Shown here in pieces: positions 1 through 64,000 of a stretch of DNA of 64,000 nt (positions are counted from its first letter, which is position 1; the number at the start of each line of letters is the position of its first letter). Below the pieces are notes generated by a model that was given only the letters and a program-made list of their open reading frames with translations, was not told where the DNA came from and ran no database searches. The position numbers and the translations under genes are program-made. Source of the DNA: Meghimatium bilineatum (taxonomy: Eukaryota; Mollusca; Gastropoda; Stylommatophora; Philomycidae); the NCBI GenBank assembly GCA_034231615.1, contig CM067298.1:34230127-34294126 (forward strand). Direction: 5' to 3'.

Positions 1-109
1 TTTAGAAGATATTTGTCAAACGCTTCCTAGATGAGAATGTACATTGTTAATTACTTTCTACGAGTAATATAAGTTCATGAGATTTGAATATAATGTTTCC
101 GCCGAAGAC

Positions 110-265
110 TGATGTGTCACGACATTGGCGCAAATAAAACGGCGACACAACGGATTTCCATTCTCTGGATTGCACCCTGCCAGAAATCAAGTAGAACCAT
201 GGTCATTTTACAAGAGAGATTTAGTGGGAGTTTGAGAGTGAATGCCAAAAAAGAAGAAGATTATA
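110..265 (+). mobile_element. Solo 3' fragment of retroposon family L
   Basis: The segment carries the same ordered landmarks as the 3' end of the long copy at 30429-31592: a gatgtg start, a GC-rich cggcgacacaac block, a variant of the tctggactacatcctg block, a stretch ending gagtttgagagtgaatg, and a GAA-rich tail. No protein is encoded. It is best read as a 5'-truncated insertion. No target-site duplication was found. Confidence 0.6.
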
Positions 266-328
266 ATGTTGAGATCAGAAATTTAATTTGAATTAAAGTG
301 ATGTAGAAGAGTACAAAATTGTAGACAC

Positions 329-540
329 GATGACATGTAGAGAATGTTACTGGAGGGGATGATAGTCGGCAATTAAGACAAAGGCCACCCGAGACGCCGT
401 TGGACAAAATACATTCAAGAATGCATGTGCAACTCACTAAAAGAGGCGGAACAAATTGCTCAAGACCGCGGAGAATTCAAGAGGTCCATAGGGAAGACTA
501 CATTCTGAAATGAATATGTCACCTGATGATGATGATCAGA
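329..540 (+). mobile_element. LINE remnant: C-terminal tail of a reverse-transcriptase ORF
   Basis: One frame reads MLLEGMIVGN, then GHPRRRWTKYIQECM, then LKEAEQIAQDRGEFK, and a stop. This is the GRPRRRW...I...AE..A.DR..W pattern that closes many non-LTR retrotransposon ORF2 proteins downstream of the RT thumb. Two in-frame stops (after DDM and after IVGN) show it is dead. The copy ends in a short TGA-rich tail (cctgatgatgatgatcag) that recurs at 24557-24574, so this is probably the element's 3' end. The catalytic RT is absent because of 5' truncation. Confidence 0.65.
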
Positions 541-1537
541 ACCGTAGATATGACTTCAATAGAGATGGGTATTGTGCATCTCTACGAAAGAAATATTAAC
601 TACGCACTTCAATTTAATGTGATTTATGATGTTGTTTTTAAAGAATAAGTGTTTAGAGGATTGGTTAGGGTGCGTTACTGTCGTTATTCTTGTTTTTCAG
701 TGATAAAAATCATGTAATAATTTTCTTTACACAACAATTGGGGGTGGGGGAATATTATCGCTATAACCGACCCTCATGTCTACGGGCTTGGTTTAAATCA
801 CCATTTCCGATTACCAATCTAACGCAATCTTCACTCATGTTTTTGATAAATGGCACATCCTCTATTAAAATCCGCGGATACGGGGGATGATATACCAAAA
901 TAGCGTGTAAACCCCCAAATTTTCACTGCATTTTCTTTCCATACCAGGTCCCCAATTTCTCATGACAACCAAAGATTTCCCGACAAGAAGAAAAAACAAT
1001 TTTTTATAGCTTTTTTATTCCCCCTCCTCCCCAAAATTGCTTTTGAAATACGTACTTACTGCCATGTACCTCTCTGAACTCCACAGACTCCGCAGAAACA
1101 TTTATTTGACCACTAACCGTTCTCCAATAACTCGCGCGAGTCAGGTAAACATTTACAACCCTCTAATTTAACATTCCAACCCAATGCGATCAATACACGT
1201 CTCTTATCACTACAGAACTATCGATCTATCTTCCAAACGACGTCACAACAGTACATACTGAGGAAAGATATAGGATTCAAGAAGACAGGAACTATTAGTC
1301 TGTCATTACATCATATAATATACATCAAATTGTCATTCCACTGGTATTGGATACAGATTATTTCTAGTGTAGGTAACCAAAATTGTGTATTAGCAGCTCC
1401 GGCAGTGCAAACCTCCGGCTCCAAAAATATGGAAGGAACTGTACTCTCATCTTATTTGATGCAGGTCTCTCTTTGTCATCCCTTTTTTTAGCTATTTAAT
1501 TATTTCCTAAATATTAACAAACATAATTACAACTAGA
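541..1537. other. Unassigned sequence, no gene seen
   Basis: Unique-looking AT-rich DNA with homopolymer runs (for example near 960-1030). The small open frames here have no recognisable domain and no start context I would defend. Confidence 0.5.
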
Positions 1538-2670
1538 AGCAGTTGTTGTTCACCCATCACAAGTGATGATGTTGAGCTGCTCCGTTGTTGAGCTGCTCCG
1601 TTGTTGAGCTGCTGCATTTCTCCTCTTTTCACATGATGCAACTTCATTTTTTGTACTATAGAGACCCATATATATATATATATATATATAGTAGCTGTAT
1701 TTTGTATTTTGTGCAAGTTCTTCCCATGCATCTTGAACTATTTCAAATTCTTTCAGTGGGTTCTAACAAGTCCTTGTGGACTTCTTTTGACCACCTTGAA
1801 AGATTATGCCCTTCTGCAACTCATCATAGAGAAACATTTCTGGCAGACGATGATCTGGGAAACGTTCAACTTGACCTGCCTAAAAAATCTGTGTCAACAA
1901 ATCATAATAGTTTCAGTACAAGTGATGCCAGGTCTGTCCAAGTTCTTGCATCCAGAATCGTGTTTTGCCATTTGATGTTGATAATTTTTTTAGACATGTT
2001 GTATGATAGTGATGGAGCTTCCTCATATGTCGTCTATACACAGTCCATGTTTCACCAGCATATATCAACATTGGAAGCGCCACTGCTCTGTAAACTTTCA
2101 GCTAAGTATGTAGGTTAATGCACCGTTTATGTCGAACTTTTACGTGCGATCTGCCGAAAGTGCTGCTTGCCTTGGCGATTCCTACATACAATTTACCATC
2201 AACAGTTACATTTTTTTAATTATATGTTACATGTGTATGTGACTCTATCCACAGTGCATCGCCATTTACCTTAATGCAGGTCTCATTATAGATTTTGCCA
2301 GGTGGTGGTTGTAACATGACTCCAGTTTTCTCCGTATTCATAGCAAGCCCACATTTGGTACAGGCTTTAGGGAATATATATAATAATTTGTAGATCAGCC
2401 TCAGAGTTCGCACTTAGAGGACACAGTTATCATTAAATATTAGATCTTTGATAATATGGAATATGACTTTAGTTTTTGCTTGAAGTGGCCGAAGGTTGAA
2501 TAATGTTCCACCAATGCGATATTTGACGTCTACTGCTAAGTTCAGATCTGTAAAAGCATCATCCAACATAACAGAGTACATGATGATAAACATTGTAGGT
2601 ATGAATACACGTACTTGTTTACATCCCTTTGAGAACGGAGAAGCTGCAGATAACTTTAAAATAAACATTA
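1538..2670 (-). mobile_element. Decayed copy of LINE family Z (RT plus 3' end)
   Basis: Read on the minus strand, the segment matches the better copy at 56990-58260. The peptide around 2414-2670 (VMLDDAFTDLNLAVD, then GTLFNLRPLQAKTK) parallels LDDAFRDLDLGVN and GKLFNLRWHREKK of that copy. The catalytic LADDCAL box has become FNDNCVL, so RT activity is lost. Further down, NTEKTGVMLQPPPGKIY matches NTEKTEVMLQPVLGKIY. About 150 bases are deleted between the glutamine-rich C-terminus (near 1600) and the 3' hairpin at 1555-1568, removing the C2H2 finger. A short TA microsatellite sits at 1671-1690. Confidence 0.8.
1555..1568 (-). other. 3'-terminal LINE hairpin
   Basis: On the minus strand the sequence is CATCAC-TT-GTGATG, a perfect 6 bp stem with a TT loop, followed by GGTGAACAACAA. 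The same hairpin and following motif end the copy at 58239-58252. A structural equivalent with different stem bases ends copy Y at 54567-54580. A role in reverse-transcriptase recognition of the RNA 3' end is an inference. Confidence 0.6.
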
Positions 2671-3093
2671 AACAGTAGCACAGTAACACTGCTGTGATTG
2701 ACATGCTATGGATATGTGCGCTGAGATCAACCATACATAATGAAACTAAACTAAACTTCGCTATAACATGTAAGGGGCATTCCATACATTACATCAACAA
2801 TTAGGGGCGAGGGGGTCTGAGAACAAGCGATGCAGTTGTTAACAGTCGATTTAAAAAAATAATTTATTGTTTGCTCTGTGCCCCTCGCAGAATATGCAAC
2901 CGTGCACCTCTCACTAATCAAAGAAATTGGCAGATTATTTTTCGTCTGCTTTTCGGCAGACACTGATAATTGGCCAGATCATAGATGAACGTTGTCTGTT
3001 TCGATTGCGTGCTTTGATTCACAGATGACGTATTTGTCTTGGCCAAAATCAAAAATGTCATATTATTTTATTGGTGGGGGGGGGGAGGTCTAT
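2671..3093. other. Unassigned sequence
   Basis: AT-rich, with G-runs near 2801-2815 and 3076-3087. I see no gene and no repeat that matches elsewhere in the window. Confidence 0.45.
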
Positions 3094-3430
3094 CAGGGAT
3101 TCTCAAAGTTAGGGTCCGTAGACATGTGCCGGTTTGCGAGCCATCAGTGGAATTCCATATATATTTCGTATAAGACCTTTGATCTTCAGCAGTTGGTTGT
3201 CTGAAAAACTCGAAGGTCCTGGTGTCTGGGTTACCATAACCGCGTCAGTAACTATTATCTGATGATTGTAAATTTCTGATATAATCAACCTGGACTAACA
3301 TTCGTGGTTGAAAGCAGCGTATCGCACCAGAAGTGGTCCATTTTACTAAACCAATCCAACCCATGCTGGCCCCTAGTAGATTTGAATACAAAATACCGGT
3401 CCGCGGAAGTAAAATGTTTAAGAAACAATG
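3094..3430. mobile_element. Possible hAT-like MITE
   Basis: The left edge reads CAGGGATTCTCAAAG. The reverse complement of the right edge reads CATTGTTTCTTAAAC. Both resemble the CAGnGnTTCnCAAA termini of hAT non-autonomous elements, and the interior has no ORF. No 8 bp target duplication is visible, so the assignment is weak. Confidence 0.3.
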
Positions 3431-3450
3431 TAGTATATAATGCGTTAACG

Positions 3451-3730
3451 TCTTCTTCTTCTTCTGCGTTAGTTCTCAAACTCCTGCAGATAGCAGGATG
3501 TAGTCCGGAGACCGGAATGCGTTGTGTCATGGTTTACAGCATTGCTGTGATATCTGCGCCTTTCGGCCTGACACATACGACTTCAGCATGGCTTTCGGTC
3601 GCTGACCCTATATGGGATGGGACAGCCAACTCCATCCCATAACCTCCTTAGTGACCTTTTACGACATGCGTGGAAGATAAACAGTGTTGCTATTCTTTGC
3701 TCCCCTTTCGGGCCCTTGCAACACACGGGC
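3451..3730 (-). mobile_element. SINE A copy, full length
   Basis: On the minus strand the copy starts in a GC-rich block (gggcccgaaaggggagcaaa), passes a palindrome built on tatgggatggga, the gaaaggcgcagatatcacag block and the ggactacatcctgct block, and ends in (GAA)n at 3451-3463. It matches the copies at 5203-5486 and 39277-39552 almost throughout. It is non-coding and no tRNA-like head was seen. Confidence 0.8.
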
Positions 3731-4150
3731 GAATGTGTATAGTATACTTAAACGAATGAATAGATACAGTACATTACAATAACGAACCTACTCGTGATCT
3801 CTACATCGTCATGTGTTTGATAGGTATAGGACCAGGTGGATGTGATGAATCGAGCAATAATAAGCCTACTTCAGATTTCTATATTGTCATGTTCTTGTAG
3901 GAGCAGGTGAATGTGTTGAATCTTGAAATTCATTAATCCTGAATGATAATTGATCGAATACTGTCATATTTTTGCTATCTATATTAAAACTTTAAAATAA
4001 TAATTATCTGTTGTCCTCTGTCTCCTTTCCCGGTTGAATTTGCTGTTTATCATAGTGTTTTCTTAAAAATGAACTAGTGTACGTTTGTATTCCTGATACT
4101 GTGTATGAATTTTCAATGTGCGTTGACCTCTTTAATCTTTTCACATTACT
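3731..4150. other. Unassigned sequence
   Basis: AT-rich sequence with a loose internal similarity (ctactcgtgatctctacat near 3788 and ctacttcagatttctatat near 3866), suggesting an old duplication of about 80 bp. No gene is seen. Confidence 0.4.
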
Positions 4151-4510
4151 AGTATTAAAATAGTTCTTGTAATAATTTAATATTAAATATAGTATTAAAA
4201 TAGTTCTTGTAATAATTTAATATTAAATATAGTATTAAAATAGTTCTTGTAATAATTTAATATTAAATATAGTATTAAAATAGTTCTTGTAATTATTTAA
4301 TATTAAATATAGTATTAATATAGTTCTTGTAATAATTTAATATTAAATATAGTATTAAAATAGTTCTTGTAATAATTTAATATTAAATATAGTATTAAAA
4401 TAGTTCTTGTAATAATTTAATATTAAATATAGTATTAAAATAGTTCTTGTAATAATTTAATATTAAATATAGTATTAAAATAGTTCTTGTAATAATTTAA
4501 TATTAAATAT
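4151..4510. repeat. Minisatellite, 9 x 40 bp
   Basis: Nine head-to-tail copies of a 40 bp AT-rich unit beginning agtattaaaatagttcttg. Only two substitutions are visible in 360 bases (near 4294 and 4319), so the array is recently homogenised. Its right edge touches the degenerate SINE A copy that follows. Confidence 0.95.
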
Positions 4511-4793
4511 AGCCTTTGTGTTGCCAGACTCGAAAGGGAAACAAACAATAGCAATATTGTTATCTGTCAAACATATCGTGAGCGACGATTAAAGAGGTTC
4601 TGATGTGAAGTTGGCTGTACCTATCCATAGAGGGTTATAGTACATAGATCCATCTAGAAGTCAGATATGTCACGCCGAAAAGCGCAGATATAGCAACTAA
4701 GCTGTAAACTATAACACAAAGCAATATGTTCTCGGGATTATATCCTGCTAACCTCCAGAAATTTGAAAATGAACAACGAAGAAGAAAAACGTA
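4511..4793 (+). mobile_element. SINE A copy, diverged
   Basis: Follows the SINE A order: a gactcgaaagggaaac block, the gtgagcgacgattaaagagg block, a gccgaaaagcgcagatat block, a variant of the actacatcctgcta block, then a GAA-rich tail at 4779-4791. It is more mutated than its neighbours and has lost the central palindrome. It starts exactly where the 40 bp array ends. Confidence 0.7.
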
Positions 4794-5202
4794 GATGTAA
4801 AAAATATAATTACCCTTTTTCAGTTAAATAAAATTGAGTTTTTATTTTGTCTTCAAACAAATCTGTGACAGTTCTTTTTTGTTTGTTGCGTATCACAGAT
4901 AGAGCAACACACTTTTCAGTGCGTCGATCTCACTAATTGTTTATCTCACAAGTCTACCGTAACCATGCACTCATTTACTTATCCATGATTTCAATAAAAA
5001 TCGAGCATTAGTTCAAGCTAAATCGGATTTCCACTCACTAATTGGATACGTACTGTGCTCGTATGTATCAATGGCGTATCCCTGCTGCACGATGTGTACG
5101 TCGCTACATCACGAGATGCCAGGAAATGGTTTGTAAAACATCAATCCAGAAAGTCATACTGGGAATGCTCACCCGTGTCTTCCCGAGATCAGAAAGTGAA
5201 AC
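4794..5202. other. Unassigned sequence
   Basis: AT-rich and apparently unique. The overlapping small open frames at its right end run into the SINE and are not credible genes. Confidence 0.45.
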
Positions 5203-5486
5203 GCCAATGTGTCGCCGGGGCCCGAAAGGGGAGCAAAGAATAGAAACACTGTTTACCTTCCACGCATGTCGTAAAAGTAGACTAAAGAGGTTATGGGATG
5301 GGAGTTGGCTGTCCCATCCCATATAGTGTCAGTGACCCACAGCCATGCTGAAGTCGGATATGTCAGTCGAAAGGCGCAGATATCGCAGCAATGCCGTAAA
5401 CCATGACACAACGCATTCCGTTCTCCGGACTACATCCTGCTAATCTGCAGGAGTTTGAGAGCGAATGCAGAAGAAGAAGAAGAAAG
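5203..5486 (+). mobile_element. SINE A copy, well preserved
   Basis: The best plus-strand copy. A GC-rich head (ggggcccgaaaggggagcaa) is followed by a perfect 12 bp stem with an 8 base loop (tatgggatggga at 5292-5303, partner 5312-5323). Next come the gtcgaaaggcgcagatatcg block and the ggactacatcctgctaatc block, and the copy ends in (GAA)n. A possible 8 bp duplication (agaaagtg at 5191-5198 and 5481-5488) partly overlaps the tail and is weak evidence. Confidence 0.85.
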
Positions 5487-5747
5487 TGGGAAAGTGTGGG
5501 TTTCAAAGAATGGTGACACTTGCGTATCATACATATCGTTAGAGGCGACTCAGAAGGTTATTGGTGTGCACTGTTGCTGTTCCGTCCCATAGAGGTTCAA
5601 AGTGACCTATAGGACATGCTGAATTTAGATATATCAGACCGAAAGGCGCAGATATTAAAGCAAAGATGTACTTCAGGACACACCGCATTCCATTATCTGG
5701 ACTGTATGAATTGATCTGCACAGTTTGAGATTGAGATCAGAAGAAGA
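5487..5747 (+). mobile_element. SINE A copy, diverged, in tandem with the previous one
   Basis: It starts in a tttcaaagaatggtgacac block and continues with the cgttagaggcgactcagaag, accgaaaggcgcagatatta and gaagaagat landmarks of SINE A. It lies directly against the tail of the preceding copy in the same orientation, and is clearly older. Confidence 0.7.
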
Positions 5748-6124
5748 TAGCGTTATGCAATAAACGATATGTCGGCGTTCTCAAATATAGGACATCCTGA
5801 TTCCTCGAAAACAAAGTAATTAGTTATACACCACTATTTGTATTATATAATGTACAACTATTCTCCCGTATTTTGTTTTACCAGAATCGCATTTATTTGC
5901 TGTGAAGCTACTCAGCTATCCTCACAAAAAATGCATCGCAATACCATTAAATAAACTATTTAAAACAATATATTGATCCGTTGTCTCGGGTCCCACAGAA
6001 GTGGTGCATTTAAAATGTATCTAAATATGACGTACATGAACAGAGAAGGAAATGATCTAAAGATATTGGTTTCTATAATCTCTTATCTTGTCTCTGATCT
6101 ACCGATCACTGCGCAGAAGTTCTT
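5748..6124. other. Unassigned sequence
   Basis: AT-rich and without recognisable features. It leads into the 58 bp array. Confidence 0.45.
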
Positions 6125-6830
6125 GATAAAACAAAATTAATTTTCTTGTCTTTGAACAATAAGGCTCTGAACGTGGATTTGTAATGAAGAAAAACTAAAT
6201 GTCTTGTCTTTGACCAATAAGGCTCTGAACGTGGATTTGTAATGAAGCAAAACTAAATGTCTTGTCTTTGACCAATAAGGCTCAGAACGTGGATTTGTAA
6301 TGAAGCAAAACTAAATGTCTTGTCTTTGACCAATAAGGCTCTGAAAGTGGATTTGTAATGAAGCAAAATGTAATGTCTTGTCTTTGACCAATAAGGCTCT
6401 GAACGTGGATTTGTAATGATACAAAACTAAATGTCTTGTCTTTGACCAATAAGGCTGTGAACGTGGATTTGTAATGAAGCAAAACTAAATGTCTTGTCTT
6501 TGACCAATCAGGCACTGAACGTCAGTTCATGATGAAACAACACAACATGTCATGTCTTTGATAAATTACCCACTGAACGTCAGTTTTGAGGAAACAAAGA
6601 TACTTATCTTTGATCAATCAGGCACTAAACGTCAGCTCTTGAGGAAACAACCCTACTTGTCTTTGATCAATCAGGCACTAAACGTCAGCTCTTGGGGAGT
6701 CAAAACTACTTATCTTGTCTTTGGCCAATCATGTACTGAATATCAGTTCATAATAAAACGCAACTACTTGTCTTCGATCCAGCACTCATTAAGCGTATGC
6801 TCTTTATGAAACACAGCCTAATGAAGGTAA
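6125..6830. repeat. Minisatellite, 58 bp unit, about 12 copies
   Basis: The unit is built around cttgtctttgaccaataagg, then ctgaacgtggatttgtaatg. The 58 bp period was measured at 6181, 6239 and 6297. Copies up to about 6510 are close to identical; those from 6510 to 6830 are progressively diverged (cagttcatgatgaaac variants), so the array shows an age gradient. Minus-strand open frames through it are by-products of the repeat. Confidence 0.9.
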
Positions 6831-6839
6831 TGAATATTG

Positions 6840-7200
6840 TATACACATAGGTATAACGTTTCGCCGGAGTATTAACATGACCTGAGAGGATTTCAAACAA
6901 TAGCGATATTTTTGTATGTCATGCATATCGTAATGGGTGACTAAGAAATTCTTTTGAGTGTGGCTGGTTGTCTATTCCCACAGAGTCAAAGTGACTAAGA
7001 ATTCATGCTGAAGTTAGAGTGGGACTGGTTGTCCATTCTCATAGAGTCAAAGTGACTCAAAATCCTGAAGTTGTATATGTCAGACCGAAAGTTGCAGATA
7101 TTGCACCCCAGCTGTAAACCATGACACACAACATTCCGTTCTCTGTTAAACATCAGGATAATCTGCATGAGTCTTAAAACGAATTCAGAAGGAGGAATAT
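6840..7200 (+). mobile_element. SINE A copy with internal duplication
   Basis: The landmarks are gacctgagaggatttcaaac, then catatcgtaatgggtgacta, then cagaccgaaagttgcagat, then a GAA-rich end at 7189-7196. The segment containing ctggttgtc...agagtcaaagtgact is present twice (6963-6991 and 7024-7052), giving a longer copy than usual. Confidence 0.7.
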
Positions 7201-7228
7201 TATTAAGGCGATCCACTTATCAAGAGTA

Positions 7229-7460
7229 AGCTGCTTTAGTTCAGTGGTCAGCGCACTAGTTTCTTTGTCATTCTGTCGACGTTTCGATTTTCAGTTCAAT
7301 TCAAAAACTACCATCGGCTTGTGGGTAAACACAAAGTATGAAATGAATACCAGTCTTTCGTGGATTTAAAGACCGTGGACGTGTTACTGATATTCATCCC
7401 TGGATATGCCGATGTCAAATGAAAAATACCGTATTTCACAATATACCATAGTGATGTTAA
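7229..7460 (+). mobile_element. tRNA-derived SINE
   Basis: The first about 70 bases look like a decayed tRNA: a D-arm / A-box-like tagttcagtggtcagcgc (7238-7255) and, about 35 bases later, a B-box-like cgtttcgattttc. The unrelated body that follows runs into an (ACT)n tract, as SINE 3' ends often do. The second promoter box and acceptor stem are damaged, so it is not a functional tRNA gene. Confidence 0.55.
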
Positions 7461-7717
7461 AAAAGGGACTACTACTACTACTACTACTACTACTATTACT
7501 ATAACTAAGTATGTCTGCTACTACTACAACCTACCACTATTAACTCAACTACTAACTATTACTACTGCTGCAATTACTGAAAAAAGTGTTACTACTACTA
7601 TTTATACTATGTGAGCAGTAACTACTACTACAGCTGCTACTATTACTACTACTACTACTACCAACAAATACTACTACTACTACCACTACTATTGCTAGTA
7701 CTATTACTGCTGATATG

Positions 7718-7755
<38 letters not shown>

Positions 7756-7815
7756 AATTACTACTTTGCTTCCACAATTTGCTTCCACAACTACTAAAAC
7801 GATTACTACTGATAT
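7461..7815. repeat. (ACT)n microsatellite and degenerate flanks
   Basis: Interrupted ACT trinucleotide repeats, purest at 7468-7492 and 7718-7753. The minus-strand Ser- and Val-rich frames here are translations of the repeat. Confidence 0.9.
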
Positions 7816-7915
7816 TGCTTCATTAAAACGCATTACTCACGTACTTAACTGTGCGCAATATTGATATTTGAAATATATAATTCGAAGTTAGGATAGGAGC
7901 ATGACAGGGATGCGT

Positions 7916-9017
7916 TGTTTGTTTGTTTGTTTGTTTAGCGTTCCCTCCATTGTAATCAGCACGGATATTCGTGCTATTTCCGCCGGAAATGTGGTTACTT
8001 TGTGCCATCGTTATGCGCCGTTTAGGTCTAGCACATTCTATTTTGGCATACCTTGACATTTCGGGTGCACTACCCTAACCTGTGACAGGCTTCCTATCTG
8101 TCGCCAGGCAGCTTATGTGTATTGACTCTACGCTGAGGCGATGTATCCTTCGCCTCTGTCTTACACGAAGTGTTCCGCCGCCAGTGCACTTGTCTTGTGT
8201 AATTAGACGCGTTGTGCTTGTGCCCATTGGGTTCTGAATCTTTTCTCATCCTCGTTCCTGGTTCCGGTTTAGGAAGAACTCAACAGAAGAGTTGGACTCG
8301 GACTCGTACGCCCTCTTAGCCGAAGCGTTGCTCACCACTGTCGTGAACCACTCGCCCAAGTCCGAGTCTCTATAATTTAGGAGCGTTAGGGACTTGCGTT
8401 AGGTTCTCGAGCTGAACAGTGATTGTCACCTTGGACGCCTATGCCCATCGGGTACTGAACCTTTCCTGTGAGCATGCTTCCGGTATAGGAAAACTCGACA
8501 GTAGAGTTGGGCCCAGGCTAGGATCACCGGTAACCATAAGTTTGTCTCGAGCAAACAACACTTTAGTTCCGATTTCCTTTAATTGTTTTTAGTTCTCTTT
8601 GCACATGACGCTACCCTGTAGCGCTGTGTTGTCCTCTCATTGTACTCATTGCGCTATTAATATAGTGTCTGATGCACCAATTCTTTACATTTCTCTTATC
8701 GTTTTCCCGCTTTATAGAAACTGCATTGTCCGCCCCTCCATTGTTTCTGCCGAACTGACTAGTTTCACTGTGTGTCGACAGTGCTGCTGCATGTGTTGGC
8801 GCCGAGGTGTCGGAGATATTGACTTTCTTTTAGCAGTCACATATCTTTCCATCTGCTAGCTCCACATTCACGTACACGATCCACTAATGATTTAGCCAGA
8901 ATCAGCACGAGCCGCTGTATTTATGTTTCCAGAGTGCACCGCGAGGAGGTACATTTGGGATCTTGGTTACCTGTTAACCCTAGATCCGCCGAGAGCAGAG
9001 CGTTCCCTTTCCACCCC
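7916..9017 (-). mobile_element. Retroposon family L, copy 1 (1,102 bp)
   Basis: Flanked by a 12 bp near-perfect target-site duplication (acagggatgcgt at 7904-7915, acagggatgtgt at 9018-9029; 11/12 match). Element 5' end is at 9017. The copy ends at 7916 in a tail that reads (AAAC)n on the minus strand. Internally it shares with the other copies two imperfect units containing ggttcagtaccc-type sequence (near 8220-8300 and 8440-8520), and a 5' region with a gtgcaccctggaaaca-type block. No frame is conserved between copies, so it appears non-coding. Confidence 0.85.
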
Positions 9018-9029
9018 ACAGGGATGTGT

Positions 9030-9702
9030 GATATCATTTCCTCTCTACAACACTTAATGAACTTGGTGATAGGTAGAGCACCTAATGATAGAAAAGTTAT
9101 TGTTGAAATATCTATGAACTTTTGAAAATTACTGATGACGTGGACGTTTCATTTTGACACGAATACTTATTTGTAAATATCTTCAGAGTGCAGTCCTATT
9201 GCAGGACTATTGATCAGTTAGAAGAAACGGGATGGTTACATGTGAATGTGACAAAGAGGACATTATATTAGAAAACCATACAATAAGTTCAAGCTTGACT
9301 ATAAATTCACTCTTATTCATATAACCATTACCTTATATATTAAAATAAATAAAATGCTTACTCTATTTGTGCAATATCTACATTTAGTAAACAGTCTACG
9401 GTATAGAGACAGTGGAATTACATTTTGTGTTTGAATCCCTGATCATGAATTTATTCCAGGAAATGAGCTAGAATCGGCTAAAAAAATTGAATGTTACGGA
9501 TATTAGTTTAAATTAAATAGCGGCTTCTGAAACTACATGCCTCGTAATGAAAGACACAAATCGGAATTGACAGGTAAGTTTAAAATTGAAATAGGTATAA
9601 ATGTTAACAAAGGATTAATAATATATGTTTAAAATATATGAAATAACTATAGACTTATATCAGAATCTATCTAATTACAAATGCATGTATTATTGCTTTT
9701 TC
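9030..9702. other. Unassigned sequence
   Basis: AT-rich unique sequence. No repeat or domain is recognised. Confidence 0.45.
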
Positions 9703-9850
9703 TTCAGTGGTTCATTCGCAAACTCCCGCTGGATCGTTTTTGTGGCAGGACTGTCATCATACTAGGTTTCCAGCAGGATGTAGTCCGAGAATGTAAATGC
9801 GTTGTGTTGCCTTTTTATTTGTGATAATGACCAGACACATTCGTCTTCGC
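9703..9850 (-). mobile_element. Solo 3' fragment of retroposon family L
   Basis: Minus-strand landmarks are aacgcatttacattctcgg, then actacatcctgctgg, then a run into an Ala/Asn-type cgaatgaac end. The same blocks close the copy at 30429-31592. It sits just upstream of a SINE A copy in the same orientation. Confidence 0.5.
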
Positions 9851-9884
9851 CAGATGTATTCTTAGGTTATGGTTAGATCAATTT

Positions 9885-10140
9885 GAGACTTCCGCTTTTC
9901 CTCGTTCTAGAACACCTGCAGATCGGTAGGATGTAGTCCGGAAAAAAAATGTTTAGTCAATGTTTATAGCTTAGCTGCGACATCTGCGTCGTGCGGATCA
10001 TGGTTTCTGATTTACTTTGACCATCTCTGAAATAGCTAATAAATCTACCTAAAGACTCCTCTGTATGTCATGTATACAAGGCATGTTACGGTATTGTTAT
10101 TCTTAGCTTCCCTTTCTAGTCGCAACAGCACCAAAGTGCC
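9885..10140 (-). mobile_element. SINE A copy, diverged
   Basis: On the minus strand it shows the gactacatcctaccgatctg block near 9930, a decayed gcagatgtcgcagct block and the agggaagctaagaataac 5' block near 10110. The GAA tail has eroded. Confidence 0.65.
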
Positions 10141-10183
10141 ACATGAAAACAATAAATATGTTTATATTGCAATCAATAGCACT

Positions 10184-10650
10184 TATCATGTCTCGGAACA
10201 TAGTACCACATCTCACAACAAGAGACACATATCACGTATCGGAACATAGTACCACATCTCACAACAAGAGACACATATCACGTCTCGGAACATAGTACCA
10301 CATCTCACAACAAGAGACACATATCACGTATCGGAACATAGTACCACATCTCACAACAAGAGACACATATCACGTCTCGGAACATAGTACCACATCTAAC
10401 AACAACAAACCCATATCACGTCTGGGAACATAGTACCACATTTCCCAACAAGAGATACATATAACGTCTCGGAACATAGTACCACATCTCACAACAAGAG
10501 AAAAATTTCACGTCTCAGAACATAGTACCACATCTCACAACAAGAGAAACATATCAAGTTTCGGAATGTAGTGCCACATAGAAAACAAGAGAAACATATC
10601 ACGTCTCAGCATGTAGTACCACATCTCACACAAAGAGAAACATATCACGG
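10184..10650. repeat. Minisatellite, 46 bp unit, about 10 copies
   Basis: The unit contains cggaacatagtaccacatct followed by cacaacaagagacacatatc. The first five copies alternate between cacgtctcgg and cacgtatcgg variants, pointing to a higher-order 92 bp repeat. Later copies are diverged. Confidence 0.92.
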
Positions 10651-11040
10651 CTGAGCATGTGTACATGTTAGTACTGAATGTGGATACATGTGTACATGTT
10701 AGTACTGAATGTGGATACATGTGTACATGTTAGTACTGAATGTTGATATATATATCCATGTGTACATGTTAGTACTGAATGTGGATGCATGTGTACATAT
10801 TTGTACTGAATGTTGATACATGTGTCCACTTGTACATGTTAGTACTGAATGTGGATACATGTGTACATGTTAGTACTGGATATTGATACATGTGTACATG
10901 TTAGTACTGAATGTTGATACATTTGTCCATGTGTACATGTTAGCACTGAATGTTGATATATGTGTCCATGTTAGAACTAGATGTTTTACATGTGTACATG
11001 TGTACATGTTAATACTGAATGTTGATACATGTGCCGATTA
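10651..11040. repeat. Minisatellite, 31 bp unit
   Basis: The unit is close to gtgtacatgttagtactgaa plus tgtggatacat, repeated about 12 times with some longer variants. It starts inside the last unit of the 46 bp array, where the cagcatgt of that array passes directly into the gtgtacatg motif. Confidence 0.9.
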
Positions 11041-11061
11041 TTGCATTCGAAATAAAACGGA

Positions 11062-11165
11062 GACAACAGTGACACATTGAATGCAGAATGTTGAACACCT
11101 CTGGTTTGAACGTGACAACATTGACACATTGAATGCAGAATGTTGAACACCTCTGGCTTGAACGT
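11062..11165. repeat. Tandem duplication, 2 x 52 bp
   Basis: Two copies of a 52 bp segment containing gacacattgaatgcagaatg, differing at a few positions. Confidence 0.9.
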
Positions 11166-11214
11166 ATACCCAGCTACTCTCCCAGATAATCAAGAAACGC
11201 TCCTATCGTTATAC

Positions 11215-11520
11215 AAATACCCAACATCATCACAGGTGGTGCCGTATGGTGTAGACGATCGTGGATCGCCACTACCAACTATTTCCACTTTCTATTATCA
11301 GATCATTGTTGACTCTGCCATGCCACGATGTCAGACTATCTAATGTTTTCTCGCGTTGTCGTCCTCGATCTCGCTTGCCTTCTATTGTATATGCTGCAAC
11401 AATGTTCTCCACATCTTCGAGTAGTATAAATTGCCCAAATAATAAATAGTATTTCTTATGTGATATTAATAAGTAAACCACTTCTCGAATTTGGCTTTTC
11501 AGCATCTCTTGGCAAGTTTT
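11215..11520 (-). mobile_element. LINE remnant: RT ORF tail (RGRQREK type)
   Basis: The minus strand encodes DVENIVAAYTIEGKRDRGRQ followed by REKTLDSLTSWHG, the GKR.RGRQREK..DSL..W tail known from non-LTR retrotransposon ORF2 proteins. Related tails lie at 28100-28420 and 47165-47520. No RT catalytic motif remains. Confidence 0.65.
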
Positions 11521-11904
11521 CTAGCTGTCTATGAGAATACTATGTTCTGGGAAAACATGTCATCGGAAGATAACTTTCCTATCGATACAGGTCTCTAGAC
11601 ACATCTATGTCTTGTGTAAAATATGATATCCAAAACTACTAAAATCTTCAACAATAAGAGTGTTATCATTGTACTCGATTTCTTTGGGAGATTTTTCCGG
11701 ATTATCAATTGAAGCTACGGAGTTACGTGCTATAGTGGTACTCTCAGTAGGTGGCGTGCCGCTTCGTTGAGAGTGACATGTTACATATGGGAAACCCTGT
11801 ACACTGAAGTCAATCTTCTACGACTTTTGAACCCTTTATTTTGAACATTGTACTCGAATGTTTTAATTCTGGGGCGAACAATAGAGAAAGCCACAAAGTC
11901 CGTT
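11521..11904. other. Unassigned sequence
   Basis: No repeat family or domain recognised. Confidence 0.4.
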
Positions 11905-12590
11905 AGTTTGTTTGTTTGTTAAGTAGGGATGTATGCCTCATATGGTCGAGGTCCGCATCTTTCAACCAAGGACTGGTGTCCATATTGGTTATATCGCGAC
12001 GGTTGGGGACCTGTGGTTTTTGTGGCTTGTCTGCCTGGTTGTTGCTAGGATGTGACTCTGTTAGCCGGGTTCGCTGTTGGGCCTCCTAGCGGCAGTCCTT
12101 ATATGGACTATGGCGTGGCTCTGCCTGTCTCCGGTATTGATGAGACTATAAGGTGGTAGTCCTTAAAAGGACTTTGTGTTGGATTGGTTGGAGCTCTTTC
12201 TTCTGCTATTTGCTGTGTTGTTCCTTCGCTGTGTCGGTCTGGGTTATAAGGTGGTAGTCCTTAAAAGGACAAATGCCTTTCTATTGATGTGGTTGGAGTT
12301 CTTTTCGTCTGCTATTTCCTGTGTTGTTCCTTCGCTGAGTGGGTCAGGATCACATGTCTGTAGTTGTCTAGGCAGACATTGGTTGTGCAGTATGGGTTGC
12401 TTATTGTACCTGTGGAGAAAGATTGATTTTTTGTTATTTAAAAAAAAAATATGAAATAAAGTTGATAGCCCTTATAAGGACTATATTCTGTCTGGTCAGT
12501 GCTCTTTGTTGTGTTGTGTCATCTCTGTGTTGTTCCTGTATTGGTTGGCTGTTGACTATATGCAGTGTGGCTTGTCTGCTGGTGTTACCA
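11905..12590 (-). mobile_element. Repeat element with recurring palindrome and AAAC-type tail
   Basis: The left edge is (gttt)n at 11907-11922, the same kind of tail seen on family L copies in minus orientation. The interior contains a palindrome four times in variant form: agtccttatatggact near 12095, agtccttaaaaggact near 12158, agtccttaaaaggac near 12256 and cccttataaggact near 12470. The segment ggttggagctctttcttctg...gttgttccttcgctg is present twice. Orientation is inferred from the tail. There is no credible ORF and no target-site duplication was found. Confidence 0.45.
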
Positions 12591-12639
12591 GTGGTTTTTT
12601 AAAAAAAATGTTTAATTAGATTTTTTTTTCTTCAAAAAG

Positions 12640-13010
<371 letters not shown>

Positions 13011-13977
13011 AAGAACACATTATCGTACTTTTTCTCTTTTAAAAAATTTTTTTCATTAAAATTACAAGACACAATATATACATACAATGGTATTATCTAC
13101 ATCTCTATTCTTCATTCGATACATGTTGTGATTATACTATTCTAGATATGACAATATATGGTATATGTTACAATCCTTTAAAGTCTTCCTGTTACATAGA
13201 GTACAAGCTTCTGTCACTTGTGTTTAGATTCCTGTTATTCAGTCTTTCTCCTGCATTCTCTCCTTCTTACATACCGTGCTCACCCACACATTCTTATTGT
13301 TCTTTTAGTCAGTTAGGACTACTAAATGTTTAATATATAGCATCATTTTGTCTTGATAATATTATTAGACTTACCTAATCTTGCTACCGTTGAGCTAGTC
13401 AAACATCGCCAATATGTATTCAGATATTTTATTTCCATTAATTTATAGAAATAAATATAGGTTGCTTTTGAGAGCCATTTGTATCATTAATTTCAATAAG
13501 CAACGGAAAGGATTACGTCTAGAAACACTAGAAAAGCGAAATATGAAAAGAAACTGCAGGATGATGTCCCTTTGAGAAAACTTTTTTTTATTATTCCTCG
13601 GTCGAGTATTATTATATTAGTTTCCTAGTCAATTTGCAATTGTTGTTAAACTATGAAGACGTTTCGAAATTGTGGAAATTCTTCGGTGAGGCAGTGCAAT
13701 AAAGCTTACTTGAACAATATTTCATTTGTTGACATTTCGCGTTCCTTTAGAACAAACATTTATCAGTGCAATATTAATTGTTCTAATGACGTGGTTGTAT
13801 GAAACGTTTGCGTGTATCAAAACAAATATAGATAGAAATAAAGTGCAGAATTAACTTTTATTATTTAAATTTTCTGACGGTAAAGAACAATCACTCTTCT
13901 ATTTCTCAATGGAGACACTTGTTTGATTGTTTTGTTTTATCGAATATAATAACACATATATCAAAGTGAGATTTCAT
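13011..13977. other. Unassigned sequence
   Basis: AT-rich. Nothing supported. Confidence 0.45.
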
Positions 13978-14089
13978 TCATAGCGTAAAATTGTTGTTTA
14001 TTATTTACAACATACATAGCGTAAAATTGTTGTTCATTATTTACAACATACATAGCGTCAAATTGTTGTTCATTATTTACAACATACAT
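13978..14089. repeat. Tandem repeat, 3 x 36 bp
   Basis: Three near-identical units containing catagcgtaaaattgttgtt followed by attatttacaacata. The minus-strand MYVVNNEQQF peptides come from this array. Confidence 0.92.
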
Positions 14090-16329
14090 GTGACATTTTG
14101 CGTGTTTCGATCCACACATCCGAGTTTGATATTCATTTTGGTATATTTTATAACTTAGACAGCGATAATCATAATCTACAAGACACACCCTGTGTTCCAA
14201 CTCTGAACTGAGACAATGCATGTTTGCATCTCTTTAACACACGACTTGTGTATTGAATTTTAAGCCGAACAAATGCAGTACCGTATTTCTCCACACAAAC
14301 TGTGTGCCATCTGTTGCAGTTTTAATGATGTGTTCCAAGCCGTCTACAAGACGTGTCATGATTATGAACTGTGAATTGAAACGGTGCGTCTTCTCACTTG
14401 TTTAAGTCACCACCTGTGTATTTATTTGACAAATCACGACCGCACCTATACAAGACACCACCTTCATGCTGACTCTGAGCTGAGAGGAGACTAAATGCGT
14501 GATCACACTTCTACAACATGCCACTTGTTTATCGAGGGTAGTCAAATGATGAACAATTTCCCAGGGTTTTGCAACCTATGAATATATCTGGTGACCCAAA
14601 GATGAGCATTATCAGTTCGAAGGAAGTTATTGAAAGGATTCACCTTGCTCCAGGATGGAACTTGTTCTCCCGTGAAGAAGAATCTCATTCTCCGCGGTTT
14701 TCTTTCTTTCCCAGTATACCCTATCCACTGACAGGAAAGCCATGAATTTGAAACGAGTCTCCTATTCAAAGAACATATCTACAACTAGAAGTATTTCAGA
14801 TATTGTATTTGTTCAAACATCAACGAGTTTCTTGTTGCGTGAGCATACATCCGGTAGGAAAACATTACTTTCAGCTGGACTTAAATCTCATGGAACTGAT
14901 ACCTTTACCAGAAGTTAGCAAACTTTTTAGATTGGCGGGCTGGAAATTTTGGTGATAAGTTTCCAGAACGCATTTTATTAGTATTTGGTGTTCCAAAATA
15001 GGATTTTCTGAGCTTGTGGATAAACGCATCTATTACTTTAATATCCTCTTGAATTGATTGGAAATATGGCCTGGCCGGTCAGATCTCAGACCGTATATTG
15101 CCAACCACTACTGTACATAATATGCTTGTGTATTATAATGAGATATTCCAAGTGAGAAATATCCCTGCATTTTATTGGGAAATATTTCTTATTCATCATT
15201 TCCCTACCCTCAGTGAGTTAACTACGAACACTTATTTATTGTGGCAAGTTTTGGGATACGATTCTTCAGTGACTGCTCATTTATGCTACGTCGCTACCCA
15301 CCAGACCCTACACGGCAGTTTCCACTCAAGACTAGAACAAAAGACCCTAGCCACGTTTATCGAAATCATATCTAACTTGATCTTGAACAGACGCGAGCCC
15401 TACATCCGCTAGGCAATGTACTTCGTGATGATGTCCGTAAATTGAGTAGATGTATTTCTTCGCATAAAAAACGGCAACTCTGTTCAACATAAATCAAGCA
15501 GATAAACAATGAGGTTCGGATACCAGTGTTTACAGGATACATTTCAGAAAGGTGTTTCAGAATCGCTGTTGGTCGCCTGGTCTTAATTGTATCGGACCCT
15601 GCTGTCATTGTTGTCAAGAGATCTGTCATGTGCTCAAGATGTCTGAAGTTCAATGCCAGATAGTGTCGTTTTATTGGCAAGCGCTACTTTTTAGGACACT
15701 ACCTCTCGTGATTGCTACGAATGGTACTCTTAGTAGCTGGTATGTTGTTTGAGATGTGTGGAATACATATTGGGGAAGGTCGGGTACAATGCGTTCGCTC
15801 CTTTGCACCATTCCAGTCTTTTAAATGAAGAGCGTAGAACTTTACATGTAGAACTTTACATGTAGAACTTTAACACTAGAAGTCGCATGTAGGAAACGTG
15901 CATTCATTTGCATTTCACAAAATAATTGACTACAGGAAATGAATTATTTATTGAACACTATCAGTTTGCCTAATGAAATGTTACCCACGGGTAACTTTTA
16001 ACGTCCTGGCAGGTATGAATAACTTGTCCACATATTTTTATTGAAAGTATAGTGTTGTGATTACATCAAGCTATTTCGCAGAAATCGATACCGATTCATT
16101 CGTAATTATAGACAGATGTGAAGTGTATGAAATGATATGTATAGGGGGAGGGACGCTTCCTTTTCAGCTGTTGTTAAATTAATTGTTAGGTGCTACTTAA
16201 ACGTTTCAATAATATTGCCAGTATTACGTGAAATGATAATGCTGTCCCTCGCTTAATATTTTACACAAACGTATCAGTAACATAAGAAACAAACTGGTGT
16301 GATTGGGGTTTCGTGGCCTTCCAAAATGA
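14090..16329. other. Unassigned sequence
   Basis: The longest featureless stretch in the first half. Open frames at 15098-15412 (+) and 15372-15680 (-) reach about 100 codons but overlap each other, and neither has a recognisable domain. A triplicated gtagaactttacat occurs at 15847-15873. Confidence 0.45.
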
Positions 16330-16710
16330 CAAGAAATTAGCTGAGAAGTCAGCTGCACTACAACATCCAGTATGAAAATGGAAATAGAAGCGATGACAGT
16401 AGCTCTCACTTGGCTGGCGATGCAACCACCATCAGACTGATTTTATCGGACTCTCAAAGTATGCTGCGCAAGATAGAAATGTGTATGATCAGAACTGAAT
16501 ACACTCTTCTCAGCACTCTTCTTTAACATGGATCTACTGCACAGGTCATATTGGGGATTAGGGGAAACGAAAGAACCGATGTGTTGGCTGGTAAAGCCTT
16601 GGTGAACGGCACCGAGATAAGAAGAGACAAGGTTGAATTGATTACAGCAGTCATTGATACCGTACGAGAAAACAAGGAAGAGGTCGAACGAGACAACGTA
16701 CATATTTAAA
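16330..16710 (+). pseudogene. Retrotransposon RNase H domain remnant
   Basis: Pieces of an RNase HI-type domain can be followed across frameshifts. MKMEIEAMTVALTWLA carries the catalytic-Glu helix. ILSDSQSMLRKIEM carries the third acidic residue in an SDS motif. Then IRGNERTDVLAGKALV gives the C-terminal GNE.AD.LA motif, ending in EIRRDKVELITAVIDTV. The first strand with the first Asp is not recognisable. At least one frameshift and stops (after PPSD) make it non-functional. It is related to the better copy at 40627-41311. The source is probably the 3' part of a non-LTR element with an RNase H domain. Confidence 0.7.
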
Positions 16711-16837
16711 AAATGGTAGAAATGAGAGGACTAGCGGCAATATGAGAAAGTGCTTCCTCTCCGGAATGATCAGAAGTAATAGATTTACAAGTAGGTATTA
16801 TCATAAAGTCACATATACATATTGATATATAACTTCT

Positions 16838-17040
16838 AGTCTTAATCTGTGGTTTCCAAGAGAACAGTTCGTGTCTCCGATAACCGATGTACCGGATTCG
16901 ATTCCCGTAGCAGACAGTTATGCATTCGGACCGTTGAGATAGCAACGACAAACTACTGAACCTATTTATATTGCCTAGAAAATCAGTACATCGAATAAAT
17001 TATAGGTTGATGGCGCCGTTCTGAACAGAATATGCTTCTA
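16838..17040 (+). mobile_element. tRNA-derived SINE, copy 1
   Basis: The tRNA-like head keeps a good B box, ggattcgattccc (16892-16904), next to a degenerate acceptor end gcagac. The body contains aaactactgaacctatttat, then attgcctagaaaatca, then ttgatggc. The same body in the same order is found reverse-complemented at 45172-45374, so the two form one SINE family. Confidence 0.7.
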
Positions 17041-17149
17041 AACAAATATAACTAATTACGTACTCTCTTATATAAATATTGAAATAACTATTACCATGTA
17101 AACGTTATTATAGTTAAAGATGCGTGAAATTATGCATACACACACATCG

Positions 17150-17245
17150 TCGGCTGAAATGCAAACGACCATTATTCATACACACATACATATATACAGA
17201 CATACATACACACATCGTAGGCATGCGCACACACATATATGTTGA
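17150..17245. repeat. (CATA)n / (CACA)n microsatellite
   Basis: Interrupted CATA and CACA runs. Confidence 0.8.
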
Positions 17246-17254
17246 TATTGTTCC

Positions 17255-17293
17255 ACTTTTTAGATATGTCTTTGCCTACGAGTTCGTAGATGG
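17255..17293 (-). mobile_element. LINE family Z 3' end, left part of an interrupted copy
   Basis: Contains tagatatgtctttgcc then gagttcgtagatgg, matching the reverse complement of the end of the coding region of copy Z near 58165-58205. The LINE resumes at 18453 after a family L insertion. Confidence 0.65.
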
Positions 17294-18452
17294 TTTCTCT
17301 TCTTCTGCGTTCGCTCTCTTATAATCACAACGAATAAATTGTGTGATTTCCTCTGGGGAGCGCGAAGTACTGAAGTGCATTTACTGCTAGTTACAAAGTA
17401 GAACTGTGCTATTTACACTTATGCCGACTCACTATGTCGCCTGGACATCCAAGGTCCAGTACATCATTTTTCATAATACCTTTATTCGGGTAAATGGCTT
17501 TCCTAGTCTGTGACAGCCTGCGTATATGCCGACAGGCGGCGGGTGTGTATTTGACTCTTCACCGAGACGGTTGTCGTTCAGATCTAGCTCGCACGAGGCG
17601 TTTCATGGCCTCGTGTAATTAGACGTACAGTACCTGTGCCAATCGAGTACTTCACCTTTTCTGTCTTCGAGCTTGGTTTAGGAAGAACTCGATTGAAGAG
17701 TTGGACCCGGTCTCTTTTGCCTTCTTAGCCAAGGTGTTATTAACCGACATCGTGAACCCCTCATTCAAATCTGAGTCTCACCCTGCGTTTTGGAGCACTG
17801 GGGACTTAAAGCGTGTTCTCCAGCTAAACAACTTTGTCCCATATGTGCTTCAGCCTATCGGGTACTGAACTCTTTCTCCCCGCGAGCATGTTTCCGGTAT
17901 AGAACACAAATTCGACAGTGGAGTTGGGCCGTCTGTCTTCTTGGCCGAGAGCCCACGATTGGGTCTCTGCCCGTAAGGAGAACCTGTAACTAGACGTTTG
18001 TGTCAAGCCGACATAACTTTTAGTTTCGGTTTCCTTAAAACGTTGTCCCTGTCTATTTCCGTATCGCTCTGACCTCCGGCGTTATGCTGCCCTCTCTTTG
18101 TACTCAGTATGTTATCTTTCGATTCTCTCTATGCATCTGGCTGTTCGTATCGTATTGACCACCCACCGATTGCTCGGACCTGGCTGTTTTGAGCCACTGT
18201 GTATCGACAATGACATTGTATGTGTTGGCATAGAGTTGTCGGAGATATTGCTTGTATATGTAATCTAATCTCATTGCGTCTGCTGCTTTCATAATCTCTT
18301 AACACGATCTAAAATGTGTTCGCCAGATATAATATAGCACGAGCCGCGTACTTCTGTTTCCAGGGTGCACCACGAGAAGGTACTTGTGGGATCTTGGTTA
18401 TCTGCAAACCCTGGATCCGCCGAGAATGGTGTGGTACTCTTTGCATCCCGGA
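17294..18452 (-). mobile_element. Retroposon family L, copy 2 (1,159 bp), nested in a LINE
   Basis: Inserted in a family Z LINE: gtagatgg at 17286-17293 and agatga at 18453-18458 flank it, and the LINE reading continues across. The element's 3' end (left edge) keeps a gagagcgaacgcagaagaag-type tail shared with SINE A. The two internal units lie near 17637-17715 and 17848-17935. The 5' end is at 18452 after a caaagagtaccac block. No conserved ORF. The target-site duplication is short and mutated (agatg, 5 exact bases). Confidence 0.8.
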
Positions 18453-18960
18453 AGATGACTAATAAGCCCTGTTCGAGCCTTAAATGCCCTTGGACCGTTC
18501 GGACATGAAATGACCACGTAGACAGTTGTTGGTCTATCCATGACTTTCAAGCTGCTCTCCGTTGTTGAGCTGCTGCATTTCTCTTCTTTTCAGATGATGA
18601 TGCGCCTTTTTTACTATAGAGCGCCATGTAAATCTATTTTGTGCCCGTTCTTCCTGTGTCTCTTGCCTGTTTCAAAGACGTTACATGAGGTCTTTAACAA
18701 GTCCTTTCAACGCTTCGTTTGGCCACCTTGAGATCGTATACCATTATTCAGCTCACCATAGAGAAGTACCCTTGGCAGTGATGATCTGACGTGGATGTGA
18801 AAATGACTTGTACTGGAGCTTTTGATTTAAGTGAGGAGTTGTGGAAGAGGTCGATCTCGCTCTCTTGTAGGACCTCATTGTGAACCAGTGGCAAAACGAG
18901 TCGAGATGGCTGGAAGTAAAGTTCCAAGCAGTGGATGGTCATGGTTTCCATGCATGTATA
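18453..18960 (-). mobile_element. LINE family Z 3' part, right part of the interrupted copy
   Basis: On the minus strand it runs from the ORF tail toward the 3' end: the KDSLK region near 18690, the cagcagctcaacaacggaga block near 18565, and the gggcttattagtcatct block at 18455-18471. It matches copy Z from about 57890 to 58170. Stops and small indels make it dead. Confidence 0.7.
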
Positions 18961-19250
18961 CATACATACATACATATACACACACACACACGCACGCACG
19001 CACGTACACGAACGCACGCACGCACGCATACACGCATACATGCATACATGCATTCATGCATTCATGCATACATACATACATTCATACATTCATACATGCA
19101 TACATATACACACACACACGCACACGTACACACAGACAGACACACGCACGCAATCACGCCCACTCGTGCGTGCGCACCCACACATATACTTCATGCATGC
19201 GCTCACGTACTCACGCACGTAAACACACACAAACATGCAACTATATATAT
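18955..19250. repeat. CATA / CACG / CACA compound microsatellite
   Basis: Interleaved tetra- and dinucleotide repeats. The His-Thr-rich frames on the plus strand and the Cys-Val-rich frames on the minus strand are repeat translations. Confidence 0.93.
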
Positions 19251-19394
19251 AATACATAATTGGTACTCCACGACCTGAAGACATTCCCTTTTATACAGTA
19301 ACTTGATAAGGCAAATGTTCAATGTGTGTCTTAAAAAGTTGTTCTTGAAGTGAACATATTACTATTCGCTAAACACTTTGTTGCCTTTCATCGC

Positions 19395-19790
19395 AGGAGT
19401 AGAAAAGTTTTCTGTAGATGGCCCTCGTGTGTGCTGAGTATATTGCGACTCTTTTATTAATATGTCGCCTCTTTTATTTCTGTTGTCCATCGTTTTCGTG
19501 GTCGGCCTCTATGTCTGCCTTCACTGTATATGTGTAGCATAGCTTGCTGTGGTATGCTGTCTGATGGTAGTCTGCTGATGTGTGCAAACCATGTTATCTG
19601 TTGTCTCTTAAGATATTCCAAGAATGGAATGGCACCGGTTCGTCGTATAATGTCATCATTTCTCACTCTGTCTCTTAGCGATATTCCAAAGATTCTGCGC
19701 AAGCATGCCATTTCAGCTGTCACAAGTTTAGCTTTAGCTTTTTCTATCGCTGTCCAGACAGACTACTCTTCATTTTACTATGAGCCATTG
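19395..19790 (-). mobile_element. LINE remnant: RT ORF tail
   Basis: The minus strand reads KLVTAEMACLRRIFGISLRD, then RVRNDDIIRRTGAIPFLEYL, then QQITWFAHISRLPSD, then GRHRGRPRKRWTTEIKEA. This is the segment after the RT thumb in many ORF2 proteins. One open frame covers 19457-19723. A relative lies at 55255-55700. Confidence 0.75.
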
Positions 19791-19800
19791 TGTTCTCACT

Positions 19801-20239
19801 GACGGTTTGCTAATCCTGCCTCATTGTTGTATCAGGAAATTCACATGGCTACACCGCGATATCTAACTAACACATACAGAAAGAAACCACATATTCCATG
19901 CGAATAGTCCTGAAACACCGAACTGAACTTTCATTTATGGTCACGGAAATAACACAGCTGTTACTTCACGCCATTTTACCGGGAGTGAACATATATGATA
20001 TATTTTAGAGAATTGAATCCAGAGCATCGCTTTTCAATGGAGCAATTTCTTTCATATTGGTCACTGGGGTGTTATTGTTTGAAAACCTTTCGGACTAGAC
20101 AAAATATGCCCTAGGCATCCAATTATAATAGTTTGCAATTGTCTGTTATAACGAGAGGTTTTTAACTATGACAGTGTAAGAAATAATGACACTGTAAGAA
20201 ACATGACAGATTGCTGAAAACTTACAACAGAGTGGCACT
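19801..20239. other. Unassigned sequence
   Basis: No supported feature. Confidence 0.4.
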
Positions 20240-20500
20240 ACTTTTTCTTCTGAATTTGTTCTCTAAATCCTGCAGATTATGAGAATATAATGTGCTGTGT
20301 CATGGTTTAAAGCTAGATACGATATTTGCTCCTTTCGTACTGATACATTCGACTTCGGAATGACGTCTGAGTCCCTTTGACCCTTTATGGATGTGACAGC
20401 CAACTACATCCAACCACTTCCTTAGTCGCTCCGTACGAGATTAATGGAAGGTAAATATTGTTGCTAATCTTAACTTCTCTTTCCGATCCAGCTGCCCATT
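20240..20500 (-). mobile_element. SINE A copy, diverged
   Basis: On the minus strand it carries tctgcaggatttagagaac, the ggagcaaatatcgt block and the decayed gatgtagttggctgtcac palindrome near 20400. A small isolated SINE A-like tail (cttcttcgttcgctttcag) occurs separately at 20680-20698. Confidence 0.65.
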
Positions 20501-21075
20501 TTAACAGATCGGCACAAAGAACAACTAACACGTCACATAAAATAAGAAATATATGTTTGTATCTTTGTTGCACTTAATGTTTCTAAGCCATATAATTGAA
20601 CTGATAAAATTTTCACCCATCTCCTATTGTTTGTAAATGTACTTATTTCAATATAATATTTCCTCTCTTTCTTCTTTTTCTTCTTCGTTCGCTTTCAGAT
20701 TTCCACAGTGATGTCTTTAGCAATGGTGGCAGTCAATGTTAGACTTCTAGCAGTACGAAATCTGCAACAAATGTTCGACTGTTGTATGACTGATACCTCA
20801 GATGAATAAGTCTGATGTGTCCATCTTGTTTTTGTGATATCCGCGGCATCGCAGTCTGTTAAGTTAGTTCGCAGTTGGAAAATGGTCGCCTGTTCTCGTC
20901 TGGAGATCTTATGATAGGAGTCATGTTGTTTTATGTGATTTTGTTGCTAGCGTTACTAGTTTGATTAGAGAGTGGCTTTACTTGTTTAGCCTGACTACCG
21001 CCGTAGCTTGTACATCACTCTATTACAATACTGTTGATATTGCAATTCCCATTATTGAACTATAGACAGCAATGT
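20501..21075. other. Unassigned sequence
   Basis: Contains only a GAA-tail fragment at 20669-20700 resembling the end of SINE A. Confidence 0.4.
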
Positions 21076-21240
21076 CACTATCACTAACAGATGTAAATAT
21101 GGTACATATAACAAAACAAAACACAGAATATAATCAACAGATGACAATACACAGGACATGTGTATATATTGTCATCTGTTGATTATATTCTGTGTTTTGT
21201 TTTGTTATATGTACCATATTTACATCTGTTAGTGATAGTG
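21076..21240. repeat. Perfect inverted repeat, 74 bp arms, 17 bp spacer
   Basis: 21076-21149 and 21167-21240 are exact reverse complements over all 74 positions. The spacer is 21150-21166. Pairing stops on both sides (t at 21075 opposite t at 21241; c at 21150 opposite a at 21166). The arms resemble no other element in the window. It could be a recent foldback duplication, a hairpin-RNA locus, or an assembly or library artefact. Confidence 0.95.
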
Positions 21241-21939
21241 TGTAGTGTTTTAGTCATCATTCAGTAGGACTTCATTACCTGTGTTACACGTGAGTATTAT
21301 TTTCCATTATCTTCTACTAGCAGTACCACCTTCTAGAGACAACAATGTCAGATTACTGCCAAGGGATTAATTACAACAAATTATTCCGTAAAGCACCTGA
21401 AAGTATTACATGATTATAACATACAGTAGAATCAAAAATATTATTACATCTGCGTTATTTTCAGTACTAGAGTTTTTGTCATCACAGGATTGATGAAGAT
21501 ATAAACAAGAATTATTTATAGCCGGATCACAGAGAAATTGTAACCAAATCTACAAGTAATAAATCGACATCATATTCTCTTTCCTACTTGTCACTTGAGT
21601 TCCAAATTAAAATATAGATGCGTCTGTAGAGACGGAGAAAAAAAATATAGTGTTCGGAACATTACTTCGGTTCAATATAACAGAGAAACCATTTAGATGT
21701 GATATAGGTCGACATCTGCGCGTGTGAGTACTAAAGACTTTCTCATGAGCCGAGCTGGCAACGAAAACATAATCTTGCCATCAGTTAGTGCTATCCTGGC
21801 TGTATCAAATCACAGTCTGTCTGAGAGAGCATGGCATATGGAAAGCCACGTCATTCATATAATAATGAAATTATTCTGGTCAACTTTCTTCAACTTATTT
21901 CTTCAGACATAATAAGGCAAAGTTTGCAGTGCATAGTAA
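21241..21939. other. Unassigned sequence
   Basis: No supported feature. Confidence 0.4.
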
Positions 21940-22440
21940 TAGTCACCGAAATAGTAGAAGTAGTAGTGATAGTAGTAGTGATAGTAGTAGTGATAGTAGT
22001 AGTGATAGTAGTAGTGATAGTAGTAGTGATAGTAGTAGTGGTTGTTGTAGTAGTACTAGACGTAGTAGTAGTAGTATTAGTAGTAATTATGTTAGTATTA
22101 ATAGTTGTAGTAATAGTAATTATAGAAGTTGTAGTTGCTGTTTTTGTTGGTATAGTAGTATCAGCACTAGTAGCATAATTAGCAGAAGTAGTAGTAGTAG
22201 TAGGAGGAGGAGAAGTAGCAGTAGTAGTAGCAGTAGTTGTATAATTAGTAGAAGTAATAGTATCACTTGTAGTAGTGGTTTCACTAGCATAATTCGTAGT
22301 GGTAGTAACACTAACAGTAGTTTATTTAGTATTATTATTATTAGTAGTAATATCAGTTGTAAGATTGTTTGCATAGGAAGTAACAGTTTTAATTGGCAGT
22401 TATTAAAATTAGATTTAGCAATATCATCTTTAATGTAATT
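21940..22440. repeat. (AGT)n microsatellite with degenerate extension
   Basis: Includes eight regular tagtagtga-type units near 21960-22040, then increasingly mixed AGT/AGA/AGC triplets. The 169-codon Ser-rich frame is a translation of the repeat and is not called as a gene. Confidence 0.93.
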
Positions 22441-22713
22441 AGCAAAAGAGGAATTTAATAAAGTTGTAGCTATTAATAGTATCAGATGTAGTGTTTGGAA
22501 TAAGTGATATTATCATTATCAAATGTAGTAGATGAAGTTAGTAATCGTATCAATATCAGATGTAGTGGTTGTAGTTCGTAATAATAATGTTTTGTATCAG
22601 ATATGGTGATTGTGTTTAGTAATATTATCAGTATTCGATGTGGTGGCTGTAGTTAGTAATAGTATCAGCCTCAGAGATAGTTGTTATATTTATTATTAGT
22701 ATAAGTACAAGTG
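22441..22713. repeat. Degenerate TAG/TAT-rich sequence
   Basis: Old relatives of the array to its right are visible (atggtgattgtgtttagtaa, then tggctgtagttagtaat), so the 30 bp array once extended further left. Confidence 0.55.
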
Positions 22714-23083
22714 TGATGGTTGTGGTAGTAATGTTACTGTTCGTGATGGTTGTGGTAGTAATGTTACTGTTCGTGATGATTGTGGTAGTAATGTTACTGT
22801 TCGTGATGGTTGTGGTAGTAATGTTACTGTTCGTGATGGTTGTGGTAGTAATGTTACTGTTCGTGATGGTTGTGGTAGTAATGTTACTGTTCGTGATGGT
22901 TGTGGTAGTAATGTTACTGTTTGTGATGATTGTGATAGTAATGTTACTGTTCGTGATAGTTATGGTAGTAATGTTACTATTCGTAATGATTGTGGTAGTA
23001 ATGTTAATGTTCGTGATGATTGTGGTAGTAATGTTACTGTTCGTGATGGTTGTGGAAGTAAAGTTACTGTTCGTGATGGTTGT
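22714..23083. repeat. Minisatellite, 30 bp unit, about 12-13 copies
   Basis: The unit is tgatggttgtggtagtaatg plus ttactgttcg, with nearly identical central copies. Because 30 is divisible by three, all frames stay open and give a decapeptide repeat on the plus strand and an Asn/Thr-rich one on the minus strand. No start context, domain or flanking coding sequence supports a gene. Confidence 0.95.
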
Positions 23084-23090
23084 TAGCAAG

Positions 23091-23589
23091 AAATAAAATA
23101 CTGTAGCGCGCATGATGAAAATTCATAGTTAATGAATATAGTTCTCAAAAAGGTGGATCAATTCTGTCTATTCTCATTCAGCCCCAACACGGTGCATAGG
23201 ACAGACACAAGAGCTCTCCAGTTCGAGCGATGTAATGCTATTGTGTGTAATTCTTGAATTTTGTTGAGACCCATAGTCATACCCAATTAAAGTATCAGAG
23301 AACAACTATAATATCCGAAGACGTTCAGCAGAAATAAGAAACAGAAAAGTGCAGACAAAAGCAAAATCCCTAAAACTTAAAACTCTACTGTGTACTATGT
23401 CCCTAACATTACAGGCCATGAAGAACGTTCTTCATAGATACATAACTCACTATGGCATACATGTATGTCGAGTCTTGAAAAATAAATAAACGTGATAATG
23501 GAAAAGTATAGGCAACAGCCATATGGTTCTATAGAAGAATGTTGAGAGTTTCATGGACTGCTAGAAATACTAATGTGCGTGTTCTAAGA
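23091..23589. other. Unassigned sequence
   Basis: No supported feature. Confidence 0.4.
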
Positions 23590-24350
23590 GAGTCACATGT
23601 AAGATGGGGTTTCTGATAGAGCCAAATGTCAGATGGGGGTTCTGATAGAGTCAAAAGCAAGATGGGGGTTCTGATAGAGCCAAATGTAAGATGGGGGTTC
23701 TGATAGAGTCAAAAGCAAGATGGGGGTTCTGATAGAGCCAAATGTAAGATGGGGGTTCTGATAGAGCCAAATGTAAGATGGGGGTTCTGATAGAGCCAAA
23801 TGTAAGATGGGGGTTCTGATAGAGCCAAATGTAAGATGGGGGTTCTGATAGAGCCAAATGCAAGATGGGGGTTCTGATAGAGCCAAATGTAAGATGGGGG
23901 TTCTGATAGAGTCAAAAGCAAGATGGGGGTTCTGATAGAGCCAAATGTAAGATGGGGGTTCTGATAGAGCCAAATGTAAGTTGGGGGTTCTGATAGAGTC
24001 AAAAGCAAGATGGGGGTTCTGATTGTCAAAAGCAAGATGGGGGTTCTGATAGAGTCAAATGTAAGATGGGGGTTCTATAAGTCAAAAGCAAGATGGGGGT
24101 TCTGATAGAGTCAAATGTAAGATGGGGGTTCTGATAGAGCCAAATGTAAGATGGGGGTTCTGATAGAGTCAAATGTAAGATGGGGGTTCTGATTGTCAAA
24201 AGCAAGATGGGGGTTCTGATAGAGTCAAATGTAAGATGGGGGTTCTGATAGAGCCAAATGTAAGATGGGGGTTCTGATAGAGCCAAATGTAAGATGGGGG
24301 TTCTGATAGAGTCAAAAGCAAGATGGGGGTTCTGATAGAGCCAAATGCAT
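23590..24350. repeat. Minisatellite, 29 bp unit, about 26 copies
   Basis: The unit is gatgggggttctgatagagc plus caaatgtaa. A second version has gtcaaaagcaa at its end, and the two are interspersed irregularly. Near 24020-24100 and 24190 the unit is shortened to tctgattgtcaaaagc. The 29 bp period breaks the frame each unit, so the overlapping minus-strand frames cycle through three readings and are not genes. Confidence 0.95.
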
Positions 24351-24384
24351 GACGAATGTGTTGTTTTAGAATGTCAGAACAAGA

Positions 24385-24406
24385 CTATATATATATATAT
24401 ATATTG
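24385..24406. repeat. (TA)n microsatellite
   Basis: About 10 TA units. Confidence 0.85.
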
Positions 24407-24589
24407 GGGGCCACGGTATGAAACGATGCGTTTAGTACGTATAATTACAACGGATCGCATTAAATGCGAGAAAGATGGAGAATGACAGCGTGAGAGAATG
24501 TTATAGATTGTGTCAACAGAAAAACTTATTTTTTATAAGCCAATTCTTGTCGTCACGACACCTGATGATGATGATCAGTGTCAGTAGTA
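24407..24589 (+). mobile_element. Possible LINE 3' end
   Basis: Ends in cctgatgatgatgatcag, the same 18 bases that close the LINE tail at 329-540. The sequence before it does not translate convincingly, so only the 3' end is proposed. Confidence 0.35.
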
Positions 24590-24715
24590 GTATTAGTAGT
24601 AGTAGAAATGATAACATATTAGTAGTGACTGAATGTCAGTTATATTAGTTATATTATTAACTAGTAGTAGTAACGGTATTTGTAGTATAAGTGTTGTAAT
24701 AGCATTAGTAGTAGT

Positions 24716-24769
<54 letters not shown>

Positions 24770-24775
24770 TATAAT
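24590..24775. repeat. (AGT)n with embedded (AGC)n microsatellite
   Basis: An AGC core near 24714-24732, followed by an AGT run to 24768. Confidence 0.9.
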
Positions 24776-24794
24776 ACCGTATTTTGTAAAGCTG

Positions 24795-25018
24795 CGTTTC
24801 ATATAGGTTAGGTCATATAGAAAGACATAACAGTATGGAAATATCTGAAGGCAGAGTTAGTGGAAACAAGGGAATAGGGCTCCCAAGACTACGATAGTGC
24901 AGTGATATTTTAGATTGTTTAAGCATGTCTCAAGCTGCGGCTGGTCAACTCACACAGAATCGAGTTCAGAGAATACATAAAGAAGACCACATTCTTGAAA
25001 GAATATGTCACATGAATA
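24795..25018 (+). mobile_element. LINE remnant: RT ORF tail with AGT tail
   Basis: The plus strand reads RHNSMEISEGRVSG then LPRLR, a stop, CSDILDCLSMSQAAAGQLTQ, then RVQRIHKEDHILERICHMN. This matches the closing GH..R......I.EG.V.G.R..GRPR.RW.DDI pattern of ORF2 proteins. The stop is in the place of the expected Trp (GRPR.RW). The copy passes directly into an AGT microsatellite. Confidence 0.6.
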
Positions 25019-25031
25019 TGGGTAGTAGTAA

Positions 25032-25077
<46 letters not shown>

Positions 25078-25140
25078 TTTAGTAGTAGTAGTAATAGTAG
25101 CAATGATAGTAGCAATAGTAGCGATAGTAACAGTAGAATA
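25019..25140. repeat. (AGT)n microsatellite
   Basis: A nearly pure AGT tract from 25022 to 25075, then mixed triplets. It directly follows the LINE tail and may have grown from its 3' tail. Confidence 0.93.
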
Positions 25141-26419
25141 TGTAGTACTAGGTGTAATAAAAGATGCAGAAATATCAGTTGTTGTTGTTGTACTAGCAAA
25201 AGCAGTCTGTACTATTGATAAATTTAACATTCACAGTAGACATAGTGGCACATTAGTTTGATGCTAAAGATATTGCATTGGCCTCGATAGATTCCCATAG
25301 CTAACATAAATCCACTTCCATAAAATCATCTCTCCGTTGTGCATACCAGTAACTAACAGTTTCAAAGTTCATGTACAGCACATGTATAACTTTTAGGGAA
25401 TATACATTTACGTTGTCTTATGTAGTATTTCGAAATACAACAAAAATTGTTTAAATATATGGATTTTGCAGATTTCTCTATTTCTACTTACATGCAAACA
25501 ATAGGAGATGCAAAAACATGAATATAGAAGGAAGACACAAACTTGGCTACAGATAACACATAGGACTGCAGAACAACACAGTCGTATAAGCACAGTGAAC
25601 ATTTACAGGCTAAGGGAGCTATACAAGTCACCAAAAGCGAACATAAAAGCATAAAATCAGCATTTGGCTAGACCGACTCTATTAATACTAGTACCTTCCC
25701 TAGTGATGTGTCATTATTGAAAAAATGGGTCTTGGTCGAAAGGTAAATTTAGTGTGTCTTATTTTTTCAGAAATGTGTATTGAAAAATATGGTTTGGTCG
25801 AAATGTCAATTTAGTATGTCCTTTATTGATTCATAAGTGTTGATAAATAAATCAGTGTAATAAAACATATGCAAAGAGAATTATTAATATGCAAAATATT
25901 CCACTAAAATAACGGTCATATGATTGAATAGGTGAATGGTTTTATATATTTGAAATACAATATCGGCAAAGATGTAGGCACAAATCAGACCACATATACC
26001 AGATTTACCTTCATCACTCTTTGTTGAATATGGAATGTCAATGGCATAGTCTCAAGGAATCGATGTTATCTTGTTATATACAAATGTGTTGCTCTATCGA
26101 TCAGGAAATAAGATAGAGAATCAAATATTTTAAGATTACCACTGAAGTCTTACATTCAAATATATCTCCGTCGTATATTTTACATGAGATGGCCAGATGT
26201 GATATCAAGCATTGAGATGTGGAATAGAACGTAGTAGCGCTTAACGGAGATAATAATAAGGTAGGAAATTGAATGACCTGGGCATGTGTTTGATTAGTTG
26301 GATGACCGTTGATACCAAGAGTTTAAGAAGCCATCATTCATTCATATCATTTTATTCATTCATTCATTCATTCATTCATTTTCCTTTTGCGCTGAGGTTA
26401 GCGCATACGGCAGAGGTCA
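25141..26419. other. Unassigned sequence
   Basis: AT-rich. A loose duplication of about 70 bp is visible at 25720-25830 (gtcttggtcgaaaggtaaat and atggtttggtcgaaatgtca). A (CATT)n run lies at 26336-26375. Confidence 0.5.
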
Positions 26420-26990
26420 GATTTCTCCAATTCATCATCATCAAGTGCCGTCTCCGCAACGAAGGTTGGCTGCAACGTATCTCCAACATCTCCTGTCTCT
26501 TGTCTTGGTGGTGCACTCTGCTAAACTGTAACCTGTCCATCGTGTAATGTTACTCTCCCACTTGTATCTCTGCCTACCTCTTGCTCGCTTCCCTTTGACT
26601 TTACCCTCAAGTGAGGTCTTCAATAGGGTGTCATGTCTTTTAATGTGTCCAAAGTATTTTATTTGCTTGATCTTTATTTCTCTTAGTAGTTCTTTCTTCA
26701 TATTAAGTGTCTTTAGCACCTCTCTATTTGTTTTCTACTCTTTCCATGATGTTCTCCCTATTCTTCTATATACCCACATCTCAAAGGCATCAATTTTGTC
26801 TTCTAATTGTTTATTTAGTGGCCATGTTTCTGAGCCATACATTAATATGGAATAGATGTAGCTTTTTATAATTCTCATTTTTAACTTGTTTGTAATTTGT
26901 TTAAATATTAATAATTTCCTCATGTCATTGAAGGTACTTTTAGCCATTCCTATTCTCCTTTTAACTTCTGTTTCACATCTGCCATCTCTC
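26420..26990 (-). mobile_element. LINE remnant 'LINE2': RT thumb and ORF tail
   Basis: The minus strand reads DGRCETEVKRRIGMAKSTFN, then RIIKSYIYSILMYGSETW, then MWVYRRIGRTSWKE, then IKYFGHIKRHDTLLKTSLEG, then RARGRQRYKWESNITRWTGY. These are the post-palm RT segments of a non-LTR element in the right order, ending near a ctgatgatgatga-type tail. A frameshift lies near 26730. A second copy is at 47815-48780 and a short piece is at 43175-43320. Confidence 0.8.
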
Positions 26991-27560
26991 CAATTATGTC
27001 TGTTCAAAGCTATTATGTGCAGTTCTTGAATAGTATGAATATTGATTGTTTTACTTTCTCTAAGTATTGTTCTTCTGAGTGCTTCTTTAGGTCTACACCT
27101 GGCTCTTTTACCTGTAGGTATCCATTCACGAGATTGGTGGCGTATTCTGTTGATGTCTGAGCGTAGGAGATGCCCGATGTAGGAGCAACGGCGTTCTCTA
27201 ATAGCATCTGTTATGAAGTGTTGATGTGTCTCTTCTCTTATTTTATAATTCGTTTTGAATTCACTCTAATTGGTGTTAGTTATCCTACGAAGACATTTCT
27301 TTTCTGAAGGTAAAGAACTTTTCCAGCTCTCATATCCATCTGATAGCACGGGAATAACGCAGGAATTAAATAAGAGCAATTTTCGTGAGTTGCTGATTAA
27401 CTTTGATCTCCATATATTAGACATTATGTTAAAGGCACTTGATGATAGGGCAATGCGAGTTAAATTTCTGTCATGACATCACCGTCGAGTGTTAATTTGC
27501 TTCCCAGGTAGGAAAATGTGTGTATTTTTTCAAGTCGTTGTATAATTGAAATGAACTGAC
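26991..27560 (-). mobile_element. LINE remnant 'LINE1': RT thumb and C-terminus
   Basis: The minus strand gives RNLTRIALSSSAFNIMSNIW, then LISNSRKLLLFNSCVIPVLS, then DAIRERRCSYIGHLLRSDIN, then QSREWIPTGKRARCRPKEAL, then INIHTIQELHIIALNRHNW. This is a typical ORF2 C-terminus with the Trp close to its end. The piece is frameshifted in several places. Its last codons run in frame straight into LINE2, making a chimeric open frame (26735-27007). Confidence 0.75.
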
Positions 27561-27876
27561 TTCTGTTACACAAATCGGTCTGGACTTTACGATGTTAGTT
27601 GAAGCAGCCATCGCATAACAAAACTCATCGTATAACGGACGTTGTATCTGTGTACTCTAACTGGATACTGAAAGGAATAATATTAAATACGTGTTAATGA
27701 AATGTGCGTATATAAATATATAGATGATTGTCCTAAATGGTGAACACATGCCACGTTTTATGAACTCAAAGAGCTGAATCTTGGCCCTGTAGGGAATCGT
27801 GACCGTGTAGTTAAATGTGTTTTATCTTGACAGATGATATCAGGCGTGAATATATTAAGTAGCATGCTGTGTAGAA
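27561..27876. other. Unassigned sequence
   Basis: No supported feature. Confidence 0.4.
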
Positions 27877-28099
27877 CAGCGGTTCCCAAAAAGGACCATA
27901 TGCCGACACCTACCACATAGTTTTCTAAGGGGAAGGCATGGAAATCAATGAAATTGGCAAAGGCGCATAGAACAGTAAAAGAATGTTGTCACTGGAAGGC
28001 AACTATTTGAACGATATGTAATAAAATAGATAAGGTTGCTTTGGAATAAAAATGTTTTCCTAATGGGGTCCACGATCGCAAAACGTTTGAGAAGCGCTG
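27877..28099. mobile_element. hAT-like MITE (223 bp)
   Basis: The left end reads cagcggttcccaaaaaggac. The reverse complement of the right end reads cagcgcttctcaaacgtttt. The CAGCG.TTC.CAAA termini are those of non-autonomous hAT transposons. No ORF. Flanking 8-mers (gtgtagaa and acgaattc) do not match, so it is probably old. Confidence 0.6.
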
Positions 28100-28420
28100 A
28101 CGAATTCAATAGTTATGTTCTACAACGCCACATCTCATGTGTGTTAACAAGTGTAGCTGGTGACATTCTACCATGTCATGACAATCAATTCCAGAATTTC
28201 TCTCTTTGTCTTCCTCTGTCTCTTGTGTGTTTAACAAGTTTGCCATTCTCTCATGCCACACGACAACCATCCAACAGTACCTCTCTTTATCTTTCATTGT
28301 CTCCTTTCCCCTGATTTTATCTAAATGTTCATGTTTTGTTCTTTTCATCACATGCTCTGTGAATCCTGACAATCTGCTTCTAATTTTTGCTATAATTTCT
28401 CTCCCAACTTCTGTAATTTA
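28100..28420 (-). mobile_element. LINE remnant: RT ORF tail (RGRQREK type)
   Basis: The minus strand reads ENGKLVKHTRDRGRQREKFW, a stop, then HGRMSPATLVNTHEMWRC, the same tail type as at 11215-11520. Stops interrupt it. It begins directly at the right end of the hAT-like MITE, so the MITE probably inserted at the edge of, or inside, this LINE. Confidence 0.6.
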
Positions 28421-29179
28421 TAAACTCTTCTACATTAGTTTTTTAGTTGTCCACGGTATTTTCAGAATTATTTTTAAACAAACAAGGGAGATAAATGACA
28501 AGATAATAAAAATAATATATGAATTCATCAATCTCAAATACGGATGTACGGAGCAGTGTGACAAGTTTCAGAGAGGAAAAAAAACAGTTTAATGAAAGAG
28601 TCCGATGAAGACCCAAGAGAAAAAAAAACAATTAATTAAACTGATACATCTCAGACGGATTTTTCAAACACACATAAAAGCCCTACCACCTTGATAAAAA
28701 CGATATTTAACAAGGAGAATTTGAAGTCAGAAAAGAACTATCGTTGGAAAGAAAACCCCAAGAAATGTACATATTACAATATGACAAATTGCGAAATCAG
28801 AATAGACTACATGTGCTGAAGATTCATTTCAGCCGTTATTATAAACAAAGAGGATGTAATCTTGTTAGACAAGGAAACAATAATTAATTCAACACAGGCC
28901 CCCATATATTTTGTTTAGCTACGACCCCATTTTATAGATACAAATTGACCCTCTATTTCGATACATTTAAAGAATGGGTTTAACAGGGTAAAACTCTCAT
29001 CGCTATACTTGGTTCATTCTAAGATTGAAGTGGGTCAAAACACACCCACATATTACTCCGCGACAACAGGCGATTTTTATACAGCTGGTGACATTTAAAA
29101 ACAATAACATAATAAATTATTCAGTACTTATGTCATAGCAACCCTTTCCTCTTTCAAACATCACTGCGAGCTTATAACA
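28421..29179. other. Unassigned sequence
   Basis: No supported feature. Small A-runs occur near 28580 and 28620. Confidence 0.4.
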
Positions 29180-29345
29180 AACGATCATCTGGATACAGAG
29201 CCAAGGGAAGACCGAGAAAGAGATGTATCGATAACATCACGACTACCCTCCACAAACACAGACTCAGACATCACATCTTGCTTTGAACAGAAATTTACAG
29301 TTCCCACCACTACGCTTAGCGGCAAGTGTGGATGCTATCAACCAG
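29180..29345 (+). mobile_element. LINE remnant: RT ORF tail
   Basis: The plus strand reads SGYRAKGRPRKRCIDNITTT then LHKHRLRHHILL, a GRPRKRW..I-type ORF2 tail in which Trp has become Cys. Confidence 0.5.
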
Positions 29346-29819
29346 CTTCCACCTGGAGATAGGCAATAGACATTTAACTATAATGGTTGCCCTCTGACCT
29401 CTTGAAGCCTGCGCAACGATATAATGGGGGGGGGGTATAGTAATTTATCATGGAATTATAAAGATAAATTATATGAAAATATATTTTAAAACATACATTA
29501 CAATTATGAAAGACATGTTTCATTTACCAGCAACTGATTCAAATTAACAACAGTATTATGCTCTAATGAACTATATTATTGCGCACTTAATATTCGATTT
29601 ATGCGTTCTGCGTCCATCAGCCAAACATAGACCTACATCATTTTTAGAATGAGCAGAGTAAATCGTCAATATACTCGCAATATAATTTTATTTAATATTA
29701 ACTTACATTTAATGCAATGATTAAAATCGTAGATGTGATTAAGCAGCTGAGTTTTGTTAATGGCAATCTCAAGTCACTCATAACATTTAATCTGTTTCTT
29801 GTTTTGGTTTTCATATGAA
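29346..29819. other. Unassigned sequence
   Basis: Contains a G-run at 29425-29435. No gene seen. Confidence 0.4.
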
Positions 29820-29937
29820 GAAGCCCTTGAAAATTCGCACTCACAGAGAGCATATAACACAACGAATTACGTTTTACGGACTGCATCCCGCTAATCTGCA
29901 GGAGCTTTGGAGCCAACGCAGAAGGAAAAGAAAACTT
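29820..29937 (+). mobile_element. SINE A 3' fragment
   Basis: Shows catataacacaacgaattac, then cggactgcatcccgctaatc, then tgcaggagctttggagc, ending in gaaggaaaagaaaa. 5' truncated. Confidence 0.7.
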
Positions 29938-30095
29938 GAATTGTTCTATATTTTTCTTACTATTTCTCCCGGCGAAGTCACATGAATCCCATTGAGATCT
30001 CAACCTATGGGCGGAGAACTCTTGTTCTAGAATGTCACTAAGCTTTACAAAGAGTTATCTTAATATTATTCACAGCAAGTTATTACAATCCGTTG

Positions 30096-30350
30096 TCTTC
30101 TGTGTTCGCCCGAATATATTCATCATGAATTTCCTGCCATGAGGAATTTTCTGCCAGGGGCGTGAATTATGTTGTGCTACTGCTCAATTCGCACCATGTA
30201 GGCCTAGCACATCCGATTTCGGCATTCTTTTAAATCGGGGCGTTTCTTTAGACTGTGACGTCCTTCATATCTGTCTCAAGACAACGAGCGTGTATCAACT
30301 CTAAGGAATAACATTTATCTAGCTTGGACACACTCTTATTTGTCATAATT
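30096..30350 (-). mobile_element. Family L fragment (3' part)
   Basis: In plus reading, ccatgtaggcctagcacatc, then atttcggcattc, then tcatatctgtctcaaga match the 3' third of copy 4 near 32870-32960, in the same orientation. The 5' two thirds are missing. Confidence 0.65.
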
Positions 30351-30428
30351 TACATAAATTAACATGATAATATAGTAATGAATACATACTGCACTATATA
30401 ACAAAAGTGTGTTTTAATTTGAGATGTT

Positions 30429-31592
30429 GGGGTGCAAATGGTCTCGCATTGCTCTTGTGTAATCCCAGGGTTAGCAGATAACCAAGATCTTAAAAGTACC
30501 TCCTCGCGGTGCACCCTGGAAACAGAGTAATAGCTGCTTTTGTTGTATTCCTGGCCAACAAGTTTAGGCTTGTGTCCGTGGATGTGAAGGCTAAAGACGG
30601 AATTATTATTGACTACAAAGACAAGCAATGTCTACGACACTTCTGTGCCAATACACACAGCGCATTGTCGACACGAGCAAGACAGTGCTGCTGGAGCATT
30701 AGAGGGCTGGTCAATGCAATTCTCATGAAATGGGTAGATATTAAGATCCTTAGTGAGTCGAAAATATAACATATTGAGTACAATGAGAGGAATCACAGCG
30801 ACAGAAGGAAGCGTCTTGTGTAAATAAAACGGAAAACGTTTCAAGGAAATCGGAACTAAACGTTCTGTTAGCTCGAGACATGTTTCTAATTACCGGTGCT
30901 GCTTACGAGTAGAATTCCAATCGTGGACGCTCGGCTAAGAAGGCAGTCCGGGTTCAACTCTGCTGTTAAGTTTTTCATAAACCGCAATTATGCTCGCGGA
31001 GAGAAAAATTTCAGTATCCGATGGGCACAGGCACAATAAGTCAAATGGGACAAGATTGTTACGCTCGAGAACGAGCTTATAGTTCCCGGTGCTCATAAAT
31101 GTGAGTTGAGACTTGGACAAAGGGTTCACGATGTCGGTGAGTGTCACATCGGATAAGAAGGCGAACAAGCCCTGGTCCAACTATTATATCAAGTTCTTCT
31201 TAAACCGGAACCAGGCTCGTGAATGAGAAAAGGTTCAGTACTCCATGGGCAAGTGCACAATGCTTATAATTATACGGGATAAGTTCACTGACTGAGGAAC
31301 ACCTGGTGCACGATAAACGTGAACAACAACCGTCTCAACGTTGAGTAAATACATATTCGTCGCCTGGCGACAGATATGAAGGCTGTCACAGGCTAGTGAA
31401 GCTCACCCAAATTAAAGGCACGACAAATACGGATGTGCCGAGCCACTGCCGCAAATTAAAACAGCGGCACAGCGCATGTCCGTTTTCTGGACTACATCCT
31501 GTGGAAATCTAGCAGGCCCATCGTTCTTCAACAAGCGAGATTAAGTGGGAATGTGAGAATTAACGCAAACAAGCAAGAAACAACAAAAAATA
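30429..31592 (+). mobile_element. Retroposon family L, copy 3 (1,164 bp), sense orientation
   Basis: Flanked by a perfect 8 bp duplication, gagatgtt at 30421-30428 and 31593-31600. Starts ggggtgcaaatgg and continues with a ggttagcagataacc hairpin, then gtgcaccctggaaacagag. Two internal units lie near 30940-31045 and 31155-31260. The 3' end shares a tctggactacatcctg block with SINE A and ends in an A-rich tail (gcaagaaacaacaaaaaa). Its last about 150 bases differ from those of copies 1 and 4, which end in (AAAC)n, so there are at least two 3' subtypes. No conserved ORF. Confidence 0.88.
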
Positions 31593-31714
31593 GAGATGTT
31601 CATGACAGAAATAGCAGCTGGAAAAACAAGAGAACATATTAACAGTAAGAGAAGAAAATTGTTTCATATCACCTTCTGGTACTTTGTACTTTACAGTCTA
31701 AATCATTTTCATGG

Positions 31715-31935
31715 ATGGTAGTCTACGCGGCGGCTAGTAAGCAAGGATTCGACTTGGATCGACAGGGTATATCTCGTCTGATCTGTTCCACTGCCAGTGA
31801 ACTTGTCTTCCGTATTTAGACGTTCATTTTCCCAATAGTCCTTGGGTACTAAATCTCTCCTCATCTGTGAATTAGTTCCTGTATAGGAAACCCTTAACAA
31901 TAAATTTGGACTAGAGTTTATTCGACCGTTGTTAT
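31715..31935 (-). mobile_element. Family L fragment (central part)
   Basis: Contains ttccactgccagtgaacttg, then gtatttagacgt, then ccttgggtactaaatctc, then gttcctgtataggaaaccc, matching the 3' region and one internal unit of copies 1 and 4. Truncated at both ends. Confidence 0.65.
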
Positions 31936-32549
31936 AGTTGATGTAAAAGAAAACTATCGTACACAAAGTACAGTTTTATCAAATTTTAGTCAACAACTGA
32001 TGTAGATTGGCAGAAAATCACAATCATCATCGTAGACCTGCTACCAGGATTCGTGTGAGGATTTTATTATTAAAACTAACATACTCTACCATTTACAAAC
32101 ATCAAACAACGGGTCTGACTGAACAAAACCCCAGGTACAGGTCCTTCTATAAAATACTATAGAGGACGTGACTACTACCAGATTTCAATATGGACATATG
32201 TAACACTGATTTCATACCAAATATATTTCCTAAACAATAAGCATTTTTATTTGTATGTGGTATGCTGTTGGTCAATGGAAAATAAATTGATCTAAATACA
32301 TATTCCCAAAACGCCACAATGGCGTAGAAAATAAACATTTACAACAGAATACAACAAATGTTGTATAATCTGAAGGACTTAGATAAGAGTAGAGGGCCCA
32401 ACAGTCTCAAAGAATCAACTGCATTGTACTCGGGGTTGCTCTACGTGTACTCTACCCTCTTAACGAAACCAAACTTCACCTACCAAAGAACCGCTCATAG
32501 CACGTGTAGCCTCAAGAATGACCACCTGGGTATATACACGACTTCTGCG
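31936..32549. other. Unassigned sequence
   Basis: No supported feature between family L and the MITE. Confidence 0.4.
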
Positions 32550-32740
32550 CATAATTAATTAAGACTTAATTCGTTATGCTTTTGATTATTGTCGTGATTT
32601 CCGTTGGTCACTTTTTATAAACTTCTAGCTACCTTGGAAATTTGAAATATTTTGATTGCGTTTTCAAATGTATAAACAGTGACCAACAAAAATCCAGACA
32701 ATAATCAAAAACGTAACGAATAAAATCCTAATTAATTATG
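32550..32740. mobile_element. MITE family M, copy 1 (191 bp)
   Basis: Imperfect terminal inverted repeats of about 72 bp. The left starts cataattaattaag and includes ttgattattgtcgtgatttc and ttggtcact. The reverse complement of the right starts cataattaattagg with the same landmarks. A second copy of the same length is at 56173-56363. No ORF. Confidence 0.8.
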
Positions 32741-32777
32741 TCAGAGGTCTTTTATTTCAGACGGTTATGCTTCAAGT

Positions 32778-34112
32778 TTGTTTGTTTGTTTTGCGTTTGC
32801 TCCATTGTAACCATCACGAGTGTCCGTGCGATTTCCGCCGGGAGCGTGATTACGTTGTGCCACCGTTATGCGCCTTGTAGCTCTAGCACATCCGATTTCG
32901 GCATGCCTTGACAATTCGGGTGGGCTACCCTTAGGCTGTGACAGCCTCTATATTTGTCTCCAGGCACGCGTAGTGGCGACTCTTCGCCCAGACGATTTTT
33001 GCTCTCGTCTGACTCGCACGAGGTGTTCCACTGTCTATGAGCTTGCTTCGTGTAATTGGACGTGCTGTGCCTATGCCCATTGGGTACTGAACCGTTTCTC
33101 ATCCGTGAGCCTGGTTCCTTAAGGGGAAGAACTCAACAGAGGAGTTGGGCCCTGGCTCTTTCGCCCTCTTAGCCGAGGTGTCATTCACCGACATCGTGTA
33201 CCCCTTGTCCAAGTTAGAGTCTCACACCACGCGTTTGAGAGCAAGGTGTTCTCGAGCTGATCGTCCTTGTCCCATTAGCGCCTGAGCCCATTAGGTACTG
33301 AACCCTTTCTCTCTTCAAGTGTATTTCCGGTGTAGGAAATACCTGACAGTAGAGTTGGGCCAGGGCTAAATCGTTGTCCATTTTGTGCCTGACCCCATCG
33401 GGTACGGAACCCTTTCTCTCTGCAAGTGTACTTCCGGTATAGGAAACCTTGACAGTAGAGTTGGACCAGAACTACCATCGTTGTCCCTTTCTTGCCTACG
33501 CCTATCGGGTACAGAACCCTTTCTCTTCGCGGGCATATTTCCGGTTTAGGAATGCTCGACATTAGAGTTGGATTAGGTCTTCTTGCTTTACCAATCGCCA
33601 ATGAATGGGTCTGGGTCTCTGCCTGTAAGGAACTCAGGTAACTAGATGCTCGTCTCGAGCTGACTGAGCTTGTAGTTCCCCTTTCCTAGCGACTTTTCAA
33701 TTTCTATTTGCAGTTCGCGCTGCCCTCTAGCACTGTTCTGCCCTTTCATTGTTTCATTGTACTCGGTATGATATATATTTGTCTCTCGCCGTGCATCTAC
33801 CTTTACGTGCATTTTACATTGGCCGCCCCTCCAATGTTTCGACTGGACTGACTAGCTTCACTGTATGTCGACAGTGTCGCTATATTTGTTGATGCTGGTG
33901 GTGTCGGAGATATTGTCTGTCTCTTGTGCAGTCAAATCTCTTTCCATCTGCTACCTCCACATTCTCGGACACGATCCCCAAATGATTTGGCCAGAATCAG
34001 CTCGAACTGCTGTATTTCTGTTTCCAGGGTGCACCGCGTGGAGGTACATTTGGGATCTTGGTTATCTGCTAACCCTGGGTCCGCCTAGAGCAATGCGTTC
34101 CCTTTGCACCCC
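32778..34112 (-). mobile_element. Retroposon family L, copy 4 (1,335 bp)
   Basis: Flanked by a perfect 11 bp duplication, atgcttcaagt at 32767-32777 and 34113-34123. The 5' end (34112) starts ggggtgcaaagggaacgc. The 3' end at 32778 carries a tail that reads (AAAC)n. Four internal units (33070-33160, 33275-33365, 33380-33470, 33490-33580; spacing about 106 bp) each contain a gggttcagtaccc-like palindrome and an accggaaa-type block. The other copies have two, which accounts for the extra length. The variant units are diverged from each other. No conserved ORF. Confidence 0.9.
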
Positions 34113-34123
34113 ATGCTTCAAGT

Positions 34124-34423
34124 GATAATGTCCAAAGATCTATGAAAAATACACTTGTAATATGACGTTACTATCCTTGATCGAAACTCCGAGATCGGAG
34201 CACCAAGGCGACTGCTTTAATCACTTACCAAGGAGATCACCAAAATATCTTAATATATATATATTCATTATGAAGTATGTTGTGTCGCCCATGTCAAGAT
34301 ATTCATTTATATCAAAATAAACTGTCGTTTCGGTTACATCAAATCTGGTAGGGAACCCGGACAATATTACTGTGACATCATTATAGAAGTGATGAAATTA
34401 ATTAATATGCTAAAACATCTACA
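34124..34423. other. Unassigned sequence
   Basis: AT-rich. A short TA run lies near 34253-34264. Confidence 0.4.
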
Positions 34424-34567
34424 AACATTAACATTAAATTATATTAATTGTTATCTATAAACATTGACATTAAATTATATTAATTATAATCTACAAATAT
34501 TAACATTAAATTACGTTAATTATCATCTGCAAGCATTAGCATTAAATTAGACTTATGATCATCTATA
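34424..34567. repeat. Tandem repeat, 4 x 36 bp, diverged
   Basis: Each unit has cattaacattaaatta, then ttaat, then atctaca. The fourth unit is the most diverged. Confidence 0.85.
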
Positions 34568-35695
34568 AAGATTAGATTTATATATTCGACAAAACCTTTA
34601 CATACTTTAGCATAAAATTAGAATAAGTAACATCTACAAACAACATTAATTCATACTGAAAACAGCAATACATAATCATCATCAATAGATTAATTTTATC
34701 AAGTACATAGATATAAATACACGAATCAAAGAAGCATTTTATAAATAATAATCACAAACAAAATATATGTTTAGATCAGAAGTTCAGTATGGAGTAAATC
34801 AAACAAAATAATCGAAATTAGTGACACTCAAACGTTGTCTGCCCATGACCCCGTCTTGATATGATTGTTTCGCGTGAAACGAAAAGAAGTAATTGAACTT
34901 TTAATACGTCACATGACCTTTTCAAAATTCATTGATTGATATCCTGCCATTTATTGTTCAATTAGTTACCTTCCTATGGTCTTCTATATTGGCTTGTAGC
35001 ACTCCCCCCCCCTCCCCCACAACACCAATTTCAAAATTGTTTCCATTATAGATCTTCTGCATGTCTTTGTGGCACCCATGTAGGGCCCACGCTGAGAACC
35101 ACTACTGTAAAAACCAAGCCAGCATCAATGATAGCCTGCAAGACATAGAGTTAACTAGAACATAACTTTCACAACGGAACTTTCAAATATGATAATTATT
35201 ATGCATCTTATCTTCCTTCAGTTTAATCATGTGGCCGGGAAAATAGAGTGATTGATTTCTCAACATCTCAAGTGACCTGTCTGATTGCATTTCCTCACCT
35301 GGGCAAAGCTTAGGCCATTCCACAAATCCATCTTTTTCTGTAACTGTCACCGCATTCTATTTTCATTGACAGGATTCTTAATTTCACGGGATTTATCTTC
35401 GAATGGGAGTTTCTGGTTGTTGTGATTTTAAAGTTGCAGGCGACTCACAGAAAGTAAAGTATAATTGTTTCATTGATAAATTATAACCTTAAATTATAGA
35501 CAATTAAACCTTGACCAGACATTTCCAAAGCGTTGAACTGTAAAAGTAATGTACAACATGTACTCGTACTGCCATTTACTTTACACAGTTAGACACTGAC
35601 TCACACACGAGAAAGCGAATAACATGTGAAATCAATGATTGAGAAAGACTGTTAGCATTACCATATTAATAACGGTTACCAAATGATGTCATTAG
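34568..35695. other. Mostly unassigned; possible hAT end at 34985-35104
   Basis: The reverse complement of 35085-35104 begins tagtggttctcagcgtggg, resembling a hAT terminus, and a C-run (35003-35018) lies upstream. The matching other end was not identified, so no element is called. Confidence 0.3.
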
Positions 35696-36082
35696 AAATT
35701 TAAAAATTCAGAGACTAACGGGAATTGAATCAGTCCGTTCAACGGCACCAAATCGCCTAGCAACTATTGCACACGCGTTCTTCCGTACTTGACTAATCGC
35801 ATCTCCAAGAAAAGATGCAATTTTGCCACGACATTCAAACCGTGCACTCACAGTCACCAGAACGGACCAATCGAGACAAGGACTATTACGACAACAACAA
35901 ACATCCCGTACAGGTATTGAAATATCCTCAGATATGTGTTTGAATGTCTTGGTAAAATCGCATCTTTTTTTTAGATGCGGTTAGTCATGTACGGAAGAAC
36001 GCGTGTACAATAGTTGCTAGGGTATTTGGTGCCGTTGAACGGACTGCTTCAATTCCCGTTAGTCTCAGGAATTTTTAAAATT
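35696..36082. mobile_element. Foldback MITE (about 387 bp)
   Basis: Long terminal inverted repeats of roughly 145-155 bp at 35696-35851 and 35939-36082. Left landmarks are gagactaacgggaattga, tccgttcaacggcacc, cgcgttcttccgtac and gacattcaaac. The right arm carries them reversed and complemented with few mismatches. The loop is about 90 bp with no ORF. A short relative of the terminus (ttgagactaacaggaatt) occurs at 43554-43571. No target duplication resolved. Confidence 0.8.
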
Positions 36083-37859
36083 TTCCTCTGGCTTCCTTCT
36101 TAGATTCATTAGAAATTTAGTAGACTTTAAAACATGTATCAAATACATTGGAAGATACCGAATACAGTGGTTTGTACATTTATGAGAATAGACATCGGTG
36201 CTGATATGTGCAATGGTGTTATAGTTCGCTCCGTAATTCATGTTACTCAGCTGCAATTATTTTCCCCCAAAACTACTTGTTAGATCGAAAAGATCTTTTG
36301 AATTCAACTTAAATTTCTTCATAATCCTATTTTTGTCCTTAGAAATGTAACTAGATTAAAATATTTTTTCCATAAAGTATACATTTATAAGGGTTTTGAG
36401 AATGTAAGTAATGTGCCGTTTTTTTACACTATAGCCGATTCTGTCAGAGAGTCCCAGTTGATGTGGTGAAATATGCCTTATTTGCTTATTTTTTAAATTT
36501 TTTCCACTCCAATTCTTCATTCGCTGTGACTCATAGTATAAATATGCTGACCAATTAAAATCGCGATAAAATAAGAACACGTTATCAGTGATTGAATTAT
36601 ACTTCTGTGAAATGCAACTGTTTCTGTATTTCATGCGCTTCAATTCGACCCTCTAAGATACGGAAATCACGTTTTCGATGAGTGTAAAATGAGTCATACA
36701 TTTACCGTTTATTTAAAGAATGCATCACCATTGACAGACTTCGTAAATATATGTGGCATAAATATCTTCGTGCTGTTTATATTTTCGTGACATAACAAAA
36801 CAACGTGTGTTTCATTATTTTGTTTCTCACAACGATTTGCATGCAGTCACCTTTATTTCTGGAATGATCTAATACACATATTCCACTTCAACACTAACGT
36901 CACAAGAAAAACATAAGACTTTGTGATAATAATATATAAAACTGCTTTACAAACACTCTGGAAGTAATTATAACTATCTCAAATGTCCCACTATTATATG
37001 AAATTAGGATACCCATTTGTGTCAATAATTTTGTATGTTATGGTAAAATTTTACATATGAATGACATTTAATTCTGCTTATGCAATACTATATAGCAAAA
37101 TTAATCGTTTGTGCATTTTTCAATAGATCTATTAATTTGCAAATATGAATTCCTAAGATCGTCCCGTGGACGATCAACTGGGAAATATTGTTGCTATACA
37201 TCAGGTAGTTTTCGTGAGAATTGTGCTGAAGTAAGTAACATGAAATATGAAACGAACTATACCAAATCCCCTGAACTGTGGACGTGTGTAGCAATATTCC
37301 TAGTATAGTACGTCAACCGTAAAAGAGAACTGGATCCCATACTTGAACATTGGTCACCAAGCTCACAAACAACAGTCACGACTCCTTGATCCTTTTCCAC
37401 AGTCTTGCGTCGCTATGAACAGACATGTAAGGTATTTTTTCTGTCCTAAAGAGAAAATATCGTTCAACATTCGAGAAACAGAAAGAAAAGTGAAAATCTA
37501 ACAATTGTGTTTGATTTATTAGACATAGTTACGCTTTGAAGAGCGAATCCTGTTCAATGAACCATAGTAATCGCATGCTTGATCTGATCAAAGTAATACC
37601 GTTTTCTCAGACTATGAATATTTTCCTGGTCCGCCACTTATCATCTTAATAATATCCTAAAATGCATGCATATCAGTTCTAGATAAACTGTCACAAACCA
37701 AACTATTTAACCTTACAGAAAAATTACTTTGATTCTTTATACAAATCAATGCCGTGTGTTAATTGTATCAATAACAAATAAAACACTTGTTGACCTATAG
37801 ATAAGCGATCTCTCCCATTTTATATCCACCGTGTACATGTTCTGACTGTATATGTAGGC
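36083..37859. other. Unassigned sequence
   Basis: AT-rich. Contains a perfect short palindrome at 37158-37176 (gatcgtcc-cgt-ggacgatc). Small open frames at 36356-36643 (-) and 37088-37308 (both strands) have no recognisable domain. Confidence 0.45.
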
Positions 37860-38072
37860 CAGTGTTTCCAAACTTGGGAACCCACGCCCCACAGAGGGGG
37901 GGGGGCAATTTGATTGTTCAGGGGGGCAATTCTAAGATTGTAATTAGGCTTCATTTCGGGGACAATTCAAATTTTTAATATTAAAAAATGTGTATATATT
38001 ACATAGGGGGGGGCGTCAAAATTTTAGAAAGACATAGGTGGGTAATGGTGAAAAAAAGGTTGGGAAACACTG
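37860..38072. mobile_element. hAT-like MITE (213 bp) with target-site duplication
   Basis: The left end reads cagtgtttccaaacttggg. The reverse complement of the right end reads cagtgtttcccaacctttt. Flanking 8-mers atgtaggc (37852-37859) and atgtagac (38073-38080) match at 7 of 8 positions. 8 bp is the hAT signature length. The interior is G-run rich and non-coding. Confidence 0.88.
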
Positions 38073-38399
38073 ATGTAGACCGTTCGTAAATCACAATCTA
38101 ATGTATTAGTAGATACATTCACATCGGATGTATTTGTGGTTCAACAATAGTTAATGATGTTGTGATTCAATTATTATTATTATATATTAAGGCATGTTAA
38201 CAACAATTGTAGAAATTTAAATAACTAAAACGCTTATAAAAATAAGCTTGTGACATAGGTTGTCAACTATATTTTAATGTTTAGCCAACTGCCGTTTCAG
38301 TAGCTCTTTCATGGCACCCCGAGCTAGTTCCCACGTATTTGGATTGCGTAAGCTGTCTCACTAACGTCACTGACACAAACTCCATGTAACTAGGAATAT
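38073..38399. other. Unassigned sequence
   Basis: No supported feature. Confidence 0.4.
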
Positions 38400-38672
38400 A
38401 AAAATATGTTCTCTTACGTGAAGTGGTAGAACCAAAAGGGAGCAGAGAGCAACAAATATATAACCTTCTGTGCAAGTAGTAAGAGGCGACAGAGAAGATT
38501 ATGAGAGGGATGTTAACCACTTCCATAGATCAAAGTGATATGAAAGTCATGCTGAAAATAAAGTACTGTGCAATACGGATCAGATATCACAACGAAGCTG
38601 TAAACTATGAATGCATATTGTGGTTTCTGGAGGACATCCTTCTAACCAGTAGCATTTTGAGAAAGAAGAATA
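38400..38672 (+). mobile_element. SINE A copy, diverged
   Basis: The landmarks are gaaccaaaagggagcagaga, tagtaagaggcgacagagaa, gatcagatatcac, ctggaggacatccttctaac, and a GAA-rich end. The central palindrome is lost. Confidence 0.65.
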
Positions 38673-38689
38673 TGTAGTGATTATAAAAA

Positions 38690-38940
38690 TGTCATAGTCG
38701 CAGATGATTGGCTTCATTGTACTTTACCCGTATTTACTACGTCCCTCTCAGCGAAGTTGCGCGCCGCCTGCTGAGAGTATGACAACAAGCACGTAAATCG
38801 TAGATTCAAGTGAAATCCTAGGGAGCTCTGAAAAAATCCAATTTTGTAAACAAGAGACTGCTAGCGATTCAAACCTGTGATTTCTTGAGCGCAAAGCGAT
38901 GGTATTAATCAATATGCCGTACAGATCCCTGTTATAGAAG
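38690..38940 (-). mobile_element. tRNA-derived SINE, second type
   Basis: The minus strand reads acggcatattgattaatacc (D-arm-like), then cgctttgcgctcaagaaatc (anticodon-arm-like), then acaggtttgaatcgc (B-box-like), spaced as in a tRNA. The unrelated body runs to about 38690 and contains a cagcaggcggcgcgc block. The A box is damaged. The body is not repeated elsewhere in the window. Confidence 0.5.
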
Positions 38941-38999
38941 ACATATTGTACTTTACATAAAATATTCATAATAGATATAATATTCTAATAGTGAACAAA

Positions 39000-39276
39000 A
39001 AGTAGTGTTTTTGAATTAATACAATTTTGAACACAAAATGAAGTAGTTAAATTATTGAAATTTTGAACACAAAATAGAGTAATTAAATTCTTACAAATGT
39101 GAAGACAAAATGTAGTAGTTAAAGTATTGCAATTGTTAATACAAACTGTGTAACAAACGTATTACAATTGTGAACACAAAATTTCGTAACTAAATTATAG
39201 TAATTGTTAACATAAAACTTCCGTAATGGAATTATCATAATTCTGAACACATAATGCAAAATTGCGTAATTAAACT
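39000..39276. repeat. Diverged tandem repeat, about 36-38 bp unit
   Basis: Units of the form aattgtgaacacaaaatg, then tagtaattaaattatt, recur about seven times, and one further unit lies right of the SINE at 39566-39600. The SINE therefore inserted into this array. Confidence 0.8.
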
Positions 39277-39552
39277 GCTTCTTCTTCTTCGTTCGTTCTC
39301 AAATTCCTGCAGATTAGCAGGATGTAGTCAGGAGAATGGAATGCATTGTGTCATGTTTTACAGAATTGCTGCGATATCTGCGCCTTTCGGCCTGACACAT
39401 CCGACTTCAGCATGGCTCTGGATCACTGACCCTATATGGGATGGGACAGCCAACTCCATCCCATAACCTTAGTCGCCTTTTACGACATGCGTGGAAGGTA
39501 AACAGTGTTGCTATTCTTTGCTCCTCTTTCAGGCCCCGGCAACACACGGGCG
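39277..39552 (-). mobile_element. SINE A copy with 13 bp target-site duplication
   Basis: Perfect duplication gcgtaattaaact at 39264-39276 and 39553-39565 defines the element as 276 bp. On the minus strand it starts in cgcccgtgtgttgccggggc (the first bases may be flank), has the tatgggatgg...ccatcccata palindrome, the gccgaaaggcgcagatatcg block, the ctacatcctgctaatctgca block, and ends in (GAA)n. It is the reference copy for the family. The head shows no clear tRNA, 5S or 7SL similarity. Confidence 0.92.
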
Positions 39553-39600
39553 GCGTAATTAAACTATTCGAATTGACAACACAAAATATTGTTATATGAA

Positions 39601-40439
39601 TATATTCAACGTTAATTGAAAATATTTTCTTCACAAACATAAAGGTAGTAAATGAGAATTTGTGTATCTCAAATTCAGCGAAGGAAACTACAAGTGTATA
39701 TTTGGTAGATTTGACATTTGATTAAGATATGTTAAAAAGATCACACACACTACAATCAATTATATAGTTCCTGAAATAACAAACCAAATGGTTGTTTTGG
39801 AGAAACATACGCCTATATTTAGATATAATTAATGTCCGGTGGTGCAGTTCAAAGATCGGTAATTGCTGTTCCAACTTGTGCAGAAGTGTACACAGCAATA
39901 AGGCGGATGAAAGTAATGAGTATTGAATAGGGAATATGTGCTTTTTATGGGGAAGTCTAATTAAATATATTACCTTTGATCATGACATGCAGGTGTTTGA
40001 GATAATAAGAGAGCAGACATGCTGGTAGGAAAAAAAACCACATTTAGCCCGGTTGCTCGGGGACATTACTGTTGTATTCGACTGCATGTTTGATGGGAAT
40101 ATGAACTTGATGAAGCATCGATGCTGTCACTGTGAAAAAAGGATGATACAATGCAGTTGAATATCGATCATCCCTTTTATAAGAAACATAATTTCATGTG
40201 AAATGATACTGTGACTTGAGACTCGCAGCTGCCTGGTAGGATAATGATTACGTGTTACCAGTGAATATTGGTAGCCATTGTCTTACATGTTCTTCCATAT
40301 ATTCATGCGGGTATTATAATCATTTATAGAATGAAATGAGGTAGGTTTAATAAAAAGAACATTTGTTCACTGTTTGTCATTGTAGTTAACCTGTGTATGT
40401 TCTGGTCCTTTACCGGATCCAATTGTAGCAAAATTATAT
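39601..40439. other. Unassigned sequence
   Basis: No supported feature. Confidence 0.4.
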
Positions 40440-40625
40440 TGCTAGACAGTGGTGGAGTCGGGGGTTGTCTTGTAACGTATTCCTTCTAGAACGTTGTCTT
40501 TCCAATGATCTCTCTGAACCTCTCTCTGTCTTGGGCGATGTGGCTTGCATTTTCTAGCGATGTATTCATGTTATCTTTAATGTCGTCAGTCCATCGTCTT
40601 CTTGGTCGGAGGTACTCGCTTTAAT
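40440..40625 (-). mobile_element. LINE remnant: RT ORF tail
   Basis: The minus strand reads SEYLRPRRRWTDDIKDNMNT, then SLENASHIAQDRERFREIIG and ends in a stop, a well-preserved ORF2 C-terminus like that at 329-540. It is back to back with the RNase H remnant on the plus strand. Confidence 0.72.
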
Positions 40626-40626
40626 C

Positions 40627-41311
40627 GGTGAAATATTAAGGGAAGATGATATGATTGTATATACAGATGTGTCGGTTGACAGACACATGAGAAGTGTCTG
40701 GGTCTTCACGGCTCAAAGGTGGGAGGAAACCACCGGAGAGGAAAGTGGTCCATTCGTTCGGACGATAAACAGCATGACAATGGAGATTTTTGCAGTAACC
40801 AAAGCTTTGCAATGTCTGCATGACTTTCTGCTAGCATGTCTGCATACTCAGTAATTCGATGAGCATGATTGTGAAACTTCAAGTGGGATACATTCATGAA
40901 TAGTGGCTGGGTGAAGTGAAGACTTGCTGTATGCGTAAAGTGACTTTCAATTTTATGCTGAGACATGTGGGAGTCAAGGGTAATGAGAGAGCAGATAGGT
41001 TGGCCGGACACGCTACTACTACGGCTGTTGGTGGAGCCATAGATTGCGCAGACATTTTGAACGTCTTACGGGAAAACGCACGAGCAAATGACTGTATAAG
41101 TTACGATTATTCCATGACTGGAATAAAGGAATTTGGTTTGAAATATGGTGTCGCTAGAAAGAAGCGGTTTCGTAGACAAGAAAGAATGATAGTCAATCAA
41201 CTGCGTACTAGGACCGTCAGTCAATGTGTAATGGCGGCTACGGTCAACGAGAGATCTCAGCACTTATGGACTTGTCCGGAGTGCAGTGACGATGATACAA
41301 CGACTAACTAA
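40627..41311 (+). pseudogene. Retrotransposon RNase H domain and C-terminal tail
   Basis: RNase HI-type motifs run in order. IVYTDVSVDRH carries the first Asp. MTMEIFAVTKAL carries the Glu. SNSMSMIVKL sits at the third acidic site, where the usual SDS is now SNS. VGVKGNERADRLAGHA carries the last Asp. The tail keeps ENARANDC, then VARKKRFRRQERM, and ends in HLWTCPECSDDD, then a stop. A stop/frameshift near 40852 and a stop near 40889 split it into two frames (40651-40854 and 40916-41311). Such domains sit at the 3' end of some non-LTR retrotransposons, but no RT is attached here. Related to 16330-16710. Confidence 0.8.
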
Positions 41312-41420
41312 ATAACTTGCTAGATTTCCAGCAGGGTGTTGTCCAAGAGAACGGAAATGTACTGTTGCCTTTTTTTCTTTACTTCTATGACCCAACCCAT
41401 CCGATTTAGCTCTTGATCTG
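41312..41420 (-). mobile_element. Solo 3' fragment of retroposon family L
   Basis: In plus reading, tgctagatttccagcagggt, then gttgtccaagagaacgg, then cccaacccatccgattt match the reversed 3' end of copy 3. It directly follows the RNase H remnant. Confidence 0.5.
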
Positions 41421-41563
41421 ATTCCATTTCGACATACATGGTACTAATGATGAAGATGCTTAAATAATCATATTAGTTGTGAGCAGGTAGTTCTTGACAG
41501 CATATACCATTTCTAAGTTCCTCCGGGTTCTACTAAGTTATCTGAGACGATACCCAGACTCAT

Positions 41564-42480
41564 ATGTTGTTCGTCTATCACGTGATGATGATCATTTGTT
41601 ACAACCACTTTGAAAAATCAGCTAGAATTAGTTCCTTGATTATAACTTCGTAAATTGGTGACAAGCCATATTCGGGCCGCAAATGTTTTTGGACAGTTCG
41701 TGCATGGAATGACCACTGTTGAAGGTTGTTGTTTTTTTTGTGTGTCTACCCTAGTCTTTCTAGCAATTCTCCGCTGTTAAGCTGCCGCATTTTAATACAG
41801 ACGATGCGCCTTTTTTTTACTATAGAATGCCATGTAGCTCTATTCTGTACAAGTTCTTTTAATATATCTTGGTCTATTTCAAAGGTCTTCAGTGAGGTAT
41901 TTAATGCGTCAATGTAACGCTTCTTTTTTCCACCTTTAGATCGTATACCCTTCTGCAACTCACTATAGAGAAGTATCTGTGGCAGACGATGATCTGGCAT
42001 ACATACTTAATGACCTACCCAGCGAATATGTGCCTGCATCAGAATAATGTCAATGCTAGAGATACTATACCTGCCAAAAACAGTCGTATCCGGAGTCTAC
42101 TCGTGCTATCTGATGTTCATAACTTTTCTGGGACAAGTTGTATGACAGTTATTGAATTTACTAAAATGTCTTCAATACACATCCCACGTTTCACTAGCAG
42201 ATAACAGCACTGGCAGTACAACTACTCTATAAAATTGATGGGAAAACGACTTCCACTGAGCATTGTGATTTAAGTGAGGAAGAGTTGTACACAGAGTGTA
42301 TCTCAGTCTCTTGGTGACAGGATGAATCGAAACGACTGGAAATGAGTTTAAATGCCATGGATGACCACGTTTTTTTCGTGTTTAACCATACCGGTGCAGT
42401 TCCCACCACGTTGCAAGAGTTCGCCTACATACCCGATGGGCTGACAAACTATTGCCATACATTCGCCGAATATAAGACTT
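41564..42480 (-). mobile_element. Decayed copy of LINE family Z (3' part)
   Basis: The minus strand reads MPDHRLPQILLYSELQKGIR, then KKKRYIDALNTSLKTFEIDQ, paralleling MPDHRLPKINL and RKRYKDSLKDSLKAFEIDH of the copy at 56990-58260. Upstream sequence extends to the YRRHVKKLN region near 42190. At 41568-41585 the 3' hairpin is damaged (catcacgtgatag; TT loop lost) but is still followed by gacgaacaac. Frameshifts and stops throughout. Confidence 0.78.
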
Positions 42481-43174
42481 TACTAGTAGTGGTTGACAGG
42501 ACAGTCAATCTTTGTAGATAGTCTCAGCATTGTTCACCTACTTTCTGAGTGCCAAACAGGATGTCAGTCGAGCGATGAGCCTGAACACGACTTAGTCCGT
42601 CCACTGAAGATGTGTTCACAAAATACGCTATGCTGGTGTAGCTACATAGTGAACGATTCAGTGTTGCTGATATTGAAGTACATTAGATTACATGTAAACT
42701 ACAAAATAATTAAATAAAATCGCTCTTTATAATCAAATAAAAAGTAAGTGGCAGCTTCAAATAGTCATATCTAGAAAATACTCTTAGTGTTATCCATCGA
42801 CTATGATATTAACTCAAAACTTTTAACAAACAGTAGCGCACACCACACTGGAAAAAAATAGCGACATATTATCGTGACGTGGAACACGTTTTCCAGGCTC
42901 ATGTAAGGTTCTTGCAAAGTTAGAGTTTTTTAATGGTGGTTTATGGATGCATGTTTCATTGTACATATCATAAGTACATTTTATTATTAGCAAATTGTGA
43001 TCTATTCTTGCGTTCTTTACTAAACGCATGCAGGTATGCAAGCAGGGCATTCCAAAGAAGGGATTTCTTTGTGAAATGGCAACCATTTTAGCTGCGTCAT
43101 TTGCTGCTTAGTTTACCGATAAATCATATTCCTGTGATTGTGTTTAGGTATATTAATTATAGTTATTGTAAATT
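42481..43174. other. Unassigned sequence
   Basis: A minus-strand frame at 42823-43086 (87 codons) has no recognisable domain. Confidence 0.4.
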
Positions 43175-43320
43175 GTTATCATCACCAAGTGACGTCTCAA
43201 AATATCGTATTTGTAAGATGTGTATTTACTTTAATAGTTCTCTTTTCATATACAGCGTTGTCAGAACTTCTGTTTTCTTCTCTTCATACGACGTTCTCCC
43301 CATTTTTCTAAATAACAAGG
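43175..43320 (-). mobile_element. LINE2 short remnant
   Basis: The minus strand reads KMGRTSYEEKKTEVLTTLYM then KRELLK, matching RRIGRTSWKE...VLKTLNMKKELLRE of the copy at 26420-26990. Confidence 0.5.
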
Positions 43321-45113
43321 GAATAAAAAGAAAAATGTATGGTGTTAAATAGCGTTTTACGTGGAAGAATATAGAGAATCGACGTTTCGACCAGGGTGAT
43401 AACTATGATATCAACAGTTAGTTTACGACGTGACAATAACAGAATGGCTGGGGATATGACGTCATTATTATATCAAAACACTATTGCGACAAAAGTCCGC
43501 AGACATCAACAGAAGAAAGGATATTCATGAAATATGTCATTAAAAATTCATTTTTGAGACTAACAGGAATTAAAATTCATTACACTAAAGAAAGATTATG
43601 AAAAAATTTATGAAAACATAACAATAAATATTATTACATATTTATATTTCAGTCTATCAATTGTTGTATTTTCTGTTATAGATATTGCTATCTAATTTAA
43701 TGACAAGTGTGACAAACTACATGCCAACACCATATTTAGTAGATGGTTATGTGGTCTTATATTCAATCCTGTCTAAGGCTTGATGTCAAGGTGATTTCTA
43801 CAGGTTAATATGGTTCTCTGATTGACTAACCAGTCATCGTGTCAAACTCCCAGTCAATGCTTCGAACTATTCAAATTAAAATGTGCTGTTACGATTGGAA
43901 AGCCTCTGTAACTTAGCCTCTGGAAAGCCTACTGACAGTTACATGTCGGTGTATAAATGACAGACCAGACAAACGTACATCTAAGGCATACAGTAAAGGC
44001 GAGTCGATAATCCATAAGGACGACGTGCTGAAACTGCTTCATTAGCTCCTGCTTGATGTGAACACTGCTATTGATGACACACCTGGGATAAGGTTTGGAG
44101 AATTCGGTATTGAATACGGTAGTAGCAGAACTCAACACCTGAAAAACTAAATAGCATAACGTTTAAGCAGTGAGTAACAGGAACCATCAGCATGCAAAAC
44201 CTGTGTCGTGTTTTGCATGAGACTTATCGACTATAGGGTTGTCAGAAGTGCAATGATATCAGCACATAAAGATTATTCAATGTCTATTGTAGTTAATTGC
44301 TGTTAAGACTCTCGACAATGTGATGTCAGGATTTAAACGTAGGTTGTAGGTGAAAAATAATTGACCCTGATTTGTTATGATTTGTTTGGAAAGATACTTA
44401 ACAGAACTAACGCTATTTCAATCTTTGCAAATTCAAATGTGTAGTCTCACACAGTCAATTTACCACATTAATCATGTCCAATTTTCTGAACATTTTGGAT
44501 ATACACAAATTACAAACCGGTACCAATTTGATCCTTGATGACTTAACAATTTTTTTCCAGAAGATCCCGTCTCAAGATCGTGTTATTGTCGGCAATTTAA
44601 ATTATCCCAGCAAGTATTATAGACGTTACTTTCTTCAACATGAACCTTTTCTAGTGTGTTCAATACTTTGTTCATAGTTCAAGTATCATTGAACACTTTA
44701 AGATCAATGTACTTTGAATGAATGATTTCAATTCCTTACATTTTAAGATCAATATTCATGAATAATTTCAGATCATTACACTTTAAACTCAATATTTATT
44801 GAATTAATGATATCGCATTATTGCACTTCACGTTCATTGATGTCTTCACCTTCCAACAGGTACTGCTTATTTTGGGTGAAGGGTAGGGAATGTGATTGTC
44901 ACAATAAATTATGTGTCAAATGAAACTTTTATGTTTATACAGATACAGTATACAGACAAATACACAGCCTTAGACCAATAGATGTCAACCTTTTGTTACA
45001 CTGCTACGCACATTTTGGCATAAATTTTATTCCATGGTCATTGACTTTCTTTATGTAGCAAATACTTTTTTTAAGCATTATCATTGTAATTCTAGCTGTT
45101 TATATCTAGATGT

Positions 45114-45117
<4 letters not shown>
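43321..45117. other. Unassigned sequence
   Basis: AT-rich. A loose tandem pattern around ctttaagatcaat and attttaagatcaatattcat is visible at 44690-44830. A short relative of the 35.7 kb MITE terminus occurs at 43554-43571. No gene supported. Confidence 0.45.
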
Positions 45118-45159
<42 letters not shown>

Positions 45160-45165
45160 GCATAT
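45118..45165. repeat. (TA)n microsatellite
   Basis: About 20 TA units, adjacent to the 3' side of the following SINE. Confidence 0.92.
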
Positions 45166-45171
45166 ATATAA

Positions 45172-45374
45172 TTGGTAGCGTATCTTATTCAGTACGTAGC
45201 CATCAATCCAGAATTTATTACTTTAGTGATTTTCTAGGCAATATAGATGCGTTCAGTAGTTTACAATTGATATATGAACGGTCCGGTTGCTCAAATGCCT
45301 GTGGCAGGGATCTAACTCGGAACCTTGGCCGAAAAATACGCGTTTTGTACCAGACCGCCACAGAATCGGACGTT
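45172..45374 (-). mobile_element. tRNA-derived SINE, copy 2
   Basis: On the minus strand the head reads tgtggcggtctggtacaaaa (A-box-like), then ggttccgagttagatccctg (B-box-like), then the body aaactactgaacgcatctat, attgcctagaaaatca and ttgatggctacgtactg, collinear with 16838-17040. The 3' end runs into a TA microsatellite. It is the better tRNA-like head of the two. Confidence 0.75.
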
Positions 45375-47164
45375 ACATATATATATATTAATATATACAG
45401 CTATTTATATATAGCTGTTTATCGTTAAAGTAAATACCTTCCTGTTTTTCTGTATCCCGCTGAACCGTTATGTAAATCCCACATTCAATTATATTTACCC
45501 ATGCCCCATATGGGGTATACGGTCCACATTCATAAGAATTGCATAAGACTATAAACTAAAAATATCTCATAAACACGTTACTAGCAAGTGCACTTGCATG
45601 AACAGTATAAATAAGTGTCCATATAAATAGAATATAAACAAACAAACGTACAAACACACCGTCAAATATAGTTACTAAATGAACGTGTAATATTGCACTC
45701 ACAAACAGAGAGTAAACAAACACAAGGACACTTCAGTATTCTCTCCTGAACAATAGAAATATTGCAGAAATAATTCAATAAAATATGTTATGATATTTCT
45801 TCAGGATATGACGTTACATTCTAGTATTGAGTTAGATATCTGCCAATAAAAAACAGTTGTGCCACATTTCTAGATTGAAGAGCTCTACTACAGACTAATA
45901 AAACAGACTTTACGACTTGACAATACTTCTCTAAACGTATAGTCATAATTTATCTATTCCCTTAGCTACAGACAATATTACTATCAAACGAGCAATAAAA
46001 GACAATAATAATAGTATACCCAGATGGAATCGAGCAGACACGAAACACACAATATGTATCCTTTCAAATCCATTATCAGTGAGAGAAAAATGCATTTCTT
46101 TTCACAAAAGTAAAAATACAAGCTGATGTATAGTCCAGACAGCATAGATCCTAACAATTGATGTAGTAAGAGAAAACGACCGACTGCAGAAAATACAGTT
46201 ATATGAACTGAAAAATCATTATTTTGTAACATATTACGAGACGTGTTCACGTGGAACCTATCCGTGCTTGGTCACATATTCCTGGAGAATAGAAGTATGA
46301 AGACGTCATCAGTTACGAATACGCATGTAACATTAGTGAAATGGTTCCGTCGGTATTCCCTTTCTATACTTAGTCCATTGTAAAAGTGACCTAACAGCAA
46401 AGATAAATTTCGAATCTGTGTGCCATTGGCACAATACTTGACAGAAATGTTCCTCGAAAACTTCAATCCACATCAGATAATAGTTTACCATAATCAACAC
46501 GAAGGTCTCCGAGTGAGAAAGTATGATAGTTTCATAGCTATACTTGCAAGAAGAATATTGTGAACAGACTTAGCAACTGTATGATGTATTTATTTGTGTT
46601 ACTCAAAGTATTCGATGTTAGTCGCGAGGAATTGTCAGAGGAAGATCTGCTGACCACCAATTGTACTAAATATAGTAATACGTTCAACAACGTTCCATAT
46701 GTAAACTTTGGTGGTGTGTCATCAGAAAAGTACTAGAGAAGTTTTTTTTTAAAAAGTCCATGTACTGTAGTGTTGGTTGCCATGTCTTTCCACATCCTTA
46801 TGTTTCGTGTAATGTCAGACATTTCTGATACCAGGAAATGTTAAATAAGGTAGAGAGGTTGCTAAACAATGACTACCTAAAATAATAAAAAATAAATAAC
46901 TAACAATAAAACATAGAACAAAAAGACATTTCTTTTTTACGGTCCAAACGGGACCTTTTTCAAGAATCAAATACCAACCAAAAGCACAAAACCATATAAA
47001 TATTGAACATGAGGACTTAGAGATATTTCCCTTACTAGAAAAACATATCAAAGTGTTATTAAGGTTACGAATGTCTAATAAAAGACAAATTATGTGCTTT
47101 CAATATGTGAGCATTAATTTGCACACTATTGAAAGACATAATAGACATAGATGAATGGACATAG
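45375..47164. other. Unassigned sequence
   Basis: AT-rich, with small open frames only. Nothing supported. Confidence 0.4.
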
Positions 47165-47520
47165 ATGAATCAAGTGGAAACCAAACCTGAAAGACGTAAA
47201 AGTAGAGTTAGGTGCCAACAATGAGTAGTGTCAAGGGGGGGGGGGCGGGACTTAGATAACACAAATATGTATGGAGGATCATCAGTTGTTAACCTCCGGA
47301 AAAGACATGCATCAAAGTATACACACATTCTTATAGAAACACACAACGGGACACATATTTTGGTTATTTGTATTTCTGATACCAATGTTCTACCATGCCA
47401 CAATATCATGTTGTCTAGCATCGTCTCTCTTAGTCTTCGCGTGCATTTTGCTGATCAATTTGTCTGTTGCGACTTTGTGTTCCATCAAGGTTTTTTTAAA
47501 GATTAGATTATAAATGATGT
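47165..47520 (-). mobile_element. LINE remnant: RT ORF tail, decayed
   Basis: The minus strand gives HAKTKRDDARQHDIVAWQN, similar to REN.R.SDIVAWQ of the tail at 11215-11520. Several frames are used. A C-run interrupts the right part (47236-47247 in plus reading G). Confidence 0.45.
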
Positions 47521-47814
47521 ACTTCCATGATAGGCTAGATCGTCGTGTGTGGTAATGGACAATGCGTTCTTCATATCACAAGTCTGTGGCACCAGAAGAT
47601 AACGTTCCTAATTTATAAAGTACTAAAAATGTAATAAAGTTCGGGCTGAACAATAACAACATTCTATTCAACGAATGGTCTCTGAAGCCTGAATTACTTC
47701 GGTATTGTGAAAAGATATAGCATACACACATATGCCATATAGGCAAGACACTCCAGGAACATGGTCACATAAGTTTACGACTACCATCCTACAACTCTCA
47801 CTTAAACCCAATAG

Positions 47815-48780
47815 AAGTGTTGTCATCATCAAGTGTTATCATCAAGTGCCATCTCCGCAAGGGAGGTTGGCTGAAACAGACCTCCAACATCCCCCATCAC
47901 TTGTTTTGTGGTGCACTCTGCTAGACTGTAACATGTCCATCTTGTGATGTTACTCTCCCATTTCGATCTATACCTACCTCTTGCTCGCCTCCCTTTGACT
48001 TTACCTTCAAGTAAGGTCTTCAACACGATGTCATGTTTTTTTTAAAAATATTTTGTTTGCTTGATCTTCATTTATTTTAATAATTTTTTATTCCTATTAT
48101 TAAGTGTTGTTAGAAACTGTTTGTGTTCTTCTCGTACCATGATGCTCTCCCTATTCTTCTATATACCCACATCTTAGTCATCAATTTTGTCTTCTAATTG
48201 TTTGTTTAGTGTCGATGTTGCTGAAACATACATTAATATAGAATAGAAGTAGTATTTTATCATTATAACTTTAAGCATGTTTGTAATTTGTTTAGATATT
48301 AATATTTTCATCATGTCATTGAAAACTTTTAGTATGTTTGATATCAGCCATCATTTGTGATTATGTCTCCAAGATATTGATAATGTTCTACTTGTTGTAG
48401 TTTCCGTGTATTTTTATGTTTAGCACCTGTTCGTCTGTGCCTTTGCTGATTATCATGGTTTGTTTTTTTTGGTTGTTTATATCCAGTGCATATTCTTTAC
48501 TTATTTGTCGACTTCATATATTAGTCTGTGTTGTCCATGTTCAGTTTCTGCTTAAAAGAGCAGTGTCATCTGCATATGTCATGTTGTTTATTATTTTCCA
48601 TCTGATCTTGAATCCTCTAATTCCTCCAGTATGCTCTATATGTTTAATGATATTCTCTGTAGATATTAAATAGGATGGGTGATAAAATACATCCTTGTCT
48701 TACCCCTCTTCTTATTTCCATGTATGGCGAGTAGCTGTTTTCATATCTTATTGAAATCAGTATGTTCCCAATATCAATAA
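47815..48780 (-). mobile_element. LINE2 copy: RT palm to ORF tail
   Basis: The minus strand keeps the tail LLEGKVKGRRARGRYRSKWE then SNITRWTCYSLAECTTK (47829-48026), matching 26441-26719 closely. Upstream it has thumb sequence and, near 48670-48720, the region that would encode the GVRQGC...FN RT segment, with MTYADDTALL-like sequence near 48580. Multiple stops. It extends further 5' than the 26.4 kb copy. Confidence 0.7.
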
Positions 48781-49112
48781 AATTAGTAGGATAAAATTAA
48801 AAATAATTAACAACATAAAATATAACGTCCAATTAAAAATACGATGAAATACTTACACAAGCCGTCATCTCTAATATAGCCTTGGATTATCGCAAAATAT
48901 TTTTGAGAGCCACGTGTTACAAGAGGAAGATAAATATTGAAAGGATGATGGTTTGTCCTTCATTCAGCAGAGATTGATAATCAATTATTTCACAGAGACA
49001 TCTGATTATGATTCGGATATGTTTAATTTCTTTAAAATCACCTAACCATTATTGCCAAGTACATTAGAGGAGCAACATTCCATTATGATATTTATGTACC
49101 GTAAGGTAGTAA
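48781..49112. other. Unassigned sequence
   Basis: No supported feature. Confidence 0.4.
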
Positions 49113-49680
<568 letters not shown>

Positions 49681-51419
49681 TTTTTCATCTGTGATGTTTT
49701 AAAGTAGTCATACCTATAGAAATAATTATATCACTGCTGGTTCAGAATGGTAGAGTACTAAATTTCAATACAAATAATGTCATGAGTAACCAGGGGTGTA
49801 GGTTGATTCAGTATGATGCAAGTTTTCGAAAAAACGCCCTTAAATGTTTAATTTTTAATTTTTTTTTATTATTGAATGGTTCAAACTGTATTGTGATGTC
49901 CCTGCTTATGCCGTCTTCTTACGGTTTCATCTGGTGCGGCCACCTCTCTATTTTAGTGCGCACGGCTCTGCGAGTAGCTCGTATAAGATCATTTAAGAAA
50001 TAATCTTCAACAAGTGCAATCATGGTGGGCACATTACTGTAATACTATACACGCCTATGCCCAATCAACTCACAGAATCTATGTCTGAAGTGGTAAAATT
50101 TCCATTCTCGACATACAATACTTAGTATGCCGTCAAAGATCAAAAGACTTCATTCGTCTAAAATAAACTAGACACATTGTACAAATACAACGTAAATATT
50201 TATTTGATCTAACCAAATATAGCATCACATGCAAAAATTGGCATTTATACGTTAAACGGTTAATCAGATAATTAAATTTGAGGGCAAATATAGTGAAACG
50301 TGCTATAGTTAATTGTGTTAACAAATTCCTTATAGGGTTTCATATTACATATTCATATTGCTCTAGTTTAACCATGATGTTAGGAGGCTATATATCTATC
50401 TTATTGTTCAGTATATACAACTCAATCTTGTTTTTTATTGCACTTGTATGTCCCTTTTCGTCTTTCAGCTTATTTAGCAGTTCATTTGTTTAGATAAAGT
50501 TGTTATCTAACACACTCCATGCACCTCAGTCTTCGGCAACATTTTCCAGCTATTGTAGTCTGTCATTCATCACTTGCATATATCGTTGAATGCCAGGTGT
50601 GGTCTGACTTTTTCCAACACGAATATTCCCCAATTACACCTGCAATGTCAAGATATCAACTTGCAGTTCGCACATTGATCATATTGTAGGAAAGTAGTCA
50701 TCTGTGTTTAGAAAACCGGGCGTATGTATTTTGTCGCTATATGGATATTTTTAGATCCGATACACCACTGTTAAAGTACTGTTATATTATTCCGAGTCCT
50801 TACCATGAATACATTACCTTGTATTTATGTGGATTCTTGTTAAATTCAAATAATTTAGTTAGCTGAGAAGGTAGAAACATATGATCCCTACATGGTTTAT
50901 TTAAGTTGGACATGCCACCAAGGAGCAGGTAACATATTCTGATTTAAAAAAAGCGCCGAAAACGTTAGATGCTAATAGTCTTATTTTCAAAGACTGAAGC
51001 ATTCTGTTGGTGGGGAAGTGCTTCACTTGCAGGCATGAGCGAGAGTCTCTCATGATTTTATCACGGCGTATGACTATTCAAATATGAGAGGACAAAGCTT
51101 CCAACAATATACAATAATTATGATGCTAGGAAATATTATAAGTTGATGTAAATTATTAATAGTATATTATTAATATTATATTGGGTATCTACGCAGTCGC
51201 TGTGTACTCATTTACATTTTTAATGACACTGCTTCATATCAATTGTGAATATTTAGTGTGGGTATGTGTGACATGAGATTTCAAAGATGTTATAGGTACC
51301 TTATATTTTTATATTACAGGGTGATTGGTTATTATGGTCATATCATGGCATCATGATTAGAGTAAGACGTTCAGCGTTGTCGAATGATTGAACCTGGTTA
51401 GGCCCTGGGTTAAGTGAGA
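49681..51419. other. Unassigned sequence
   Basis: AT-rich. No domain or repeated segment recognised. Confidence 0.45.
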
Positions 51420-51426
51420 CAATGAT

Positions 51427-51500
51427 CACATTTTAACAATGTAAATTATCACATTTTAACACATGTAAATTATCACATTTTAACACATGTAAATAAACTA
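51427..51500. repeat. Tandem repeat, about 28 bp x 2.7
   Basis: Three runs of atcacattttaacacatgta (first copy slightly shorter). It lies just upstream of LINE copy Y. Confidence 0.85.
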
Positions 51501-51565
51501 CGTCTACTTCCTCAGCGTTCTTGTGTTCCTCGGTGTAACGCCTTAAAAATAGAAGGAACGTATCA

Positions 51566-52098
51566 GAATGTCACTGTATCCAGTGATAGCGTATATGCCC
51601 CGATGAACAGGTTCGACTAGGACGAACCCCGATGAACAGAAAGAAAAGTTATATGATGACCTGAAAATAATCATACAGGAGACCCCCAAATCCGACAAAC
51701 TCATCATCCTTGGTGACTTCAACGCACGAGTGGGTTCGGACTGGGCGTCCTGGAATGGTGTTCTGGGGAGGCATGGCATTGGCAAATGAAATAGCAATGG
51801 ACAGCTACTGCTCGAAATATGCGCACCATTCAACCTACTCATCTCCAAAACTGTCTTTCAACTACCTCACCGTAATAAGACTACATGGATGCACCCACGA
51901 TCAAAACAGTGGCATCAAATTGATTATATCATCGTGAGACAACGCGATAAGCAGGACGTGAGAGTCACTAAATCCATGTGTGGTGCTGACTGCTGGACGG
52001 AACACAGATTGCTAGTCTCCAAAATAATCTCCATACATTGCATCTCCGGCGACCTCAAAATAGCAAACAATCAAAACGTCTCGACGTCTCAAAACTGA
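51566..52098 (+). pseudogene. LINE Y endonuclease domain (partial)
   Basis: The fragments EKLYDDLKIIIQETPKSD, LIILGDFNARVGSDW, GVLGRHGIG, KTTWMHPRSKQWHQIDYIIV and GADCWTEHRLLVS are the C-terminal two thirds of an APE-like endonuclease, which nicks target DNA in target-primed reverse transcription. GDFN and the final His are present. The usual acidic residue before that His (W-T-D-H) is Glu (W-T-E-H). The N-terminal Asn and Glu motifs are missing by truncation. At least two frame changes (near 51630 and 51730) and one stop (near 51790) break it. Confidence 0.85.
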
Positions 52099-52778
52099 AA
52101 GATCCATTTTATAAACAGCTTCTGCGCAACTCAATGGAAACCAAAATTGCACCATTGACAATCGATCCTATTTACATTAAAAAAAGCTGGGAATATATCC
52201 GTGACACTATCTACAGAACTACAGAAGAAGTTGTGGGCGTTTCTGTTCGCAAACATCAAGACTGGTTTGACCAAAACGATGTACAGATCAAAGCTCTCCT
52301 GGACAACAAGCACAAACAGTACAAAGCTTATTTAAACGACCCCACATCAACCAGCAAAAATACACTGTACGAAAACTCAAAGAAAAACGTGCAAAAAGAA
52401 CTAAGGAGGATGCAAGACTCTTGGTTTAGCACCAAAGCCAAAGAGATACAATATTATGATGACAGCATTAATATGCAGAAATTTTATTCAGCGTTAAAGG
52501 CAATTTATGGCCCTCAATCTTCAGGAACGTCTCCTCTTTTAAGCGCAGATGGAAAGCATACCATCACTGACAGAGAGGAAATTCTCAAACGCTGGGCTGA
52601 ACATTTTGAAAATGTCCTAAACTTCCCCTCCATCATCAACGAGGAAGCGATTGCACGCATTACGAAAATACCAATCAATAACTCATTATCGGATCCCCCT
52701 TCTCAAAGAAATCTCAAATTTGTCCGTAGGAAAAGCGCCAGTTCCAGACTCCATTCCAGCCGACGTTTACGCTGTTAG
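52038..52778 (+). pseudogene. LINE Y linker and start of RT
   Basis: A 246-codon open frame, shifted relative to the endonuclease frame. It covers the region between endonuclease and RT: KSWEYIRDTIYRTTEEVVG, then WFDQNDVQIKALLDNKHKQY, then ILKRWAEHFENVLN (the conserved W..HF..LLN motif just before RT), ending at SDPPSQ. The last about 20 residues are a wrong-frame extension after a frameshift near 52715. The correct frame continues as VGKAPVPDSIPADVY, the GKAPG.D.IPAE.. motif that opens the RT. Confidence 0.85.
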
Positions 52779-53387
52779 TTGCCGTGTCATGTCTGCCAAA
52801 CTTACAGAGCTCTTCTAGGCAATGTGGAACCTGGAATAGATACCACAAAACTTTAAGGATACTTTCATTATACATCTATATAAGAGAAAAGGAAATTGCC
52901 TAGCTTTTGACAACCATCGAGGCATATCCTTGCTCTCTATAGCAGGCAAGATTCTGGCTAGGGTCCTGTTAAACAGACTGCAAGCCCATCTTGAGACAGG
53001 TCTCCTTCCAGAGAGCCAATGTAGCTTCCTAAAGGGCAGAGGTACTGTTGATATGATTTTCCCTGCCAGACAACTACAGGAAAAGTGTCTCGTGAACAGA
53101 ACATTGGTCTCTACACCACATTTGTCGACCTAACTAAGGCATTCGACACTGTAAATCGCGAAGGACTATGGAAGATCATGGCAAAATTTGGATGTCCCGA
53201 AAAATTTACCACAATGGTTCGCCAGTTCCATGATGGTATGACAGCATGTGTACAAGATGACGGCGCACACTCAAACCCCTTTCCAGTGACCAACGGCGTC
53301 AAACAGGGTTGCGTCCTGGCTCCGACGCTCTTCAGCATGGTGTTCTCTGCCATGTTCAATGATGCCTTCCGGAATAACAGTGCATAA
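52720..53387 (+). pseudogene. LINE Y reverse transcriptase, fingers and palm
   Basis: Spread over two frames (52930-53133 and 53085-53387). Landmarks are VGKAPVPDSIPADVY, YKRKGN..AFDNHRGISLLS, ILARVLLNRLQAHLE, GLLPESQCSFLKGRGTVDM, then YTTFVDLTKAFDTVNREG (motif A with its catalytic Asp), then MVRQFHDGMTACVQDDGAHS and FPVTNGVKQGCVLAPTLFS (motif B region). Trp is replaced by a stop near 52815 (LF-stop-AMW). The frame is lost after DAFRNNSA at 53387. Confidence 0.88.
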
Positions 53388-54444
53388 TTTTTTTTCGCTA
53401 TCGAGACTATTCAATCTTAGTAGATTGAAGGCCAAGACCAAAACTAAGACGGACATTGTTCGCGACCTCTTGTTCGCCGACGATTGTGCATTAAATGCTA
53501 CCAGTCTGAAAGACATGCAAGACAGTATGGACCTCTTTTCTTTGGCCTGTGATGCGTTCGGTCTCACCATCAGCACCGCGAAGACTTTAGTAATGTATCA
53601 ACTAGCACCTACACAGAGTGCTACACCTAAACGTGTCCCCTACACAGAGCCAGTGATCACAGTAAAGGGACAAAAACTTAATACTGCCAATAAGTTTGTA
53701 TATCTCGGCAGCACACTATCACAAACTGTGACAATTGATGAGGATGTTGACCTGCGTATTGCTCGTGCCAGTGCAGCATTCGGTAGCCTTCGTACCAACG
53801 TCTGGATCAGGCGTGGTCTCAGTCTGACAACTAAGTTGGACGTTTACCGTGCAGTGGTTCTACCAACACTGCTTTATGCTGCGTCATCCTGGACTGTCTA
53901 TGCGAGACACGCTCGACAACTTAACTCTTTTCATCTTCGGTGCCTACGAAACCTCATGGGAGTACGTTGGCAGGATCGTGTACCAGATAAGGAAATTCTT
54001 CAGAAGTCCCGTATGCAAAGCATCCATGCAATGCTGACTAGGTCCCAACTCCGCTGGACTAGCCACATCGTGCATATGCCAGACAAACGCCTTCCAAAGA
54101 GATTATTCTATGGGAAATTGTGCGAAGGTAAACGTTTAAGTGGAGGGCAGAAAAAGCGTTTCAGGGATCACCTAAATAGCTCTCGCCAGAACTGCAGCGT
54201 CTATCCTAGCTCCTGGGAGACTACAACACTTGATCGCTCAGCCTAGCGCACTCAGATCACTTCTGGCATCAAGAAATTTGAAAAAGAAAGAACATTGCGG
54301 GCAATCCACAAGCGCAAAAAGCGGAAGGACAAATCCGTAAATTCTCCTACCCCGAACCTTCAGCACTCCTGCATGCACTGCAATAGAACTTTCTGTGCAG
54401 GAATCGGACTCATCGGGCATCTACGAACTCACAAACTAAATTAG
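53359..54444 (+). pseudogene. LINE Y reverse transcriptase, catalytic motif C to C-terminal zinc finger
   Basis: Open over 53359-54246 (the first about 20 codons are out-of-frame filler). IVRDLLFADDCALNAT is the RT motif C with both Asp. Then VYLGSTLSQTVTIDEDVDLR, VYRAVVLPTLLYAASSWTVY (thumb) and LRWTSHIVHMPDKRLPKRLF. The TAG at 54244 replaces the Trp seen in copy Z (NRSTWRSKI versus DRSA-stop-RTQI). The frame continues to TAG at 54442-54444 and includes a C2H2 finger: Cys codons at 54370 and 54379, His codons at 54418 and 54430 (C-X2-C-X12-H-X3-H). The finger may bind RNA or DNA (inference). Confidence 0.9.
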
Positions 54445-54457
54445 TTAATTACCAATT

Positions 54458-54460
54458 TTA

Positions 54461-54525
<65 letters not shown>
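54458..54525. repeat. (ATT)n microsatellite
   Basis: About 21 ATT units within the 3' UTR of LINE copy Y, between the stop codon and the terminal hairpin. Confidence 0.95.
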
Positions 54526-54526
<1 letters not shown>

Positions 54527-54566
54527 TCATCGTATTTAATGGGTTTTTTTTTCATGCCATGCTCAT

Positions 54567-54580
54567 CTTCGCTTGCGAAG
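54567..54580 (+). other. 3'-terminal LINE hairpin of copy Y
   Basis: CTTCGC-TT-GCGAAG followed by GAAGAACACC. Same stem length, loop and downstream motif as 58239-58252, with two base pairs changed on both sides of the stem. Confidence 0.65.
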
Positions 54581-54600
54581 GAAGAACACCATCATCATCA

Positions 54601-55009
54601 TTCAGTGATGTTCGACCTAACCTATTACCAATTGTGTATTTATGAGGTCTACTCAACAAACAAAATATAACAGAACCCATTTATTCAAAACATTCAGATT
54701 GATATGGATCATCAGAAATTATAATTAAGTTATTCAGCAGGATTGGCAGATATAAATATCTCGTTATATAGCCAGGTCCATCATCAGGATTTCATCATTA
54801 CACGTACAATTTGATACATTGACATTGACTTATGTTTAGCAACAATTTGGGAGGTATTCAATGCTAAACTTGTGAAAGCTTGGTACCGACCTCTCGTTTG
54901 TTATATTGCTAATTATATGGATGGACTGTAGAAAAGGGAATTTCTGCCATTAACTTTCGTGTGACTAAGACATTTGCGAGTGATTATCCCAGTGTAATAA
55001 TGTCACCAA
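54601..55009. other. Unassigned sequence
   Basis: No supported feature. Confidence 0.4.
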
Positions 55010-55090
55010 TAATCCAGTTTTCTTAACTATATCCTGCTAATCAGTAGAAGCGTAGATTAGAAATGTGAAAGGAATAAAAAGAAGAAAGCA
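55010..55090 (+). mobile_element. SINE A 3' fragment
   Basis: Contains aactatatcctgctaatcag, then agtagaagcgtagattagaa, then a GAA-rich tail. Confidence 0.45.
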
Positions 55091-55254
55091 TATATTGAAA
55101 GAAAAATAACTTGAATTCAAATATATTATCTGTGTCATTTTACATTGAATATTACAAATATTTTGTGTTCAGCATATATATTCCATGTCTTTACAGGATA
55201 GGATTTGATCTCCATCTGAGCACATAAACACAGAAAATATTAATTTTATTATTT

Positions 55255-55700
55255 TTCTTTTCGCTATTTTCCACAGTATGATGCATAATCAGGGGTAGAG
55301 GCGTTCTCTGAAGATGGTTTTTTTTTATGTGCTTCATATATGTTTGTTTTCGTTGTCTCTTTTATTTCTGTAATCCATCTTTTACAATGTCTGTCCTTGG
55401 CTTTGTATCCATCGTCTCTGTATAATAATGCTTTTTGATAGACTCTGCCTGATGGTAGTCTGGACGCATGCGAAAACCACTTAATCTGTTGTCTTGTGAT
55501 GTAATCCAAAATTGGCATTGTGTTTGTTAGTCTTCTGATGTTTTCGTTCATGATTGTCTCTTATTGCTACTCTTAAGATTCTACGAAGACAAAACATTTC
55601 TGTTCTAACAAGTTTTCTTTTGTATTCTTTTGTTAAGTGTCTACGTTTCACATTGGTAGCATGATAGTGGTATGATGATCGTTTTATATAGTGTAGTTTT
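55255..55700 (-). mobile_element. LINE remnant: RT ORF tail
   Basis: The minus strand reads KLVRTEMFCLRRILRVAIRD, then NENIRRLTNTMPILDYITRQ, then QIKWFSHASRLPSGRVYQKA, then KRWITEIKETTK. Collinear with the tail at 19395-19790, so both come from one LINE family. One frame is open over 55264-55551. Confidence 0.75.
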
Positions 55701-56172
55701 GGTGTTCTTGCTCACATATTTTTTTTGAAAATAGGAGACATCTGCTCTATGATCCTGAAATACAATAATTAAGTTTTGCTAATCACTGGAAACACTAAGA
55801 AATACAATGTATCCAATGATTAGTAACAGTTCATTACCGTGTGTTTAATTTTCAGCTGTTGAATTATAGTTTTGCTGCAGTTCTAAACTATCCTCGGACA
55901 CCATGCAACAAATACCTAAAGATATACAATAATTGTGCACCTCTTTTCCTGCTATGAGCTTCTTGAACAAATAATTTAACAAAAGGCTAGAATTGCGTAG
56001 AAGATCGACTTCACTGTATTCGTCGCATGACAAGAGTTATACGTAACTGCGACACTTCCAGGGATAATTCCCACAGATCTAAAAAAATGTGTTTGTAAGC
56101 AAGATGTCACGACCAAGTTTCACCAGAGACCGTTGGAAATATAGAAGACATGAAAGACCTATACTATGACTT
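55701..56172. other. Unassigned sequence
   Basis: No supported feature. Confidence 0.4.
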
Positions 56173-56363
56173 GTTAGAAGAATTAATTTGGCTTTATTCT
56201 TTCCTTTTCTTGATTGTTCTTGTGATTTCCATTGGTCACTATATGTATAATTGAAATCGCATACCAAATATAGCCAAGACGACTTCAAGTATATAAATAG
56301 TGACCATCCGAAAATGCGACAATTATTTTTATTTAAGTTAGAATTAAGGCCTAAATAATTATG
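56173..56363. mobile_element. MITE family M, copy 2 (191 bp)
   Basis: The left arm contains gattgttcttgtgatttcca then ttggtcact. The reverse complement of the right arm starts cataattatttaggc and contains ggatggtcactatttata. It has the same architecture and length as 32550-32740, but is more diverged. Confidence 0.72.
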
Positions 56364-56989
56364 TTGAAAAATTTGAATAAGGTCATGGCTTATCCCACCT
56401 TCATGCTGATTACATTTAAACTCACTTCTTACTGACACTGAGACATGTCATACCTGACGCTGCAGAGACTCAGAATCCGTATAAACATGTGGGTTACACC
56501 TTAGCCAAAATGTTTGCAACATTCGACTAGTAATACTTACACAGATTTAATAATGACCGTCTATGGGAAGTGTAATAATGACAACAGTTTCAGACGTGCT
56601 TCTTTGTATTTCTTTGGTGTGTGCTGTAATGGCTAGAAAGTTCAGTTCTCATATTGGAGATGCTGTCACATGTGGGACAAGTATTATCAAAGTCGGATCT
56701 ATGTGCGCTTATTGCTCTGTCTATTGACCAGCACCCATTGACCAGCATTTAGCATCAAAACAAAATATTCCAGTGCCGCTGAAATGTAATGCGTCTTTAC
56801 GATATCAGAAGATTTGCTGATATTTCTGCTTCATATCTGTTTATATAAATGACATCTCTATACTCCATTCAGTAGGTAGAACCACGTTAGTTTAATTCAG
56901 TTGTAATTATTTTATATGTATTAGTGACGTTTTGTATGCTGCTATTGTTTAGTAAAAGGCTTAGCTACGCATCTATTTCTATGTAATAG
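56364..56989. other. Unassigned sequence
   Basis: No supported feature. The 15-mer tagtgacgttt-type sequence occurs at 56921 and 56985, the second at the LINE's 5' edge. Confidence 0.4.
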
Positions 56990-56995
56990 TGACGT

Positions 56996-58201
56996 TTGGA
57001 AGGCTTTTCTTGTTTAGTTCAGGATGATGGAGAGTTATCTGAAACCTTTCCTGTCTCAAATGGAGTAAAACAAGGATGTGTATTAGCACCTACCCTATTT
57101 AGCATCATGTTCTCTGCTATGTTGGATGATGCTTTCAGAGATCTAGACCTGGGAGTAAACATCACCTACCGCATAGACGGAAAATTGTTCAACCTTCGGT
57201 GGCATCGAGAAAAAAAAGTTAAATCACACACAATCAGGGATTTTCTATTAGCTGATGACTGTGCCCTAAATTCCAACTCTGGGGCTGATCTACAATGTAT
57301 TATAGACATATTCTCCAAAGCCTGTACCAACTTCTGGCTTACCATTAACACAGAGAAAACAGAAGTCATGTTACAACCAGTACTTGGCAAAATCTATCTC
57401 GAGCCCTGCATAAAGGTAAATGGTGTAGCACTGAAAGTTGTGAATAGATTCACATATCTAGGCAGTACGTTATCACAAAATGCCAACGTTGATGATGAAG
57501 TGTATACAAGGATCGCCAAAGCAAGCAGTACTTTCGGCAGATTGTACGCAAATGTTTGGCGTAGAAATGGCATTAACCCACAGACTAAGCTGAAAGTTTA
57601 CAGAGCAGTGGTACTTCCAGTGCTGCTATACGCTAGTGAAACATGGACTGTGTATAGACGTCATGTGAAAAAACTCAATCATTTTCATACAAATTGTCTC
57701 AGAAAAGTTATGAACATCAGATGGCAAGACAAGATTCCAGATACCACTGTCCTTGATAGAGCTGGTATCCCAAGCATTGACACGATCCTGATGCAGACAC
57801 AGATTCGTTGGGCAGGTCATTTGGTGCGTATGCCAGACCATCGTCTGCCAAAGATAAATCTCTAATGTGAGCTAGAGAAGGGTATACGATCTCAAGGTGG
57901 TCAAAGGAAGCGTTACAAGGACTCGTTAAAGGACTCACTGAAAGCCTTTGAAATAGACCACGATACATGGGAAGAACTTGCACAAAATAGATCTACATGG
58001 CGTTCTAAAATAAAAAAGAGCGCATCATCTTGTGAAAAGAAGAGAAATGCAGCAGCTCAACAGCGGAGAGCAGCTAGAAAGTCACGGATAGACCAAGATC
58101 CGTCTACAGTCGTTATTCCATGTCCAAACTGTCCAAGGACATTTACAGCTCGAATAGGGCTCATTAGCCATCTACGAACTCATAATCAAGGACATAACTA
58201 A
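56996..58201 (+). pseudogene. LINE Z reverse transcriptase C-terminal half with C2H2 finger
   Basis: 402 codons with one in-frame stop (TAA at 57863, after LPKINL). Order: FPVSNGVKQGCVLAPTLFS (RT motif B region), IRDFLLADDCALNS (motif C, both Asp present), RFTYLGSTLSQNANVDDEVY, KVYRAVVLPVLLYASETWTV (thumb), IRWAGHLVRMPDHRLPK, GGQRKRYKDSLKDSLKAFE, the Trp-containing NRSTWRSKIKKS, a basic AAQQRRAARKSR segment, and CPNCPRTFTARIGLISHLRT with its final His. The finger is C-X2-C-X12-H-X3-H (codons 58121, 58130, 58169, 58181). The N-terminal endonuclease and RT motif A are missing. Annotated from the first in-frame ATG only for convenience; the element has no start of its own. Confidence 0.9.
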
Positions 58202-58238
58202 AATTTAATTTTCAAAAGTGGATGTAGCAAATGGTCAT

Positions 58239-58252
58239 CATCACTTGTGATG
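58239..58252 (+). other. 3'-terminal LINE hairpin of copy Z
   Basis: CATCAC-TT-GTGATG followed by GACGAACAAC. Identical stem at 1555-1568 (minus), compensated stem at 54567-54580, decayed version at 41568-41580. Confidence 0.65.
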
Positions 58253-58261
58253 GACGAACAA

Positions 58262-58699
58262 CATTGTTTAATGAAAATCTTACAAAACTACTTACGTTTT
58301 CTTTTAAAATCAACAAAAGCGATTGTGAGAGGCTTTCATTAATTTTCTGCTGAGTGGTTATTATAATGCAGTGATAAAAATGGCTATTGATTATGAATCG
58401 ACATTACTGCACTTCAGTCAAATCCATTGGTGCTCAGTCTCCTCTATCAGAAGACGAGGTACTGCATACTGATGTTTCCCATAGCTTCCTTGATGACTCT
58501 GTTGTGCTTCTCATTCTGCCGCGCAAACGTCCAGCTCTTCTAGTTCCACATTTAATATCGAAACTCCTCAAATCTCAGCCTAGAGGATGGTTCATCAAGA
58601 TTGGTGTCCGAATTCAGCCGGCGCTCGTAACGTAGTTTCAGTACGCAATCAGTAACCATTGTCAACTATCCCTGCACCTATTGCAGAAATTATGTTATA
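58262..58699. other. Unassigned sequence
   Basis: An 82-codon plus-strand frame (58387-58635) has no recognisable domain. Confidence 0.4.
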
Positions 58700-60165
58700 T
58701 TTTTGGCCTATTATGCGAGGAGAGACGAGAAACTATTTTCCTTACTTCTCCTGCGAGTATTGCTGGACCCTAGCCGTTATCTTGTATGTTTATCTCAGGT
58801 CAATTGTCATCATAAAGTTCTTTGATATATTCTGACCATCTCTGTACTAAATGAACTTTTACCCATTAATACCTGTCCTGTCTTGAATTTTAGACACACT
58901 GTAACCGTTTGCTCTATTTTCCCTGTTATCACATAAATTTGTTTATGTAATAATGCTGTGTCTTGATTGTAATATGATTCTATTTACGTGCATTTCTGGT
59001 TAAGGCATATTTCTTTTGCTACTTTGCATTTCTCTCTTATCTCCTTATGTATTTTCTGATATTATTCTAACTAGTGTTTATTGCTTTCTTTAGGTGCTCA
59101 TAAATTCTAATATTTCATCTGTCATTTAATTTTTGTTTTGATGTATATTTTACTTTTGTTATTATCTCTTTAGATGTTTGGTTTATCGAATGTTTAGCAT
59201 GTCCCATTGATCTTCAATACTCTGAATATTTGCAATAGTATTGTATTTATTCTGTACAATTATGGTGTATATTTCTTTAATGTCAGCATCTGAATTCAAT
59301 AATGTTAAATCTAATTTCATATTTCATGGTGATCTCTTGATTTTTTTTAATATAATAAAAACATTTCCCCACCAATAATGATCACTGTTGCCTGGCCCAA
59401 TTTTCATAGATATAATGCTCCTTCTTTGTTCTTTAGAGACTAAAATGTAATCAATTTGATTCCGTGTACTATCTCCTGGGCTAAGGCATGTACAAGTCCT
59501 TCTTGGGTGTTGCTTGAACTATGTATCCCCAATTTTTAAATTATGTGATTGTGCCCACTCTATCAATGAGTCACCTCTTTTTTTATTAACCTATAAACCA
59601 AAACTATCAGTCGCATCCTTTATCTCTGTATCACCTACGTTTGCGTTAAAGTCCCCTATCACTATAGTTACTTCATGCTTTTTAAAGTTTCATTGCAATT
59701 TCTAGTTCTCCATAGAAATGTTCGATGTCCTCCTGTGAATTGCTTGATGTCTTTATACGCTTGTACAATCTTAAATCCAGTGGTTTTCCTGTTAGTTTCA
59801 CTAATATTACTCGATCTGATATTGCTATTAAACCCTTCACAGTTTTTCCTGTTTCTGTGTCTAATAATACGCCTACACCTCTCTCGTGTTTTTGTCCACC
59901 TGAGTATATGATTGTAAATGTATCTGATTGTATCTCTCCTGCCCCAGTACATCTCATTTCACTCATTCCTAAGATATTTACGTTCATTCTTTCCATTTCC
60001 TGTTTGCTGTCTAATTTGCCACTGTGCTAACGATCTGGCATTCCACGTTGCAATATTAACACTAATTACTGTAGGCCTGCTTCTTTGTGTCGCTATGACT
60101 TTCTTCTTTGAAGAATAATGCGGTTGTTTCCCGTCACTTTCCCTATCCAAATGAGGGATATACAT
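58700..60165 (-). mobile_element. LINE remnant: endonuclease domain and linker
   Basis: The minus strand starts MYIPHLDRESDGKQPHYSS and continues VISVNIATWNARSLA (N-terminal Asn motif), ERMNVNILGMSEMRCTGAG (Glu motif, SEMR), YSGGQKHERGVGVLLD, VVIGDFNANVGDTE, TCLSPGDSTRNQIDYILV and SDHYW (final Asp-His). All APE-type endonuclease motifs are visible, in several frames (59959-60165, 59682-59996 and others). Near 58850-58700 it passes into the pre-RT QRWSEYIKELY motif and then breaks off before the RT. It is unusual in the window for keeping the 5' part; its 3' truncation points to internal deletion. Confidence 0.85.
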
Positions 60166-61189
60166 TTATAACCACGACGTTGACAATAGTTTATGTCTCG
60201 ACAAATAGGTCCCCCTGCTCAGTTGCAGAGCTACCACTTATATCGGTGACTATTCGTTGCTTCCTTTCGGCAACAGTGGCGTCTAAACTCCGACTCGCGT
60301 AAATAACATGCAAGGTATATATAAATGAAGACGAAATAAATGCTGCTGTAGGACAATAATAATATGTCGTGTCAGTGGTGAGACGTTGTAAACTTGTGTG
60401 ATTTGTGGACGTTGTGAGGTATGATTCCATGACTATTCTGCATGTGAGAGTTAAGGACGAAAGAAAGCGAAAAGTATGGATTGATAATTGTAAACTCTGG
60501 TCAGAATTAAGATTCCTCATTCTCAAACAAGGAACTCAGAATAGACAGACATGGAAGGTAGTATATAATTTGTATATTTATTTCTTGTCTGCTCATCATT
60601 GCCCATCATTACACACTAGTTTTAGCTATAGTCTGTCGTGTCCCATTGAAAGGAAATATAAACCTGTGCTTTACGTGTCTAATTGTTGTTACGTTTCACG
60701 CAGTTACGTTGTATTGATTGTCATGTTGGTAGTATATAGTGATGTTTCCAAAGTGGGACCCCCTATGACCATGAAGGTTTATGGGTGTGTTGATGATCAT
60801 GCCATTCCTCATTATAATTAATTAAAGATGATATCGGGTTGATAGAAATATGAAAGAATGGATGTTTTAGAAAAAAACATCTTATATTAATATGAAGAAA
60901 TTACGACATCTGTACTAATTACTTGTGTGATGATAATATGTATGAAATGCTATAATGTTATTCGAGTGATATGATTAAAATTATATCTCGGTGATTATAA
61001 CAGTAGAGAATCTGATATCAGAGTCTGGAGATATGCCACGAAGATGAACTTACTATTTATCATACAGCGTGTGTGTTATAAAGTGTTACCAGTGATTTGA
61101 TTCGCAATATTTGATTAGCTTGTTCCAAGTTTTGACAGTTACAACGTGAACTAAAAATTAGAGAAAGATTGCTACATGTGAAATAAGAT
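60166..61189. other. Unassigned; possible 5' UTR of the minus-strand LINE
   Basis: The 60166-60530 stretch lies directly upstream of the endonuclease start and could be its 5' UTR (inference). Open frames at 60191-60526 (-) and 60405-60821 (+) overlap and have no recognisable domain. Confidence 0.35.
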
Positions 61190-61450
61190 GTCTACGAAAA
61201 GCAGCCAAACAGAATAAGAAGAGATCATGTGAGAAATGAAGACATTACAACAACTTTTGGAACAACATCTGTAGTCAATTATATTGAAATACAGAGACCT
61301 AAATGGTTAGGTCACTTAATGAGACTGAACGTGTATAGGCTAGCGGCAAGAGCATACAACATGAAAATGGAAATATTCAGATCCAGGAAAAGATCAAGAA
61401 GTGAGATTGAAGACAGTCAAACATACTGCACATACTTGCTCCACAACATT
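61190..61450 (+). mobile_element. LINE remnant: RT ORF tail
   Basis: The plus strand reads RNEDITTTFGTTSVVNYIEI, then QRPKWLGHLMRLNVYRLAAR, then AYNMKMEIFRSRKRSRSEIE. This is the post-thumb W.GHL.R......A..Y......RSRGRPR pattern with the GRPR part mutated. Confidence 0.7.
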
Positions 61451-61499
61451 AGCCTCTATTATACCATTTAAGGCCTGCCATCATAAAACTATGGTTATT

Positions 61500-61680
61500 G
61501 ACTATGTCAGGTGTACAATGTTCAGGTATGCCTAAAATGTAAAATATAATTACTTGATATTACATGTGTATTAAATTCAGATATGCCTAAAGCGTAAAAT
61601 ATAGTTAGATATGCGTTATTTATGAAATATAGCTACTTGATATTACAGGTGTATTTGATTCAGGCATGCGTAATTTTTTT
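61500..61680. repeat. Diverged tandem repeat, about 65-70 bp unit
   Basis: The segments ggtatgcctaaaatgtaaaat, then acttgatattacatgtgtat, recur two to three times with deletions. Confidence 0.7.
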
Positions 61681-61689
61681 AGCAAAAGA

Positions 61690-62050
61690 GCCTGAATGAA
61701 ACATAAAATTAACTGTAAAACTGATCTGAATGTTTACCTGGCTTACACCCTCTGCATACTTTTCTATAGTATGAAACATGGACAACTAATAGGCAACATG
61801 AGAAACAACTAAACAGCTTTCATATGCGGTTCTTGCGTATAATTCTTGGATTTATGTGGCAGGAAAAAATCACTAACACTAATGCATTAAAAATAGCAGA
61901 CAATACCAGAGTATTTTATATACTCTAAACAGATCCAGATGGTTGGGACACACTAGGAGAATGCAAGATGGTAGACTACTGAAAGATCTACTTTATGAAG
62001 ATATTAATTACAGTCTGGGAAAAGATTTTAGGGTTGTCCTCTACTTCGAT
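61690..62050 (+). mobile_element. LINE remnant: RT thumb and following segment
   Basis: The plus strand reads ETWTTNRQHEKQLNSFHMRF, then LRIILGFMWQEKITNTNALK, then IADNTRVFYIL. A frame change leads to the SRWLGHTRRMQDGRLLKDLL reading. The pattern matches ETWTVYRRHVKKLNHFHTNC and MPDHRLPK of copy Z but is a different family. Stops and a frameshift make it dead. Confidence 0.72.
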
Positions 62051-64000
62051 ACAATGTCTATGCAAACTTGATGTGAATAATACCGGCATTGATAGGTATC
62101 ATGGGAACAAAATGTTTTTAATCGTGTCACATGGATGAGAGCATCAGGAATACGATAATTTGATAGCAGTTAGTTCAAGAGCTACACCTATAAATATACA
62201 CATAATATCATCCGATAGCACAGGATGTATTTTCTAGTACCTGCTGTGAAAGAATTTGTGCTCCAAATTCGCCATATAATTTACATCCATCATCGCCACG
62301 GATCCTAGGTTATATTTCTTATAGCACAGTACTAACACTATCGTCGGGAAAGAGTTGGGTACCTACTATGGGTGTGATATCCCTTTCTATAATGTGATGT
62401 TTAGAGAGGAAGGCCTTCATTTTGCCATACTATGAGTGCAAAGTAAACTAAAGTGGTTTCAATGCTGAATATATCATATTAGGAAACAACACAATGTGAA
62501 ACCAGAACAAAAAATATATACCTTATACAAATTCCAAAAAAAATATTTGTATTGAAGCACATTTTGGCAAAAATGTTTTGACACATTTAAATACATGCAG
62601 AATATCATAAATATCATAACACGATTGAGCAATCAATCGAAGAATATTTGCCATTATAGGAAAGCAACGCTTAAAATTCTGCATACAAAATAATTCCAGG
62701 ATAATATGAGTGTTTGTTATAAATAAAACTACAACTTGTAATAGATGGTTAATTGAAGCTTCCCGTGTCCAGGCACAGGATGCATGACTAACAAATAAAA
62801 CATATTATGATCATGTCATGTGTACATTGTTATACTAACCTTACTGTGTCTGGTGATATTTCTATGACCACAATAATATATGCCATGGCAAAGCATAGAG
62901 ACAGAGAACACAAACTTCGGAATGTGTAAACATTTATGGTCTTAGTTGTTAAACTTGGCATTAACTGTGATGGTAAGCATAGTATTGTACAATCTACTTA
63001 AACCTTTACATAGTGGTTTGACAATTTCAATAGATTACGTTTGCTGTGCTCTCTTCAGGAACACTGATAATGACGGATACATTGAAGCCACTCAATTACT
63101 ATCTGATGAACAGCGTACTGCAATCAATCGATAGTTGCACTATAAGTGTAATAGCTGATTTAGTTACTGAAACTGTAATAGATGAAGCAGCTGTTATAAG
63201 AATTGAAATGGTTATAACTATATAGCAACACCATTGTATTCCAGTCAAGTTCATACGTGCTCATTCCTCCCTAGCACATGACTAAGGGTATCTGTGCTAA
63301 TCGTTCCTGTATCTAGCTGGTTAAACATTATCTTAACGGTGTACTGCATGATTCCATTCTACAGTTACTACACTTAATAGCGAGTTCTCCAAATCGCTGA
63401 ATAGATGTGTCATCAATGGTGATGTCTACATCAACTAGGCGCTCGAGAAGTAATTTCAGCAACATCGCCCTTTTACAATTTGTCATCGCCCAATATATGG
63501 ATGTCTTGGAAGCAAGCACGAGTATATTCGTATGTTCAGTGCAGAAGATCCACGCGATAATTGATAGTTTTGAATTGCCCAACGATGAAATCCAGTCCTA
63601 ACGACACATGACATTTTGGATCTTCCGAAGCATGGACTTGGAATGTGACACGGTGACTGTCTTATTGAGTATAATCCTAGAGAAGGAAGTCAAGACTGCA
63701 TACTGAATGCAATTTTTCTTCCTACTTTGCAGACTGTGGCCACTCTACGATCAGCGCTAACTATTACATCACAGCCGTTCATCATATTGCACATATCTGT
63801 CGGTGAACACATTGGCGTACTCATCTTCGGTTCTATTGGAAATCAATCAATCTATTTTAGAGCTTTACTTTAACTCAATTTCTATAATCCATGTCACGGA
63901 TAATTATAACATTGTGGAAACCTGTCATGGTCCCATCAATTACATGCCATTCACTATTTGGTAGTTAGAGATTGTGGCTACCTCCATTCTTGTTTTTTTC
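62051..64000. other. Unassigned sequence
   Basis: AT-rich. The minus-strand frame 63328-63582 (84 codons) and the neighbouring minus-strand readings to about 63830 are open-ish, but I could not assign them. One reading (HVSLGLDFIVGQFKTINY) recalls the end of a retropepsin, which is not enough for a call. Confidence 0.4.

What the first reader, a model, noticed from the sequence alone, without database searches (positions are those of the whole stretch)
30429..31592. Retroposon family L: a 1.1-1.3 kb, apparently non-coding element with clear insertion signatures
Four long copies (7916-9017, 17294-18452, 30429-31592, 32778-34112) are collinear over about 1.1 kb. Three have good target-site duplications of different lengths: acagggatgygt (11/12), gagatgtt (8/8) and atgcttcaagt (11/11). 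All end in a short simple tail. Variable-length duplications plus a tail indicate target-primed reverse transcription. No frame is conserved among copies, the size is far above a normal SINE, and I do not recognise the family. It behaves like a long non-coding RNA mobilised by a LINE.
Basis: partly seen in the sequence, partly recalled or inferred. Interest (0 to 1): 0.75.

Follow-up and report, generated by a model that had tools for sequence, protein, structure and literature searches.

The report
Jumping non-coding RNA with self-cutting head
A 1.1-1.3 kb repeat in what looks like a mollusc genome makes no protein, but it starts exactly where a self-cutting RNA (a ribozyme related to that of hepatitis delta virus) is predicted to cut, which explains how it could copy itself with a precise front end without a promoter of its own.

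Summary
Four collinear copies exist, with 3' (CAAA)n-like tails. No coding signal was found.

A descriptor tuned on these copies finds 30 cores in 291 kb of L-enriched DNA; 30 of 30 lie at an element 5' end (30 of 48 such ends). Compensatory changes in P2 and P3 separate subfamilies.

The host genome (1.61 Gb; haemocyanin domains suggest a mollusc) has a recent subfamily: 40 of 40 scored hits are 98-100% identical over the 5' 166 nt. Duplications abut G1 in 19 of 20 fetched copies. The 3' ~165 nt is shared with two short repeat families.

Best reading: a SIDE-like long non-coding retroposon, read through from host transcripts, trimmed by its ribozyme, and inserted by an unidentified LINE. It works like R2 SIDEs and NARTc, but is dispersed, long and SINE-tailed. 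Cleavage was not tested here.

The parts
30429..31592 (+). L3: full-length non-coding retroposon copy (sense +)
30421..30428 (+). 5' target-site duplication GAGATGTT of L3 (second copy 31593-31600)
30429..30568 (+). HDV-like ribozyme of L3: P1 30429-30435/30511-30517, P2 30489-30496/30561-30568 (6 of 8 pairs), P3 30498-30500/30508-30510, L3 loop 30501-30507, P1.1 GG 30518-30519, J4/2 TGGCCAA 30552-30558
32778..34112 (-). L4: full-length copy with extra internal ~107-bp repeats; member of the recent subfamily
33977..34112 (-). HDV-like ribozyme of L4 (G1 = 34112; P1 34112-34106/34032-34026, P2 34054-34047/33984-33977, P3 34045-34043/34035-34033, L3 loop 34042-34036, J4/2 33993-33987)
34113..34123 (-). 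5' target-site duplication ACTTGAAGCAT of L4 (second copy 32767-32777)
7916..9017 (-). L1: full-length copy; ribozyme at 9017 downwards with one P1 mismatch (pair 7); duplication 9018-9029 / 7904-7915 (11/12)
17294..18449 (-). L2: full-length copy inserted in an old LINE copy; ribozyme at 18449 downwards with one P1 mismatch (pair 4) and a damaged P2; short imperfect duplication CATCT(T/A)C
31430..31592 (+). 3' module of L3 (about 165 nt) shared with the short families S and V, ending in an A-rich tail
98..259 (+). S element: stand-alone copy of the shared 3' module; duplication TATAATGTT read by eye
9696..9852 (-). S element copy
5348..5483 (+). 3' part of a V element (different head, same 3' module); further copies 3450-3586(-), 39278-39410(-)
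30096..30303 (-). 5'-truncated L copy
31769..31926 (-). internal fragment of an L copy

Best explanation
Family L is a non-autonomous, non-coding, LINE-mobilised retroposon headed by an HDV-like self-cleaving ribozyme. Proposed cycle: (1) a copy lying in a transcribed region is read through as part of a host transcript, since no Pol III promoter is found in it; (2) the first ~140 nt of its RNA fold into a nested double-pseudoknot ribozyme (P1 GGGGUGC/GCACCCU with a G.U pair at the cut, P3 and L3 loop, P1.1, P4, J4/2 UGGCNAA carrying the catalytic-type C, P2, and a structured J1/2) and cut immediately before G1, releasing an RNA with an exact 5' end; (3) the 3' ~165-nt module and A-rich tail, shared with two short families, are taken up by a LINE reverse transcriptase, which inserts the RNA by target-primed reverse transcription, giving short duplications. 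Shown: boundaries, duplications, the predicted fold, its place at element starts, compensatory changes, lack of coding signal, shared 3' module, recent copies. Inferred: cleavage itself, readthrough transcription, identity of the LINE.
For: All four window copies carry the HDV-like set, with P1 starting at the first base of the element. A descriptor (written after seeing these copies) finds in the window four loci, all four element 5' ends, against 3 loci in 40 Markov shuffles; with P1 7/7, 2 against 0. In 290,824 bases (window plus fetched DNA, enriched in L) it finds 30 cores, 30 of 30 at an element 5' end, covering 30 of 48 such ends. Unconstrained folding of the first 87-89 nt of L4 and L3 gives P1+P3 directly. 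Rfam drz-agam-1 is the best ribozyme family, below its cut-off. On 26 copies 90.3% of 465 cells pair; 23 cells have both sides changed against a shuffle mean of 8.7, 0 of 1000 shuffles reaching it: P2 pair 3 C-G/U-A, P2 pair 7 A-U/U-A, P3 pair 1 A-U/G-C; with two more copies added, 89.2% of 501 cells and 25 against 8.5, again 0 of 1000. The ribozyme core is the best conserved 50-column bin of the four window copies (0.88). A duplication abuts G1 in 19 of 20 fetched recent copies. No A/B box in 20 of 20 of them and an internal TTTT in 17 of 20. 3' module shared with S and V.
Against: No cleavage was measured. Rfam matches stay below the gathering score (24.3, 16.3 and 29.1 against 37 bits), and in a 12-locus scan only 1 of 12 gave a match at E<=0.5. 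L1 and L2 need a constraint to show P1+P3 (their free fold is 3.8 and 3.7 kcal/mol lower). Only 11 of 26 copies have P1 fully paired. The descriptor misses 18 of 48 element starts: it hits only 2 of the 17 with a 5' end among L001-L020 (old copies) and 3 of 6 among L041-L048, against all 21 in L021-L040 and all 4 in the window. The number of pairs with a double change (3) is reached by 782 of 1000 shuffles (724 of 1000), and the double changes reflect about three subfamily-level events. The lack of an A/B box weighs little: only 15 of 500 shuffles have one. No LINE with the same tail was found: a recent 1026-aa LINE ends in (GAT)n and does not start with the ribozyme, and 8 of 8 fetched 3'-end hits (of 40 listed) are L copies.
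Confidence: 0.87

Rival explanations
1. A conventional LINE-dependent retroposon with its own (Pol II) promoter at the 5' end; the HDV-like fold is decayed or accidental, and the exact 5' end is a transcription start.
For: Full-length copies starting at one base also fit a fixed transcription start; many old copies have broken P1 pairs. A Pol II initiator was not tested.
Against: Descriptor hits occur only at element starts (30 of 30); the L3 loop, P1.1, J4/2 and P1 strands all occur in the HDV order; compensatory changes between subfamilies in P2 and P3.
Confidence: 0.08
2. An internally deleted derivative (SIDE in the strict sense) of a specific LINE of this genome that has the same ribozyme and the same 3' end. 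This concerns the origin and is compatible with the best explanation.
For: This is the origin reported for R2 SIDEs and NARTc (PMC3414825 and PMC4035085, passages read).
Against: No LINE with these ends was seen: 20 of 20 fetched 5' hits (of 40 listed) are followed by the L body, 8 of 8 fetched 3' hits are L, and the recent 1026-aa LINE has other ends. The 3' module occurs in short families with unrelated heads, which fits a chimera as well. These are small samples of the genome.
Confidence: 0.35
3. A long SINE transcribed by RNA polymerase III.
For: It shares its 3' module with short SINE-like families.
Against: Length 0.9-1.33 kb; no A/B box in 20 of 20 recent copies, internal TTTT in 17 of 20 (but only 15 of 500 shuffles show a box); no tRNA found in the window by ARAGORN.
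Confidence: 0.02
4. Fragment of a coding LINE or LTR element.
For: Old, diverged copies could hide a dead frame. In recent copies 5 of 20 have a sense ATG frame of 100 codons or more and 15 of 20 an 82-codon antisense ATG frame; in a crude four-copy majority sequence with undetermined positions the longest open stretch was 153 codons, antisense.
Against: Duplications abut both ends; no codon-phase signal; no Pfam match above its cut-off; longest frames differ between recent copies; the self-comparison shows internal repeats only.
Confidence: 0.01

Closest known systems
R2 and R2/R1 hybrid SIDEs of Drosophila (PMC3414825, abstract and passages read)
   Same: Non-coding, 5' HDV-like ribozyme, 3' end for a LINE protein, moved by target-primed reverse transcription; hybrid SIDEs join a ribozyme to the 3' end of another element.
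   Different: SIDEs sit in rRNA genes at the R2 or R1 site. L is dispersed at many sites with variable duplications, carries an ~0.8 kb body with internal repeats, and its 3' module is shared with short families; no parent LINE was found.
NARTc / RIME / SIDER of trypanosomatids (PMC4035085, passages read; start of abstract)
   Different: There the 77-nt hallmark is also an internal promoter and the parent LINE (L1Tc/ingi) is known; a different lineage; L's ribozyme is ~140 nt with a long structured J1/2.
HDV-like ribozymes drz-Agam-1 / drz-Agam-2-1 (Rfam RF01787; PMC4908430, abstract and passages read)
   Same: L3/P3 core ACCUCC.CG.GGU aligned by Rfam; a structured J1/2 domain like the P1.2 'pinch' described for drz-Agam-2-1.
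   Different: The Rfam score is below the gathering cut-off; its model does not include the remote P1 5' strand of L.
R2 retrotransposon ribozyme (PMC3774820, abstract and two sections read)
   Same: Ribozyme makes the 5' end; J1/2 loop of variable size.
   Different: R2 is a coding element specific to 28S genes, and in many species it cuts upstream of the element.
Retrozymes (PMC4918200, search listing and start of abstract only)
   Same: Non-autonomous elements with a self-cleaving ribozyme.
   Different: Those carry hammerhead ribozymes and spread through circular RNAs; no hammerhead match in the window.

Membership tests
HDV-like self-cleaving ribozymes | Nested double pseudoknot P1/P2/P3/P1.1/P4 in the right order | tested here: met
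   (P1 full in L3 and L4 and in 11 of 26 copies; defects in L1, L2 and most old copies)
HDV-like self-cleaving ribozymes | Catalytic-type C in J4/2 | tested here: met
   C in 25 of 26 copies; the site was located by its best match to the motif, which favours this count
HDV-like self-cleaving ribozymes | Cleavage site = first base of P1 | tested here: inconclusive
   Element start coincides with the first base of P1; cleavage itself not measured
HDV-like self-cleaving ribozymes | Score above an Rfam gathering cut-off (membership of RF01787) | tested here: not met
   24.3, 16.3, 29.1 bits against 37; membership of that Rfam family is therefore not claimed
HDV-like self-cleaving ribozymes | Mg2+-dependent self-cleavage | not testable with these tools
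   needs a bench assay
Non-LTR (LINE-mobilised) retroposons | Short variable target-site duplications | tested here: met
Non-LTR (LINE-mobilised) retroposons | 3' end shared with a LINE | tested here: inconclusive
   Shared with S and V families; no LINE found in the DNA looked at
SIDE (internally deleted LINE) | 5' and 3' ends derived from one autonomous LINE (or two) | tested here: inconclusive
   Parent not found
R2 SIDE | Insertion at the 28S R2/R1 site | tested here: not met
   Hits on many contigs; the 25-base 5' flanks of 20 fetched copies all differ by eye
SINE | Internal Pol III promoter | tested here: not met
   No A/B box in 20 of 20 by a simple pattern
LINE | Encodes reverse transcriptase | tested here: not met
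LTR retrotransposon | Terminal direct repeats | tested here: not met
   Self-comparison at E<=1e-3 shows only internal repeats

The most novel reading that the evidence does not exclude
A chimeric retroposon class: an HDV-like ribozyme head joined to a SINE-type 3' module. It needs neither a promoter nor a frame, spreads outside rDNA across a whole animal genome from host readthrough transcripts, and has kept its ribozyme through several subfamilies by compensatory change up to the recent past.
Probability: 0.5. Interest if true: 0.72.

Novelty: new variant of a known kind. Interest (0 to 1): 0.62.

Why it matters
It suggests how a kilobase non-coding RNA with no promoter found in it can amplify in an animal genome with exact 5' ends. 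It extends ribozyme-headed non-autonomous elements from rRNA genes and trypanosomes to a dispersed family in a probable mollusc, and offers many natural ribozyme variants in recent and old copies to test sequence-activity rules. It also suggests that modular joining of a ribozyme head to a common 3' module can start a new retroposon family.

Tried and rejected
Protein coding: no codon-phase signal, longest frames below the 95% shuffle value, Pfam matches only weak and below cut-off for 10 open stretches. tRNA or Pol III origin. Hammerhead or other Rfam families. The LINEs of the window as partners: their tails differ by eye ((ATT)n at 54461-54527; LINE-B end near 58240). The dominant 1026-aa LINE as partner: other 5' and 3' ends. 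A second conserved structure in the body (L4 33687-33628): z -5.9 against column shuffles, but 64 of 500 pair shuffles reach its covariation, so it is not claimed. Ribozyme core pattern in viral and prokaryotic contigs: 0 matches each. Looking for 3' modules with a LINE upstream in fetched DNA: of 46 motif hits 7 lay outside known S/V/L hits; 6 match V elements and 1 (L034) matches only its own locus. Copy number: 2 further copies in 134,749 flank bases, one of them in a locally repeated stretch, so a genome-wide figure (order 10^4) is a guess. Rows dropped before the pair count: 9 of L001-L020 (L001, L006, L016 without the 5' end; L010, L014, L017, L020 with deletions in the core; L011 and L015 for no good reason, added back with the same outcome, although P2 of L015 was misplaced there), 15 of 20 near-identical recent copies, and L043 and L044 (5'-truncated).

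Full report
OBSERVATION. BLAST within the window and alignment of the four copies confirm collinear elements of 1.1-1.3 kb, three on the minus strand and 30429-31592 on the plus strand in RNA sense. Ends are sharp. L1, L3 and L4 are flanked by duplications of 11/12, 8/8 and 11/11 bases. L2 lies inside an old LINE copy; its two flanks match consecutive parts of the LINE copy at 56993-58260 and overlap by six bases of it, so a short imperfect duplication CATCT(T/A)C results and its true start is 18449. Profile search finds two further partial L pieces in the window and two pieces of a related short family. Copies are 67-74% identical, with substitutions spread evenly over codon positions; longest open frames of 88, 85, 91 and 136 codons lie below the 95% shuffle values of 157, 145, 138 and 166. 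Ten open stretches give only sub-threshold Pfam matches. In recent copies an 82-codon antisense ATG frame is open in 15 of 20 and 5 of 20 have a sense ATG frame of at least 100 codons; I do not take these as genes. The family is read as non-coding.

WHAT THE 5' END IS. The whole-window Rfam scan at the gathering threshold gave nothing. A permissive scan gave drz-agam-1, an HDV-like ribozyme, at 33977-34067(-) with 24.3 bits (cut-off 37), among 25 matches that are mostly low-complexity microRNA models; with a 241-base stretch its E-value is 0.0061, and for L3 (partial match) 0.64. Inspection showed the missing P1 strand far upstream, at the first bases of the element. Every window copy then has P1 GGGGUGC/GCACCCU (one mismatch in L1, one in L2) with a G.U at the first pair, P3 ACC/GGU, an L3 loop like UCCUCGC, GG for P1.1, a P4 hairpin, and J4/2 UGGCNAA. 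That this is the HDV arrangement is my reading from established knowledge and from the R2 ribozyme sections read (PMC3774820). Free folding of the first 87-89 nt gives P1 and P3 plus a structured J1/2 in L4 (-26.8) and L3 (-21.7 kcal/mol), not in L1 and L2. A structured J1/2 that draws P1 and P2 together is what PMC4908430 reports for drz-Agam-2-1 (abstract and passages).

CHANCE. A descriptor with P1, P3, L3, GG, J4/2 and P2, written after seeing the copies, finds four loci in the window at P1>=6/7, all four at element starts, against 3 loci in 40 Markov shuffles; at 7/7, 2 against 0. In the 290,824 bases of window and fetched DNA, which is enriched in L, it finds 30 cores at >=6/7 (26 at 7/7), all at an element start and none elsewhere. 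It misses 18 of 48 element starts: 15 of 17 in L001-L020, which are old copies, 3 of 6 in L041-L048, none of 21 in L021-L040 and none of 4 in the window (counted from the lists).

THE HOST GENOME. The genome has 1.61 Gb in 32 contigs. It carries 50 matches to the haemocyanin family PF14830, on two contigs, none in the 14 control genomes; that this family marks molluscs is recalled. With the L3 copy as query 46 rows were listed, 40 of 12,291 candidates being scored, all but itself 71-81% identical. With the L4 5' 166 bases, 40 of 178 candidates were scored; all 40 are 98-100% identical and begin at base 1. Of these I fetched 20: all 20 continue into the L body, 0.9-1.33 kb long. In 19 of 20 the bases just before G1 recur after the tail (mismatches allowed, and part of the match may lie in the A-rich tail), against 9 of 380 swapped pairs; the miss is L039, and in L024 the longest repeat lies 48 bases on, after a nearer copy of its last 11 bases. 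They were chosen by 5' similarity, so their 5' conservation is not evidence. The four window copies were not so chosen, and there the ribozyme core is the best conserved bin (0.88; the next are 0.76 and 0.75).

COVARIATION. On 26 copies from at least three subfamilies, 90.3% of 465 cells in P1, P2 and P3 pair (shuffle mean 86.6%, 0 of 1000 as high; slid partners 50-58%). P2 is CCCAAAUG/CAUUUGGG, CCUAAAAG/CUUUUAGG or CCCAAAAG/CUUUUGGG, and P3 ACC/GGU or GCC/GGC; 23 cells carry changes on both sides (shuffle mean 8.7, 0 of 1000). The count of pairs with a double change (3) is not unusual (782 of 1000). Related copies are not independent; there are about three events. P2's 3' strand was placed by a motif search, not by the alignment. 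Adding L011 and L015 gives 89.2% of 501 cells and 25 double-changed cells (shuffle mean 8.5, 0 of 1000).

THE 3' END. Profile hits starting at about the same internal point (position 999 of 1173) revealed S, a ~165-bp repeat that equals the last part of L3-type copies; duplications of its own are visible by eye in several copies. V is a longer repeat with another head and the same module. Tails are (CAAA)n-like in L and (GAA)n in S and V. L4- and L1-type copies have a more changed module. Shared 3' ends are the mark of elements that use the same LINE (established knowledge). The LINE was not found: 8 of 8 fetched 3'-end hits (of 40 listed) are L copies: six with the 5' end, one of these internally deleted and one in pieces; two 5'-truncated. 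The abundant recent LINE with a 1026-aa endonuclease-reverse transcriptase frame starts and ends differently.

MECHANISM. No A/B box in 20 of 20 recent copies and an internal TTTT in 17 of 20 argue against Pol III, the first only weakly since 15 of 500 shuffles have a box. A Pol II initiator was not tested. The simplest reading is host readthrough, ribozyme trimming before G1, and LINE insertion, as argued for R2 SIDEs (PMC3414825).

NOVELTY. Searches for HDV-like ribozymes with non-autonomous retrotransposons, RTE, molluscs, SINE/LINE, octopus, retroposon and snail listed R2 SIDEs and trypanosomatid elements as the nearest; among the papers listed (15 of 408, 15 of 45, 14 of 15, all in the others) no title or abstract start describes a dispersed mollusc family of this kind. 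The library holds only open-licence papers and no repeat database was available, so an existing repeat-library entry cannot be excluded. It is filed as a new variant of a known kind.

Noticed in passing
window 98-259(+), 9696-9852(-); L022 5228-5382, L040 3197-3371, L042 905-1064: S: a stand-alone ~165-bp repeat without recognised head that equals the 3' module of L, with duplications of its own visible by eye; how it is transcribed is unclear.
   Followed up: partly
window 5348-5483(+), 3450-3586(-), 39278-39410(-); L033 three copies: V: a repeat of roughly 280 bp with a palindromic head region (GGGATGGAGTTGGCTGTCCCATCCC) and the same 3' module; duplications seen by eye in L033 and L042.
   Followed up: partly
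G000 C7:69003870-69064725; L034: Six near-identical L4-type 5' ends within 61 kb; L034 shows two L copies 5.3 kb apart in the same orientation, so L is caught in a local segmental or tandem repeat.
   Followed up: no
L049, L050, L051 (about 296-3697 in sense of L049): A recent LINE (99.7-99.9% identical between three copies over 3.1-3.4 kb) with one 1026-aa endonuclease-reverse transcriptase frame, almost no 3' UTR and a (GAT)n tail.
   Followed up: partly
window 33280-33572 within L4, and two similar modules in all four window copies: An internal ~107-bp unit is duplicated within the L body and amplified in the L4 subfamily; copy number varies between recent copies.
   Followed up: partly
window 33628-33687(-) and equivalents: A possible conserved hairpin in the L body, strong against column shuffles but not significant by covariation.
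   Followed up: partly
window 4150-4512, 6132-6561, 10180-10649, 22713-23083, 23581-24347: Several minisatellite arrays with units of 29-58 bp.
   Followed up: no
L006 132-298(-), L024 5052-5164(-): The 3' module of L or S amplified into short tandem arrays of about 40 bp.
   Followed up: no
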